From an uncultured delta proteobacterium (GTDB lineage: Bacteria > Myxococcota > Myxococcia > Myxococcales > 40CM-4-68-19), in NCBI GenBank assembly GCA_903911145.1, contig CAIWCD010000002.1:1-64000 (forward strand): DNA of 64,000 nt, given 5' to 3'. Below the pieces are notes generated by a model that had not been told where the DNA came from, ran no database searches, and saw nothing but the letters and a program-made list of their open reading frames with translations. This document shows, in pieces, positions 1-64,000 of this stretch; the first letter of the stretch is position 1; the number at the start of each line of letters is the position of its first letter. The position numbers were made by a program, and so were the translations under genes.

Positions 1-1
1 C

Positions 2-3000
2 GTCACGGCCAGGCACACGATCAAGGCGACCTTCACGCTCCAGACGTTTGCGATCACCACCTCGATGGATGGCAACGGCACCGGCACAATCTCGCCGACG
101 TCACCGACGGTGAACTACGGCGCGGACCAGGCGTTCACCATCACGGCTGCCGCCGGCTCGACGCTCACCGCAGTCACGGTCGATGGCTCGGCCGCCGCGG
201 TCGCGAGCCCGTACACGTTCCACACCGTCACCGCGACACACACGATCAAGGCGACCTTCACGCTCCAGACGTTTGCAATCACGACGTCGATGGACGGAAC
301 CGGCGCCGGCACAATCTCGCCGACGTCACCGGCGGTGAACTACGGCGCGGACCAGGCCTTCACCATCACGGCGAACGCCAACTCGACGCTCACTGCAGTC
401 ACGGTCGACGGCTCGGCGGCCGCTGTCGCGAGTCCGTACACGTTCCACACCGTCACCGCCACGCACACCATCAAGGCGACCTTCACGCTCAAGACGTTTG
501 CGATCACGACGTCGATGGATGGCAACGGCAGCGGCACCATCTCGCCAACCTCGCCGACGGTGAACTACGGCGCGGACCAGGCGTTCACCATCACGCCGGC
601 CACGGGCTCGACGCTCACTGCAGTCACAGTCGACGGCTCGGCCGCCGCTGTCGCGAGTCCGTACACGTTCCACACCGTCACCGCCACGCACACCATCAAG
701 GCGACCTTCACGCTCCAGACGTTCGCGATCACGACATCGATGGACGGCAACGGCAGCGGCACCATCTCGCCGACGTCGCCGACGGTGAACTACGGCGCAG
801 ACCAGGCGTTCACCATCACGGCGGCCACGGGCTCGACGCTCACCGCAGTCACGGTCGACGGCTCGGCCGCCGCTGTCGCGAGTCCGTACACGTTCCACAC
901 CGTCACCGCCACGCACACCATCAAGGCGACCTTCACGCTCCAGACGTTCAACATCACGTCCTCGGTCGACGGGACCGGCAACGGCACCGGCACGATCTCG
1001 CCCTCGGGCGTGACGAGCGTGAACTACGACGCGAGCCAGACGTTCAACTTCTCGCCCGCGAGCAGTTCCGTGGTCAGCGCGGTCACCGTCGACGGCAGCC
1101 CGGTCGCTCTTGCGGCCAGCTACTCGTTCAACAACGTCAGGGCGACGCACACCATCTCCGTGAAGTTCGCGCTCAAGACGTTCACCATCACGGCCTCTGC
1201 TGGCCCGCACGGGAGCATCTCGCCGCCGGGCGCGACGAGCGTGAACGATGGCAGCAGCCAGACCTTCACGATCACGCCGGCGAGCGGCTACATGGTCAAC
1301 GACGTGACCGTCGACAACGCGTCGGTCGGCGCCGTGACGACGTACACGTTCACCAACGTCACCGCGACGCACACCATCTCGGTGACGTTCGTGATCCAGA
1401 CGTTCACGATCACGCCCTCGAGCGACGGCACGGGCAGCGGGACGATCGCGCCCGGAACACAGCAGACGGTCAGCTCGGGCGGCAGCCAGCAGTTCACCAT
1501 TTCGCCCGCGGCCAACTCGACGTTCAGCGCGCTGGCCGTCGATGGCAGCGCCGTCACCGTGCAGAGCCCGTACACGTTCAGCAACGTCACGGCCTCGCAC
1601 ACCATCAAGGCCACGTTCACCAAGAAGACCTTCACGCTGACGCCGTCGATCGATGGCACGGGCAACGGCACCGGCACGGTCTCGCCCGCGACGGCGCAGA
1701 CGGTGAACTACGGCGACAACCAGACCTTCACGTTCACGCCTGACGCCAGCTCGACGGTCAGCGCGGTCACGATGGACGGCTCGCCGGTTGCCACTGCGAA
1801 CTCGTACCCGTTCACCAACGTCACCGGCTCGCACACCATCTCGGTGAAGTTCGCGCTCAAGACGTTCGCCATCACCGTCTCGGCGGGCACCAACGGAACC
1901 ATCACGCCCGGCACGACGCAGACGGTGAACTACGGCGCATCCCAGTCGTTCACCATCGCGGCCAGCAGCGGCTATCACATCGTCGACGTGCTCGTGGATG
2001 GCTCCTCTGCAGGCGCGATCACGAGCTACAGCTTCACCAACGTCACGGGCACGCACAGCATCAGCGCGACGTTCGCCATCACCTGCGCGAGCGACAGCGA
2101 CTGCTCGTCGGGCAACTACTGCGACACGACGCTCACGCCGCACGCCTGCGTGCCGAAGAAGGACACGGGCGCCTGCACCGCGAACGACCAGTGCTCGAGC
2201 AACGCCTGCACCGATGGCGTCTGCTGCAACCGGGCCTGCAACGGCCAGTGCGAGGCGTGCGATGTCCAGGGGCACAGCGGCACCTGCACCACGCTGACGA
2301 GCGGAGAGCCGCACGGGGCGCGGACGAGCTGCACCGGCAACGGAACGCTCTGCGGTGGAAGCTGCACCGGCGCGAGCGCGACGGCCTGCACCTATCCCGG
2401 CTCGGGCACGCAGTGCATCGCGGCCTCGTGCACCAACGGCGTCGCCACTTCCGAGGCGGGCTGCGCAGGAGACGGAACCTGCCCCGCGATCACCACCAAC
2501 TCGTGCGGCACCTATACCTGCGAGGCGGACGGCGGCACCGCCTGCAACAGCGCCTGCACGAGCGACACCGACTGCTCGACGGGCAACTGGTGCAACGGAA
2601 GCAACAAGTGCGTTCCCAAGGAGCCGAACAGCCCGGCCAACACCTGCACCGCGAACGACCAGTGCGTAAGCGGCCACTGCACCGACGGCTTCTGCTGCGA
2701 CACCGCGTGCAACGGCCAGTGCCAGGCGTGCGACGTTGCGGGCAGCGAGGGAACCTGCTCGCCGACGCCTGCGAACGGCGCCCCTCACGGCATCCGCGCG
2801 GCCTGCGCAACCGACGGCAGCGACTGCGGCGGCGCCTGCGACGGAACGCGCGTGCTCGCCTGCGCCTATCCGGGCAGCGACACGCAGTGCCGCGGCGCCT
2901 CGTGCGCGGCGGGAACGGCGACGCTGGCAGCGGGCTGCAACGGCGCGGGTGCTTGCCCGAGCGTGCAGACCGAAACCTGCTCTCCGTACGTCTGCGGAGC

Positions 3001-6000
3001 GAACGCCTGCACGGGCAATTGCCACAGCGACACCGACTGCGTCTCGGGCGACTGGTGCTCAGGCGGCGTCTGCGTGCCCAAGCTCAATCCGGGCCAACTC
3101 TGCTCGGCGACCGACCAGTGCGGCAGCGGCTTCTGCGTCGACGGGGTCTGCTGCGACACGACCTGCAACGGCCAGTGCGAGGCCTGCGCTGAGAGCGGAC
3201 ACGAGGGAACCTGCTCGCCCGTCGCGGGAGCACCGCGCGCAGGCCGCAATGCCTGCGCGACCGACGGCACCGACTGCGGCGGCGCGTGCGACGCGGTCCA
3301 CACCTCGGCGTGCGCGTATCCCGGTTCCTCGACGAGCTGCCGCGGAGCCTCGTGCACCGACGGAACGGCGATCCTCGCGGCAGGCTGCAACAGCGCCGGC
3401 GCATGCCCGCCCGAGCAGGACATCAGCTGCGGCGGCTTCGCGTGCGGCAGCACGATCTGCAACGGCGACTGCACGATCGACAGCGACTGCGCGACCGGAA
3501 ACTACTGCGCGGCCGGCATCTGCACGCCGAAGAGTGCGCCCGGCTCGGTCTGCAGCGCGGCCGATCAATGCGCGAGCGGAAACTGCGTCGACGGTGTCTG
3601 CTGCGACACGGCCTGCACCGACCAGTGCGCGGCGTGCGATGTGCCCGGACACGTCGGAACCTGCTCGCCGGTCCTCACCGGTGCGGCTCCCGAAGGCGCG
3701 CGCCAGGCCTGCGCGTCTGACGGCACCAGCTGCGGCGGCGCCTGCGACGGAACGACGACGGCCAGCTGCGCCTATCCCGACACGAGCTGCCGCGGCGCGA
3801 GCTGCACGAGCGGTGTCGCGACTCTCTCGGCTGCCTGCGATGGACACGGAAGCTGCCCGCCCGTGCAGACCCAGAGCTGCGGCGCGTTCATCTGCGGCGC
3901 GAACGCCTGCAACGGAAACTGCCAGAGCAACTCCGACTGCGCCGCGGGCAACTTCTGCTCGGCCGGCGTCTGCACCGCGACGCTCTCCAACGGCGGAGCA
4001 TGCAGCGCGGCCAGCCAGTGCACGAGCGGCTCGTGCGTCGACGGCGTCTGCTGCAACACCGCCTGCGATGGCCAGTGCGAGGCCTGCGATGTCGCCACCC
4101 ACGTCGGCACGTGCAGCGCAGTCACGGGCGATCCGCACGGCTCGCGCACGGCCTGCGCGACCGATGGAACGGCCTGCGGCGGCGCGTGCGACGGCACGAA
4201 CGCCACCGGCTGCGCCTATCCGACGAACTCGACGCAGTGCCGCGCCGCCTCCTGCGCGGACGGCGTGACGACCAGCTCCTCGAGCTGCGTCGGCACCGGC
4301 GCCTGCCCTGCTGCGTCGCAGAACACGTGCGGCATCTACGCGTGCGAAGGCACCACCTGCGCGACGAGCTGCACGAGCAACGCGGAGTGCGCAGCCGGCT
4401 CGACATGCGTCGCGCAACGCTGCGTCCTCGACGGAACCCCCGGCGTCTGGACGGTCGCGGGCTCGGGCGGCTGTGCCTCGGGCGGCGCAGGAAATCTCCT
4501 CCCTCTGCTTGGCCTCGCGATCTTCGCGCTGCTGCAGTTCATGCGGCGCAACGCGCGCAAGTCCGCGCTGGTGGCGGTCCTCCTCGTTCTCGCCGCGCCG
4601 ATGGGAGCGTTCGCGCAGTCGACCGTGCCGACCGACACGTCGCTCGTCATCGACCGCTTCCAACCCGGCGCGGGCGTCTACGACCTGCTCGGCGTCGGCT
4701 CGGCAGAGACGCCCGATCACCTCGCGTTTCATCTCTCCGCGTTCATCGACTACGCCAACCAGCCGCTGCGGCTGATCGCGAACGGCCAGCCCAGCCAGCA
4801 AGTGCTGCTGCTGCGCTACCAGTCGATGCTGTATCTCGGCGCGAGCATCGGTCTGTTCGATCGATTTGAACTCGGCTTCGTGCTGCCCACGCTGATCGCG
4901 CAGAAGTCCGGCTCGACGGAAGTGCTCGGCCCGACGTTGACGAGTGCGGGCTCTGGCGTCGGCGATATCCGTTTCGTCCCCAAGGCGAAGCTCTACGGCG
5001 GCAAGCGGCTCGTCTTCGCGGTGGCACTTCCCTTCACGCTTCCCACCGGCTCGGGCCACGCCTACCTGAGCCAGGGCCGCGCGACGTTCAGCCCCGAGCT
5101 GCGACTGGAGACGAATCAGAACTGGCTCCCGTTTCAGCTGATGGCCAATGCCGGCGTCGCTCTGCGCAACACGCGCGTGCTCGGCGATCTCAATCTCAGC
5201 AACGCCTTTACGTGGGGCGGCGCCGCGCAGGTTCCCTTCCACCTCTCGACGCAGAAGTTCGCCGCACTCGCCACGATCGCGGGCGAGCTCGGACTTTCTG
5301 TGAACCATCCGTCGGAGCGGCCGATGGAGGCGATGGGCGCCTTGCGCTGGTTCACTCCGGCGAGCGTCGATGTCACGCTCGGCGCGGGTCCCGGCATCAC
5401 CAACGGCTACGGCACGCCGCGCTTTCGCCTCTTCGGTGGGCTCGCCTACAACCCGGCCAAGGCGCAGCCCGCGGCGCCCGAGAAGCCCGCGTTCTGTCTG
5501 CTCGCGGCCGATACCTATCTGCGCACGCCGGCGGGCCAGGCGATCGATGTGCCGATCAACGCGATGGCACAGTCGGGCCAGCCGATCACGGTCTCGCGCA
5601 CTGAGCCGCCCTCGCACGGCGCGGTGCAGAAGGCCGCGAGCGGTGCGCTGCAGTACCTGCCCGCCGATGGCTACTCGGGCAAGGATGAGTTCGCGCTGAT
5701 CGTCAGCGATGGCAGCGAGCGCACCGCACGCCAGAAGGTCGTCGTCGATGTGCTCCCGCCGCCTCCGCCTCCGCCGCCCGCGCCGGTCGCAGAGCTGCCG
5801 CTGCCTCCGATGCCGATGCCCGAGCCGCTGCCGCCTCCGCCGCCTCCTCCGCCAGCAGCCAACGAGCCCGAGCGGATCATCCGCAACGGACACATCGCGC
5901 TGCTCGCGCCGGTGCAGTTCGCGGTCGACAAGGACATCATCCTGCGCAAGTCGATGCCGATCCTCGACAAGGTCGCGCAGATCCTCCGCGAGAATCCCGA

Positions 6001-6532
6001 CTACAAGAAGGTCAGCATCGAGGGCCACACCGACAGCCAGGGCGCGGCCGAGCACAACCTCGATCTCTCGCAGCGCCGCGCCAACTCGGTCATGCGCTAT
6101 CTGATCAAGGACAAGATCGACGCGGCCCGCCTTGAGGCGCATGGCTTCGGGCAGGACAAGCCGATCGAGAGCAACGCGAGCCCCAAGGGGCGCGCGCGCA
6201 ATCGTCGCGTCGAGTTCGTCGTCACCGACGGGCCGATGCCCGACACCAAGCCGAGCGCGACTCCCGCGAAGCCCGCGCCGAGCGATGCCGCGAAGCCCGC
6301 GCCGAGCGATGCCGCGAAGCCCGCGCCGAGCGATGCCGCGAAGCCCGCGCCAAGCGATTCTGCGAAGCCCGCGCCGAGCGACGCCGCGAAGCCTGCGCCG
6401 AGCGATGCTGCTGCGGCCTCGCCGAAGAAGACGCACAAGAAGCCTGCGCCGAAGACCGCGCCCGCTGATGCGTCGCAGGATCTGCCGCTCGACGCGCTTC
6501 CGTCGCTGCCTCCTCTGCCGTCGAGCAAGTAG
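2..6532 (+). CDS. Large surface/secreted protein, 5' end off window: ~75-aa InlB-B-like repeats, then Cys-rich repeats, MYXO-CTERM-like segment, second signal peptide, Pro-rich linker, OmpA C-terminal domain and KPAPSDAA repeats
   Basis: Frame is open from base 2 (VTARHTIKATFTLQTF...), so the listed Met at 65 is internal. Repeats of TVNYGADQAFTIT...TATHTIKATFTLQTF; Cys-rich units DGVCC.TAC.GQCEACD...; OmpA motif VSIEGHTDSQGAAEHNLDLSQRRANSV. Confidence 0.85.
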   Translation, partial: VTARHTIKATFTLQTFAITTSMDGNGTGTISPTSPTVNYGADQAFTITAAAGSTLTAVTVDGSAAAVASPYTFHTVTATHTIKATFTLQTFAITTSMDGTGAGTISPTSPAVNYGADQAFTITANANSTLTAVTVDGSAAAVASPYTFHTVTATHTIKATFTLKTFAITTSMDGNGSGTISPTSPTVNYGADQAFTITPATGSTLTAVTVDGSAAAVASPYTFHTVTATHTIKATFTLQTFAITTSMDGNGSGTISPTSPTVNYGADQAFTITAATGSTLTAVTVDGSAAAVASPYTFHTVTATHTIKATFTLQTFNITSSVDGTGNGTGTISPSGVTSVNYDASQTFNFSPASSSVVSAVTVDGSPVALAASYSFNNVRATHTISVKFALKTFTITASAGPHGSISPPGATSVNDGSSQTFTITPASGYMVNDVTVDNASVGAVTTYTFTNVTATHTISVTFVIQTFTITPSSDGTGSGTIAPGTQQTVSSGGSQQFTISPAANSTFSALAVDGSAVTVQSPYTFSNVTASHTIKATFTKKTFTLTPSIDGTGNGTGTVSPATAQTVNYGDNQTFTFTPDASSTVSAVTMDGSPVATANSYPFTNVTGSHTISVKFALKTFAITVSAGTNGTITPGTTQTVNYGASQSFTIAASSGYHIVDVLVDGSSAGAITSYSFTNVTGTHSISATFAITCASDSDCSSGNYCDTTLTPHACVPKKDTGACTANDQCSSNACTDGVCCNRACNGQCEACDVQGHSGTCTTLTSGEPHGARTSCTGNGTLCGGSCTGASATACTYPGSGTQCIAASCTNGVATSEAGCAGDGTCPAITTNSCGTYTCEADGGTACNSACTSDTDCSTGNWCNGSNKCVPKEPNSPANTCTANDQCVSGHCTDGFCCDTACNGQCQACDVAGSEGTCSPTPANGAPHGIRAACATDGSDCGGACDGTRVLACAYPGSDTQCRGASCAAGTATLAAGCNGAGACPSVQTETCSPYVCGANACTGNCHSDTDCVSGDWCSGGVCVPKLNPGQLCSATDQCGSGFCVDGVCCDTTCNGQCEACAESGHEGTCSPVAGAPRAGRNACATDGTDCGGACDAVHTSACAYPGSSTSCRGASCTDGTAILAAGCNSAGACPPEQDISCGGFACGSTICNGDCTIDSDCATGNYCAAGICTPKSAPGSVCSAADQCASGNCVDGVCCDTACTDQCAACDVPGHVGTCSPVLTGAAPEGARQACASDGTSCGGACDGTTTASCAYPDTSCRGASCTSGVATLSAACDGHGSCPPVQTQSCGAFICGANACNGNCQSNSDCAAGNFCSAGVCTATLSNGGACSAASQCTSGSCVDGVCCNTACDGQCEACDVATHVGTCSAVTGDPHGSRTACATDGTACGGACDGTNATGCAYPTNSTQCRAASCADGVTTSSSSCVGTGACPAASQNTCGIYACEGTTCATSCTSNAECAAGSTCVAQRCVLDGTPGVWTVAGSGGCASGGAGNLLPLLGLAIFALLQFMRRNARKSALVAVLLVLAAPMGAFAQSTVPTDTSLVIDRFQPGAGVYDLLGVGSAETPDHLAFHLSAFIDYANQPLRLIANGQPSQQVLLLRYQSMLYLGASIGLFDRFELGFVLPTLIAQKSGSTEVLGPTLTSAGSGVGDIRFVPKAKLYGGKRLVFAVALPFTLPTGSGHAYLSQGRATFSPELRLETNQNWLPFQLMANAGVALRNTRVLGDLNLSNAFTWGGAAQVPFHLSTQKFAALATIAGELGLSVNHPSERPMEAMGALRWFTPASVDVTLGAGPGITNGYGTPRFRLFGGLAYNPAKAQPAAPEKPAFCLLAADTYLRTPAGQAIDVPINAMAQSGQPITVSRTEPPSHGAVQKAASGALQYLPADGYSGKDEFALIVSDGSERTARQKVVVDVLPPPPPPPPAPVAELPLPPMPMPEPLPPPPPPPPAANEPERIIRNGHIALLAPVQFAVDKDIILRKSMPILDKVAQILRENPDYKKVSIEGHTDSQGAAEHNLDLSQRRANSVMRYLIKDKIDAARLEAHGFGQDKPIESNASPKGRARNRRVEFVVTDGPMPDTKPSATPAKPAPSDAAKPAPSDAAKPAPSDAAKPAPSDSAKPAPSDAAKPAPSDAAAASPKKTHKKPAPKTAPADASQDLPLDALPSLPPLPSSK
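65..964 (+). repeat. Tandem ~225 bp (75 aa) near-identical coding repeats, about four units, more upstream of the window
   Basis: Translated units nearly identical; antisense ORFs recur at 115/340/565/790, i.e. exactly 225 bp apart. Confidence 0.9.
2080..4430 (+). repeat. Degenerate ~190-aa Cys-rich coding repeats
   Basis: Recurring pattern SDxDCxxGxxC...DQCxSGxCxDGVCC...CxGQCxACD...GTCSP...ACxxDGxxCGGxCDG...CAYP...CRxASC. Confidence 0.8.
6268..6411 (+). repeat. 24 bp tandem repeat encoding AKPAPSDA, about six units
   Basis: gcgaagcccgcgccgagcgatgcc repeated with few substitutions. Confidence 0.85.
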
Positions 6533-6578
6533 CGGGATGAATCAAGCTCGAGCCTCGTTGCTCGAGCGGTGCACCCCA

Positions 6579-6612
6579 AACCCCACGTGGCCGCGATCGG
6601 CTGCGTGGGGTT
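6579..6612. terminator. Stem-loop between convergent genes
   Basis: aaccccacg...cgtggggtt, 9 bp perfect stem plus inner ccg/cgg pairing; no T-run. Confidence 0.5.
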
Positions 6613-6645
6613 CAACGCGTTCTGGAGCAGGCCAGTGGCAGACGA

Positions 6646-7977
6646 TCAGTGCAGCTGGTGCCAGAGCAGGGCAGCCCAGTAGAGATCGAGCAGAGCCCAG
6701 AGCCCGACGGCGACGCGAAGAAACCAGGTGCCGAAGCGGAAGAGCTGAAATCGCGAGACGACAAAGAACGCCACCAGAGCGAGGCCGTTCTTCACCGCGA
6801 GATATCCCCACGGATGGTGCAGCACGAGAGGCCGCAGGAGAGGATTTGCCTCCTGCACAAGACCTTCGCGCACGAACTTCCACGTCAGCGCAGTATCGAC
6901 GAGCGCAAGGACGCCATAGGCCGCAAACCAGGGCCAGATGCGGGTGGTCGGGCGATCGGCGAAGAGGTCGCTGGCACGCGTGAGCCGCTCGGGAACGTAG
7001 ACGCGACGGCCGAAGAGGATGAAGCGGTTGAGGAAGCTGGTGGGTCTGCGGCGGCGCTCGGGGCCGGCGTAGCTCGAGGTGACGACCCAATCGTATTCGG
7101 GGACTGCGAGCGCGCCCGCACGCACGTCCTCTTCGGGCGCCGCGTCGGGCATGGCGAACTCGCTGAGCTCCTCGAGCGCCTTCGCGTGCGCGTCGACGAG
7201 AAGCTCCCACTGCTCGGACCGCGGCTGCTCGCTCAAGATCCCCAGTACCGCCGTGATCCGCGGCTCCTGGCTCCACGGCAAGAGCACGACGTAGGCGTAG
7301 AGATTCTCGTCCTCGGCGTACTGCGCGTAGACCTCGCTCTCCTCGGAGAGGTGGCCGAAGCGGGCGAGCACGGGATGCTTGCGCAGCTTGCGATCAACAG
7401 CGGCCGCGCGCGACTTGATCGGCCAGAGCCAGCGGCGCACGAGGTCGGCCCGCAGCGCCTCGATGCGCTTGTTTCCGCGCAGGACGAACTGGAGCTGCAG
7501 CGCGAGCGGATCGGGCCCGAGCGGCCGCACGACCGCGCCCCGCACCTGAGCGAGCCGCATCGCCGTCGCGCGAATCAGCTCCTCGATCTTCTCCCAGCCC
7601 GCGCCGTGAACGACGCTGCGCGAATTGGAGGCCTCGTCATTTCCGGCGATCGCCTTGTCGATGACGCGAGCGATCTTTTCCGGAGTCGCGCTCTGCGGAA
7701 TCACGCGCGCGACCAGGCCCCGCGCACGCGCGCCGACGATCTCGGGGAGATCGGCATATTCGGCCAGCAGAATACGGCGCATATCCGGAGCGGCACGCAT
7801 GCAATCGCGCAGCAGCGCCAGCGAATCGCCGCCGGACATTCGATAGCGCACGACCATCGCATCGAATCGCCGCGAGGCAACCAGCTTGAGCGCCGCGTCC
7901 GCGTCTTCGGCGACGACCTGCTCATACCCGCGCAAGGCAGGCAGCGGCTCTCCAATGATGAGTGCGGACGCCCCCAT
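6646..7977 (-). CDS. Receiver-like N-terminus fused to a DUF5658-like membrane C-terminus
   Basis: Start at MGASALIIGEPLPALRGYEQVVAEDADAAL...; C-terminus DTALTWKFVREGLVQEANPLLRPLVLHHPWGYLAVKNGLALVAFFVV. Confidence 0.65.
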   Translation of the reverse strand: MGASALIIGEPLPALRGYEQVVAEDADAALKLVASRRFDAMVVRYRMSGGDSLALLRDCMRAAPDMRRILLAEYADLPEIVGARARGLVARVIPQSATPEKIARVIDKAIAGNDEASNSRSVVHGAGWEKIEELIRATAMRLAQVRGAVVRPLGPDPLALQLQFVLRGNKRIEALRADLVRRWLWPIKSRAAAVDRKLRKHPVLARFGHLSEESEVYAQYAEDENLYAYVVLLPWSQEPRITAVLGILSEQPRSEQWELLVDAHAKALEELSEFAMPDAAPEEDVRAGALAVPEYDWVVTSSYAGPERRRRPTSFLNRFILFGRRVYVPERLTRASDLFADRPTTRIWPWFAAYGVLALVDTALTWKFVREGLVQEANPLLRPLVLHHPWGYLAVKNGLALVAFFVVSRFQLFRFGTWFLRVAVGLWALLDLYWAALLWHQLH

Positions 7978-8056
7978 GTAATGGAGATTATCAGAGCGAT
8001 ATGCGCGCCCGGCGGGAACGATGCTCCGACAAATCACCGATGCCGCGGCGATTGAC

Positions 8057-8473
8057 CTATTCGGGAACGTTGCGGAGGAAATCGGCGACGCCCGCGAGCC
8101 GCTGCTCGAGGTATTGGCGCACCTCGGGCGTCACCGTCTCGATCGCGAGCGCGGCGTTCAGGCAGCGCATCCACGCATCGCGCATCGAGATATCAACGCG
8201 CACGTGCATATGCCGCATGCGCAGGCGAGGATGGCCGTGCTGCGCGATATAGTCCTGCGGTCCACCGAGCCAGCCGATGAAGAAGAGGCCGAGCCGATCG
8301 CGGACGCCTTCACTGACGCGGCCCTGCGCATCGCGCTCGTGCAGCGCCGCGAGTTCGGGCTCGTGCGCATCCATCGCGTCGTAGAAACGCGCCACCATCG
8401 CGCGCACGCCTGCGTCTCCGCCCATGCGCAGGTAGGGACTATCGGTCGCTGTCGGAACCCATTCAGCCGTCAT
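8057..8473 (-). CDS. Group II truncated haemoglobin
   Basis: GGDAGVRAMVARFYDAMD...GWLGGPQDYIAQHGHPRLRMRHMHVRVDISMRDAWMRCL: group II HGHPRLRMRH and G8 Trp. Confidence 0.9.
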   Translation of the reverse strand: MTAEWVPTATDSPYLRMGGDAGVRAMVARFYDAMDAHEPELAALHERDAQGRVSEGVRDRLGLFFIGWLGGPQDYIAQHGHPRLRMRHMHVRVDISMRDAWMRCLNAALAIETVTPEVRQYLEQRLAGVADFLRNVPE

Positions 8474-9590
8474 GGGCAGACGCTGACATCCGAGGCGCCG
8501 CCGGTGCAACCGATTCGTGCGCCGCCGGGTGCGGATCTTCATCGCGCAGCAGCACGCCGCGAAAGCGCCGATTGGCATGGATGAACGATTCGCGATCGAG
8601 CGCGGGATTGAATCTCTCTCTGCGGCCCATATGCTCGATATACCAACGCAGATATCCCGGATGGATGAGCATTGGCAGGCGCGCGGCCTCGGATTCGGCA
8701 AGCAGCGTCGGACGCAGTTCGCGCGCGAGCGGCCCCAGCGCCCAGCGGCTCACGCTCGGATAGAGATGGTGCTCGAGGTGATAGCTGAGGTTGAAGAAGA
8801 GGCCGCGCACGATTGGATTGGAGTCGATCGTTCGCGCGACAAAGAAGGAGCGGTCGCGCATGGGCAGCGCGTCGAGTCGATATCCCGCGGTCAGCGTGTG
8901 CAGCGGCAAGGTCGCGAGCGTCGTGAGCGTGAGCCCGATGAGAAATGGCGCGAGCAGCGCGATCAGCAGCACGCGCAGAAGCGCGCCGTGGGCCTGCGCC
9001 CAGAGGCAGATCGGGATCCAGAGCGCGGCCATGCAGAGCAGATCGAGCGCGGTCGCACGCAGAAGTCCGGCGCGCGATTCGCCTCGCTTCTCCGCTGATA
9101 ACCACTCGAAGAAGTGAACCGCCTGCACGCCCGGCGCAAAGATCAGCGCCGCGAAGGGACTCCGCGCGACGCTCGCGAGCTTGCTGCGCGCGGGCGAGCG
9201 CGCCGCGTGGGCCTCGGTGAAATCGAGCACCTCGGGATCGCCTTCGACAAGGCCTGCGGCGCGGTGGTGCTCGAGATGCGACATTCGCAGAAACGAATAT
9301 GGACTGAAGAAGTAGGCACCGATGATTCGCCCGAGCCAGGTATGCGCGGCGTTTTGATGAAAGAGCGAGGCGTGCATGCAGTCGTGCAGGATGAGGACCA
9401 TCTGCACCGAGAGCAGCCCCAGCGCGGTCGAGAGCAGCATCGCCGCGGGCAGGCTCTGCACGCGTGCTGCAGTGACGACGCCAAGGAGAAGCGCGAGCAG
9501 AACCAGCGACGAGAAGAGAAGTTCGCGCACTGGATGCTTGCGCAGATGCGTAGCAAGCAGCGGCGGGAGCGAGACGGCCTTCACGCTCAT
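8463..9590 (-). CDS. Fatty acid desaturase
   Basis: His boxes HDCMH, HLEHH and HLEHH (YHLEHHLYPSV) with membrane helices; start MSVKAVSLPPLL at 9590. Confidence 0.9.
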   Translation of the reverse strand: MSVKAVSLPPLLATHLRKHPVRELLFSSLVLLALLLGVVTAARVQSLPAAMLLSTALGLLSVQMVLILHDCMHASLFHQNAAHTWLGRIIGAYFFSPYSFLRMSHLEHHRAAGLVEGDPEVLDFTEAHAARSPARSKLASVARSPFAALIFAPGVQAVHFFEWLSAEKRGESRAGLLRATALDLLCMAALWIPICLWAQAHGALLRVLLIALLAPFLIGLTLTTLATLPLHTLTAGYRLDALPMRDRSFFVARTIDSNPIVRGLFFNLSYHLEHHLYPSVSRWALGPLARELRPTLLAESEAARLPMLIHPGYLRWYIEHMGRRERFNPALDRESFIHANRRFRGVLLRDEDPHPAAHESVAPAAPRMSASAHDG

Positions 9591-9671
9591 CGGTTCACGC
9601 GATGCACGCGTCGCAGCCGGGGGAAGCGCCCGCCCGCGTTCAATGGTATCGCCTCGCTTCTGGAGGTTGCC

Positions 9672-10424
9672 ATGGCGGACGGAACCATCGATGTGCGTGA
9701 GCATGGCGCGGTGCGCGTGCTCGCCTTCAACCGGCCCGAGAAGAAGAATTCGCTCACGCAGGCAATGTATCTCGCCCTCAACGCGGAGCTGAAGAAAGCA
9801 TCCGACGATCCGGCCGTGCGCGTGGTGCTGTTGACCGGCACCGATGGCGTCTTCACTGCGGGAAACGACCTCGGCGATTTCCTCCATGCGCCGCCGATCG
9901 GTGACGACGCGCCTGTCATCCAGCTGCTCTACATCCTCGCCGATTACGCAAAGCCGATCGTCGCTGCGATCGATGGTCCGGCTGTCGGAATCGGTACGAC
10001 GATTCTGCTGCACGTCGACGATTCGATCGCCACGACACGCGCGCGCTTTGCTCTCCCGTTCGTCAATCTCGGGCTCGTCCCCGAGGCGGGCTCGAGCCTT
10101 CTCTTGCCGCTGCTCGTCGGCATGCAGCGGGCCTCGCGCTGGTTATTGAGCGGCGAGGCATTCGACGCGCAGGCCGCGCTGGGCGCGGGTTTGATTAATG
10201 AGGTCGTCGCGCCCGAGGAACTCTTCACGACCGCGCTCGCCCGCGCGCAGACGCTCGCGCTGCGTCCAGCGGAAGCGCTCGTCGCGAGCAAGAAGCTCTT
10301 GCGAGATCCGCTGCGCGAGCAAGTGCGCACGACCATCCGCCACGAGGCGAAGCTCTTCGGCGAGCGGCTGCAATCGGCGGAAGCGAAGGCGGCGCTCGCG
10401 GGGTTTCTCGCGAAGCGGCGATAG
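9672..10424 (+). CDS. Enoyl-CoA hydratase/isomerase family protein
   Basis: MADGTIDVREHGAVRVLAFNRPEKKNSLTQAMY...GVFTAGNDLGDF...IDGPAVGIGTTILLHVD; crotonase fold. Confidence 0.9.
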   Translation: MADGTIDVREHGAVRVLAFNRPEKKNSLTQAMYLALNAELKKASDDPAVRVVLLTGTDGVFTAGNDLGDFLHAPPIGDDAPVIQLLYILADYAKPIVAAIDGPAVGIGTTILLHVDDSIATTRARFALPFVNLGLVPEAGSSLLLPLLVGMQRASRWLLSGEAFDAQAALGAGLINEVVAPEELFTTALARAQTLALRPAEALVASKKLLRDPLREQVRTTIRHEAKLFGERLQSAEAKAALAGFLAKRR

Positions 10425-10473
10425 TTCCTCGATATCGGGCTGCAATCGCCCAAATTCAATTCGGAGAGGCCGA

Positions 10474-11238
10474 GTGATCGCCATCGAAGGCTACCAGTGT
10501 CGATTTGAGCCGCGAGGTGCTTTCTCGGCGCGACGCATGGGTGCCGCACGCGCGCCGCGTCCAGATTCGATTGAAGTGGAGATCAAGCCCAACGGGATCG
10601 CGACGCTTGTTCCGGGAGAAATTCTCGATCGCGATGACGCGGAGGATATCGACGACGTCATGCTCCCGAATCCGGTTCGCTTCCAGCTCGAGGGCAGAGA
10701 CCTGCTCGCCTTGCAGTTTGGCGAACCGGCAGAGAACGGGACGGCGCTCATTGCCTCAACCGGCGTTGCCGAAGAGTTGGGCCGATTCGAATCGGGATCC
10801 ATCGGCCAACACTGGAGCATCGTGACTGACAAGTTGGTCTGCTCCTGGCCAAGAGGGCTGGGCGTGGAGACAGGAAAAGGACGGAACGGGATCGACTTTC
10901 TTTTCTATGGAAACTTCGATTCGCGAGACGGGACGATCTTCATCCAAGGCCCATTTTCTGATCAGAACGCCCCCAACCCGCTCGATCTTGTTGCTCCAGG
11001 CCAATCGATCTGTGACTCCGATGTCACCTCAAGAGGACTCTGGGCCGACCTGACGTATCTGCACGAAGGCCAGCGCTGGACGCAGCGACGATTCCTGCTC
11101 GGCACCAGCGCGGACGGTGGGCATTTTCTAATCACTGGACAGGCGCCTGTCGAACCGGGGGATCCGTGGTTGGACAACGTCTTCATCGTGGCCGCGACGC
11201 TGCGACCCAGTTCGTCGGGAATGGCGGAGCGGCATTAG
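10474..11238 (+). CDS. Hypothetical protein
   Basis: GTG start preceded by cggagagg; the frame stays open for 254 codons and antisense ORFs are shorter. Confidence 0.6.
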   Translation: MIAIEGYQCRFEPRGAFSARRMGAARAPRPDSIEVEIKPNGIATLVPGEILDRDDAEDIDDVMLPNPVRFQLEGRDLLALQFGEPAENGTALIASTGVAEELGRFESGSIGQHWSIVTDKLVCSWPRGLGVETGKGRNGIDFLFYGNFDSRDGTIFIQGPFSDQNAPNPLDLVAPGQSICDSDVTSRGLWADLTYLHEGQRWTQRRFLLGTSADGGHFLITGQAPVEPGDPWLDNVFIVAATLRPSSSGMAERH

Positions 11239-11334
11239 CAAGACAAACGACGAGCATGAAGTCGAAGGCGCACCGATTTGCAGGTATATCGTCCGTCCCG
11301 CGCACGCATGCGCATCCAACGCCAGGAGCACGAC

Positions 11335-12156
11335 GTGTCCAATCTCAAAGGTAAGACCCTCTTCATCTCCGGCGCGAGCCGCGGCATCGGACTCGCGATC
11401 GCGCTGCGGGCCGCGCGGGACGGGGCCAATATCGTCATCGCGGCCAAGACGACCGAGCCGCACGCGAAGCTTCCCGGCACGATCTACACGGCCGCGGAGG
11501 AGATCGAGAAGGCCGGCGGCAAGGCGCTGCCCTGCATCGTTGATATCCGCGACGAGAATCAGATTGCCGCCGCCGTGCAGAAGGCGGTCGATACCTTTGG
11601 CGGCATCGATATCCTGGTGAATAACGCCAGCGCCATTAGCCTCACGGGCACGGTCGATACTTCAATGAAGCGATATGACCTGATGCACTCGGTGAATACG
11701 CGCGGTACGTTCGCCTGCTCGCAGGCCTGCATTCCCCACCTCAAGAAGTCGAGCAATCCGCATATCCTGATGAACTCGCCGCCGCTCAATATGGAGGCGC
11801 GCTGGTTCGCGCCGCACGTGGCCTATACGATCGCGAAGTTTGGAATGAGCCTCTGCGTATTGGGAATGGCGGAGGAGCTGCGCGACGATGGGATCGCCGT
11901 CAATGCGCTCTGGCCGCGCACCGTGATCGCAACCTCGGCGGTGAAGAATCTCCTCGGCGGCGACGATACGATCCAGGGGAGCCGCTCGCCGGAGATCATG
12001 GCCGATGCGGCCTATGCGATCTTCAATCGGCCGAGCCGCTCATTCACTGGCAACTTCTGCATCGACGACGAAGTGCTCAAGGCCGAAGGAATCACCGACC
12101 TCGCGAAGTATCAATCGGTGCCCGGCGCGGATTTAATCCCTGACTTCTTTATCTAA
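11335..12156 (+). CDS. SDR family oxidoreductase, HSDL2-like
   Basis: GASRGIGLAIA, NNASAISLTGT, SPPLNMEARWFAPHVAYTIAKFGMSLCVLGMAEE; GTG start with AGGAG upstream. Confidence 0.88.
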   Translation: MSNLKGKTLFISGASRGIGLAIALRAARDGANIVIAAKTTEPHAKLPGTIYTAAEEIEKAGGKALPCIVDIRDENQIAAAVQKAVDTFGGIDILVNNASAISLTGTVDTSMKRYDLMHSVNTRGTFACSQACIPHLKKSSNPHILMNSPPLNMEARWFAPHVAYTIAKFGMSLCVLGMAEELRDDGIAVNALWPRTVIATSAVKNLLGGDDTIQGSRSPEIMADAAYAIFNRPSRSFTGNFCIDDEVLKAEGITDLAKYQSVPGADLIPDFFI

Positions 12157-12168
12157 GCAGGGATTAAA
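12132..12168. terminator. Bidirectional terminator-like stem-loop overlapping the SDR stop codon
   Basis: tttaatccctg N15 cagggattaaa, 11 bp perfect dyad between convergent genes. Confidence 0.65.
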
Positions 12169-12171
12169 AAC

Positions 12172-12546
12172 TCAGCGCGACATCGAGGCCATCTTCTTCA
12201 CGGCGGCAACGAGGATATCGGCCTTGAATGGCTTGATCATCCACGCCTGACAGCCGGCCTTCTTGCCGCGCATCATCAGCTCCGTGTTGCCCTCGGTCGA
12301 GAGGACCGCGATGGGCATCTTGTGCCCTTCCTTGCGCACGGTCTCGATGAGCTGGATGCCGTTCATGATGGGCATATTGATATCGCAGACCACGGCGGCG
12401 AAGCCGGGCGTCGACCGGATCTTGTTGACGCCATCCTGGCCATCGACCGCTTCGGTCACGTCGAATCCTGCATCCGTCAGCGCCATGCGAACCTGCTGGC
12501 GCACGAGTGGCGAGTCGTCGACAACGAGTACCTTCTGAGCAGCCAT
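12172..12546 (-). CDS. Single-domain CheY-like response regulator
   Basis: VLVVDDSPLVRQ...VVCDINMPIMNG...AVLSTEG...MIKPFKAD, intact receiver residues. Confidence 0.92.
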   Translation of the reverse strand: MAAQKVLVVDDSPLVRQQVRMALTDAGFDVTEAVDGQDGVNKIRSTPGFAAVVCDINMPIMNGIQLIETVRKEGHKMPIAVLSTEGNTELMMRGKKAGCQAWMIKPFKADILVAAVKKMASMSR

Positions 12547-12614
12547 AATTCCCTTTTTTTGCGCGTCGCGCTTCGACGATCAGGTGCCGCGTTGGTGTTG
12601 AAAATTCGTGTCGC

Positions 12615-13271
12615 TCAATCGAAGAGAACCAGCTCTCCAGCATTCGCGGCGCCGAGCAGCTCTGTGCCGCTGATATTGGCGATCGCAGGAGGAGGAGTCT
12701 CGGGAGGCGGCAACTGAAGCTGCTTGGCAACCGCGTGTTCGAGATCATACGCGAGCCGATCGAGGCCCAGCATCGACTGCGCTACCGGATCGATGACCTG
12801 AAGCGCCGAGAGAGCCGAGTGCGACTGGAGCACGATGCCCTGCATCTTCTCGTCCGCGTGCGCCACCAACTCGCCTAGGTCGCTGCGAAGAGATAGAAGA
12901 GCTTGCTCGAATCCCGCCAGACTCGTCCCCAGCGACGCCGAAAACACGCGCGAGACCTGGCTCTTGACGACTGCGTGTTGAACCGCTTCGCTTTGTGCAG
13001 CGACGCTGCGGCCGATGTCGCGGAGATATTCGCTCGTCGCGTGGCCCTGCGCCTGAAACGCAACCGATATATCCGCATTGGTCGAAGTGGCGGTGCGCAA
13101 AGCCTGTACGCGCGTGGTCAACCACCCAGCGTGGTCGACAATCGCCTTGAGCGCCTCGCCGGTCTTCAGGCCGGCCTGCTCGCTCAACGCGTTCGCTTGC
13201 CGGATCCGATCGGCCGCGTCGCTGCGAAAGCGCGCAACCAATTCGAGCGCACCTGTTCCCACTTCCGTCAT
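12615..13271 (-). CDS. Helical/coiled-coil protein, hypothetical (phasin- or chemotaxis-like)
   Basis: Start MTEVGTGALELVARFRSDAADRIRQA; long helical sequence upstream of cheY-like gene on the same strand. Confidence 0.6.
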   Translation of the reverse strand: MTEVGTGALELVARFRSDAADRIRQANALSEQAGLKTGEALKAIVDHAGWLTTRVQALRTATSTNADISVAFQAQGHATSEYLRDIGRSVAAQSEAVQHAVVKSQVSRVFSASLGTSLAGFEQALLSLRSDLGELVAHADEKMQGIVLQSHSALSALQVIDPVAQSMLGLDRLAYDLEHAVAKQLQLPPPETPPPAIANISGTELLGAANAGELVLFD

Positions 13272-13453
13272 CGATTCATCCCGTGCATACCAATGCACTT
13301 GTCACTTCCAATCAGCTAGATTGCAATTGTTGCATATTGCACAGCGGCGCGCATCTCGGCAAGCCGAGGCTTGCGTATACCAGCGCACGCAACCGGAAGG
13401 ATAGGAAGCATTGATTGGGGATTGAACGGAGGCGCCCGCAGAGGGCGAGGCGA

Positions 13454-13486
13454 CGCGCGATTGCCTGACTGCTGGACAATCGCGCG
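13454..13486. terminator. Stem-loop downstream of the small zinc-binding-like gene
   Basis: cgcgcgattg N13 caatcgcgcg, 10 bp perfect stem; no T-run. Confidence 0.4.
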
Positions 13487-13513
13487 CGCCAGTCGCGCAG
13501 AGTGCGCGAGCGA

Positions 13514-13810
13514 CTACTTCTTGTGCTTGGCGTTCCAGGACTCGCGAGCGGCTTCCTGCTGCTTCTTCGAGAGCGACTTGAGGTGCTCCTCGCAGATGAA
13601 GCCATAGCGCGGGCCGCGCGAGCGGTTCTTGCAGCCGTCAACGCGGCAGTTCATATCGAGCTTGCGGCCAGCGGTGCTGCGGCGCGGGCGGCCGGGACCG
13701 CGGGTGGCCTTGGCTGCGGCGGCCGGGGCGCTGTGCTTACCGCCGAGGCGCTCCGCGATCAGGTCGGCGAGGTGGTGCAACACGCTATCGAGATGGTTGG
13801 TCTTGGGCAT
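13514..13810 (-). CDS. Small basic protein with AT-hook-like RGPGRPRR and C/H metal-binding-like motif
   Basis: KATRGPGRPRRSTAGRKLDMNCRVDGCKNRSRGPRYGFICEEHLKSLSKKQQEAARESW. Confidence 0.75.
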   Translation of the reverse strand: MPKTNHLDSVLHHLADLIAERLGGKHSAPAAAAKATRGPGRPRRSTAGRKLDMNCRVDGCKNRSRGPRYGFICEEHLKSLSKKQQEAARESWNAKHKK

Positions 13811-13992
13811 AACGGTGCTTATACGCGCTTCAATCAGTTTGACAACAGCTAAATGACGTATCGCGACTATGGTGATTCAATCGAAGGCTATCCGCTCTCC
13901 TCTGGCGGGGCATAGCAAGAGTGAATCAGTGTGGACGCGCGGGTATCAACGAATCGAACGGACTGAATTCAATCAGCGGGCCCGTTCAATGC

Positions 13993-16770
13993 CTATTTAC
14001 CCGACTTGCCGAAGAGCACTGCGAAGCTCTTCGCCTGCGCCTCGCGACGGGAAATACAGAGCCGTGCGGCCTCGAGCCCCTGCTCGAGTTCAAGCGCTGC
14101 GCCCGGCACCTTCGCAATGCGAGGGCGGAGAAAGGATTCGATTGCATTCAATTGCGCGCGCTCGCAGCTCGATTGAGCCAACGATCGAACCAGATTCGAT
14201 TCGCTATCGGCCGGAATCCGGGCGAGCAGTGCGTCCCAATGACCTTCAATCCAATCCACCGCGGCCGCGCGCGTCTCGTCGTGCGAGAGCTGGCCGCTGG
14301 GAATCTGCAGCCGCTCGTTCTGGCGCAGCCGCGAATCGAGCGAGAGCGCGAGCAGCGCAGGCGTCGCCGTGGCATCGCGCAACTCGGAAAGGGCATCGAG
14401 AATGCGCGCGCGAATCGGCACCTGCTCCTCGGTGGCGAGCCGCTCAATCAATTTCAGCCGCACCTCGGGACCGCTCTCCTTCACCGCCAGCGCGAGCGCG
14501 AGCGAGGCCAATTCCGGAGGCACCGCGGAGGAATCAAACGCCGCCGCCTCGAGGTGCGCATAGGCAAGGCCGCGCCGCTTGCCCTCCTCGCGCACCGCTC
14601 CATCGCGAGCCGTGAGCGCGAGCGCAGTGAGCACCGCGGTCCGCTCGTCGCGCGTCGCCAGATCGTCCTCTTTCGCGGCAATCCATCCAACCTTCTTCCC
14701 GAGCGGCGAATAGGTCCTGCGCGCATACCCCTCGAGCGTCGGACGCAGCGCCGGATCGAGGACGTGCTCGTGCGCATCGGCGAGAAGATCGGCCAGCACG
14801 AGGCTCACGGTCGGCTCTCGATCGTGGGAGAGCGCCTCGAGCGCGTGCGCCGCCTCGGTCACCGGAAGTCTGCTCTGCCAATAGGAGGCCAGCAGATTGG
14901 CAGCGAGCGACGCCCGCTCGGGGACCGACTGCTTCCCGCGCCCCTTGATGAGCAGCTCGAGATCATTGGCATTCAAACTGAAATGGAAATAGCCAAGCCC
15001 GCCCTGGTTCGGCATCAGCCAGTCCGGGCAGCGCTTGCCCGGCAGCTCGAGTTCGCCCGTCTTCTCGGTCAAGAGCGTGCAGGCCGAGAGAGTCTCGCCG
15101 AGCACGCCCGCGTTGATGCAGATGGGCAGTTGCCAGCGCTGCGCCTTGATTGCCTCACTCACCGCGGCGCCCACCGGCAGCGAGCGCTCCTGCTCGAGGA
15201 GGACCTTCACGGTCTTGCCGACGCAGGAGAGTCTGGCATGCACGCGCGGCACGCCCGGCTGGTCGAGGAAGCTGCGCATCGGAGCGCCTACGTCGCGCCC
15301 TGCCGCCTCGCTCAAGGCCGCGAAGAGATCGTCGCTCGAGCCACTGCCGCCTGCGTGCGCGCGCAGATATTTCTGGATGCCCTTGCGGAAATTCGCCGGT
15401 CCGATCCACGCCTCGATCATCGAGAGAAGGCGGGCGCCCTTCTCGTAGGTGAGCGAGTCGAACTCGTTCCAGATCGAGGCCTCGTCCTCGACGGGCTTGC
15501 GGATCGCGCGGGCCGTGAGGGTGGCGTCGCTGAGCATCGCCGCGTGCACCCGCGCAAGCTGGCCGATCTGCGCGCGCAACTCGGGCCGCCACTCCTCGAC
15601 CGTGCGCGTCTCCATCCAGGCGGCGAACGATTCATTGAGCCACGCATCGGTCCACCAGCGCAGCGTGACGAGATCGCCGAACCACTGGTGGGCCATCTCG
15701 TGCGCCATCGTGACGGCGATGTTCGACTCGGCGCGCAGCCCCTCGATGCTCGGAGAGAAGAGCAGATCCTCCTCGCAATAGGTGATTGCGCCAGCGTTCT
15801 CCATCGCGCCCCACGCAAAGTCAGGGACGGCGATCTGGTCGAGCTTCTCGTACGGGAAGCCGATGCCAAACCAGGCCTCGAGGCGCGGAAGCAGCGCCGC
15901 CGTCGCCTCGAGCGCAAAGCGCAGCTCGCCACCTCGCCCCTGCGGCGCGATCCCGCGAATCGGCAGCGGATGATCGCGGACTTCATTCGGCGGCAGCGGC
16001 GGCATCGGCACGACGTCGAACGGGCCGACCGCGAACGCGAGCAGATAGGTCGGCAGCGGCGCGGTGGTGTTGAAGCGCACGCGGCGCATTCCCGCATCGA
16101 CCAACTGATCGTCGTTGATCGATGTGTTCGAGATCGCCACGTCCTTCGCAGGCACGACCAGCTCGATGTCCCAGGGGATCTTGAAGGCCGGCTCGTCGAA
16201 TCCGGGAAACGCGCGTCGCGCCGAGATCACCTCGAATTGCGTGAAGGCGTACGGCAGCTGCTTCTCTTTCGCGACATAGAGACCGGCGAGCTGCTCGCCG
16301 AACGGCGCGTCCCACGCGATCGTCAGCAGCGCACGACCCGCGACCGCGCAAGGCAGCGAGATGCGCACCAACCCGCCCTCGTTGACCTGCTCGTATTTCA
16401 CGGGAAGGCGCGCGCCCTGCAGATCGATGTGCGACTCGGTGACGTGCAGGTCGCGGCCGTGGATCCAGATCGTCGAGCGCGGCTGGTCGAGCTGCAGCGC
16501 GATCGCGGCGAGGCCCGAGAAGCGCGGCTGCGCGGGATCGATGTTGAGCGAGAGCGCCGCCGAAGTCGGCCGGACGTCGCCGGGCAGACGCAGCGCGGGC
16601 GGCAGCTCCCTGGCGGCCCTGGGATCGATCGGAAGAACGCGCGCGGTGCTCTCTTCGGGAAGCGGCGTGCACACGTCGGGCGCAGCTGCGGCAAGCGCCG
16701 GCGTTCCTGCGATGGCGAAGACGCAAAGTGCCGCGCAGGCCAGACTGCGCGGTGCGGTTCGAGCGGACAT
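13993..16770 (-). CDS. M1 family metallopeptidase (aminopeptidase N-like), secreted
   Basis: GAMENAGAITYCEED and HEMAHQWFGDLVTLRWWTDAWLNESFAAWME; signal peptide ACAALCVFAIAGTPALAAAAP. Confidence 0.95.
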   Translation of the reverse strand: MSARTAPRSLACAALCVFAIAGTPALAAAAPDVCTPLPEESTARVLPIDPRAARELPPALRLPGDVRPTSAALSLNIDPAQPRFSGLAAIALQLDQPRSTIWIHGRDLHVTESHIDLQGARLPVKYEQVNEGGLVRISLPCAVAGRALLTIAWDAPFGEQLAGLYVAKEKQLPYAFTQFEVISARRAFPGFDEPAFKIPWDIELVVPAKDVAISNTSINDDQLVDAGMRRVRFNTTAPLPTYLLAFAVGPFDVVPMPPLPPNEVRDHPLPIRGIAPQGRGGELRFALEATAALLPRLEAWFGIGFPYEKLDQIAVPDFAWGAMENAGAITYCEEDLLFSPSIEGLRAESNIAVTMAHEMAHQWFGDLVTLRWWTDAWLNESFAAWMETRTVEEWRPELRAQIGQLARVHAAMLSDATLTARAIRKPVEDEASIWNEFDSLTYEKGARLLSMIEAWIGPANFRKGIQKYLRAHAGGSGSSDDLFAALSEAAGRDVGAPMRSFLDQPGVPRVHARLSCVGKTVKVLLEQERSLPVGAAVSEAIKAQRWQLPICINAGVLGETLSACTLLTEKTGELELPGKRCPDWLMPNQGGLGYFHFSLNANDLELLIKGRGKQSVPERASLAANLLASYWQSRLPVTEAAHALEALSHDREPTVSLVLADLLADAHEHVLDPALRPTLEGYARRTYSPLGKKVGWIAAKEDDLATRDERTAVLTALALTARDGAVREEGKRRGLAYAHLEAAAFDSSAVPPELASLALALAVKESGPEVRLKLIERLATEEQVPIRARILDALSELRDATATPALLALSLDSRLRQNERLQIPSGQLSHDETRAAAVDWIEGHWDALLARIPADSESNLVRSLAQSSCERAQLNAIESFLRPRIAKVPGAALELEQGLEAARLCISRREAQAKSFAVLFGKSGK

Positions 16771-16820
16771 AAGTCCGAGTTATCCACAGCGCGCGCGAAA
16801 CTTCACTTTTTTGGCCGGGG

Positions 16821-16847
16821 TGCGCGGCAGGGACATTCTGCCGCGCA
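16821..16847. terminator. Stem-loop downstream of trxB
   Basis: tgcgcggcag N7 ctgccgcgca, 10 bp perfect stem. Confidence 0.5.
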
Positions 16848-16851
16848 GGCG

Positions 16852-17787
16852 CTAAGCGTGTCCGTGCTCTCCGAGAAACCGCTCCGCATCGATCGCCGCC
16901 ATGCAGCCCGTTCCGGCCGCGGTCACGGCCTGTCGATAGATCGGATCGGCCGCGTCGCCTGCCGCAAAGACGCCCGCGATGTTCGTGCGCGTCGAGCCCG
17001 GCGCCACCTTGATGTAGCCGACGTCGTCGAGCTCAATTTGCCCCTTGAACAGCTCGGTGTTCGGCTGGTGGCCGATCGCAATGAAGAGCCCCTTGGCCGC
17101 GACGACCTTCTCCGTGCCGTCCTTCAGATTCTTCGTGCGCACGCCCGACAGACCCGTCGCCTTCTCGCCAAGCACCTCGATGATCTCCTGGTCGAGCTCC
17201 CACGCGATCTTGGGGTTCGCCTGCGCGCGCGCGATCATCACCTTCGAGGCGCGGAACGTGTCGCGGCGATGAATCACGGTCACCTTGCTGCACATCTTCG
17301 AGAGGTAGTTCGCCTCCTCCATCGCGGTGTCGCCGCCGCCGACGACGAGCACTTCCTTGTTGCGGAAGAAGAAGCCGTCGCACGTCGCGCAGGCCGAGAC
17401 GCCGTGGCCCGAGAGCGCCTTCTCCGAGGGCAGGCCGAGCCACTTGGCCGTCGCGCCGGTGCAGATCACGACCGTCTCCGCGAGCATCGTGCGCCCATCG
17501 GACGCGACCGTGAACGGCCGCTTCGCGAAATCCACGCTCGTCACCACGTCGTCGATGATCTCGGTGCCGAACCGCTTCGCCTGCTCGCGGAAGAGCTCCA
17601 TCATCTCCGGCCCCATGATGCCCTTCGGGAAGCCCGGATAGTTCTCGACGTCATTGGTGATGGTCAGCTGCCCGCCCGGCTGCATCCCGGTGAAGAGCAC
17701 GGGCTTCAAATTCGCGCGCGCCGCGTAGATCGCAGCGGTGTATCCAGCAGGCCCAGAGCCGACGATGACGATCGCGTGCTTCTCCAT
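16852..17787 (-). CDS. trxB: Thioredoxin-disulfide reductase
   Basis: MEKHAIVIVGSGPAGYTAAIYAARANLKP...CATCDGFFFRNKEVLVVGGGDTAMEEA...VFAAGDAADPIYRQAVTAAGTGCMAAIDAERFL. Confidence 0.96.
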   Translation of the reverse strand: MEKHAIVIVGSGPAGYTAAIYAARANLKPVLFTGMQPGGQLTITNDVENYPGFPKGIMGPEMMELFREQAKRFGTEIIDDVVTSVDFAKRPFTVASDGRTMLAETVVICTGATAKWLGLPSEKALSGHGVSACATCDGFFFRNKEVLVVGGGDTAMEEANYLSKMCSKVTVIHRRDTFRASKVMIARAQANPKIAWELDQEIIEVLGEKATGLSGVRTKNLKDGTEKVVAAKGLFIAIGHQPNTELFKGQIELDDVGYIKVAPGSTRTNIAGVFAAGDAADPIYRQAVTAAGTGCMAAIDAERFLGEHGHA

Positions 17788-17886
17788 GTGCAAAACCCCT
17801 CGCGTTGAGTGCGCCCTTCTAGAGCAGATCCGGCGCAAATGCTCTTGCGTCAGATGCGCGCGACCTCTGTTAGGATTTGAGCACGC

Positions 17887-18348
17887 ATGGACCCGACCCA
17901 GCTCAAGCAGATCCCGCTCTTCGCGAACCTCACGCCCGCGCACCTCGCGAGCGTCGCGGCGATCGCGGCCACCAAGAGCTTCAAGGCCAACGAGAAGATC
18001 TTCGAGGAGGGCGAGGTCGGCGGCGAGATGTTCCTCATCGCGACGGGCAAGGTCCGCATCTCGAAGATGGTCCCGGGCGTCGGCGAAGAGGCGCTCGCGA
18101 TCCTCGAGCCGGGCAGCTACTTCGGCGAGATGGCGCTCATCGACGACACGCCGCGCTCGGCCGACGCGACCGCGCACCAGGCCTGCACGCTGCTCACGAT
18201 CCAGAAGTCGGCGCTCGAGACGCTGATGCTGGCGAACAAGGATCTCGCGTACGAGCTGCTCACGACGTTCGTGAAGACGCTCTCGGGGCGGCTGCGGGAG
18301 ACGAACGATAAGATCAAGGCGTTCTTCGCGTTGAGCGCACGGTACTAG
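17887..18348 (+). CDS. Cyclic nucleotide-binding domain protein
   Basis: IPLFANLTPAHLASVA...IFEEGEVGGEMFLIATGKVRISK...LEPGSYFGEMALIDDTPRSADATA; no DNA-binding domain. Confidence 0.93.
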   Translation: MDPTQLKQIPLFANLTPAHLASVAAIAATKSFKANEKIFEEGEVGGEMFLIATGKVRISKMVPGVGEEALAILEPGSYFGEMALIDDTPRSADATAHQACTLLTIQKSALETLMLANKDLAYELLTTFVKTLSGRLRETNDKIKAFFALSARY

Positions 18349-18351
18349 CGC

Positions 18352-18481
18352 GCCGCGGGGCGCCGGTGCTGCTGGCCGTGCTCGGACATGCATCCGCGGC
18401 TGACGCAGAGAGTGCTCGCTGCGGAGAGTCGTGCGGCCGCTGCTGAACTGCGCGCGGCCTGCAGCACCGGCGCCCCGCGGC
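18352..18481. repeat. ~130 bp element bounded by perfect 21 bp inverted repeats (large hairpin or MITE-like)
   Basis: gccgcggggcgccggtgctgc at 18352-18372 and its exact reverse complement gcagcaccggcgccccgcggc at 18461-18481. Confidence 0.8.
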
Positions 18482-18573
18482 TATGACCGGACGAAAAGAG
18501 ATCGACGCAAAGATCGCGCGACGACGATCAGACGTTCCACTTGATCGTTGCCGTCAGTCCTTAAGGAGTCATC

Positions 18574-18898
18574 ACATGGCATTTTCGATCCGCTGCGCCG
18601 CGCTGCTCCTCGTCGCGTTCGTCCTGTCGGCTCCGCCTTCAAGGCGAAGCTCGCCGTCATCCAGTCTCTCAAGGGCAAGCCACCGGTTGGCGATTCCTTC
18701 GAGGCAGAGACCAGCCACGACGAGCCACCTGTACATGCCTGCCCACTGGTCCTGAAGGCTGGCAAGAGCTACCTGCTGTTTCTGCGCTACGAAGGCAGCG
18801 CGCTGGTGCTCGAGCGCTATCACTCCTGGGATGGCGAAGTGGGCGACGTCCGAACGGACGCGTATGTGCGCGAGATCGCCGCGATGCATCTGCAGTGA
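18574..18898 (+). pseudogene. Small secreted protein gene with apparent internal frameshift/deletion
   Basis: aaggag then ATG encodes MAFSIRCAALLLVAFVLSAP in one frame; the remainder AFKAKLAVIQSLKGKPPVGDSFEAETSHDE...LKAGKSYLLFLRYEG lies in another frame. Confidence 0.5.
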
Positions 18899-18948
18899 AT
18901 TCCCGCGGCAGCGGTATCGAGCCGAGACTGCACGAATGACTCGTTCGG

Positions 18949-18984
18949 CGCGACCCTACATTTTGTACAAATTGTAGGGTCGCG
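18949..18984. repeat. 36 bp near-perfect palindrome between convergent genes
   Basis: cgcgaccctaca ttttgtacaaat tgtagggtcgcg: 12 bp perfect arms, and the centre is itself near-palindromic (ttgtacaa). Confidence 0.85.
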
Positions 18985-19013
18985 GCGGAGCATCTCTTTC
19001 GCGGGGCGAGCGA

Positions 19014-19625
19014 TCAGCGCGAAGGCGCGCCCAGCTTGGCGAACGCTTCGAGCGTCTTCTCGCCAACGCGCTGATCCCACGCACCGAGGGTCATCGCTGG
19101 CCTCTTGTCCTCGCGATACTTCGTGCTGGTCATCACAACGTCCGCCACCAGCGTCCGCGTCTGGCCGTCGGGAAGCTCGACATCGAATGCGAGCCGCGCG
19201 CCGTCGAGGCTGGGCCCGCGCAGCCCCGCGCAGGTGCTCCGATAGAAATCGAGCATCGCGCCCATGTCGCGATTGTCGAGGTCGAACAGCTGCCCCTCGA
19301 GCGCGACGCGGCGGAACGAGCGCATCCCCAGCGCCGCATCGAGCTGGGCGATCTGGTGGATGCGCCGCAGAGCGAGTTCGGTGAGCGCTTCGCTCGCTTC
19401 GGCTCCTTTCCAGAGTGCCGGATGGATGAAGACCCGGCAGCGCAATCCGATGCGCTGCGCCTGCTCGGACGCATCGCTGTACTCGACGACTTTCGACGAC
19501 AACGGCCTGGGCGTCTCCAGTTTCTGCCCGGTCGCAAGCACGTCTTTCAACGCCTCGGTGTAGCGCTGCCCGGTCTCGTCCTGGCGCGCGCGAACGCGCT
19601 TCTTCAGATCCTTCTTCTTGGTCAT
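19014..19625 (-). CDS. Hypothetical protein
   Basis: MTKKKDLKKRVRARQDETGQRYTEALKDVLATG...; 203 aa, start chosen at 19625. Confidence 0.65.
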   Translation of the reverse strand: MTKKKDLKKRVRARQDETGQRYTEALKDVLATGQKLETPRPLSSKVVEYSDASEQAQRIGLRCRVFIHPALWKGAEASEALTELALRRIHQIAQLDAALGMRSFRRVALEGQLFDLDNRDMGAMLDFYRSTCAGLRGPSLDGARLAFDVELPDGQTRTLVADVVMTSTKYREDKRPAMTLGAWDQRVGEKTLEAFAKLGAPSR

Positions 19626-19849
19626 GGCCTCACTCCGCAGATCGGCTCGCTTGTGGTCCCATGCACCGCGAGCCGCGACGAAGGTGGCTTGTGCGGCAAA
19701 AGCGACTTCTCGTGCCCGAGGAGAGGACTCCCCTTCGCCCTCGTGTTGAGCCGGGCATGGGCCGGCCTGGGGAGGGCTGCGCGTGAGCGACGCGTGAGGG
19801 AACGATACGAGGCGTTCGCGACGGACGTCAACGAGGCGTCGCGCGCAAC

Positions 19850-19883
19850 GAAAAGGCCCGCCTCGATCGCTCGAGACGGGCCT
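19850..19883 (-). terminator. Rho-independent terminator of the Ig-repeat lipoprotein gene
   Basis: aggcccgcctcga tcgc tcgagacgggcct stem (one wobble); on the minus strand followed by TTTT. Confidence 0.8.
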
Positions 19884-19919
19884 CTCCTTCATTCAGCGAA
19901 GCGGCGCTGTCGTTGTGGC

Positions 19920-22574
19920 TCAGGGCCCCAGGGTGCTGAACGAGCTCTGCCTCGTCGACTGCTCGAGTTGGCCCACCTGCACCGAGACCTGCAGCCAGTA
20001 CGTCGTGCCGCTCGCGAGGGCCGAGCCCTGGCCATCCGAGTTGTAGCCGAGGCTGGTGGTGCCGCTGGGGATGTCCTTGATGTACCACTGCGTGTTGCCG
20101 TTCGAGTCGTTGACCTGCAGTTGGTAGGTGTACGAGCTCGGGGCCGGGCTGGGAGCGGTCCAGCTGATGGTCGGGATCGCCGTGTTGATCACTTCGCCGT
20201 TGGCAGGTGAGACGCCGGTCACGAGCGCGACCGCCGCAGGCAGCGGGGCCGACAAGATGGTGCTCGTGCCATCAGCGAAGCCGACCTCGAAGTCGTAGGT
20301 CGTACCGGTGATCGGCGTCCCGGCGAGCCGCAGCTGCGTCTGCCACGTCGCCTGTCCGCTGCCTCCATTGCCTCCGTTGTTGAGGCTGAGGCCAACGTCG
20401 GTCGGGACCACGCCGTCGCCCGAGAGGAGCTCGACGGTATTGATCATCTTGGTTCCCTCGACGACGACGGCCCCGTAGTTGACGTTGGAGTTGAAGTTAC
20501 CGTTGCCGTCGTAGCTGCCGTAGTTGTTGACGGCCATCTCGAGCATCGCAACCGACTGGCCGCCGAGCGACAGATCAACGCCGGTGACGGCAGCGCCCGA
20601 GACAGTGAACTGGGGCCCGGTACTCGAGTTGAGGTCATTCGGAAGGTTCGGGTTGAGGTAGCCGAGGTCATCGGGATCATCGAACGCGACGAGCTGGTAG
20701 GTCCCGTCCGGAACTCCGGTGAGCGAGTAGGCCTGCGCGGTGGTGGTCTGCTCGGTGTGCGCGAACGCGACCGGACCGCCTCCGCCGCTGATCGCCACGA
20801 CGTAGAGCGAGCCCGTGTTGGCGAAGCTCGAATCGGTGATGGTGCCGGAAACGGTGTGGCCGGTCGTCGCTGCATTGATCGTGACCGGGCCGAGATCGGC
20901 CGAGAAGTCTCCATCCACGCCGTTGAGGACGCCGCGATAACGGAAGCAGTAGCCGGTGCCGTTGGTCAGCGCGTTGGCGCCACCGAACATTCCGATGTTC
21001 ATCAGCCACGAGGGAGAGGTGATGAAGACCGCGCCGTTCTCGCTCGCGCTCGAGCAGTCGGTCGCCTGCGCCGCGACCGGACGCGCCTCGATGACGTAGT
21101 GATCGACGATGATGCCGCTCTGGTTGGAGAGGCCATTCCAACCGACCAGAGCCGAGCTGTCCGCAGGCATGACGAAGTTCATCGGTTGGCTCGGCGTCGG
21201 AACCGCGGGCACGATCGGATCGACAAGCGTGACATTGAAGTTCCTGACGCTCCCGAGCGTCGAGTAGCTGCCGCCGTCCGTCCCGATCGGATCCACAGCG
21301 GCCAGGGGAATAACCGTCTCGCCGGTCGTCTCCATCCACGCAGTCAGCTCGAGCAGCGAGCCGTTGTTCGGGTAGGCGGTGACTCCGCGCAGCGTGTAGC
21401 TGCCGGTGCCGCCGTCGAGAGCGAGGCTGGTGCCGCCAACGATGCTGCCGCCGCCGCAGTTGCTGCACGTCTCCAGCAACGAGACGTAGACCCGTCCGGA
21501 CTTCGAGCCCGCGTACGTGATCGTTCCGGAGACGGAGATCGAGACGGTGATCTCGACGCCGGCGGTGGCCGTCCCATCCGCCACGCTCGTCGCAACGAGG
21601 TGATAGACGCCGCTGTGGTTGGGCGCGGTGAACAGGCCTGACGCGTCGACCGAGGCGCCCTCGCCGGTCTCAAGCACCGACCAGGTCACCGCGTGATTCG
21701 TGGCGCCCGTCACGGTCGCCGAGAACTGGTGCGTCGCGCCCGGATCCATCGCGTAGCTCGCCGGCGAGATGCTCACGACGACGGGTACCGTCACCGCCGC
21801 AGTCGCGAACCGCCGGGGATCGGCGGCGCTCGTCGCGACGACGTGAAAGAGTCCAGCGAGGGGAGGAGCGACGTACGCGCCCGACGAACTGACCGAACCG
21901 CCCGTGAGCTCGGTCACCGTCCAGACCACCGAGGCGTTCGTGGTGCCAACGACCGAGGCAGTGAACTGCTGCGTGCCGAGCGCCGGGAGCGCGACGGACG
22001 TGGGGTCGATGGTGATCGAGACGAGGTCGACGACCACCGCCACCGTCGCGCTCTGCGTAGGATCGGCCACGCTGGTCGCAACGACATGATACGTGCCGCC
22101 CGTCGCAGGCGCGGTGTAGACGCCCGCGCTGGTCACGCTTCCCCCACTGGTCTCTGTGACCGACCAGGTGACGGCGGTGTTGCTCGACCCGGTCACGGTC
22201 GCGGTGAACGACTGCGTTGCGCCAGTGATCAGCGTCGCGGTCGTCGGAGCGATCGTGACGGTGACATCGAGAGTCACTGTGACCACGGCGGTCGCGCTCT
22301 TCGTCGCATCGGCCACGCTGGTCGCGACGACATGGAATGTGCCCGCGGTTGAAGGCGCGGTGTAGCTGCCGGTGCCATCGATCGCACCGCCCGCAGCCTC
22401 GGTCACACTCCACACCACGGCTGTGTTCGTCGCTCCAGTCACGGTCGCCGCGAAGGCCTGGACCTGACCGGGGTGAAGAGCCGCCGTCGTCGGGTTGATG
22501 GCGACGGAGATGGTAGCGGGAGTGGTGCTGCACGCAACGCAGGCGAATGCTGCGGCGAGAAGAAGACGGCGCAT
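19920..22574 (-). CDS. Secreted lipoprotein with Ig-like repeats
   Basis: MRRLLLAAAFACVACS lipobox; about four ~84-aa repeats IxPTxxxLxxGxxQxFxATVTGxxNxAVxWSVTExxGGxxxxxGxYTAPxxxGTxHVVATSVADxTxSATA. Confidence 0.85.
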   Translation of the reverse strand: MRRLLLAAAFACVACSTTPATISVAINPTTAALHPGQVQAFAATVTGATNTAVVWSVTEAAGGAIDGTGSYTAPSTAGTFHVVATSVADATKSATAVVTVTLDVTVTIAPTTATLITGATQSFTATVTGSSNTAVTWSVTETSGGSVTSAGVYTAPATGGTYHVVATSVADPTQSATVAVVVDLVSITIDPTSVALPALGTQQFTASVVGTTNASVVWTVTELTGGSVSSSGAYVAPPLAGLFHVVATSAADPRRFATAAVTVPVVVSISPASYAMDPGATHQFSATVTGATNHAVTWSVLETGEGASVDASGLFTAPNHSGVYHLVATSVADGTATAGVEITVSISVSGTITYAGSKSGRVYVSLLETCSNCGGGSIVGGTSLALDGGTGSYTLRGVTAYPNNGSLLELTAWMETTGETVIPLAAVDPIGTDGGSYSTLGSVRNFNVTLVDPIVPAVPTPSQPMNFVMPADSSALVGWNGLSNQSGIIVDHYVIEARPVAAQATDCSSASENGAVFITSPSWLMNIGMFGGANALTNGTGYCFRYRGVLNGVDGDFSADLGPVTINAATTGHTVSGTITDSSFANTGSLYVVAISGGGGPVAFAHTEQTTTAQAYSLTGVPDGTYQLVAFDDPDDLGYLNPNLPNDLNSSTGPQFTVSGAAVTGVDLSLGGQSVAMLEMAVNNYGSYDGNGNFNSNVNYGAVVVEGTKMINTVELLSGDGVVPTDVGLSLNNGGNGGSGQATWQTQLRLAGTPITGTTYDFEVGFADGTSTILSAPLPAAVALVTGVSPANGEVINTAIPTISWTAPSPAPSSYTYQLQVNDSNGNTQWYIKDIPSGTTSLGYNSDGQGSALASGTTYWLQVSVQVGQLEQSTRQSSFSTLGP

Positions 22575-22769
22575 CGAGACTGCTCCTTGTGAAGAGTGAA
22601 GCGACGGATCGGGGACCCGTTCAGCGAACGCACCGTAGAGCAAACCGCGCTGCAGAAGGGTGGAAGGCAACATCGAAATGAATCGGCGGGTACGTCTCGC
22701 TTTGAGACCGATCGGTCCAAAACGAGTCGGTCTCATCGTCCGCGCCTCTGTTCCTCGAGCGGGGAGGCG

Positions 22770-23486
22770 ATGGCACGCGAGCTGCTCTGTGCTCTGCGCA
22801 TGCAAGGACGCGAACGGATCTTGTCGGAAGGCGCGGGCATGCTCTCCGAAGAGGAGCTGCTCTCGGTGCTCGTCGGCAGCGGCACGCGCGAGCATCCGGT
22901 CGGAGAGGTGGCCGCGCGCCTGATGCGCCGTGGTCTCGTCGGTTTGCGTCGCGCCGGCTACGCGTCGCTCGTTGAAACGCCGGGCGTGGGCGAGGCGCAG
23001 GCCTGCCGCGTGCTGGCCGCTCTCGAGTTGGGACGACGCGCTGTCTCGGTCGCGCCAGGCGAGCCGCGGCGTCTCTGGAATGCGGGCGAGGTCGCGCGGC
23101 GTCTCTTTCCGCGTCTCGCATTTCTCTCGCGCGAGGAGTTCTGGGTGCTTCTGCTCAATGCGCGTCTCGAGGAGATGCGTGCGGTGCGCATCAGCCTCGG
23201 TGGACTCACGCACTGCTCGGTGCTCCCGCGCGAGGCGCTCGCGCCCGCGCTCATTCACTCAGCTCCCGTCGTGATCTTCGCGCACAACCATCCCTCCGGA
23301 GATCCCGCGCCGTCAGGGGAAGACCAGCGCCTGCAGATGCTGCTCGACGAGTCGGCGCGGATGCTCGGAATTCGCGTGGCCGATCACGTCGTGCTCGCGG
23401 AGCGCGGCATGCACAGCCTGCGCGAGGGCCTCTTGCCACCGCCCGAACGCAACAACGACCACGAGGATGAAGATGACTGCTGGTGA
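22770..23486 (+). CDS. radC: RadC family protein (JAB/MPN metalloprotease fold)
   Basis: ALRMQGRERILSEGAGMLSEEELLSVLVGSGT...FAHNHPSGDPAPSGEDQRLQ...LGIRVADHVVLAE. Confidence 0.93.
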   Translation: MARELLCALRMQGRERILSEGAGMLSEEELLSVLVGSGTREHPVGEVAARLMRRGLVGLRRAGYASLVETPGVGEAQACRVLAALELGRRAVSVAPGEPRRLWNAGEVARRLFPRLAFLSREEFWVLLLNARLEEMRAVRISLGGLTHCSVLPREALAPALIHSAPVVIFAHNHPSGDPAPSGEDQRLQMLLDESARMLGIRVADHVVLAERGMHSLREGLLPPPERNNDHEDEDDCW

Positions 23487-25908
23487 TCGAGTCGCGGATC
23501 TCGATGAGGTAGAGATGCCGGCGATGCCTCCGCCTCCGCCATCCGCGCCGCCTGTCCCAATGGCGCCCGCCGATCTGAACGCCGCGCTCCTGCGCCACTT
23601 CGGCCACGATCGCTTCCGGCCCGGACAGGAAGCGATTGTGCGCTCGGTCTTGAGCGGCCAGCCGACCATCGCGATCCTCCCAACAGGCGGAGGCAAGAGT
23701 CTCTGCTACCAGCTGCCCGCGCTGCTCCTGCCGGGCACGACTGTCGTCGCGTCGCCGCTGGTGGCGCTGATGAAGGATCAGGTCGACCAACTCAACGCGC
23801 GCGGTGTCGCTGCGACGTTCATCAACAGCTCGATCGGCGAGAGCGAACGGCAGGAGAGGCAAGCGAAGCTGCGCCGTGGCGAGTGGAAGATCGTCTACGT
23901 CGCGCCAGAGCGATTCCGCTCGTCGTCCTTTCTCTCGGCGCTTTCGCAGCAGCGAATTCCTCTGCTCGCCGTCGATGAGGCCCACTGCATCTCGTCGTGG
24001 GGTCACGACTTCCGTCCCGACTATGCGCGTCTGCAGGAGGCGCGCGCGGTCATCCAGGCCGAGCGCGTGCTGGCCTTGACCGCGACGGCGACGGCAGAGG
24101 TGCGCGCAGACATCGCGAAAGCGCTGGGGCTCGCGGACCCGCGCGTCTTCGTCGCCGGATTCGATCGACCGAATCTCTTCCTCGAATCGGTCCGCGCGAG
24201 TGGAGACAACGACAAGCTCGCGCGACTGGCCGCGCTTGCCCGAACCGGCGGACCGGGGCTCGTCTATGCAGCGACGCGGCGCAACGTCGAGAAGATCGTC
24301 GCGGCGCTGCGGGCACGCGGCCTCGATGCGATCGGCTACCACGCAGGCATGAACGACGACGCTCGCTCGGCCGCACAGGATCGCTTCCTGCGCGACGGCT
24401 GCGATGTGATCGTCGCGACCAACGCGTTCGGAATGGGCGTCGACAAGCCGAACATCCGCTACGTCGTCCACTTCGATGTCCCGCGCACAGTGGAGGCCTG
24501 GTACCAGGAGATCGGACGCGCGGGCCGAGATGGGAACGAGAGCACAGCGCTGCTCCTCTTCAACTTCGCTGACGTGATGCTCCAGCGGCGGCTCATCGAT
24601 GGTGCGCGCGCATCAGAAGACGTTGTCCGCGCAGCACTCGCTGGAGCGCGGAGACTGCGCTCGGGCTCCATTGACGCGCTTGCCCGCACGACCGGACTTT
24701 CGCCGCAGGAGCTGCAACCCGCGTTGCGCGTGCTCGAGAGCGCGGGCCTTCTCGAGCGCGGATTTGCGAGAGGAGATGGCGCCGAGTTCTCCGTCGCGAA
24801 CAACAACGGCCCAGACTCCGACGATCTCGGGATCGACTTCGCGATGCTCGAGAAGCGCGTGATGCGCGAGCGGCGGATGCTCGATCGAATGGTGCGCCTC
24901 GTCGACTCGAACGGCTGCCGTCGCCACGAACTGCTGCGCTACTTCGGAGATCCGGAGGCGCCGGCGAAGTGCACTGCTTGCGACAACTGCGTCGGCCCTC
25001 GCGCACCTGCGCCCAATGCGAGCGACACGCGCGATCGCACCTCGGGAAAGAGCCGCACGCGGAGAGACGAGAGTGGCAGCGAGTCAACGTCGCGCAGCAA
25101 GCGGAGCGCCGATCGCGCAGCCGCTCCCGAAAACGAAGAGCCGGTCGATGCCGAGCTGTTCGCCGCGCTGCGCGCTCTGCGCACCGAGCTTGCCCGCGCA
25201 GCCGAGACGCCGCCGTACGTGATCTTCCACGACGCCACTCTGCGCGCCCTCTGCCGCGAACGTCCGCTCACGAAGGAGTCGTTCCTCGCAGTCAAAGGCG
25301 CAGGTCCGGCGCGCTGGGAGCGCTACGGAGAGAAGGTGCTCGACGTGATTCGTCGCGCATCGCCTGCACCATCGGGCAATCCGCTCGTCGCAACGCCAGC
25401 CTCGCGCCCACCCGCACCGGCTCCGCCGATCCGACGTGAAGCCGGATCGCCGCACTCGCAGTCACGCCTGGAGCCTCGACGCGAAAGCTCCGCGCAAGGG
25501 GCGCCTCGAACTGCTCCTCCACGCGCCAGTGAAGCGATGCCCGGCTGGCTCGCTGCGGTACCTGCGTTCAGCGCGGACGGATACGACGGGCGAACAGCGG
25601 GAGGTGGCGATGAGCATCTCGCCGTGCGCGGAACTCCGCTCTCCGCGCGGCTTCTGACGCTCTCGCAAAGCGGGCGCACACTGGCAGAGATTGCCGACCA
25701 GCTCTCGACAGAGCCTGCCGAGATTGCATCGGAGCTGGCCGCGATCGCCTCTCGCGGAACAGCGCTCGACATCGCGAAGCTCCTCGGCGCCGAGCGCTAT
25801 GCAGCCATCCGCGCATCTTCGGCGGGCGCAGACGGCGATCTCGTCGCCATCCGCCGCCGACTGAACTTCCCGGCGACGATCGGAGAGATCCGCCTCGCCT
25901 TGATGTGA
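23467..25908 (+). CDS. recQ: ATP-dependent DNA helicase RecQ
   Basis: FGHDRFRPGQEAIV, LPTGGGKSLCYQLPAL, DEAHCISSWGHDFRPDY, GRAGRDG, Cys zinc site and C-terminal HRDC/HTH-like regions. Confidence 0.95.
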   Translation: MKMTAGDRVADLDEVEMPAMPPPPPSAPPVPMAPADLNAALLRHFGHDRFRPGQEAIVRSVLSGQPTIAILPTGGGKSLCYQLPALLLPGTTVVASPLVALMKDQVDQLNARGVAATFINSSIGESERQERQAKLRRGEWKIVYVAPERFRSSSFLSALSQQRIPLLAVDEAHCISSWGHDFRPDYARLQEARAVIQAERVLALTATATAEVRADIAKALGLADPRVFVAGFDRPNLFLESVRASGDNDKLARLAALARTGGPGLVYAATRRNVEKIVAALRARGLDAIGYHAGMNDDARSAAQDRFLRDGCDVIVATNAFGMGVDKPNIRYVVHFDVPRTVEAWYQEIGRAGRDGNESTALLLFNFADVMLQRRLIDGARASEDVVRAALAGARRLRSGSIDALARTTGLSPQELQPALRVLESAGLLERGFARGDGAEFSVANNNGPDSDDLGIDFAMLEKRVMRERRMLDRMVRLVDSNGCRRHELLRYFGDPEAPAKCTACDNCVGPRAPAPNASDTRDRTSGKSRTRRDESGSESTSRSKRSADRAAAPENEEPVDAELFAALRALRTELARAAETPPYVIFHDATLRALCRERPLTKESFLAVKGAGPARWERYGEKVLDVIRRASPAPSGNPLVATPASRPPAPAPPIRREAGSPHSQSRLEPRRESSAQGAPRTAPPRASEAMPGWLAAVPAFSADGYDGRTAGGGDEHLAVRGTPLSARLLTLSQSGRTLAEIADQLSTEPAEIASELAAIASRGTALDIAKLLGAERYAAIRASSAGADGDLVAIRRRLNFPATIGEIRLALM

Positions 25909-25923
25909 GTTCTTTCTCGAGAC

Positions 25924-26415
25924 CTAGAACGGGATGTCGTCGTCCCCGCCGCCCTTGGCTCCGCCACCTTGGCCGCCGCTCGGGCCGCTGCCGTGGTCGT
26001 CCATTCCCGGAGGAGGCGGACCGAAGTCGTCTGCGCCGCCGCCCTTGCCGCGACCCTGCCCTTGTCCCGCTCCGCGCTCACCACCCGCGAGGAAGAGAAC
26101 CTGGCCGGCGACGATCTCGGTCGTGTACTGCTTGACGCCTTCCTTGTTGTTCCATTCGCGCGTCTGGATCTTGCCCTCGATGTAGACCTGCCGGCCCTTG
26201 GTCAGGTACTCGCCGCACAGCTCGGCGGTCTTGCCCCAGGCGACGATGCGGTGCCACTCGGTGCGCTCCTGCTTGGCGCCCGACTTGTCGGTCCAGGCCT
26301 CGTTGGTCGCGATGGTGAAGTTGGCGACCGCCTGCCCGCCGGGCGTGTAGCGAACCTCCGGATCCTTGCCGAGGTTGCCGATCAGCATCACCTTGTTGAG
26401 CCCGCTGCCTGCCAT
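25924..26415 (-). CDS. ssb: Single-stranded DNA-binding protein
   Basis: [39 protein letters not shown]...[13 protein letters not shown]...C-terminal DDDIPF. Confidence 0.97.
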
Positions 26416-26541
26416 GCGTTCCGCCTTGTCGAAAGGGACGCGCAAGCTAGCACAGGGCTCCGACACGGCAAGCGCGACAGGAGTGGAAGCGGTTCGCGGA
26501 GCCGCTCTGGGTGCGGACCGCGGCTCATTTTGTCTGCTGCG

Positions 26542-28836
26542 CTATCCGCCCGAACCGGTCGCCGGGCTCTCGGTTTCTGCACTCTCGAGGAACGACAGCC
26601 GAGAGCCACGATTTTCGATCAGCTGGACCCAGTGGCGTGCTTCGGAAGCGTCGCTGCCCATTCCCGCAGCGAGCACGAGCAGGTCCTGCGCGAACGCGGA
26701 GTCGTCCATCTCGACGCTGCCGGCTGCGAATCCCGCGCCGATCAGCTCGGCCGCGGCGCGAGATTGCTCGAGCGGAGCGAGCTTGAGAGCAGCGAGCGTC
26801 TCGTCGGGCGAGGCATCGGCGACGTCAGCCAGACCGTCGGCGAGTGCGCGCGCGAGACCACCGCGGGCCGATGTGCAGAGCGCGAGCAGCCGCGCGAACG
26901 CATCGGCGTTTCCCTCGGCGGCGAGATCGAGCAGCGAAGGAATGACCGGCATCGCCAGCTGCGTTGCTCGCGTCGCCCGGCGCAGGCGGGACAGGAGCTC
27001 ACCGCCCGGCGGAAGCGCGTCGAGCAGCGGCCCCGTTCCACTCTCGGCATCGATGCGGAAGAGCGCGTCCGCGGCCATCAGGCGCACCATCGGGTCCCGC
27101 TCGGTGCGCACGGCCGAACGCAGCTGCACCAGGTTCTTCTTGTCGTGCGTAAACGCCATCTGCGCGTAGTTCGCCACGCGCGCCTTCTGCTCGTCGGGCG
27201 GAAGCTCAAGCGCCGTCGAGAGCGCGAGACGGGCCGCGCGATCGGCGGGCCGCTCACCCACCGACGAGAGCAGCGCGCCGACCTTGTCGACACCGGCGAT
27301 CATCGGCGCAAGCTTGCCGGGCCAGTCGTTGGCGATGAGCGAGAAGACGAACGACTCTCCCGAGAGCGTCTGCAGAAAACCCGAGAGCGCGATGGCCTTC
27401 TCCAGCGTGCCCGTCTTGGCGCGCAGACGACCCGCCGCCTCGGTGCCATCCATGCGCAGCCGCAGCGTCCCGTCGCGCCCCGCCACGGGAAGAGACGCCA
27501 CGAACTCCGCCGCGATCGGGAAGCGGCCATAGACGGTCGAGAGCAGCGAGACGAGCTGGTGCGCCGAGAAGCGATTCGAGTCGTTGAGGCCGGAGCCGTT
27601 CTTCAGCTGGTAGCTCCCGCGTGTGAGGCCCAACTCGGCGAGCGCGTCCTGCGTCGCGGTCGAGCCCTTGGCCCACGTCCCCGGCGCGCCCTGCAGCTCG
27701 GCACCGAGCGCCTTGAAGAGCATCTCGGCCATGAAGTTGCTCGAGACCTTGTTCATCTCGCGCACGAGCTCGCCGAGCGACGCGCCATCGTAGGAGCCGA
27801 CGAGCTTCGCGTCGGGCGCCACCGTCCCGCGCTTGACCACACCCGTGACGTGAACGCCGTGCGCGAGCAGCAGCGCCTTGAGCGTCGCGCCGAAATAGAA
27901 GGTCGGATCGGTCACGCGCCGATAGAGGACCATTGCGTCGGAGCCCACGCCGATGCGGCCCGACACGGTCACGCGCGTCTTCTCGCCCGCAGCGATGGTG
28001 TGCGGCACCACCCGCTTGCGCTGGTTGGCGCGCACGGTCTGCACCTTGTTGACCAGCTCGAACGCACCGTGCGCGTCGGGGTCGAGCTGGACGATCGCCT
28101 TCTGGCCCGCCTTCTCCGCCGGCCGCACATAGATGCCGACTGAATTGTGATTCAGCGAGAGCGCACCCACGGGAGCTGCATACGACTTGTCTGACGTCTC
28201 CGTTTCCCAGCCGGGACCCCACGCCTCGTGATCGAACTGCGTGTCGTCGAGGACGAGATCGCCGATCTGCACAAGCCCGCGGTGCGCGAGATCGCGCGCG
28301 AAGGCCTCGAGCCGCTCGGTGGTGATCCCCGGATCGCCTCGGCCCTTCACGTAGAGCGTCTTGGCGTGGCCGTGCGCGTAGGTGTGATCGGCGAGGATGT
28401 CGGTGGTGAAGCGGTACTCGGGCCCGAAGCGCAGGAAAGCCGCCGCGGCCGTGGCCACCTTGGTGTTCGAGGCGGGGTTGAGCAGGTCGTTTTCGTTGCG
28501 CGCGTAGACGAGCTCGTTGTTCGCGAGTGACCGGACCTCGAGAGAGACGTGTCCGGTCGAGAGCGGCGGCGACGCGAGGAGCGCATCGAGCTGCTTGACG
28601 AGGGCCGCGCGATCGGCAGGCGCCTCGGGGAGCGACGCGCTGCTCGGTTGCATCCGGGCCGCGCCTGGCGTGCCCGCGCGCGCTTCGCGTGCCACGAGGA
28701 CCGGCTGCGTGCAGAGGGCGAGACCAGCGAGGATAGCTATGCGGCGGCGGCGAAGGAGTGACACGGGCAGCTTGACCAACTCACGGCGCGCACGAGGGGG
28801 AGAGCAGGCGCGTGGGCGAGATCGTAGCATCGTCAC
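26542..28836 (-). CDS. D-alanyl-D-alanine carboxypeptidase/endopeptidase (PBP4/DacB family) with C-terminal helical extension
   Basis: NPASNTKVATAAAAFLRFGPEYRF (SxxK), KNGSGLNDSNRFSAHQLV, AKTGTLEKAIALSGF (KTG). Confidence 0.9.
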   Translation of the reverse strand: MTMLRSRPRACSPPRARRELVKLPVSLLRRRRIAILAGLALCTQPVLVAREARAGTPGAARMQPSSASLPEAPADRAALVKQLDALLASPPLSTGHVSLEVRSLANNELVYARNENDLLNPASNTKVATAAAAFLRFGPEYRFTTDILADHTYAHGHAKTLYVKGRGDPGITTERLEAFARDLAHRGLVQIGDLVLDDTQFDHEAWGPGWETETSDKSYAAPVGALSLNHNSVGIYVRPAEKAGQKAIVQLDPDAHGAFELVNKVQTVRANQRKRVVPHTIAAGEKTRVTVSGRIGVGSDAMVLYRRVTDPTFYFGATLKALLLAHGVHVTGVVKRGTVAPDAKLVGSYDGASLGELVREMNKVSSNFMAEMLFKALGAELQGAPGTWAKGSTATQDALAELGLTRGSYQLKNGSGLNDSNRFSAHQLVSLLSTVYGRFPIAAEFVASLPVAGRDGTLRLRMDGTEAAGRLRAKTGTLEKAIALSGFLQTLSGESFVFSLIANDWPGKLAPMIAGVDKVGALLSSVGERPADRAARLALSTALELPPDEQKARVANYAQMAFTHDKKNLVQLRSAVRTERDPMVRLMAADALFRIDAESGTGPLLDALPPGGELLSRLRRATRATQLAMPVIPSLLDLAAEGNADAFARLLALCTSARGGLARALADGLADVADASPDETLAALKLAPLEQSRAAAELIGAGFAAGSVEMDDSAFAQDLLVLAAGMGSDASEARHWVQLIENRGSRLSFLESAETESPATGSGG

Positions 28837-28912
28837 CCGACGCCCGCACAGGAAGCGCCGATGCTACTGTCCGCGGCGCAACCCCGCTCGCTTCTCCCGA
28901 GGGATCGCTCTG

Positions 28913-30028
28913 ATGGACACGATGGAACAGCTGGCCGCACGGCTGGTGATCGCCGGAATTCGCGGGCCGATCGCGACGGACGATGAGCTCGATCTGGTTC
29001 GCCGCGGCATCGGCGGGGTGATCCTCTTCTCGCGCAACGTGCAGGATCCAGCGCAGGTGGCGACGCTCGCCCGGCAGCTCAAGAGCGCAGCGCCCGGGCC
29101 TCTGATGATCTCGATCGATCAGGAGGGAGGCCGCGTGCAGCGATTGCGGCCGCCGCACTGGACTGCGCTGCCGACGATGCGACGCCTCGGCGAGCTCGAC
29201 GATGTCGCGATCGCGGCTCGACTCGGGACGCTGATGGCGCAGGAGCTGACAGCTTGCGGGATCGACCAGGACTTCGCGCCCGTCGTCGACGTCAACACCA
29301 ACGCGGCCAATCCGGTGATCGGAAACCGCGCGTTCAGCAGCGATCCGCAGCAAGTGGCGAAACTCGGCGTCGCGCTCGCGACCGCGCTGGAGAAGGCCGG
29401 GATCGCTTCCTGTGCCAAGCACTATCCCGGCCACGGCGACACCTCGCAGGACTCGCACCACACGCTGCCGCGCCTCTCGCACGATCTTGCGCGACTGCGA
29501 TCGTGTGAGCTCATTCCCTTCTTTGCCGCGGCGCGGGCGGGCGTCGCGTCTCTGATGACCGCGCACGTCGTCTTCGAGGAGCTCGACGAGAAGCCCGCGA
29601 CTCTCTCTTCACGCGTGATGCGGATCCTGCGTGAGGAGATTGGCTACGCAGGCTGCGTCATCTCCGACGATCTCGAGATGGCCGCGATCGCAAAGGGAGT
29701 GGGCGTGCGCGAGGGCGCGGCGCTCTCGGTGATGGCGGGCTGCGACGCCGTGCTCGTCTGCCACTCGCTCAAGCTGCAGCACGAAGCGATCGACGCGATC
29801 GCCAATGCGGCCCGCTCGGGCCCGATGCCGTACGCGCGCTTGCAGGAGGCGGCAGCGCGCGTCGCCGTGCTGCAGAAATTTGCGAAGCCCGCGAGCGCGA
29901 TCGAGCCGGCCAGAGCAGCGGCAGCGTGCGCCACCAGCGAGTCGCGCGCGTTCGTCGAGAGCCTCGCCGCGCAGGCGAAGGATGCCTCGCTCAATGCCGC
30001 GATCGATCCGACGGAGAAGCGCGCGTGA
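28913..30028 (+). CDS. Glycoside hydrolase family 3, beta-N-acetylhexosaminidase (NagZ-like)
   Basis: ISIDQEGGRVQRL, CGIDQDFAPVVDVNTNAANPVIGNRAFSSDP, KHYPGHGDTSQDSHHTLP, ISDDLEMAAI. Confidence 0.93.
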   Translation: MDTMEQLAARLVIAGIRGPIATDDELDLVRRGIGGVILFSRNVQDPAQVATLARQLKSAAPGPLMISIDQEGGRVQRLRPPHWTALPTMRRLGELDDVAIAARLGTLMAQELTACGIDQDFAPVVDVNTNAANPVIGNRAFSSDPQQVAKLGVALATALEKAGIASCAKHYPGHGDTSQDSHHTLPRLSHDLARLRSCELIPFFAAARAGVASLMTAHVVFEELDEKPATLSSRVMRILREEIGYAGCVISDDLEMAAIAKGVGVREGAALSVMAGCDAVLVCHSLKLQHEAIDAIANAARSGPMPYARLQEAAARVAVLQKFAKPASAIEPARAAAACATSESRAFVESLAAQAKDASLNAAIDPTEKRA

Positions 30029-30714
30029 CCCGACTCCTCGCTGGATGCATGCGCGCAGTCGCGGGCAGCTTGCTTCTCTTTGCCGCTCTGCCCGCGCAGG
30101 CCCGCAGGGCAGAACACGCCTCGCGCCGCGCGAAGAAGGACGATGCGAACGTCGATCCCGCGCACTGGTTCGCCACGCGCGAGGGCCTCCTGCGCGTCTA
30201 CCAGGCGCACGCGTCAGACAAGAGCGCCGCAGCGTCCGACGACGGCAAGAGCGCGCCCGCGGCCGGCGCGAGCTGCGAGGTGATCGAGAGCTCGCCGAAG
30301 GATGGCGACGCCGAGGCGCGCACCAAAGAGAGCTGCACGATGATCGCCGGGCGCATGCCCAAGGGCGGCACGCTCTTGACGTACGAGCTGCGCGCAAGCG
30401 GCATCTTTCTCATCGAGGCCAAGAGTGAGAAGGCCGCAGAGCCCGCGAAGATGGAGCACCTGCTGCTCCCCTCGCCGATGCACAAGGGGACGAGCTGGAG
30501 CGAGAAGCGCGGCCCGCTGACCGTGACTCGCACGGTGAAGAGCGCTGGCAAGGCCTGCACCGCGGCCGATCGCAAGTTCGGCGACTGCCTCGTCCTCGCG
30601 GTGGTCGAGCACGAAGGGAAGAAGACGCGGCGCAAGTACAGCGAGGTCTATGCCGCGGGCGTCGGGCTGGTCGAAGACGCGCAGTGGGAGCTGATCGACG
30701 TGAAGGGGCTGTAG
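30025..30714 (+). CDS. Hypothetical exported protein
   Basis: GTG start overlapping the nagZ-like stop; signal peptide AGSLLLFAALPAQARRA. Confidence 0.7.
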   Translation: MTRLLAGCMRAVAGSLLLFAALPAQARRAEHASRRAKKDDANVDPAHWFATREGLLRVYQAHASDKSAAASDDGKSAPAAGASCEVIESSPKDGDAEARTKESCTMIAGRMPKGGTLLTYELRASGIFLIEAKSEKAAEPAKMEHLLLPSPMHKGTSWSEKRGPLTVTRTVKSAGKACTAADRKFGDCLVLAVVEHEGKKTRRKYSEVYAAGVGLVEDAQWELIDVKGL

Positions 30715-30847
30715 TCGTCGAGGGGCGGGCAGCGGCCGCGTCGCCATAAAGAAGCTTTCAGACGATCCCGCAAGATCGTTGCAGTCGCGTGGCGTACGCA
30801 CTCTCTGATCGCATGTCTGCCCGAGGAGAGGTTCGCTTCTGGCCTGC

Positions 30848-33800
30848 TTGGCCCGCGAGTTGCGGAAGCGCTTGCGCGTGACCGAACCGACGCTCCCGAC
30901 TCAAACTCCGGCCATCCAGCGTCTCACCACCGCCGTGCTCAACACGCGCGCGCTCATCATCGCGGTCGTGCTCGGCCTGGTGGCGCTCGGCTTCCACTCC
31001 TTCTCGGTGCTCGACATCGAGGCCTATCCGAATCCCGTCGCGCCGATGATCGAGATCATCACGCAGCCGACCGGAATGAGCGCAGAGGAGGTCGAGCGCT
31101 ACGTCACGCTGCCGCTCGAGACCGCGCTCGCGGGCATGCCCGATCTGCTCCACATCCGGTCGCAGTCGCTCTTCGGCCTCTCGGACGTGAAGTGCTACTT
31201 CAGCTGGAATCCGAGCTACGCCGACGCGCAGCAGCGCGTGATCAACCGGCTCCAGTTCGTCACCCTGCCCCAAGGGCTTTCGCCGCAGCTGTCTCCCTGG
31301 AACGCGGTCGGCGAGATCTATCGCTACACGCTGCGCGGCCCCGGCCACTCGCTCGCGGAGCTCAAGTCGGCGCAGGATTTCATTCTCGAGCGGCAGTTCA
31401 AGCAGGTGCCCGGCGTCATCGATGTCACCTCGTTCGGCGGCCTCTCGCGCGAGCTGCACGTCGAGGTGGATCCCTACAAGCTGCGCGGCCACGGGCTGAC
31501 GCTTTCGCAGCTCACCGGCGCGGTCGCGAACGCGAATCAGAACGTGGGCGGGCAGCGTCTCGAGCTTGGCGCGCAGTCCTACGACGTGCGCGGTGTCGGG
31601 CTGTTTTCCTCTCTGAGCGACATCGAGAAGGTGGTGATCGCCGCGCCCAAGGGCGTTCCGGTGAGCGTCCACGATGTCGCCGAAGTCACCGACGCCGCCG
31701 CGCCGCGCCTGGGCATCGTCGGCAAGGATCTCGAGTCGGATGTCGTCGAGGGGATCGTGCTGATGCGCTACGGCGGCAACGCGCTCTCGACGCTCGCCGG
31801 CGTGCACGAGCGGGTCGAGAACATCCGCAAGTTCCACCTGCTCCCGCCGGGCATGACCATCGAGCCCTATTACGATCGGGGAAATCTCACCAAGCTGACG
31901 ACCGACACGGTGCTGGAGAATCTGCTGCTGGGGATGCTGCTGGTGGGCCTTGTGCTCTGGCTCTTCCTCGGAGATGCGCGCGCGGCGCTGGTGGCGGCGA
32001 TCAACATCCCGCTCGCGCTGCTCTGCTCGTTCAGCGGAATGGTCTTCACGCAGACGCCTGCCAATCTCATCTCTCTGGGCGCGGTCGACTTCGGCATCAT
32101 CGTCGAGTCGACCGTGATCGTCGTCGAGAACATCCACCGTCACCTCGGCGACACGCACCTCACGATCGAGCAGCGGATCGTCCGCGCAGTCGGCGAGATT
32201 GGCACGCCGATGATCACCTCGACGCTCGTGATCGTCGTCGCCTTCCTGCCGCTCTTCACCATGACCGGCGTCGCGGGAGTCATCTTCTCGCCGCTCGCGC
32301 GCACGTATGCCTTCTCGATCGGCGGCGCGGTCGTACTCGCGATGACGCTGACTCCCGTGCTCGCCGCGATGGTGCTGCGCCCTCATGTTGCGGCCGTGAG
32401 CGAGGTCGGCGGCTCGGGGGTTCTCTCGGCCGTCTTCGGGCGCGTGGCCAGCGGCGAGGAGCGCGCGGCAACCCTCCTGCGCGAGGCGCACGGGCAGCAG
32501 GACCAGCCCGAAGAAGAGCATGGCGCGATGCTGCTGTTGCGGCGGATCTACGACCCGCTCTTCCGCTTCGGCGTGGCACGTCCCTGGACCGCGGTGATGC
32601 TCGCGGCCGCGCCAGTCCTGCTCGCGATCGCACTCCTGCCCGCGCTCGGCGGTGAGTTCATGCCGAAGCTCGAGGAGGGAAATTTCTGGATCCGCGCCAC
32701 TCTGCCGATGAGCGTCTCGCTGACCGAATCGTCGAAGTTCGTCGGACGGATGCGCAGAATCCTGCTTGGCTGCCCGCCCGACGAGCAGACCGCCTGCACG
32801 CAGCGGACGCGGCCCGAGATCACCACCGTGGTCTCGCAACTCGGAAGGCCCGACGACGGCACTGATCCGTCCGGCTTCTACAACATCGAGCTGTTCGCGC
32901 CGCTCAAGCCGACCAACGAGTGGCGCAAAGGAGTCACGAAGGAGTCGCTCACCGAGGAGCTGAGCAAGGAGCTCCAGGAATCGTTCCCCGGCTTCGACTT
33001 CAACTTCTCGCAGTACATCGCCGACAACGTCGAGGAGGCGATGAGCGGCGTGAAGGGCGAGAACACGGTCAAGGTCTCGGGGCCGGATCTGCACGTGAAC
33101 GAAGCGAAGGCGCGCGAGATCGTCGCGGTGCTGCAGGGGGTGAAGGGGATCGAGGACCTCGGTCTCTATGAATCGCTCGGGCAGCCTGACGTGAAGATCA
33201 CGCCCGATCGGACGCTCTGCCAGCGCTACGGCCTCAACGTCGGCGATGTCGCGTCGGTGATCCAGGCCGCGATCGGCGGCCTCTCGGTGACGCAGTTCTA
33301 TCAAGGCGAGATGCACTTCGACGTCGTCGTGCGCTGGCAGGAGCAGTACCGCAAGGACCTGCGCTCGCTACGCGAGGTGCTCGTCGCCGCTCCCGATGGC
33401 TCGCAGATCCCGCTCGGACAGCTCGCGAAAGTCGAGACCGTCGAGGGTCCGGCGCGCATCTGGCGGGAGGACGCGGGTCGCTATGCGCCGGTGAAGTTCT
33501 CGGTGCGCGGGCGCGATCTCGCCTCGACGATCGACGAGGCGAAGGAGAAGATCGCCGCCAAGGTCTACCTCCCCTACGACACGCATCTCGAGTGGGGCGG
33601 GGAGATCAACGAGCTGCACGACGCGAAGACGCGGCTGCTCTTCGTCATCCCCATCACGCTCATCCTGATCGGCTTTCTCGTCTATTCGGCGGTGCGCAGT
33701 TGGCGCGCGACCGTGGTGGTGCTGACAGGGATCCCGGTTGCATGCGTCGGCGGAGTCTTCGCGCTGTTGCTCACGGGAACGCCGCTCTCCGTCTCGACCG

Positions 33801-34150
33801 CGATGGGCTTCGTCTCAATCTTCGGCATCGCAGTGCAGGACGCGCTGCTGGTCGTGACGGCCGCCCAGCGCCTCTGGAAAGAGGGGCATCCGCTCGCCGA
33901 AGGTGCGCGCCTCGCGGCCGCGCGCGGGCTGCGTCCCGTGTTGATGACGGCCTCGGTGGCGTTGATCGGACTGCTGCCGGCGGCGCTCTCGCACGGTATC
34001 GGCAGCGAGACGCAGCGGCCGCTCGCACTCGTGGTGATCGGCGGCGCGCTCGCTCTCTCTGTCTTGCCGCGCCTGCTGCAGCCGGCGCTGCTGATCATCG
34101 CGCATCGCAAAGAGGAGCAGCAGCGGCAGGCCACGATCGCTTCAAGATGA
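30848..34150 (+). CDS. Efflux RND transporter permease, CusA/CzcA (HME) family
   Basis: DIEAYPNPVAPMIEIITQPTGMSAEEVERYVTLPLE...; GAVDFGIIVESTVIVVENIHRHL; about 1100 aa. TTG start uncertain; GTG at 30878 is possible. Confidence 0.92.
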   Translation: MARELRKRLRVTEPTLPTQTPAIQRLTTAVLNTRALIIAVVLGLVALGFHSFSVLDIEAYPNPVAPMIEIITQPTGMSAEEVERYVTLPLETALAGMPDLLHIRSQSLFGLSDVKCYFSWNPSYADAQQRVINRLQFVTLPQGLSPQLSPWNAVGEIYRYTLRGPGHSLAELKSAQDFILERQFKQVPGVIDVTSFGGLSRELHVEVDPYKLRGHGLTLSQLTGAVANANQNVGGQRLELGAQSYDVRGVGLFSSLSDIEKVVIAAPKGVPVSVHDVAEVTDAAAPRLGIVGKDLESDVVEGIVLMRYGGNALSTLAGVHERVENIRKFHLLPPGMTIEPYYDRGNLTKLTTDTVLENLLLGMLLVGLVLWLFLGDARAALVAAINIPLALLCSFSGMVFTQTPANLISLGAVDFGIIVESTVIVVENIHRHLGDTHLTIEQRIVRAVGEIGTPMITSTLVIVVAFLPLFTMTGVAGVIFSPLARTYAFSIGGAVVLAMTLTPVLAAMVLRPHVAAVSEVGGSGVLSAVFGRVASGEERAATLLREAHGQQDQPEEEHGAMLLLRRIYDPLFRFGVARPWTAVMLAAAPVLLAIALLPALGGEFMPKLEEGNFWIRATLPMSVSLTESSKFVGRMRRILLGCPPDEQTACTQRTRPEITTVVSQLGRPDDGTDPSGFYNIELFAPLKPTNEWRKGVTKESLTEELSKELQESFPGFDFNFSQYIADNVEEAMSGVKGENTVKVSGPDLHVNEAKAREIVAVLQGVKGIEDLGLYESLGQPDVKITPDRTLCQRYGLNVGDVASVIQAAIGGLSVTQFYQGEMHFDVVVRWQEQYRKDLRSLREVLVAAPDGSQIPLGQLAKVETVEGPARIWREDAGRYAPVKFSVRGRDLASTIDEAKEKIAAKVYLPYDTHLEWGGEINELHDAKTRLLFVIPITLILIGFLVYSAVRSWRATVVVLTGIPVACVGGVFALLLTGTPLSVSTAMGFVSIFGIAVQDALLVVTAAQRLWKEGHPLAEGARLAAARGLRPVLMTASVALIGLLPAALSHGIGSETQRPLALVVIGGALALSVLPRLLQPALLIIAHRKEEQQRQATIASR

Positions 34151-34157
34151 AGCCGGT

Positions 34158-36446
34158 CTAGCGGCGGGTCAGCGCGCCCTCGCCGAGCAGCGCGAGCACG
34201 CAGAGCAAGAGCAGCGCGGGCCAGAGCGCCGTCCCGCCATTTCCCTGCGCGGAGAGCGACGACGACGCCACCTGCGCGCTGCTCGCACCACCCAGCAACG
34301 CCTTGAGTTCCGCCTCATCGACGCGGCGCAGATCGCTCTCCTTCGCATCGAGCCCGGCCGCGAACGCGAGCGATGGATCGTCTCGCGCCTCGCCCGCAGA
34401 ATTCGTCGAGGCGCCCATCGGCGCGGTCTGCACGCGATAGACACCCGGCAGCGCAACGGCCACCACGAAGGCGTCGCGCTGTCCCTGCGTCTCTGCACCC
34501 GAATCGCTCCCGACCTTGCCAGGAGCGGTCTTGCTGCTCGTCGCGAAACCGTTCGCGGCCTCCTTCGCTGAGTTGGTCGAGAGCTCCCGAGAGAGCGCGA
34601 GCGGCCTGTTGTCGGGCCCGAGCACCTGAACGATGCGCGAGCCGCGCGCTGCCGAGATCACGCGCTGGTCACCGACCTGCGATGCCGTGCTCACGCGCTC
34701 CTCGAGTGCGCCTGCGAGATGACTGACCGCCTGCTGCACGACGGGCAGAAAGCTCGGATGCAGCGGCCAATCGTTCCACGACGCGCTCGCGCTCGAGGTG
34801 AAGAGGAGCACGCGGCCTGCGCCGAGCTGCGACTCGATCAGCGCAGGCGCGCCGTCGTCGAACGAGGCGAGGATGCGCACGCTCTGCTTCCCGTCCGCCG
34901 CGAGCAGCGCGTAGCGATTGACGTGCACGCTCTCGAGCGCCTCGCGCTCTGTCGGTCCGAAGACGCGGAAGATCGGATGCTGCCAATCGATCGATGCGAA
35001 GCGGGCCGGCGGTGGCAAGCCCCCCTGCCCATCCGATGCATCCGGATCGCGCGCGGTCTTGAGGAGATGGAGCGGGCGCGGCAACAGCGACGCGAGCGAC
35101 TCGTTGAGCGCGTCAGGATCGGTGTGATCGCCGAGCGCGATGAAGAGCCCTCCGCCCTTTTGGACAAACGCGCGCAACCGCTCTGAGAGCGGCTTTGAGG
35201 GCACTTGCGGGTTGAGCAGCAGCACCACATCGACACCGTCGAGCGGGTGATTTTCCGCAGCATCCTGATCGAGCGTCTGCGCGGTGATGCGTCCCGCGGT
35301 GCGTGCGGGATTCAGCGCGGCCTCGACAAACCAGGCCTCGTCGCGCTCGCGCAGAGAGGCGGGCGCACCATCGATGATCAGCGCCTTGAGGTCGCGTGGG
35401 ACCTGGATGGCAAACGCGCGCGCGTCGTCCTCGTCGAGACCGGGACCATCTGCATGCGCGAGCACGACCTCGCCCGCCGCGAGGCCCGCGGGGAGCACCG
35501 CGCCGAGCAGCTTCTTGCCCGTCTCGTGCGCGGGCAGATCGACGAATCCCTTCGCCAGCGCGTGCCCATCGACGCGCAGTTCCACCTCGACGTTCGCGAG
35601 AGGATGCGCGCTGAAATTTCCGATCGTCGCGGCGACCTCGTATCCGCGCGGGCCCAGGCGGGGCGCGGCCGCGGCGCTCACGGAGAGGATCGCGACGTTG
35701 GGCAACTCGGCCCCTTCCGCGGCGTCGACAAGGACGATCTCCGGTCGGATCGGCGCGGCCTGCCCGCTCGCGCTCGGCGGCGCGGGGGTGAGCGGCGGCG
35801 GCGCATCGAGCCTGAATGCGTGCGCAGACATATCCGTGAAGGCGAATATTCGCTTACCCGAAACCATGCTTTCACCCAGTGTGTGGGCAGCGGCGTCGAG
35901 GCACGCCGTCATGTCGGACGCGACCTCGCTCGGCTGCGCGGTCGTGAGGATTCGCCGGACCGCTGCGCGATCGAACGAGGGAGCCGCGAGGCCTCCTTCG
36001 CCGAATCCCGCGGGACCTGCGCAGAGGCCCGCCGTCGCCGGCTCCTCGGGAGTGAGCCGCTCGAGCGCCGCCAGAGCCTCCGCGCGCGATTTCTCGAAGA
36101 GCGTCTTGCCGCCCATCCGGTAGCGCATCGAGAGCGACGCATCGAGCACCAGCGCGGTGGCGTGCGGACCACTCGCTGCCTGTGCGGACTCGGTGCGCGG
36201 GACGAGACTCGGGCGCGCGAGCGCGAGCGCGAGTGCAGCGATGAGAAGACAGCGCAGCGCGAGCAGCAGCAACTGGCGCAGCCGGAGATTGCGCCGCTTC
36301 TGCTTCTGCGAGCGCAGCACCAGCTCGATCGCGCCAAAGGGGAGCGGGCGCGGGCGGCGGCGCGAGAAGAGGTGGATCGCGAGCGGCAAGGCCACCGCGA
36401 GCGCGCCCCAGAGGTAGGCGGGATTGGCGAACGAAAGCGCGCCCAC
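34158..36446 (-). CDS. BatA-domain/VWA-like membrane protein
   Basis: MGALSFANPAYLWGALAVALPLAIHLFSRRRPRPLPFGAIELVLRS...ALVLDASLSM (MIDAS). Confidence 0.88.
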   Translation of the reverse strand: MGALSFANPAYLWGALAVALPLAIHLFSRRRPRPLPFGAIELVLRSQKQKRRNLRLRQLLLLALRCLLIAALALALARPSLVPRTESAQAASGPHATALVLDASLSMRYRMGGKTLFEKSRAEALAALERLTPEEPATAGLCAGPAGFGEGGLAAPSFDRAAVRRILTTAQPSEVASDMTACLDAAAHTLGESMVSGKRIFAFTDMSAHAFRLDAPPPLTPAPPSASGQAAPIRPEIVLVDAAEGAELPNVAILSVSAAAAPRLGPRGYEVAATIGNFSAHPLANVEVELRVDGHALAKGFVDLPAHETGKKLLGAVLPAGLAAGEVVLAHADGPGLDEDDARAFAIQVPRDLKALIIDGAPASLRERDEAWFVEAALNPARTAGRITAQTLDQDAAENHPLDGVDVVLLLNPQVPSKPLSERLRAFVQKGGGLFIALGDHTDPDALNESLASLLPRPLHLLKTARDPDASDGQGGLPPPARFASIDWQHPIFRVFGPTEREALESVHVNRYALLAADGKQSVRILASFDDGAPALIESQLGAGRVLLFTSSASASWNDWPLHPSFLPVVQQAVSHLAGALEERVSTASQVGDQRVISAARGSRIVQVLGPDNRPLALSRELSTNSAKEAANGFATSSKTAPGKVGSDSGAETQGQRDAFVVAVALPGVYRVQTAPMGASTNSAGEARDDPSLAFAAGLDAKESDLRRVDEAELKALLGGASSAQVASSSLSAQGNGGTALWPALLLLCVLALLGEGALTRR

Positions 36447-36447
36447 G

Positions 36448-37377
<930 letters not shown>

Positions 37378-37382
37378 TTACT

Positions 37383-38431
<1,049 letters not shown>

Positions 38432-38435
<4 letters not shown>

Positions 38436-40147
38436 CGTGCGTCCTTGCTTTCTCTGCTGCTCGCGTCGCTCGAAGAAGGGGGCGCACTCTGCCCCGAAGG
38501 GTTGCGCCCGTACAGAACGGCGAGGGCGTTGGCCTCGCGCGTATGCACCGGCTCGTCGTGAAGCGCTTCGGCCGCGTCGGCCCAGAATTTGTGGACGCGC
38601 GGATCGAACGGATCGATCTCGACCGCTGCCTGGATGGGCGCGAGCGCATCCTGCGGCCGATTGGCGAGCAGCAGCGCATTGGCGAGCAGCAGCTGCGCGC
38701 CCGAATCTTCCCGGTCGAGTTTGACCGCCGCTTGCAGAACGTCGATCGCTTCCGGACGGCGTTTCTCCTCGAGCAGCGAGAAGCCGAGGCGACGCAGGAG
38801 CCGCTCGTTCTCTTCGTGCAACTCGAGCATGCGCGTGCGGGCCTTGCCGTACTCGTCCGCCGCCGCCGACCAGCGACCGCGCGCGAAGAAGATGTCTCCG
38901 AGCCGCGAGCTCTTCTTCGCTGAGGAGTCCTTCACGTCGGGGGTCGCGCCTGCGTCGTCCTCCTTGCCACCCTTGCTCTTCGCGTCCTCGCGAAAGACCA
39001 GCTCGTGCTTGAGGTGGGGCTTGCCCGCGCCTACGTCGACTGGCGTCCGCGGCTTCGCGATGTCCGCGCGCCAGTCGGCCTCGAACTGCTCGAACGACTT
39101 GCCGTAGGCCTGCGCCACCGCGCGCTCGTCGGAGAATCCTGCGGCCATCGCCGAGACCAGCTCGCTGAGCGCCGTTTGGCCGCCGCGCTGGTAGAGCATC
39201 CGCATCGCCGCCTCGACCTCCGCGAACGCGAGCGCCGCGCGCTCTTGCGGATGCAGCTTGGCCATCGACGGATGCATCTCGGCGAACGTGACCAGCTCGT
39301 GCTTCTTCGCGGCCTGCACCAGCAACTGCGCGGCCTCGGGCTCGATCGACTTGCCCGGCTCACCGCGCCAGCGCGTCTCGAGAAATTTCGCCAGCCCCTC
39401 CTGCAGCCAGATGGGAACGGTGTTGCGCCCCTTGTGCGTGACGAGGAAATGGACGAACTCGTGCGACACGGTGTCGAGCCACGGATAGCCGCGCATCAAC
39501 GCGCGCGGGCTCGTGACCATGAGCCGGTTGTATTTGCACAGCGCGATGGTGCCCGAGCCCTTGATGTCCTCGACGGTGAGCGGCGAGACGCGCGCGAGCG
39601 CCTTGGCGCTGTCGTAGATCTCGATGCGGATTTTGAAGTCAGGCTGGTAGCCGAGATCGGCCGTGAGCGCGCTGTAGGCCTTCTCGAGCGCATCGATTGC
39701 ATAGGGCGCGAGGATGCGATCCTTCTCGGCCTTGGCGCGGAAGAGAAAGTGCGCGCTCTCGATCACCGGCGCACCGCGGACCTCTTCGCCGGCGTTCTTC
39801 GCCAACCGCAGATCCTCATCGATCGACGGGATGCCCACACCCTGCGCCTTCGCGCTCTCGAAGGCTTTCGCTGCGACGTCGTAATTCCCCTCTTCGAACG
39901 CGACCCGACCGCGCAGCCACTCGGTCTCCGGAGCCGCGTGCGCGCGCGCTTCAAGCTGCGTGAGCAGTGCGCGGGCGCCTGCGATGTCCCACGCGGAGAG
40001 CTGCTCATCGGCCTGCATGAGCAGCGCGTGCAGGGACGGCTCGGCGCGCACATTCGCTGAGGCGAATATCGCCAGCAGGAGCGCAAATCCGCGCCCAGCA
40101 AGGCCAAGCGCACGCAGGCCCGCGCGGTGAGATCCGCGCGCCGTCAC
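38432..40147 (-). CDS. TPR protein with peptidase MA-like domain
   Basis: DTVSHEFVHFLVTHKGRNTVPIWLQEGLAKFLETRWRG plus C-terminal TPR-like repeats. Confidence 0.85.
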
Positions 40148-43100
40148 TTGACGAGCTCCTCGTAGTAGCCGCGCACCTTCTCGCGGAAGCTCTGCGGCGC
40201 CGGCTGTTTCATCGCATCGAGCAGCTTCTTGCGGAACTCCTGCGGCCCGCGCGACGACTCGGCGTCGGGGATCTCGACGTGCTCCTGCTTCTGCTGCTCG
40301 CCGTCACCTTCCTCGTCTCCGCCCTCGCCGCTGCCCTGGCCTGACCCGCTCGGCTCGCCCCACGGCATCGGCATCCCTGCGCCGCTGCCCGAGCCGTTCT
40401 TCGCCATCTCCTTCATCGCCTCCTGGAACTTGCCGAGCTTGTCGAGCGCCTCGCTCTCGGCCCCTTCCGCGCCGCGCGGCTGCTTCTGGCCAAGCTTTTC
40501 GCTCGCCTGCTCCATCGCGCCCTGCGCCTGCTCGAGCATCTGCTCGTGCTGCGGCGAGAAGATCGGCACCTTCTTGCCCACTTCGCTCATCTGCTGCCGC
40601 ACGCCCTTCATCCCCTGCGCGATCTCCTTCTGCTCCGCCTCCTGCGACTGCATCTCGGCGCGCTGCTCGGGCGAGGCGAGCGACTGCTCGTCGGGCATCG
40701 CGCTCTTGAGCGCCTGCGTGACGTCGCGCAGCGGCCCGTTCGCGCCAGCCGCGGCCTCGAGCGATTTGCGCACCTCGACGGGCTGCCCGAACTGCCGCAA
40801 CTGATCCTCGACGTTGAGCCGCCCCTGCAGCATCTCGGCGGCATGCTCGGCCTTGCTGCTCTGCTCGAGCGCCTCCTGGTAGTCGCCCGCCTTGAGCGCG
40901 CGCTCGAGATCGGCGACGCGCTCCTGCGCAGCATCGAGCGTGTCGTCGAGCCCGAGCAGGCTCGAGATGTGCGGATCGATCTTCGCGACCTGCTTCTTCG
41001 CCTCTGCGACCTTCTCGACGAGCTTCTGCGCGAGCTGCTTGCCGCCGTTCTCCTCGAACCGCTTCTTCGCCTCGCCGCGCAGCTCCTTGCGCAGCCTGCC
41101 TGTGCGCTTCTCGAGCTCCTGCTCGCGCGACTCAAGCTGCGCGAGTTTCTGCGCCGCGCCTTTGAGCTCCTTCGCCTCCTCGGCGTACTTCTCGGCTCCG
41201 CTCTCCTCCGCCTGTTTCGCCAGCGCCTTCTCGAGCTGATCAAGATTCTTCGACATGTTGTCGAGCTCTTTGAGCGCGCCGTCGACATCCCCCGACTGCA
41301 GCTTCTTCTGCACGTCGGCGAGCTGCGCGAGCGCGTCGTCCTCTTTGTCCGCCGACTTCATCGCGTCTTCGTTGAGGTGCTCGTCGTTGATGCTCTTCGA
41401 CATCTCCGCCATGCGCTTCATCAGCTCCGTGACGCGCTCGCGCAGCCGCTGCACCTCGGCGAGCACCTGCTTCTTGGTGGCCTCATCGGGCGCGTTGCGC
41501 AGCTTCTCGGCGAGCCGCTTCAACTCCTCGCGGCTGCGCTTCATCTCGCGCTGCAGCTCTTGCAGGTCGTCGATGCGCGCCTGGTCGAGCAGGTCGTCGA
41601 GATAGAGGATGTCCTTCTCCTCCTCGCGGATTTCCGTCTCGAGCGCGTGCGTGAGCTGCTTCTGCGCGCCAGCCAGAGCCGCGCCTGGCGTCGCGAACGG
41701 CGCGCGCGCCATGATGGTGCGCTGGAGCAGCGGCGAGAGACTTGTCGCGATGTTCTTCAGGGCCCGCCCGAGCGCGCGCGGGGCGAGCTTGTCCTTCGCC
41801 AGCTCATCTCCCGCCTTGCGCAGTTCTGCGGTGAGCTGCAGTCCGTGAGCGTCGCGGCTTTGCGCCTCGGAAAACTTGAAAGCGGGATGGACCTGCTCGT
41901 CGATCCGCTCGCTGGTGAGCAGAACGAGCCGCTCCCAGAGCGCCTGCGCGCGCGCGATGCCCTCCTTGTGATGCTCCGCGGCCGAGAAGACCTTGAGCGA
42001 ATGGATCGCCGAGCTTCCCTTCTGCGGTCCGTCGATTGCGTCCTGATCGTACACTTCGACACGAAATGTCACATTGTCACCCTCGCGCAGCGCGAGGCTC
42101 GACATCTCCCAAGCATACGTCCCGTTCAGGCGGCGCGCGGAAGCGCTGCTCGTGGGCGCGGCCAGCTCGACGCGCTGCTCCGCGTCGCCCGCGCGCTGGT
42201 AGACGAGCGCGACCTTGCCGATGCCGTAGTCGTCCTGCGCCGACCAGACGATCGGCAGCTTGCCCGCAGGATCGACCTCGGTCTCGCTCTTGTGCGGATC
42301 CACGATCGTTGCCTGTGGCGGCTGATCGGCGACGACCTCGATCGAGCGATCCGGACCTTCCACGACGGGCCGGCCCTTCTTGTCGGCGAAGCGAAAGCGC
42401 CAGTGGCCGGGCTTGCTCAGAGTGAAATTTCCCGAGAGGAGACGATTGCCCGCGCCGCTTGCCTCGAGCTTCACGGGCGTGCCGTCGATCACCGCGAAGG
42501 CCTGCGCCACATCGCGATCGGCCCGCGCGGTCAGTTTGATCTCGGTGCCCTTCGGGCCGCGCAGATCGCCGGGCGTGCCCTCTTCAACGCGCGCGGGAAG
42601 GTTCGTGTAGGCGGGATAGAGATAGGTGACCGAGAGATCGCCGACGATCGGTTCGAGATCGGGCGCGGGAGTCGCCGCCTCGCCGAGCCAGAGTCGCGAC
42701 AGGCCCAATCGCAACGGCTGCGGCGCGGCGAGCGCGAAGAGTCCCGCGGCGGCGAGCGTCCCGATCAGGCCCAGTGCGGGTGCGCGCAGATTGCTCGACG
42801 GCAGCGCAAGCCGCAGGTCGATCGCGCGAGCCGTACGCGCGGCGCGCTGGTGGAGCAGCGCAAGCAGCGCGCCCGAAGAGCCCGGTGGCGGCGCCTGATC
42901 GATCTCGATCGACGAAAGCAGCTCCGAGCCATACGAGCCTGCGTGCGGACTGTGTGCGATCAGCAGGCGGCCGAGCGCATTCCGGTCGCTCCGCGATGCG
43001 CGGGACAAGAGGCTCCGCCTCGACGCGAAGAGCAGCGACAGCGGAATCGCGAACGCCAGCAGCGCGGCAAGCACGCGGCCGGGAAGCGGACCTGTGCGCG

Positions 43101-43356
43101 CCGCGAGCCCTGCCCCAAAGAGGAGCGCCGCGACGAGCGACGCAGCGAGCACGAGGAGCCGCTGGCCCAACAGGAGCCTCCGCGCGCGCGTTTGGGCGAG
43201 CGTCAACCAGCGCGACAGATCGGCCCGCGCCGCGGCACCGGCGCTCTCGAGTTCGGCCAGCGAACCGGGCGGCGCGGACGTGGGCGTCCCTGCATCGCCC
43301 GCGGGCGGCACAGGCGCGAGCGCGCCGAACGGATCTGTCGCCAGGGGGGTCGCCAT
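40144..43356 (-). CDS. DUF4175-like membrane and coiled-coil protein
   Basis: MATPLATDPFGALAPVPP; N-terminal TM helices, Ig-like middle, long coiled coil; family call is from architecture and neighbourhood. Confidence 0.75.
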   Translation of the reverse strand: MATPLATDPFGALAPVPPAGDAGTPTSAPPGSLAELESAGAAARADLSRWLTLAQTRARRLLLGQRLLVLAASLVAALLFGAGLAARTGPLPGRVLAALLAFAIPLSLLFASRRSLLSRASRSDRNALGRLLIAHSPHAGSYGSELLSSIEIDQAPPPGSSGALLALLHQRAARTARAIDLRLALPSSNLRAPALGLIGTLAAAGLFALAAPQPLRLGLSRLWLGEAATPAPDLEPIVGDLSVTYLYPAYTNLPARVEEGTPGDLRGPKGTEIKLTARADRDVAQAFAVIDGTPVKLEASGAGNRLLSGNFTLSKPGHWRFRFADKKGRPVVEGPDRSIEVVADQPPQATIVDPHKSETEVDPAGKLPIVWSAQDDYGIGKVALVYQRAGDAEQRVELAAPTSSASARRLNGTYAWEMSSLALREGDNVTFRVEVYDQDAIDGPQKGSSAIHSLKVFSAAEHHKEGIARAQALWERLVLLTSERIDEQVHPAFKFSEAQSRDAHGLQLTAELRKAGDELAKDKLAPRALGRALKNIATSLSPLLQRTIMARAPFATPGAALAGAQKQLTHALETEIREEEKDILYLDDLLDQARIDDLQELQREMKRSREELKRLAEKLRNAPDEATKKQVLAEVQRLRERVTELMKRMAEMSKSINDEHLNEDAMKSADKEDDALAQLADVQKKLQSGDVDGALKELDNMSKNLDQLEKALAKQAEESGAEKYAEEAKELKGAAQKLAQLESREQELEKRTGRLRKELRGEAKKRFEENGGKQLAQKLVEKVAEAKKQVAKIDPHISSLLGLDDTLDAAQERVADLERALKAGDYQEALEQSSKAEHAAEMLQGRLNVEDQLRQFGQPVEVRKSLEAAAGANGPLRDVTQALKSAMPDEQSLASPEQRAEMQSQEAEQKEIAQGMKGVRQQMSEVGKKVPIFSPQHEQMLEQAQGAMEQASEKLGQKQPRGAEGAESEALDKLGKFQEAMKEMAKNGSGSGAGMPMPWGEPSGSGQGSGEGGDEEGDGEQQKQEHVEIPDAESSRGPQEFRKKLLDAMKQPAPQSFREKVRGYYEELVK

Positions 43357-43498
43357 GCTGCCGGTTGTATCCAACGCGCGCGCTCTCTGCGCGAGCACGA
43401 TTTCGATCTTTCTGCACCGCGGACAAGGGCGTGCGCTTGATCGACAATCGGCAGCCTCATTCCATTCCCGACGCTCTTGCGCGAAAGATGCACGCTCC

Positions 43499-43915
43499 AT
43501 GCAACCGCCTCGTCCCCCGTCGCCGCCCGCACCGCCAGCGCCACCGGCATCACCGCGCCCGCCTCCCGCATTGACGCGGTTCCACGCGCTCTCCGACGAT
43601 GCGCTGCTGGCCCAGTGCGAGGTGCAGGTTCACCGCGCAGGCGGCCCTGGCGGGCAGCATCGCAACAAGACCGAGACGGCGATTCGACTGGTGCATCTGC
43701 CGACGGGAGTCACGGCAGAGGGAAAAGATCAGCGCAGCCGCACCCAGAATCTCTCCGCCGCGCTCGGGCGGATTCGCGAAAAGCTCGAGGTGCGCGAGCG
43801 TCCACGCAAGAAGCGGCGACCGACGAAACCGACCCGTGGTGCCAAGGAGCGACGGCTCGGTGAGAAGAAGATCCGCTCGGAGCGAAAAGCGTCGCGACGG
43901 GGCCGGGACGAGTGA
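43499..43915 (+). CDS. Peptide chain release factor-like protein (ArfB/YaeJ-like)
   Basis: VQVHRAGGPGGQHRNKTETAIRLVHLPTGVTAEGKDQRSRTQN...: GGQ motif and basic C-terminal tail. Confidence 0.9.
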   Translation: MQPPRPPSPPAPPAPPASPRPPPALTRFHALSDDALLAQCEVQVHRAGGPGGQHRNKTETAIRLVHLPTGVTAEGKDQRSRTQNLSAALGRIREKLEVRERPRKKRRPTKPTRGAKERRLGEKKIRSERKASRRGRDE

Positions 43916-44811
43916 CGCGCCGGGCGCGCTGGGCCGCACTGGGCGCGGCCCTCCTCTGTTTCGTCGCGGGGCATCTCTCTGCGCCCGCACGCGCCAACGA
44001 GCCTGCACCAGCGGCCGCAAGCGATGCGCAGGCGAGGGAAGAGCGCTTCCTCTATCTGCTGCGAACGTATCCAGAGCGAAGGCCCGACGCCACGCTCGGC
44101 GAGACAGCGAAGCTCGTCGAGCAAGGTCCCTTCGCGGAGCGGGATCGGGCGATCTACTGGATCGGCAGCGCGCGTCTCGCGCTCGGTGATCGCGACGCGG
44201 CGCGCGTCTGGTTCGCGCGGTTGGCGCGCGAAGCGCCCGACTCCGTCTGGGTGCAACGAAGCTACCTCGGCCTCGCGGAGGCCGCCGCGATGGAGCGACG
44301 CTTCGATGAGTCGCTGCGCTGGTACTCGCGCGCCGATCTCTCGAGCGACGCGACCGTGCGCGAGCGCGCACGAATCTCCCGCCCCCAGATCCTCACGCTG
44401 CAGCACCGCCAGTGGTTCGCCTGGCTCTGCGCGGGCCTGCTCCTCGCGACCAGCCTCGCGCTCATCGTCGCGATCTGGCGCTCCGCGCGTCCATCAGAAC
44501 GTGCGCGCGCGTTCCTCCCCCCGACCGAGTTGCGCATTCTCGCGCCGCTGCTCGCAATCCTCGCTCTCTGTGCGCTGCGGCAGGAGGCAGCCCCGCGCGC
44601 AGCGACGCTCGAACTCTGCCTCTTCGGCGGCGGCCTCACCTGGCTGAGCGGGTCCTATCTGGGCACGCGAATCGTGGCGCGCACGCTGCCTCGACGCATC
44701 AACTACGCCCTGCTCGCGCTGCTCGTTCTCGCCTGCGCGAGTTACTTCGCCATCTGGCGCAACGATCTGGTCGGAATGGTCATGGAGACCTGGCGAGCCG
44801 GACCGGATTAA
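43912..44811 (+). CDS. Membrane protein with TPR-like N-terminus, hypothetical
   Basis: GTG start overlapping upstream stop; signal peptide, TPR-like region, four hydrophobic helices. Confidence 0.75.
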   Translation: MTRRARWAALGAALLCFVAGHLSAPARANEPAPAAASDAQAREERFLYLLRTYPERRPDATLGETAKLVEQGPFAERDRAIYWIGSARLALGDRDAARVWFARLAREAPDSVWVQRSYLGLAEAAAMERRFDESLRWYSRADLSSDATVRERARISRPQILTLQHRQWFAWLCAGLLLATSLALIVAIWRSARPSERARAFLPPTELRILAPLLAILALCALRQEAAPRAATLELCLFGGGLTWLSGSYLGTRIVARTLPRRINYALLALLVLACASYFAIWRNDLVGMVMETWRAGPD

Positions 44812-44830
44812 CCCGTTCGTGCGGGTTTTT
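44810..44830 (+). terminator. Rho-independent terminator
   Basis: aacccg ttcgtg cgggtt ttt directly after the stop codon. Confidence 0.75.
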
Positions 44831-44877
44831 AATGAATGACGCTGGCGTGGGTGAATCAACCAGATCGAAATCAGAGT

Positions 44878-45393
44878 TTAAACACCGCCGCGCGCCCCGT
44901 TGAGCTTCTCCTGCTCAACGTCGCTCGCGATCACCTCCTGCGCACGAGCCGCCCGCCACGTCCGCAGCCTCTCACGAAGCGCCGCATCACCGTTGGCGAC
45001 GATCTGCATCGCCAGCAGCGCGGCATTCGCTGCGCCTGGCTTTCCGATCGCCAGCGTCCCGACAGGAACTCCTTTCGGCATCTGCACGATCGAGAGAAGC
45101 GCATCGACTCCATTGAGCACCGTAACCGCCACAGGCACGCCCAGCACCGGCACCAGCGTCGCCGCTGCAATCATCCCCGGCAGATGAGCCGCGCCGCCAG
45201 CGGCCGCGACGATCGCCTTTAATCCCCGCGACTCGGCGTGGGCCGCATAATCGAGCGCGCGCGCGGGCGTGCGGTGCACAGAGAGGATGCGCACCTCGTG
45301 CGCAACACCAAGCTCCGCGAGCAGATCCAGCGCGGGCTGCAGCGTCTCGAGGTCGCTCTTGCTGCCCATGACGACGCCGATGAGCGGTGCCAT
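44878..45393 (-). CDS. purE: 5-(carboxyamino)imidazole ribonucleotide mutase
   Basis: GVVMGSKSDLETLQPALDLLAELGVAHEVRILSVHRTPARALDYA...AAAGGAAHLPGMIAAATLVPVLGVPV; RBS aaggag. Confidence 0.97.
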   Translation of the reverse strand: MAPLIGVVMGSKSDLETLQPALDLLAELGVAHEVRILSVHRTPARALDYAAHAESRGLKAIVAAAGGAAHLPGMIAAATLVPVLGVPVAVTVLNGVDALLSIVQMPKGVPVGTLAIGKPGAANAALLAMQIVANGDAALRERLRTWRAARAQEVIASDVEQEKLNGARGGV

Positions 45394-45512
45394 ATCAATC
45401 TCCTTGAATGCGTTGCGGCTCGATGCGCGGGCGTTATCGCACGGGAGCAATCATCGGGATATTTGATTGATTGGGTTGACCGCGCCGCGCATCCGGCGAC
45501 ACCATCGCTGCC

Positions 45513-46418
45513 GTGCCCGATACCTCCACTGACCTTGATATCCGCGGAATCAGAATCCGCGCCCGACAGAGCGGCCCGCAAGGCGCGCCCGCCTGCGTTC
45601 TCCTCCACGGCTGGCTCGATACTGCGGCCTCGTTTGACCGACTCGCGCCGCTGCTCCACGCGACCGGCCTGCGCACAATTGCGCTCGATGCGCGCGGCCA
45701 CGGCGATTCTGCCTGGGTCGGCGCCGGCGGCTTCTATCATTTCGTCGAATATATCGCCGACCTCGATGCGGCCCTCGACGCGCTCTCGCTTGCGCCGCCG
45801 GTTGGTGAGCACGGGCGCGTGCATGCTCCGGTGCGCCTCGTCGGCCACTCGATGGGCGCGTCGATTGCGCTGCTCTATGCCGCCACCCGCCCTGGCCGCG
45901 TCTCGCATCTCACTCTTCTCGATGGGCTGCCCATGCTGGTGCGGCCCAGCGAAGTCCCGGGCCGCGTCGTCGAATATCTCGATGATCTGAAATCAATGTC
46001 CCGCCAGCGCAAGCTGGTCGCATCGTTCGACGACGGGGCCGCACGACTGCGCAAGACCAACCCGTTTCTCCGCGAGGATGCATCAATGGAACTCGCCCGC
46101 GCAGGGATATCCGCCGACGCGACGCAGAACAATCAATTGGCCTGGAAATGGGACCCCTGGCTGCGCGCCCATTCGCCGCTGCCATTTACCGAGGATATCT
46201 TCCGCGAGCTGTTACCGATGATTCATACGCCGACGCTGATCCTGCGTGCCGCAAAGACCTGGCTCCCCGATGAACAGGAGCTGCGCGAGCGGCTTGCGGG
46301 AATCAACGCCGCATTAACCATTGATACCATCGTGGATACCAGCCACCACCTGCATATCGAATCCCCCGGGGAGGTATCGCGACATATCCTCGCCGCCTGG
46401 AAGTCAGCGGGGCTTTAA
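45513..46418 (+). CDS. Alpha/beta hydrolase
   Basis: CVLLHGWLDTAASFDRLAPLL...DARGHGDS...LVGHSMGASIALLYAATRP. Confidence 0.93.
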   Translation: MPDTSTDLDIRGIRIRARQSGPQGAPACVLLHGWLDTAASFDRLAPLLHATGLRTIALDARGHGDSAWVGAGGFYHFVEYIADLDAALDALSLAPPVGEHGRVHAPVRLVGHSMGASIALLYAATRPGRVSHLTLLDGLPMLVRPSEVPGRVVEYLDDLKSMSRQRKLVASFDDGAARLRKTNPFLREDASMELARAGISADATQNNQLAWKWDPWLRAHSPLPFTEDIFRELLPMIHTPTLILRAAKTWLPDEQELRERLAGINAALTIDTIVDTSHHLHIESPGEVSRHILAAWKSAGL

Positions 46419-46485
46419 TCCTCCGTCCGGTCAATCCGGCTGATTGGGACGAGAGGCGCTCGGAGGAGGCGGGGAGCGGCGTCCT

Positions 46486-49400
46486 TTAGCTTAATCGCGC
46501 CGTCGCACTCCGAATCGCATAATAAGACGCCTCCGGATGCTGCACGACCACCGCGCTGGTGCTCTGCTCCGGCACCATCTGATGCGCCTCGGTCAATGTG
46601 ACGCCGATGCGCGCGCCGTCGAGGAGCTTGAAGACCCCCTCCTGGTCAGCCAGTTCCGGCCACGCCGGATATCCCGCGCTATACCGCTTGCCCTGATCGG
46701 GAATAATGCCCAGCTCGTTGCGAACGCGCCGGTGCCAATACTCCGCGAGCGCCTCTGCGGTCTCGACTGCGAGCCCGTGGAGGAAGTAGCTGCGCGAGAA
46801 CTCTCCGGCCTGCTCCCACTCGGCGCACAACTCGGTCGCGCGCGAGCCGACGGTCACGATCTGGAACGCGACCACGTCGTCTTCCCGGAAGTAATCAGCG
46901 AGGCAATAGCGCGGAGACTCGAGCTTGCGGGGGAACTTGAAGGTCCAGAGCACGCGCCGCTTCTCGGGCGGCAGGTCGGCGTCGAGCGGTTCGTGAATGA
47001 CTAAATCGTTCCCGCGCGCGCTGCAGGGGAAATAGCCATAGACGACCTTCGGGGTTAACCAGCCATTGGCGATGCACTCTTCCTGCAGCTCGCGCCGTTT
47101 CGCCCCGAACTCATCCGCGATCATCTTCTGGTACTGCTCGCGCGTCTTTGCCCGCACGCCCCATTGCAGCTTGTAGAGCTCGGTTAAATCCAGGCAATCG
47201 AAGATATCGCGCAGCACGAGATCCTGCGGCTCGACAACCTGCGTTCCCCAGAACGGCGGGCGCACAACCGGGGGAGCCGCAACCGGGCGCTCCATCACGT
47301 CGGTCGTTGCGACCAGTGTCTCGAGCTGGTTCTCATTGCCCGCGGCGATTAGATTTCGGTGCATATGGGCCTCGCGGCGCACCTTCTCGCGCAGCTTCTC
47401 CCGCCCCGTTTCGTCGCAGAGCGATTGAATCAGCTCGAGCCCTTCGAATGCATCGCGGGCATAGTAGACGCCGCCTTCATACAGACGATCGGTGCCCTCG
47501 AGATAGGCATTGCGCCAGCCAAACTTCCGGTTGATTGCCGCGCCGCCGATCAGCACGGGGATTTTTAATCCGCGGCGATCCAGTTCCTGCACCACCAGCG
47601 GCATCTGCTTGCTGGTTGAAACCAGCAGCGCGGAGAGCCCGATGATATTCGCGCCCTCCCTCACAGCGGCGTCGACGATCTTATCGACCGGCACCTGCTT
47701 GCCGAGATCAATGACCGTGAAGCCGTTGTTCGAGAGGATCGTCTTGACGAGATTCTTGCCGATGTCGTGCACGTCACCGAACACAGTCGCGAGCACGACC
47801 TTGCCGCGCGAATAGCTGTCGCTCTTCTCCATGAACTGCTCGAGATAAGCGACGGCCTTCTTCATGACCTCCGCGCTCTGGAGAACGAACGGGAGAATCA
47901 GCTCGCCCGCGCCGAAGCGATCGCCGACCTCTTTCATTGCCCCCAATAAGACGTCATTAATCACGCCGACTGCGCTGCGCGTCTTCAGGCAGGCGTCGAT
48001 CGCCTCGACGAGGTTCTTCTGCTGCCGGTCGACGATCATGTGATGCAGCCGCGCCTCGGGCGTGGCGTGAACGATCTCCTCTTTCGCCTGCGCGCGCGCA
48101 GGCCCCGCGGCCCCTTCGAAATGCTGGATGAGTTTGCTTAATGCATCCTCGCTGCGCGCAAGCACGAGATCCTCGGCGAGCGTGCGCACCGCCTCGGGGA
48201 TCTCGCTCCACGGCAGGATATGCGCGGGATGGATGATCGCGGCATCGAGTCCTGCGCGCAGGCAGTGGGTTAAAAACACCGAGTTGATGACTGGGCGCGC
48301 CGCTTTCGAGAGGCCGAAACTGACATTGGAAACGCCGAGAACGGTTAATGCCCCGGGGCACTCCTTTTTAATCGCGGCAATCCCCTCGATCGTATCAAGC
48401 GCCGAGCGACGATACTGCTCCTCGCCCGTCGCCAGAGTGAATGTCAGCGCGTCGAACATCAATTGATGCGGCGCAAGGCCATCGGCGATAGCGCGATCAT
48501 AGATGCGCTTGGCAACCTCGAGCTTGCGGGCCGCGGTTAATGCCATTCCCTGCTCATCGATGGTCATCGCCACTGTGACGGCGCCATATCGTTTTAATAA
48601 GGGGAATATCTGGTCGATGCGGTCCCAGCCGCGCTCGAGATGGACGCTGTTGACGATGCCGATGCCGGGCATCCACTCGAGAGCGGCCGCGACGACGTCG
48701 GCCTCCGTCGTGTCGATGCAGAGCGGCGCCTCGATCTGGCCGGAGAGCTGGCGCACCGTCTTGACCATCGTCGCGAGTTCGTCGGCCCGCTCGGTGAGCG
48801 CGACGCAGATATCAAGTGCGTGCGAGCCGCTCTCCACCTGATCGCGCGCGATCGCGAGCACGCCGGCGTCGTCGTTGGAGAGCAGCAGCTCCTTCATCTT
48901 CTTGCTGCCTTGCGAATTGACCCGCTCGCCGATCACCAGCGGGCGCGGCTCCTGGTGCAGCGGAGTCGCAGCCAGCCCGCTCGAGAGCATCGGCACTCGA
49001 TGAGGAGGCGCGCGCACAGGGCCCAATGAGCGGACGGCTGCGATGACTTCGCGCAGATGCTCGGGCGTCGTCCCGCAGCATCCGCCGACGACGCTGACGC
49101 GGAAATCGCGCACGAAGCGGGCGAGCGCCTCGGCGAGCTCGCTGGGCGTGAGCGGATAGAAGGCCTGGCCTTCGCGGTTCTCGGGGATGCCCGCGTTGGG
49201 CTGGCAGGAGAGCGGCAGCGGCGCGTGTTCGCTCATCGCACGCAGCGCATCGACCATCTCGCGCGGACCCGTCGAGCAGTTCAGGCCCATCACGTCGGCG
49301 CCTGCCTGCACGATCACCGCGGCGGCCGCGAGCGGCTGCGTGCCGAGCAGCATGCGCCCGCTCGGGTCGAGCGTGATCTGCGCAATCAGGGGAATGCGGC

Positions 49401-49968
49401 GGCCCCGCTCGGCCATTGCGGATCGCGCGCCGTGCAGCTGCGCGCGCAACTCGAGCAGGTCCTGCGCGGTCTCGGCGAGGATGCAATCGACGCCGCCGTC
49501 GAGGAGGCCCAGCGTCTGCTCGTGGAAGATCTCGACGAGCGCCTGCGGACGCACGCGGCCGAGATCTGGATCGCTCGACGAGGGAAGGAAGCCCGATGGG
49601 CCGAGCGAGCCGGCGACATAGCGGGGACGACCGTCCACCTTCTCGGCTGCGACAGCCTCACGCCTGGCGATGCGGCCCGCCTCGGCGTTGAGCTCGAGCG
49701 TGCGCTCACCGAGCCCGTACTCCTCGAGCTTGGGCCGGTTGGCGCCGAAGGTGTTGGTCTCGACGACGTCGCAGCCGACCTCGAAGTAGCCGCGATGAAC
49801 GGACGCGACGACGTCGGGTCGAAAGAGGTTGAGGGCTTCGTTGCAGCCCTGGCGGCCGCCGAAATCCTGTGCGGTGAGATCGTGGCGCTGCAGCGTGGTG
49901 CCCATCGCGCCGTCGAAGATGATGATTCCGCGCTGCAGGGCTGAGAGAAACGAGTCGGGGCTGGACAT
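46486..49968 (-). CDS. metH: Cobalamin-dependent methionine synthase
   Basis: FDGAMGTTLQRHDL, GGCCGTTPEHL, pterin-binding region, VFGDVHDIGKNLVKTIL, activation domain ...GVTLTEAHQMVPEQSTSAVVVQHPEASYYAI. Confidence 0.97.
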   Translation of the reverse strand: MSSPDSFLSALQRGIIIFDGAMGTTLQRHDLTAQDFGGRQGCNEALNLFRPDVVASVHRGYFEVGCDVVETNTFGANRPKLEEYGLGERTLELNAEAGRIARREAVAAEKVDGRPRYVAGSLGPSGFLPSSSDPDLGRVRPQALVEIFHEQTLGLLDGGVDCILAETAQDLLELRAQLHGARSAMAERGRRIPLIAQITLDPSGRMLLGTQPLAAAAVIVQAGADVMGLNCSTGPREMVDALRAMSEHAPLPLSCQPNAGIPENREGQAFYPLTPSELAEALARFVRDFRVSVVGGCCGTTPEHLREVIAAVRSLGPVRAPPHRVPMLSSGLAATPLHQEPRPLVIGERVNSQGSKKMKELLLSNDDAGVLAIARDQVESGSHALDICVALTERADELATMVKTVRQLSGQIEAPLCIDTTEADVVAAALEWMPGIGIVNSVHLERGWDRIDQIFPLLKRYGAVTVAMTIDEQGMALTAARKLEVAKRIYDRAIADGLAPHQLMFDALTFTLATGEEQYRRSALDTIEGIAAIKKECPGALTVLGVSNVSFGLSKAARPVINSVFLTHCLRAGLDAAIIHPAHILPWSEIPEAVRTLAEDLVLARSEDALSKLIQHFEGAAGPARAQAKEEIVHATPEARLHHMIVDRQQKNLVEAIDACLKTRSAVGVINDVLLGAMKEVGDRFGAGELILPFVLQSAEVMKKAVAYLEQFMEKSDSYSRGKVVLATVFGDVHDIGKNLVKTILSNNGFTVIDLGKQVPVDKIVDAAVREGANIIGLSALLVSTSKQMPLVVQELDRRGLKIPVLIGGAAINRKFGWRNAYLEGTDRLYEGGVYYARDAFEGLELIQSLCDETGREKLREKVRREAHMHRNLIAAGNENQLETLVATTDVMERPVAAPPVVRPPFWGTQVVEPQDLVLRDIFDCLDLTELYKLQWGVRAKTREQYQKMIADEFGAKRRELQEECIANGWLTPKVVYGYFPCSARGNDLVIHEPLDADLPPEKRRVLWTFKFPRKLESPRYCLADYFREDDVVAFQIVTVGSRATELCAEWEQAGEFSRSYFLHGLAVETAEALAEYWHRRVRNELGIIPDQGKRYSAGYPAWPELADQEGVFKLLDGARIGVTLTEAHQMVPEQSTSAVVVQHPEASYYAIRSATARLS

Positions 49969-50041
49969 GGGGCGCGCACCCTAGCATCGGCCGCGGCGTG
50001 GATAGAGTGAACAAGAGCTGCCTGCTAAGGTCCGCGCCGCT

Positions 50042-51595
50042 ATGGCGACCAAAGGCAACGACAAGGCGCAGCCCGGACGCAGCGCAGGCAGCTCGCGCGC
50101 GGCTCCCCGTACTCAGGATGCGGCACCCGCAGAGAGCGAGACAACGCTCCCCGGCCTGCCTGCGGTGTCGGTCGCGGACGGCGATCGGGTAGCGCTGCTC
50201 GAGCGCGAACTCGCCAGCGTCCGCGCAGACTCGACGCAGGCGCTCGCAGCGGCCGAGGCCCAGCTGGGCGCGGCCGCGAAACGCATCGAGCAGGTCGATG
50301 AGATTCGCCGCCAGAGCATGCCGCCGCCGCCCGCTGAGCTGACCGACGCGAAGGCGCGCGCGACGAAACTCGCGGCCGAACTGGCCTCTCTGCGCGACGA
50401 GCGAGATCAACTCGCGAGCAGGCTGGACGCGGTCCAGATCGATCTCGACTCGGCGCGAGTGCAGGGCGCAACGCACGCCGCGGCGATGGTTGCGCGCGAT
50501 GCCCGGCTGGCGATGCTCGAGCGGGCGAGCCAATCCGAGACCGCTCTGCGCGACGCGCGCGACGAGCTCCAGATCAGGCTGGACGCGGCCGGGAAGAATC
50601 TTGAAGCGCTGCAGGTCCGACTCGACGCGGCGATGAACGCGCGCGAGGGAGCAGAGCGCGAACTCTCGACGACGCAAGATGCCTTGTCGACGACGCGCAG
50701 CGAACTGTCCGCGGCGCGCGCTGAGCAGCGGCTGACGCTCGAGTCGGGCGAGGGCCTGCGCGGCGTCCTCGAGCAGCGAGACGCAGCGCTCGCCGGCCTG
50801 CGCGCCGAGCAGGAGGAGTTGCGGGCGGCGGCTGCCCAACTTCGCGCCGAGGTGGATGAGGAGCGGGCCGCGGCGCGTGCGCGAGAGGAGAAGATCATCC
50901 ACGACGTGCGCGAGCGCGAGACGCGCATGATCGCCGAGGTGCAGTCGCGCGAGGCCCGGCTCGTCGAGATGGCCCAGACGCGCGAGAAGCAGTTGCTCGC
51001 GGAGGCCGAGGCGCAGCTGCAGGCGCTCGCACGCGACAAGAATCCGCTCACCGAGCGCGTCGCGGTGCTGCAGAAGGCGCTCGAGGAGTCGCGCGAGCGC
51101 GAGGCCACGCTCGATGCCGAGGCGCGGGTGCGCAGCAACGACGTGAGCGAAAGCGAAGGCGCGACCGAGCGCGAGCAACAGCTTGAGGAGCAGCTCGAGA
51201 ACGCGCGCCGCGATGCCCGCGTCGCGCGCGATGCGCTCGAGGACGTCCGCGAAGAGAAGCAGCGGGTCGAGGTGAAGCTGGCCGATCTGCAGGGCACCAT
51301 CGACTCGCTCGGCATGGAGCGATCGGCGCTGCGTGCAGAGGCGGGCCAGGCGCGCGCGCAGCTTGAGTCGCTGCACGCGGTCGAGCAGCGGGCGCACCAG
51401 CTGCTGCAGGAGCTCGAGGAGGCGCGGCGCGAGAACGAGTTCCTCGGGCAGGAGGTCGCGCGCGCCACGGCGAGCGGTGCGGTCCGCGAAGAAGCGGCGA
51501 AGACCGACGAACAGGGCGCGCCCATCGTCACGCCTATCCCTTCGCCCGCCGTACCGCCTGCGCCGAAGAGCTCCTCGCGCAGACGGCGGAGCTGA
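50042..51595 (+). CDS. Coiled-coil protein, hypothetical
   Basis: Heptad-rich sequence (ERELASVRADSTQALAAAEAQLG...) over ~450 aa. Confidence 0.8.
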   Translation: MATKGNDKAQPGRSAGSSRAAPRTQDAAPAESETTLPGLPAVSVADGDRVALLERELASVRADSTQALAAAEAQLGAAAKRIEQVDEIRRQSMPPPPAELTDAKARATKLAAELASLRDERDQLASRLDAVQIDLDSARVQGATHAAAMVARDARLAMLERASQSETALRDARDELQIRLDAAGKNLEALQVRLDAAMNAREGAERELSTTQDALSTTRSELSAARAEQRLTLESGEGLRGVLEQRDAALAGLRAEQEELRAAAAQLRAEVDEERAAARAREEKIIHDVRERETRMIAEVQSREARLVEMAQTREKQLLAEAEAQLQALARDKNPLTERVAVLQKALEESREREATLDAEARVRSNDVSESEGATEREQQLEEQLENARRDARVARDALEDVREEKQRVEVKLADLQGTIDSLGMERSALRAEAGQARAQLESLHAVEQRAHQLLQELEEARRENEFLGQEVARATASGAVREEAAKTDEQGAPIVTPIPSPAVPPAPKSSSRRRRS

Positions 51596-51598
51596 CGC

Positions 51599-52816
51599 TT
51601 GCCCAGGCGCCAGGCAGACACTTTCGGCATCTACGTCCACTTTCCCTACTGCCTCTCGAAGTGCCCCTACTGCGACTTCGCCTCGCGCGCCGAGGCGGTG
51701 ATTCCGCAGCGCCGCTACACCGACGCGATCCTGCGGGAGCTGCGCACGCAGGCCCCGCGCTTCACGCGCAATGCGAACGCGCGCGCCGTCAGCGTCTACT
51801 TCGGCGGCGGCACACCTTCGCTCTGGGATCCGCCGCTCTTCGCCGAGGTGCTGCGCGAAGTTCGCGCACTCTTCCCTGTCGCCGCGGACGCCGAGATCAC
51901 GCTCGAGGCCAACCCCGGCACGACTGACGAGGGCCGCTTCTCCGCCTTCCGCGCGGCCGGCGCCAATCGCATCTCCATCGGCGTGCAGTCCTTCGCGCCC
52001 CGGCAGCTCGTCTCGCTCGGCCGCAAGCACTCGGGCGGCGACGCGGTGCGCGCGTTCCAGACCGCGCGGGCCGCGGGTTTCGACAACATCTCGCTCGATC
52101 TCATCCACGGCGCGGAGGAGCAGAGCGCCGACGGGGCCGCTCGCGATGCGCGCACGGCCATCGAGCTCAATCCCGAACACCTCAGCTGCTACGCGCTCAC
52201 GCTGACGGGTCTCGCCGAAGAGGTTCCGATGGCGAAGGCGTTCCGACGCGGTGAACTGGAGCTGCCGGACGACGAGCTGCAGGCGACGATGGGCGAGGCC
52301 GTGCGCGACGAGCTCACGCGCGCCGGATATCGCCGCTACGAGATCTCGAATTTCGCGAAGCCCGGACGCGAGGCGGTCCACAACTCTCTCTACTGGCGAG
52401 GCCTGCCGTATGCGGCGGTCGGCTGCGGCGCCTGCGGATTCACGCTCAACGAATCGCTCCGAAGTGGCGCCAGCGCTGACCCGCAGATTCGCGAAGTGGG
52501 TCGACGCTGGCAGAACGATCGCTCACCGGAGCGCTACATGGAGCGAGTCGAGGCGACCGGCCTCGGTGAGAGCAGCGCCGAGACGCTCACCGCCGAGGAG
52601 CATCTGCGCGAACGGCTCTTCACCGGACTGCGCCTCGCCGACGGATTCGACCTCATGGAGCTCGAGCACGAACTTGGACTGCCCGTGCGCAAGCGCTTCG
52701 CAAGCCAGATCGATCGTCTCTGCCGAGAGGGCCTCGCTGAGCGCGACGCCTCCTGGCTGCGCCTGACTGCGCGCGGCCTCGACCTGCACAGCGAGGCCGC
52801 GCTCCGCTTCTTCTAG
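51599..52816 (+). CDS. hemW: Radical SAM protein HemW (coproporphyrinogen III oxidase-like)
   Basis: IYVHFPYCLSKCPYCDFASRAE...VYFGGGTPSLWDP...GVQSFAPRQLVSLGRKHSG. Confidence 0.94.
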   Translation: MPRRQADTFGIYVHFPYCLSKCPYCDFASRAEAVIPQRRYTDAILRELRTQAPRFTRNANARAVSVYFGGGTPSLWDPPLFAEVLREVRALFPVAADAEITLEANPGTTDEGRFSAFRAAGANRISIGVQSFAPRQLVSLGRKHSGGDAVRAFQTARAAGFDNISLDLIHGAEEQSADGAARDARTAIELNPEHLSCYALTLTGLAEEVPMAKAFRRGELELPDDELQATMGEAVRDELTRAGYRRYEISNFAKPGREAVHNSLYWRGLPYAAVGCGACGFTLNESLRSGASADPQIREVGRRWQNDRSPERYMERVEATGLGESSAETLTAEEHLRERLFTGLRLADGFDLMELEHELGLPVRKRFASQIDRLCREGLAERDASWLRLTARGLDLHSEAALRFF

Positions 52817-55800
52817 CGGCGCGCGGGCTCGACGAGCAGTTCGGCTCCCTGCACCTGATCCACCTCGCGCACGAACGCCACGAACGCCGGATAGTCGGCC
52901 GGCGAGATCCGCTGCGGAGGCATCGACAGCTCCTCGCTGATGAGCATCCGCCCCGCTTCCTCCCTGGCGCTCCATCGGTAGCGACCAAACGGACTGCTCA
53001 GCTCAACTGGTTCGGGTGCACGGACGAGATGAAACCCGGCAGGTAACGCGATGGAGGCCTGCACCGAGAGCTTCTCGAGCAACTGAAGCAGCAACGTCTT
53101 CTTGCGCTCCCCTCGATCCGCGTAGTGCCTCTCGAGATGCGCAGCCGAGAGAGACGCCGGCACCCGAAGTCCCGCACCATCGAGGCGACCGAGCGGCGCG
53201 TGCAGGCCGTAGCCGAGCGACGCAGGTCCACCCTGGGCGTTCTCGCCCTCGACGGAGAGCGTGTCGAGCGTCGCACCGGCGATCGCGCGGGCGAGCATCT
53301 GCTCGATCGCCTGCCGACGCGCCTGCCCATCGAGTTGCTCAAGCGCCTCGCGCAGCGCAGCCGCCTCGAATCCGTGAACTTCGTCGCGGGCCGTGCCGAG
53401 CGCCTCACCTGCGGCACTCAATTTGAGATCGAACGAAAGCAGCCGACCGTCGTCTCCATCGTGTGCATCGCTCGGCGTCTGCAGCAACTGCGCTGCCTCG
53501 CCAGGCTCGGGGAGGATGAGCGCCGGTTGTCCGCGCGCGAACGGCGGCAGCTGATCGATCGGCCCCAGGCGCCAGGAGGCATCGAGCCAGATCGGCGCGA
53601 CGAGACCTGGCTGGGCATCGATGCGAAGAACGGCGAACGAGTAGAGATCACCGCGCGGGAACCGCACCGATTCAGCCATCGCGCCAAACGGCTTGACGAG
53701 CGCGAGATGGGAGCTCACGCCGGCAGACGCAAGTGCTGCCTTGATCACCAGCAGTCGATTGCCGCGACCGAGCGCGAGGACGAGCTGCGCGGGAAGCGCG
53801 AAGTCTGCTGCATTGATCCGACCGCGCACCGCGCCCGAAACCGCGGCGACGATCTTGTCGACCTTCTCTCGCACCGTCGCGCCAGACGCCCGCGACGCGA
53901 GCGCGTCGGTGGCCACGGTCGGCCGCGCCCGCATCAGCACCCAATCGGCGATCGAGCGCGCCACGGCTTCCGGCCGGGCGCCAAAACCAACCTGCACCCA
54001 GGGAGCGATCTCCTCTTCGCCGGGCTGGTTCGGCTCGGGATGCACCGGCGCGATCGAGCGCGCCGTATGCGAAAACCGCAGCCCCTCGCTGGTCGTTTCG
54101 ATCGGCTGCACCGCTAGGTGATGCGCATCGACCTCGAGCGGAACCCCCTTCGCTCCATGCACCTCATAGGTGCTCTCCAGCATCGGCGTATCGTCATCAA
54201 CGAAGTAGAACGCTCCCGGCGCCGAGCCCGGCAGCTCCGGACCTCGCGCGGCATAGCTGCGCAGATAGTCCGTCTCGATCAGATCGCCCGGCGCGAGTCC
54301 CGGCAGACTGTGCGCATCCTTCTCGGCGATCTGCTCTGGCTCGAGCACGCGCCCGTCCGGTTTGATCGTCCGCAGCTCGAGCAACTCCGCATCGGCTGGA
54401 ATCTGGACCTCGCCGAACTTGGCGATGCCATTCTTGTCGAGCAGGCGCACCAGCGTGTGAACCCGCTCGATCGCGGTGCCATCGGCGGCAAACTCGACGC
54501 CGCCATAATCGAGCAGGCGCAGCGCGGCCGGGCGGGCGCTTGTCTCGCTCTCCGGAAAGGTCGAAGCGGCACGGTGCGCAAGCGCGAGCCCGTCGCGATC
54601 GGACCAGGCCATCAGCTTCTCTCCGCGTGCGAGCGCCACTTGATGACGCAGCTGCAGATCTCCGGGCAGTCGCGAGAGTGCCATCGTCCGCGCCTCGAGC
54701 GCTCCCTTCGCATCACCCGCAAGGTCGAGAAACGCAGCGATCTGGCGCCAGGGATCCGAAGCGCGCGGCGCGAGGTCGACTGCGTGGCGCAGCGTCTCGA
54801 CCGCCTGTCCGATGTTCCCGCGCGCGGCCTGCAGCTCTGCCAATTGGGCGAGCCTCTGCGGCTGGGCGGGGCGTTGCGCGGCAAAGCGGGCAAGCAGCGC
54901 CTCGGCGGCCGGTAGATCGCCGCGCTCGCGAAGCATCATCGGGAGCGCCGGCCGCAAGTCGGGACATTCGACGAGCGCATCGGCCAGGCGCATCTGCTCG
55001 ACCAGACTTCCCTCGCGGCGCGAGAGCTCCTGCGAGAGCCCGAGAGCATCGCAGCGGCCCCCGTCACGCTGGCGAGCCGCTTGCGCGCGTGTCCTCGCCA
55101 GCGCGGTATTGCCCTGCATCTCGAGCAGACGCGCACGCGCGACCAACAGGCGCGCCGGGAGAGGAGCGTCCTGCTCCAGCATCGCGCGCGCGCTGCGCTC
55201 TGCACGAGAGAGTGCCGCCGCGGCCTCATCCATCCGCTCCGCGTCGCGCTGCAACGCGCCCTGCGTGAGCGCCGCGCGCAACATCCGGGGATCCTTCTCA
55301 AGCGCGGCCGAGAGATCCGACAGCGCCTGCGCATGTCCGATGCGCTCGGGAACATCGGCGTCGCCAAGCACCTGCGCGACGCGCAGCGTGAGCGCTGGAG
55401 CTCCGCTTCCCGTCAGCGCGATCAGCCGCTCGATCGCGCCGCGCGCGGCATCGCGATCATCCTTGAGCGTCGCGCGCACAAGAAGGAAGGCCGCGACCAC
55501 ATCTTCGGGATTCTGCGACAGCCGCGCCTCGGCCGCTCCGCGCAACCCTCGGGCATCGACGAACGCAGGCGGTGGCACGCAGGCGATTCCGAGACGGCAA
55601 GGAGATGCGAGTCGCTGCCCAGCGAGGTGCTCGGGCGCGCTGGAGACGAGATCGCTTGCCGCGCCGTCGACGCGAGCGAGCGAGATGCGAAAGCGCGGCC
55701 CCTCGGCACGACTCCATCGCACGAGCAGCGCGTGTCTTCCCGGAGCGAGCCGAACAGACTGGGTCTGGGCGCGCGGCTCCTCGCGAGGCCAGGGCGAACG

Positions 55801-56715
55801 CGCGATCGCGACCATCCCGTCGAGCCGCGCCTCGAGCGCACCCGCGCCCTCGACCATGAGCAGGTAGTCGCCGCCTCGGGCCACGACCAACTCGCTTGCG
55901 CCATAGTAGAGATCACCTTCGCTCGGCTCGAGGTCGAGCCCGACATCTCCGTCGGGAAACTCGAGCGTGCGCTCCGCCGTGCTGCCAGCGGGCCCGCGCT
56001 CTGGTGCGCGCGAGAGCTGCGGTGAATCCAACACCGTGGGCTGATCGAGATCGAGCAAGCGCTCCGCCGCGAACGGTCCGGCGACACGCCAGCGCTGGAC
56101 CGCTCCAGCCGCGGCCCAGAGCTCCGATTCCTGCGGAGCTGGAGACGAGCCGTTCCGACTGATCGCAACGTGCGCAGCCGCCTCCCGGATCAGGTGGGCC
56201 GCCCGACCTTCCACTCCGGCGTGAAGCCATTTTGCGATCTCGAGCACGACATCATCGACTGCGCGCGAGTCCCCCTCGAGAGCCAGAAGTCGCTCGGCAG
56301 CCAACTCTGCGATCGGACTCGAAGGCGCGGCGCGGAGGGCCTCCGCATAGCTGCCCGCGGCTGCCACCGACTGCAGCCGATCCTCAAGGATCTCCGCCGT
56401 GCCCGCGAGCGCCAGCGCTCTCTGCTCTTGAGCAGAGGCATCGTGCGCCATCTGTGCACGAGCGAAGCTCTTGAGCGCCGCATCAGGATCGGACGCGATC
56501 AAATACTCGAGAAAGCCCAGCGTGACTTGAGCCTCCGCGCTCTCTGGCGCCGCAGCAGCGTGCCGACGCGCATCGTCCAGCCGCCCCAGCGGACTCTCCG
56601 CGGCGACTGGCTTCTGCGCGACCTGCGCTGCGCGGCAGGAGAGCAGCGAACCGACAAGGGCAAGCACCGCGACAGAGCGGAGGTTGAAACGCGTGATCAG
56701 CGATGGCGCGCTCAC
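52813..56715 (-). CDS. DUF3857/TPR protein with degenerate transglutaminase-like domain
   Basis: DUF3857-like VHTLVRLLDKNGIAKFGEVQIPADAELLELRTIKPDGRVLEPEQIAEKD...SLPGLAPGDLIETDYL; TPR-like N-terminus. Confidence 0.82.
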   Translation of the reverse strand: MSAPSLITRFNLRSVAVLALVGSLLSCRAAQVAQKPVAAESPLGRLDDARRHAAAAPESAEAQVTLGFLEYLIASDPDAALKSFARAQMAHDASAQEQRALALAGTAEILEDRLQSVAAAGSYAEALRAAPSSPIAELAAERLLALEGDSRAVDDVVLEIAKWLHAGVEGRAAHLIREAAAHVAISRNGSSPAPQESELWAAAGAVQRWRVAGPFAAERLLDLDQPTVLDSPQLSRAPERGPAGSTAERTLEFPDGDVGLDLEPSEGDLYYGASELVVARGGDYLLMVEGAGALEARLDGMVAIARSPWPREEPRAQTQSVRLAPGRHALLVRWSRAEGPRFRISLARVDGAASDLVSSAPEHLAGQRLASPCRLGIACVPPPAFVDARGLRGAAEARLSQNPEDVVAAFLLVRATLKDDRDAARGAIERLIALTGSGAPALTLRVAQVLGDADVPERIGHAQALSDLSAALEKDPRMLRAALTQGALQRDAERMDEAAAALSRAERSARAMLEQDAPLPARLLVARARLLEMQGNTALARTRAQAARQRDGGRCDALGLSQELSRREGSLVEQMRLADALVECPDLRPALPMMLRERGDLPAAEALLARFAAQRPAQPQRLAQLAELQAARGNIGQAVETLRHAVDLAPRASDPWRQIAAFLDLAGDAKGALEARTMALSRLPGDLQLRHQVALARGEKLMAWSDRDGLALAHRAASTFPESETSARPAALRLLDYGGVEFAADGTAIERVHTLVRLLDKNGIAKFGEVQIPADAELLELRTIKPDGRVLEPEQIAEKDAHSLPGLAPGDLIETDYLRSYAARGPELPGSAPGAFYFVDDDTPMLESTYEVHGAKGVPLEVDAHHLAVQPIETTSEGLRFSHTARSIAPVHPEPNQPGEEEIAPWVQVGFGARPEAVARSIADWVLMRARPTVATDALASRASGATVREKVDKIVAAVSGAVRGRINAADFALPAQLVLALGRGNRLLVIKAALASAGVSSHLALVKPFGAMAESVRFPRGDLYSFAVLRIDAQPGLVAPIWLDASWRLGPIDQLPPFARGQPALILPEPGEAAQLLQTPSDAHDGDDGRLLSFDLKLSAAGEALGTARDEVHGFEAAALREALEQLDGQARRQAIEQMLARAIAGATLDTLSVEGENAQGGPASLGYGLHAPLGRLDGAGLRVPASLSAAHLERHYADRGERKKTLLLQLLEKLSVQASIALPAGFHLVRAPEPVELSSPFGRYRWSAREEAGRMLISEELSMPPQRISPADYPAFVAFVREVDQVQGAELLVEPARR

Positions 56716-59700
56716 GGCGAACCTCCCGGGTGCACGGATGGCGAGGGCGTCAGTTCGATCTTGCGCGCGAGCGCCTGATCGAGCTCCCCGAGCAGTGCAC
56801 GATAGGCGGGGTACTCCGAAGGAGAGAGCGTCCCCCCGACGAGGAGAAGATCGAGCTGCGCCCGCAGCGTCGCTCCCTCGTTGACGAACGCGATCTCCCA
56901 GCGTCCTTGCGGTGACTCGCCGTGGGCATCGGTCGGCACCGTCGCCGCCCAGCCCACGGGCAGCGAAATCGAGACCAGCTGCCGGGCGCTCTCGGCCTCG
57001 GGGAGCTGAAGAGGAAGCTTGCGCTGCGAGAGCGGTGCGAGGGTCTCGACGAAACCGGCCCGCTGGCCGAACGGCGAGAAGCTCCGTGTCCCGCTGCCAG
57101 ACGGCACGGCGAAGGCCGGCACTTTCGCGGCGAGCCGCACTTCGAAGGGATGCTCGAGCAGGTGAGGATCGGAGACGTCAACGCCGCCGATCTGGGCGCC
57201 CGGATATCCTGCGCGGGCGAGCAGCTCCGATGCGTGCGCCTGCCGCTCTACCGGAGATTCGAAGATCCGGCGCGCCCACGGTGTCGACGATCCCGCGCTG
57301 ATCGTCTGCAGCGCAACCGTCGCCGATCCGTCGGGGTGAACCTCGATCCGCGAGCGCGTCTCGCTGGTGTTGTCTTGCGGCGAGGCATCTGGCGTGCGGA
57401 AGAATCGTGAACCCTCGTCGCCCGGCTCGACGATGAGGACGTCCGCCCCGCGATCGTCGCCGGGCAGCTCCTGGGAACCGTGGAACTCCGCGGTGCCGTC
57501 GAGGAAGAGATCGTACTGCGGCAAATAGAGAATCGCGTGGTTGAAGATCGCGAGCGATGCGGGCTCCTCGGGAAGGTTGCCCAGGCGTTTCATGCGCAGG
57601 AGCACCAGCCGCGAATCGATGCCCAGTGCCTCGAGCAGCGCGTGCATCAGCGACGCCTTGTCCTTGCAGTCACCGAATGCGCGCGTCAGGATCGTCTCGA
57701 CGGGATAGGGCCGATACGAGTTGATCCCGAACTCAAGCGCCACGTAGCGCGTCTTCGAGAGAACGTAGTTGTAGACCGCGCGGATGCGCGCCCGCTCGTC
57801 TGCCGCCGGAACATCGGCGACCGCCTCGTTGGCCGCGCGGCGGATGTCCTCCGTGACGCGGAGCTGGTCCTTGATGAGCCCCCAGTAGAAGCGGCCCACG
57901 CTGTCCCAATCCTTGTAGGTCGAGACGTGAACCCAGGCGATGAGCTCGCTCGCACCTGGCGCACCTGGCTCGGGGGCGACGCGCGGGACATGGTGTGCTG
58001 AGAAGCGCAGCCGCGTACCGCCGTCGGGGAGTTTGTCTTCCGTGCGCGTCAGATTCGCGAGCGGCGCGGCTGCCGAATAGAAGATTTTTCCCGGCGGGCC
58101 GAGCAGCAGATAGTCCGAGTGGAGTCGCGGCGCACCGCCCTGCATCCACGCCAGATCACCGAAGTAGTCGGAGAAGTAGTTGCTGCCCGCGTCGTCGAGG
58201 CGGACCACCAACTCGAGCACGTCACCCGGCTGCAGCTGGGTGAACGAAACGATCTTCGCACGCACATCGTAATAGAGCCCGTACCAGGGCTCGGAGAGGT
58301 TTCGCTCCCCCTCGCTGCGGCTCTCGAGGACCTGTCCTCCGACGCGGAAGATGCGCGCCTGTTCGACGCGAATCTGCGTCCGCTCGGGCGAGAACTGGAT
58401 CGCTTGCGTGCGGGACTGCTCGACTCCTCGCGGAGTCAGCGCCCGCAGGACAATCTGATGCGTGCGCGATGCGAGACCGTTTCCGTAGACCTTGACCACC
58501 GAAAGATCGGCGAGCACCTCGACATCCTCGGCCGAGGCCACGCCGCTGGTCTCGCGGGCGAGCGCGGCAGCATCGTAGAGATACGGTGCGGCGTACCTCT
58601 CCTCGGGCTTCACGGAGCGCACGAGTTCGCGCAGCGCAGGGTTCTGCGGACGCAACGTGAGCGCGCGCTCGAAGGTCGCGAGCGCCTGCTCGGTGCGACC
58701 GGCGCGCAGCTCGTGATGGCCGATCGACTCCGCGACATCGGGATCATCCGGCGAGAGCACGACCAGCTGCGTGTAGACACGATCAGCATCGTCGGTGCGG
58801 CCGTTCTGCGAGAGCAGTTCGGCAAGACGCACGCGCAGGGACACGAGTCCCGGCTCAAGCGCGATCGCCTGCGAGAGCAACGCCAAAGCACCTGCGAAAT
58901 CTCCGCGGTCGAGACAGAGTCCCCAGAGCTCGGCGCGAGCATCGACGTCGTCGGCACGCAGAGCCAGCAGCCTGCGCAGCGCAGCCTGCGCCTCCTCGAT
59001 GCGCCCCAGACGACGCAGCGATGAGGCCAGCGCGCGGAGCGCCCGCACATCATTCGGATTCGCCTGCGCAATCGAAAGGCGCGACGCATTCGCCTGCATG
59101 CCCAGACCGACCGCATCGAGCGCGCGCGTCTCGAGGAGCTGCGCGCGAGAAGCATGCGGCGCGATCTTGACCGCCCTCCGCGCAGCCTCGAGCGCCTTCC
59201 AGCCATCTCCACGCTCGAGACGAAAGGCGGCAAGACCTTCGAGAAGTTCGACATCATCGGGATGGGCTGCGAGGCCCTGCTCGAGCGCCTGGCGCCGCTT
59301 GTTCGCGTCGCGCTCCTCGAGCCGGGAGAGTCGTATTTCGATGCGCGGATCTCCGGGCGCGGCAGCAGAAGCACGCTCCTGGGCGTGCAGCGACAGCTCC
59401 TCGGTATCGTCGTCGGGTCGCCGCGTCGCGAGCAGGATCGCGAGATCCTCCTGGGCGCGCGCATCGTGGTCGTCCCGCGCAGCCCGTACGCGAAGTTCTT
59501 CGAGAGCATCGAGTGGCGTCGGCAACCGCGGAGATGCGCCATGTGCAGACAAGCCCTTCGCAGCGAGAGTCGGCGGTCCCATCGGGGTGAGCGGCGCGAA
59601 GGCCTTCGCCGCCAGAGCGGGAAGCGGCTCGTCCTTCTCTCCTGCGAGGCGCAGCCAGAAACCGACCCGACCGTTCGCGTGCGCGATTTTCAGCAGCAAC

Positions 59701-60431
59701 GTGTTCTGTCCAGCGCGCAACCGCACCGCCACCGCCCGTTGATCGAAGCGTGCCGGGTGCTGGTTCTTATCCTCGAGAACCAGCTCACCGTTGACCCAGA
59801 GCTTGTTCGCGCCGCTCGTACCCAGGTGCAGCACCGCGCCCTGTGCGTGCGCTGCGGGAAGCACGCTCAAGGCATAGACGGTGACATCCTGCCGTGGCCA
59901 GATCGCACCATCGAGGTCGACGAAGCCAAGCGGCGCGACGTCGGGAAGTGCGCGCCAGGAGACCTCGTGCTGCTTTCCGCGCACTCGCGACGCCGGATCG
60001 AATCCACCACTTTCTGGCGCGTAGACAGCCGACAGCCCGCTGCGCCCATCGTTGTCGAATGGCCCGATCACCGACCAGGCGCGGATCGGCGCGAGACCGT
60101 CGACAAGAGAGCGCGCCTTCTGCTGCTGATCCTGCGCAGTCCAGAGCTGAGCACGAAGATGGACGGCGAGCGCGCGAACGTCCTGCCGCGCCTTCGGGCT
60201 GCTGGCCGCCTCGTCTAAAGCCAGCGCAATCGGCTGCAGATCGCCGTCCTGATCGCGCAACTCGGCGAGGCGGATCAGATCCGGCAGCGCCTCCGCGCGG
60301 TCGAGCTCCGCGTGCAGCCGCGCGGCAAGCTCGGGCACTTGCGACGCCTGCGCGCGCGCCGCCAGCGCGAGAACGCAGCCAAGCGCGAGCGCAGCGGAAC
60401 GGATTTGCCAGACGGAAAGTGCCATTCGCAA
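56712..60431 (-). CDS. DUF3857 and transglutaminase-like domain TPR protein
   Basis: TPR region then DUF3857-like region; AFGDCKDKASLMHALLEALGIDSRLVLL...FNHAILYLPQYDLFLDGTAEF. Confidence 0.9.
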   Translation of the reverse strand: MRMALSVWQIRSAALALGCVLALAARAQASQVPELAARLHAELDRAEALPDLIRLAELRDQDGDLQPIALALDEAASSPKARQDVRALAVHLRAQLWTAQDQQQKARSLVDGLAPIRAWSVIGPFDNDGRSGLSAVYAPESGGFDPASRVRGKQHEVSWRALPDVAPLGFVDLDGAIWPRQDVTVYALSVLPAAHAQGAVLHLGTSGANKLWVNGELVLEDKNQHPARFDQRAVAVRLRAGQNTLLLKIAHANGRVGFWLRLAGEKDEPLPALAAKAFAPLTPMGPPTLAAKGLSAHGASPRLPTPLDALEELRVRAARDDHDARAQEDLAILLATRRPDDDTEELSLHAQERASAAAPGDPRIEIRLSRLEERDANKRRQALEQGLAAHPDDVELLEGLAAFRLERGDGWKALEAARRAVKIAPHASRAQLLETRALDAVGLGMQANASRLSIAQANPNDVRALRALASSLRRLGRIEEAQAALRRLLALRADDVDARAELWGLCLDRGDFAGALALLSQAIALEPGLVSLRVRLAELLSQNGRTDDADRVYTQLVVLSPDDPDVAESIGHHELRAGRTEQALATFERALTLRPQNPALRELVRSVKPEERYAAPYLYDAAALARETSGVASAEDVEVLADLSVVKVYGNGLASRTHQIVLRALTPRGVEQSRTQAIQFSPERTQIRVEQARIFRVGGQVLESRSEGERNLSEPWYGLYYDVRAKIVSFTQLQPGDVLELVVRLDDAGSNYFSDYFGDLAWMQGGAPRLHSDYLLLGPPGKIFYSAAAPLANLTRTEDKLPDGGTRLRFSAHHVPRVAPEPGAPGASELIAWVHVSTYKDWDSVGRFYWGLIKDQLRVTEDIRRAANEAVADVPAADERARIRAVYNYVLSKTRYVALEFGINSYRPYPVETILTRAFGDCKDKASLMHALLEALGIDSRLVLLRMKRLGNLPEEPASLAIFNHAILYLPQYDLFLDGTAEFHGSQELPGDDRGADVLIVEPGDEGSRFFRTPDASPQDNTSETRSRIEVHPDGSATVALQTISAGSSTPWARRIFESPVERQAHASELLARAGYPGAQIGGVDVSDPHLLEHPFEVRLAAKVPAFAVPSGSGTRSFSPFGQRAGFVETLAPLSQRKLPLQLPEAESARQLVSISLPVGWAATVPTDAHGESPQGRWEIAFVNEGATLRAQLDLLLVGGTLSPSEYPAYRALLGELDQALARKIELTPSPSVHPGGSP

Positions 60432-60496
60432 AGGTCACTCCATCGCGTGAATGAAAAGCCTTCGCTTCTACTCCAGAAGCAAAATTGACGACGCGC

Positions 60497-61189
60497 CTAC
60501 GGCGCCCGACTTAACGTCCGCACCTCGACCCGTCGCGCTCCAGCCGCATAGAGCGCGCGTGCCGCTTCTCCTGCCGTCGCGCCCGTGGTGAGCACGTCAT
60601 CAATGAGACAGACCGAACGGCCCCGGATATTTCCCCGCGCGCGAAAGGCTCCCTGGACATTGCGTGCGCGCGCCAGCCGATCGCGCCCGACCTGCGGCGC
60701 TGTCGGGCGGCCGCGCTCCACCAGATGTTCGACGGGAAGAGAGAATCGTCGACCGGCCTCACGCGCCAGCAGCGCAGCTTGATCATAGCCGCGCTGGATC
60801 TGCCTTCGAGGATGCAACGGCACCGGAGAGAGGACCTCGGCACGCGGCCGTTCGACCGCTTCAAAGAGCACACCCAGAGGACGCGCCAGCTCCTCGCGCT
60901 TCTCGTACTTGAACGCGTGGATCGCCTCTGCCAGCGCGCCTCCGTGAAGAAAGGGCGCACGCGCGAGCACGAACGGCGGCGCCCGATCGCGACAGGCCCC
61001 GCAACGTCGCGGACGCGTCGCAGGGAGGAGTGCTTCATCAAGTGGTGCTCCGCAGACCGTGCAGCCCGCTGGAGCCGCGACCAACGACTCCGCGCACTGC
61101 GCGCAGAACGGCTCGGCGCCGAGAAGTTCACACGCGGCACAGCGCGCAGGAAAGATCAGCTCAAGGATTCGCGAGAGGACCGGGTGCAT
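60497..61189 (-). CDS. comF: ComF family protein (phosphoribosyltransferase-like)
   Basis: CAACELLGAEPFCAQC...CTVCGAPL...CGACRDRAPPF...LIDDVLTTGATAGEAARALYAAGA. Confidence 0.92.
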   Translation of the reverse strand: MHPVLSRILELIFPARCAACELLGAEPFCAQCAESLVAAPAGCTVCGAPLDEALLPATRPRRCGACRDRAPPFVLARAPFLHGGALAEAIHAFKYEKREELARPLGVLFEAVERPRAEVLSPVPLHPRRQIQRGYDQAALLAREAGRRFSLPVEHLVERGRPTAPQVGRDRLARARNVQGAFRARGNIRGRSVCLIDDVLTTGATAGEAARALYAAGARRVEVRTLSRAP

Positions 61190-61254
61190 GCCCACGGACT
61201 TCGCAGAGCGCGTGCCAATCGCGCTTCTCTCTGCGCGACGGCGTGCCGGGGGTA

Positions 61255-61309
61255 TCAAAATGAAACCCTCAGCGACTCAAAATGAGACCCTGCGGTCCAG
61301 AATGCGACC
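61255..61309. repeat. Three short direct repeats, tCAAAATGaaACC-like, 20-22 bp apart
   Basis: tcaaaatgaaacc (61255), tcaaaatgagacc (61277), ccagaatgcgacc (61297). Confidence 0.7.
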
Positions 61310-61441
61310 GCTCGTCGCGGCCGCGAGCGGCAGGCACGCAAGCGTTTCCTCGAGCAGTGTGCTGAAATGCGCGCGACGCTGGCGCACCCTTTGCTCAACT
61401 CCCCAAGTCCAGCTCGTCGAACCACTGGAGGTTCCGTCATC

Positions 61442-64000
61442 ATGAAGCGCCTTGCTCTTGCGCTCCCGCTCATTGCGGCCGCCGTTGCTTGCCATTCTTC
61501 GCAGGACAAATCCGCCGCGACGAAGTCCCGCGCGGTCGGCATCGATCGCAAACTCGAGGCGCCGCCGCCTCCGCCGGATGTGCTCGCAACAGGCCCGGCC
61601 GCGGGCATGCCTGACGCCGCGCTGACCGTCATCGTCGCGCGCCCCAAGGGAGAGCTGGAAGGACTCAATCGCCCCTCGATCACGTTCAACAAGCCGGTCA
61701 TCTCGCTGGCGACGCTCGATCAAGGCGACGCCGCGAACCCGGCGCGCGGGTTTCTCATCGAGCCGAAGCTTGCGGGAAGCTGGCACTGGCTCGGCAGCAC
61801 GACCGTCGAGTTCGTGCCCGACGCGCAGCTTCCGTACAGCACCACATTCAAGGTCACGGTGCCGCAGGGGCTCGCTGCACTCGACGGCAGCAAGCTGGCA
61901 GCGCCCTATTCGTTCAGTTTCAATACCGTGACGCTGCATCTGCAGAGTTGCGAGACCCAGCCCGAGCCGGGGCTTGGCCAGTGGTCGACGCCGCAACAGC
62001 AGTTTGGCGTGACGCTCAACCAGCCGCTCGCCGATCCTGCGCACGCCTTCTTCTTCACCACCGAGAGCGGCGCGCACATCGACGCGAAGATTGTCCGCTC
62101 GGCCAATCTCGAGGAGGAACAGCGCGCGAAGGAAGCAGCGGAGACCGACCCCGCCAAGCGACGGCATGTCGAACGCGCGTCGACGGATGCGCTCAAGTTC
62201 AAGAACCAGCAGACCCGATACGAGATCCAGCCGGCCTCGGCGCTGCCTGCGGGCAAGCCGTTCTCGCTGGCTCTCGATGTTGCGGCACACGCGAGCCAGG
62301 GCCCGCTGCTCGCAAACGAGGGATGGGAAGGCAAGTTCTCCACCTACGGCGCGATGACCGTCACGCAGATCACGCGCTGCTGGGAAGGAGCGGAGCACTG
62401 CTCGCACGGCCCGATCTGGATCCACGTCACCAACCCGCTCGGCAAGGTCTCCGAGTTGCGCTCGCGACTCCACATCGAACCAGCGGTCACGCTCGACTGG
62501 GATGACCAGGACGAGGATCTTGGCGCGGAGCTCAGCGCGCAGCGAACGCAGGTGCGCATCCCGGCGAGGTGGAAGCCTGGGACGACCTACAAGATCTCAG
62601 TCGATGCCGGAGTCGTGGATCGATTCGGGCAGAAGGCGCCAGCGTTCCTGGGCGACATCTCTCTCGACGATCTCGAACCCTCGATGTTCATCGGACGAGA
62701 CGTCGGACTGCTCGAGGCCTCTGGCGACGGCCAACTTCCTGCGCAGACCACCAATGTCGCGGCACTCAACGCCGACATCTGGCAACTGACTCCGGCGGAG
62801 TGGCTCGCATTGCGCACTTGCGGTGGCCCTGCCTGCAAATGGCCCGCGCGCAAGCCTGATGCATCGCCGCAAACGGCGCTGACCGATCCGAAGAATGAAC
62901 CGCACCTCCACGGAATCGATCTTCGCGCGGCGTTCAAGGACGGACAGAAGACGGGGCTCGCGCTGGTGCGCGCATGGTCGCCCGGAACGGAATCAGAGAA
63001 GGAACCCAATCGCGTGCTGGTGCAGATCACGGATGTGATCGCGCACGCGAAGGTCGGCCTGACGAGCGGCGTGGTCTGGGTAACGTCAGCGCAGACAGGA
63101 ATGCCGCGGCCGGGCGCGCAGGTGGTGGTGATTGGGCGCAACGGCGGGATCGTCGCGCAGGCCACAGCCGATCAGGACGGCCTCGCTTCGCTGCCACCGC
63201 TCGCGCAGCTCGATCCTCGGCCGGTCGACAAGCAGTGGGAGCAGCCGAGCATCCTCATTGCGGCGACGGACCAGGGCGATACGGGCGTCGTGACCACCGT
63301 CTGGAGCGACATCTCGCACGACGTCGAGAGCGCGGCCTTCGATGGCCTCTCTCCGTCGCCGGTGGGCGTTGTCTTCACGGACCGGGGGATCTATCGGCCC
63401 GGAGACACGGTGCACATCAAGGGTGTCCTGCGCAGGCGCGCGAACGCGTCTGCGACGGGACTGGCCACGCCCGCGGGCGCGACCGTCAACGTCGAAATGC
63501 GCGACCCCGATGGAAAGTCGATCCTGAAGAAGACGGTGAAGCTCAACAGATACGGAACCTTCTCATTCGACGCCGCGGTCCCGACCGAGGGTCGCCTCGG
63601 TAGCTACGACGTGGTCGCGGTGCAGCCGGGTGCGTCTGGCGGAGGAAGCTGGGTGGGCTCGTTCAACGTCGCCGAGTACCGAGCGCCCACATTCCGCGTC
63701 GATCTGCTCGCAGGCAAGAGCGCGATCCTCGCCGGCGATCCGCTCGGCGTGAGCATCTCCGCGCGCTACCTGTTTGGCGGCGCGATGAAGGGTGCGAAGG
63801 CCACCTGGAGCATCATGCGCACCAGCTCGGACTTCTCACCGCCGCGCTGCGAGGGCTTCTCGTTCGGCCGCCAGACCTGGGGCTACGATGAGAGCACGCC
63901 CGCGGGAGACAACGGCCTCTTCGCTTCGGGCGACGGAATCATCGACGGACAGGGCAACCTCTCCATCGAGGCAGGCAAGGCCGACGCGCCCGGGGATCGC
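61442..64000 (+). CDS. Alpha-2-macroglobulin family lipoprotein, 3' end off window
   Basis: MKRLALALPLIAAAVACHSS lipobox; frame open to the window edge (absent from ORF track); FTDRGIYRPGDTVHIKGVLRR and YDVVAVQPG...FNVAEYRAPTFRVDL. Confidence 0.9.
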   Translation, partial: MKRLALALPLIAAAVACHSSQDKSAATKSRAVGIDRKLEAPPPPPDVLATGPAAGMPDAALTVIVARPKGELEGLNRPSITFNKPVISLATLDQGDAANPARGFLIEPKLAGSWHWLGSTTVEFVPDAQLPYSTTFKVTVPQGLAALDGSKLAAPYSFSFNTVTLHLQSCETQPEPGLGQWSTPQQQFGVTLNQPLADPAHAFFFTTESGAHIDAKIVRSANLEEEQRAKEAAETDPAKRRHVERASTDALKFKNQQTRYEIQPASALPAGKPFSLALDVAAHASQGPLLANEGWEGKFSTYGAMTVTQITRCWEGAEHCSHGPIWIHVTNPLGKVSELRSRLHIEPAVTLDWDDQDEDLGAELSAQRTQVRIPARWKPGTTYKISVDAGVVDRFGQKAPAFLGDISLDDLEPSMFIGRDVGLLEASGDGQLPAQTTNVAALNADIWQLTPAEWLALRTCGGPACKWPARKPDASPQTALTDPKNEPHLHGIDLRAAFKDGQKTGLALVRAWSPGTESEKEPNRVLVQITDVIAHAKVGLTSGVVWVTSAQTGMPRPGAQVVVIGRNGGIVAQATADQDGLASLPPLAQLDPRPVDKQWEQPSILIAATDQGDTGVVTTVWSDISHDVESAAFDGLSPSPVGVVFTDRGIYRPGDTVHIKGVLRRRANASATGLATPAGATVNVEMRDPDGKSILKKTVKLNRYGTFSFDAAVPTEGRLGSYDVVAVQPGASGGGSWVGSFNVAEYRAPTFRVDLLAGKSAILAGDPLGVSISARYLFGGAMKGAKATWSIMRTSSDFSPPRCEGFSFGRQTWGYDESTPAGDNGLFASGDGIIDGQGNLSIEAGKADAPGDR

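Follow-up and report, generated by a model that had tools for sequence, protein, structure and literature searches.

A candidate two-product polyprotein joining a MYXO-CTERM adhesin to a TraB-like outer-membrane barrel, and its fused and split relatives in Myxococcota

Introduction

In Myxococcus xanthus, MYXO-CTERM proteins are exported through Sec and held by their helix, whose Arg tail faces the cytoplasm (PMC11980579). MrtX then cleaves them in a Cys-dependent manner, TraA included, and the type II system delivers them to the surface (PMC11980579). TraA and its partner TraB occur at a ratio of about 1:1 (PMC12045341). A still closer precedent is MXAN_5598, in which an adhesin region, an internal MYXO-CTERM, a barrel and an OmpA domain lie in one protein (Guo, Haft and Wall 2025, PMC11980579). 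A gene-fusion origin was considered possible for this protein, which was likened to TraA plus TraB with their overlapping ORFs; its N-terminal part was proposed to be processed and surface-anchored, its gene was found to adjoin ftsA and ftsZ, and internal MYXO-CTERM motifs were called rare (PMC11980579). MXAN_5598 has also been detected among vesicle proteins by mass spectrometry (PMC4158809). Because MXAN_5598 had been noted and its N-terminal processing proposed (PMC11980579), this kind of protein is already known. What is new here is the phylum-wide breadth, the alternation of fused and split forms with 4-base overlaps, the conserved predicted hairpin and the pattern of selection. Cleavage of a polyprotein by two membrane proteases is well known in viruses and unusual in bacteria. 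A search of the literature on bacterial polyproteins with internal signal peptides found nothing to the point.

Organization of the locus

The window, a stretch of 64,000 nucleotides, opens contig C2 of a genome of 5.3 Mb that is 99% complete. Its first ORF (2-6532, + strand) contains no stop through 4441-4640, where it encodes GSGGCASGGAGNLLPLLGLAIFALLQFMRRNARKSALVAVLLVLAAPMGAFAQS, and is open at its 5' end. As the window starts at a contig end, this ORF is 5'-truncated, and the gene's own N-terminal signal peptide therefore lies outside the window. The ORF comprises, in order, InlB-like repeats, five Cys-rich repeats, the junction, a barrel, Big_9, a proline linker and OmpA:

2-6532, +: candidate polyprotein ORF, 5'-truncated and beginning beyond the contig, 2176 codons in the window
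2-1951, +: passenger part 1, InlB B-like repeats of about 75 aa each (translated ORF)
2174-4440, +: passenger part 2, five Cys-rich repeats of about 150 aa each (self-matches)
4436-4558, +: internal MYXO-CTERM with Cys, helix 1 and Arg/Lys tail (TIGR03901, 22.2 bits)
4472-4474, +: invariant Cys codon of the junction (alignment)
4496-4540, +: helix 1 of the MYXO-CTERM (sequence)
4541-4564, +: predicted cytoplasmic basic loop MRRNARKS (sequence; charge conserved among fused members)
4565-4615, +: second hydrophobic stretch (4565-4612) and AFA/QS site (motif; model helices)
4616-5482, +: TraB-like outer-membrane beta-barrel with FapF/COG4313-like fold (NF033763 positions 6-300; model; fold search)
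5504-5746, +: Big_9 Ig-like domain (PF17963, 34.9 bits, cut-off 23.6)
after Big_9 to about 5875, +: proline-rich linker (sequence)
5918-6205, +: OmpA peptidoglycan-binding domain (PF00691, E 2.6e-22)

The protein sequence of the junction reads GSGGCASGGAGNLLPLLGLAIFALLQF-MRRNARKS-ALVAVLLVLAAPMGAFA/QS, the slash marking the predicted signal peptidase I cut between 4615 and 4616, with MRRNARKS forming both the tail of the first signal and the n-region of the second. Copies of the Cys-rich repeat begin near 2174, 2645, 3101, 3551 and 4001, and their match to Dickkopf_N falls under Pfam's cut-off. The tail behind the OmpA domain, at 6256-6420, repeats an AKPAPSD(A/S)-type unit six times and ends rich in Lys and Pro.

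As in MXAN_5598, a large adhesin, an internal MYXO-CTERM, a barrel and OmpA thus share one frame. The passengers differ, consisting mainly of Big_13/Big_6 in MXAN_5598 and of InlB and Cys-rich repeats in the window, and so do the linkers: the MXAN_5598 linker has TSP3, whereas no TSP3 repeats were found between barrel and OmpA in the window protein, which carries Big_9 plus polyproline there. A further difference from MXAN_5598 is the lipobox-type N-terminus of a paralogue on contig C3 and of a frame on contig C32, both described below. Visual inspection of the ORFs at 6.5-10.5 kb, on the downstream side of the window gene, revealed neither ftsA nor ftsZ. At another locus (L130, 3560-13219) a fused gene lies between ORFs that, by eye, are FtsA-like and FtsZ-like, and this gene is an apparent orthologue of MXAN_5598. 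With the TraA/TraB pair, the window shares a MYXO-CTERM protein with a Cys-rich stalk followed immediately by a homologous barrel and OmpA. Unlike that pair, which consists of two ORFs with a 4-base overlap, the window has a single ORF, lacks PA14/TIGR04201 matches and scores 232 against a TraB cut-off of 700.

The internal MYXO-CTERM signal

When tested alone, segment 4436-4558 scored 22.2 bits against TIGR03901 (curated cut-off 20) and 17.2 bits against TIGR03382 (cut-off 15.85). TIGR03901 did not report the junction inside longer pieces or in the whole-genome scan, so we regard the match as real but near the limit. Only two further MYXO-CTERM proteins were found genome-wide at the TIGR03901 threshold, few for a myxobacterium with 5.3 Mb, and the profile may overlook MYXO-CTERM variants of this lineage. 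The window signal resembles TIGR03901 in its Cys, helix and basic cluster and differs in being internal rather than C-terminal, with a second signal peptide behind it and an ORF that runs on for about 660 residues.

The barrel and OmpA half

Against the TraB profile NF033763 the C-terminal half scored 231.8 bits (E 8.9e-69); this is far below the curated cut-off of 700, and the window barrel is therefore a TraB homologue and not TraB itself. An N-terminal barrel and a C-terminal OmpA domain, as in TraB, were identified by Pfam, profile and model. In the structure model, helices at 13-30 and 32-45 precede the barrel, with pLDDT low for the helices and high for the barrel. The earlier note's description of this region was confirmed: a Cys, one TM helix and a basic tail continue in frame into a Sec signal peptide (the ORF is open and TIGR03901 passes its cut-off); the basic tail of the first signal doubles as the n-region of the second, in a loop whose net charge is maintained in 71 fused members; and a barrel-like region and OmpA domain follow, on which the TraB profile, PF00691 and the model agree. 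A piece of OmpA domain was also observed within a 4191-codon open frame on another contig of this genome (L092, G000:C13:89632-89898), perhaps another giant envelope protein.

The nearest solved folds to the model, compared on the barrel alone, were FapF and the COG4313 outer-membrane channel (E 3.6e-9, TM-score about 0.5), which are alike in barrel fold and share just 11-15% sequence identity with it. Since FapF is a polypeptide transporter, this resemblance would suit a FapF-like or autotransporter-like role in which the barrel itself, and not the type II system, carries its passenger out. At this identity and TM-score the match is a distant one, however, and TraA, the characterised split relative, is delivered to the surface by the type II system, according to work cited in PMC11980579, while TraA and TraB localise independently (PMC12045341). 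We therefore consider self-export highly improbable.

The passenger and its N-terminus

On the - strand of contig C32 (L199, G000:C32:1-4412), a 1470-codon frame runs off the contig inside repeats that are 90% identical to those of the window, and C32 probably carries the N-terminal half of the window gene. On that assignment, the complete protein would exceed 3500 residues by a wide margin. The break between the window and C32 falls within InlB-type repeats. The C32 frame holds a lipobox signal, DUF11, a Pfam match to Flg_new_2 (PF18998) and a Big_1-like domain. No match to PA14 or to the TraA Cys-repeat model TIGR04201 was found in the passenger, a middle part of which may be missing at the contig break.

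The lipobox reads LLGGC at the start of the C32 frame and LNTGC in the C3 paralogue. By eye, a true lipobox is present in about 18 of 54 complete fused ORFs, most of the others having a signal of the signal peptidase I type. Fused passengers with both a lipobox and the MYXO-CTERM Cys include L033, L034, L038, L060-L062, L064 and L065, among others; it is possible that such passengers are lipid-anchored at both ends.

Integrity of the reading frame

The earlier note had allowed for a recent stop-codon loss joining two genes, or a sequencing error hiding a stop near 4560. The 4-base overlaps of split relatives lend the idea of a recent fusion, whether by stop loss, indel or assembly error, some initial appeal, since one base could join or part the frames. 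Third-position GC is nevertheless high in one single frame on both sides of the join, and the other two frames reach their first stops only at 4773 and 4867, so that a stop near 4560 could not be recovered by any single indel. The same open join is found in the C3 paralogue (2356 codons, 63% identical over the query), in frames of 2650, 1662 and 1162 codons from genomes of the same family, and in dozens of genomes, some of them complete. On the barrel tree, the window falls in a starred clade of eight rows (support 100/99), seven of them fused and the eighth truncated at a contig end. A missed stop or frameshift is thus rejected on the frame GC, the lack of alternative-frame stops before 4773 and the open relatives, and a recent fusion, which retains next to no probability, is refuted for the window's clade.

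Distribution across Myxococcota

To survey the phylum, we searched 193 of its genomes with a junction profile (A2) and counted stop-free frames of at least 1000 aa over the junction. Among the matches listed, such frames occurred in at least about 78 of the 193, and several of the genomes with a fused junction are single-contig or complete. The contig scan used an alignment of 8 rows, a 21-row version being too diverse. We collected 112 distinct barrels: 71 were fused, 13 called split and 24 alone, and a contig end truncated the other 4; the split class numbers 13 by automatic label and 11 by eye, with L186 and L072 re-set to ALONE for the tree. Fused junctions thus occupy at least 71 distinct loci in several families and classes of Myxococcota, including loci beyond the window's class (e.g. 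L219, L225, L236, L239 and L244). Named carriers are Corallococcus, Myxococcus, Pyxidicoccus, Archangium, Hyalangium, Citreicoccus and Vitiosangium. Given that 24 of the 112 barrel genes had no recognised partner, pairing of barrel and passenger is not obligatory.

Fused and split forms

Nine split pairs have a 4-base stop/start overlap (ATGA, GTGA or TTGA), with the barrel starting one base before the stop. All nine keep the order of parts seen in the fused genes and have a MYXO-CTERM-like tail at the end of the upstream gene; six are true TraAB, passing the TraB cut-off. One of the nine (L090/L201) is on contig C1 of the window's own genome, where L201 (G000:C1:17500-24500) comprises a MYXO-CTERM-type passenger of at least 1094 codons and a 639-codon barrel/OmpA frame with a GTGA overlap. 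Two Myxococcus pairs (L067 and L122) have a short gap instead of an overlap, and a same-frame stop directly follows the Arg cluster in L218, L220 and L245, which belong to other classes. The two halves, which the earlier note proposed to compare among orthologues, are separate ORFs in some relatives, as 4-base-overlap pairs, whereas dozens of genomes have fused members.

On the barrel tree, the fused label changes at least eight times by starred branches, a rough count given that the tree is midpoint-rooted and has some long rows. This indicates that joining and parting happened repeatedly. The two halves are kept adjacent, whether joined or overlapping, which argues that they cooperate functionally. 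Among Corallococcus, L041 and L121 have near-identical barrels, the one in a 3356-codon fused frame and the other in a 677-codon frame with a GRRRR-like remnant of the loop, a contrast that likely reflects a recent passenger loss.

The split relatives also bear on where translation of the barrel begins. The earlier note observed that ATG 4541 is in frame, which is correct, and could initiate a separate OmpA protein; split relatives begin at the same place, within their 4-base overlap. Were the barrel half to start independently at or near this codon, the long chain would be a minor product or be ended otherwise. Against this, ATG 4541 has no Shine-Dalgarno pairing (+1.9 kcal/mol), a test that is weak by itself because overlapping split genes lack such pairing too. 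Moreover, ATG is absent from that stretch in 29 of the 72 fused members, and 13 of 72 lack ATG, GTG and TTG alike; with no stop at the junction, ribosomes arriving from upstream yield the full chain regardless. A separate start is thus distinctly unlikely.

Conservation and selection at the junction

Across 20 aligned members, the Cys, the G at -2 and the Arg after helix 1 are invariant, and the A and Q of AxA/Q are nearly so. A Cys before a helix and basic tail is present in all 71 fused members, the motif being part of the class definition; among 137 ORFs with a long upstream part it failed in just 3, once through loop charge and twice in copies of a split pair. As a chance control, 2831 windows from other parts of these fused ORFs were searched for the Cys, helix and basic motif, and none contained it. 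Over the 16 residues after helix 1, net charge ranges from +3 to +6 in the 71 fused members; AxA lies close to its predicted position in 68 of them, and 67 match [AVSTL]xA/Q. The earlier note had named fused orthologues devoid of a conserved Cys or TM as evidence against its reading; the fused orthologues found here keep both the Cys and helix 1.

Within each of two groups of close relatives dN/dS was determined by segment; it was 0.12 and 0.22 for the Cys and TM1, 0.35-0.36 for the passenger just upstream, 0.51-0.55 for the loop and signal peptide, and 0.44-0.45 for the start of the barrel. From this pattern, the sorting signal is the most constrained element and the loop is still coding.

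Proposed processing

Taken together, these features make it likely that the product of the window gene is a polyprotein of TraA/TraB type, which is held as an inner-membrane helical hairpin and cut by myxosortase and signal peptidase I into two products. The passenger, with its Ig-like/InlB repeats and Cys-rich stalk, would enter the periplasm by its own N-terminal signal until helix 1 of the MYXO-CTERM halted transfer and left the Arg/Lys loop in the cytoplasm; the second hydrophobic stretch would then resume translocation, giving the hairpin. With one Arg/Lys segment serving both as the tail of the first signal and as the n-region of the second, an out-in-out hairpin is the only simple topology. 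Myxosortase would cut behind the Cys, which is probably lipidated, so that the adhesin would become anchored on the surface, which the passenger would reach presumably by the type II system; GspD was detected in the window genome above its cut-off. Signal peptidase I would cut at AxA/Q, freeing the barrel and OmpA for insertion into the outer membrane and binding of peptidoglycan. Departure of the barrel from the inner membrane therefore requires the signal peptidase I cut, and arrival of the passenger at the surface requires the myxosortase cut. One mRNA and one chain would supply adhesin and barrel anchor in equal amounts. Conservation supports the polyprotein cut twice that the earlier note envisaged, since fused orthologues keep the Cys, helix 1, the loop, the second stretch and mostly AxA/Q; the hairpin topology, both cuts, lipidation, the pairing of products and adhesion are inferred. 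Its "sortase-like" wording should be replaced, the enzyme in question being myxosortase, a glutamic intramembrane protease of the CPBP family (PMC11980579).

A homologue of MrtX was identified in the genome (E 1.3e-46) with EExxxR and HxxxN motifs, at 160.5 bits against a curated cut-off of 180. This shortfall, and the fact that the second cut is the one an outer-membrane barrel requires, would be compatible with cleavage by signal peptidase I alone, in which case the MYXO-CTERM helix would serve simply to stop transfer and anchor the chain, leaving the passenger bound to the inner membrane or shed. We consider this unlikely: the Cys and helix 1 form the most conserved stretch, which a mere anchor would not need, and in M. 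xanthus the cleavage of TraA by MrtX depends on Cys residues (PMC11980579). For the phylum as a whole, we favour on balance the double cut, in which two-product polyproteins with a shared-loop hairpin would be cleaved on both sides to give adhesin and anchor in equal amounts, with traAB as the split form.

Implications

Internal MYXO-CTERM motifs are common in the genomes surveyed here, as against "rare" in the published remark on MXAN_5598. The proposed processing can be tested directly in M. xanthus, for which an mrtX mutant exists. If the double cut is true, Myxococcota would use it on a large scale to produce each giant adhesin jointly with an outer-membrane anchor that matches it, and TraA/TraB kin recognition would be one branch of a broader module encoded by either one gene or two overlapping genes.
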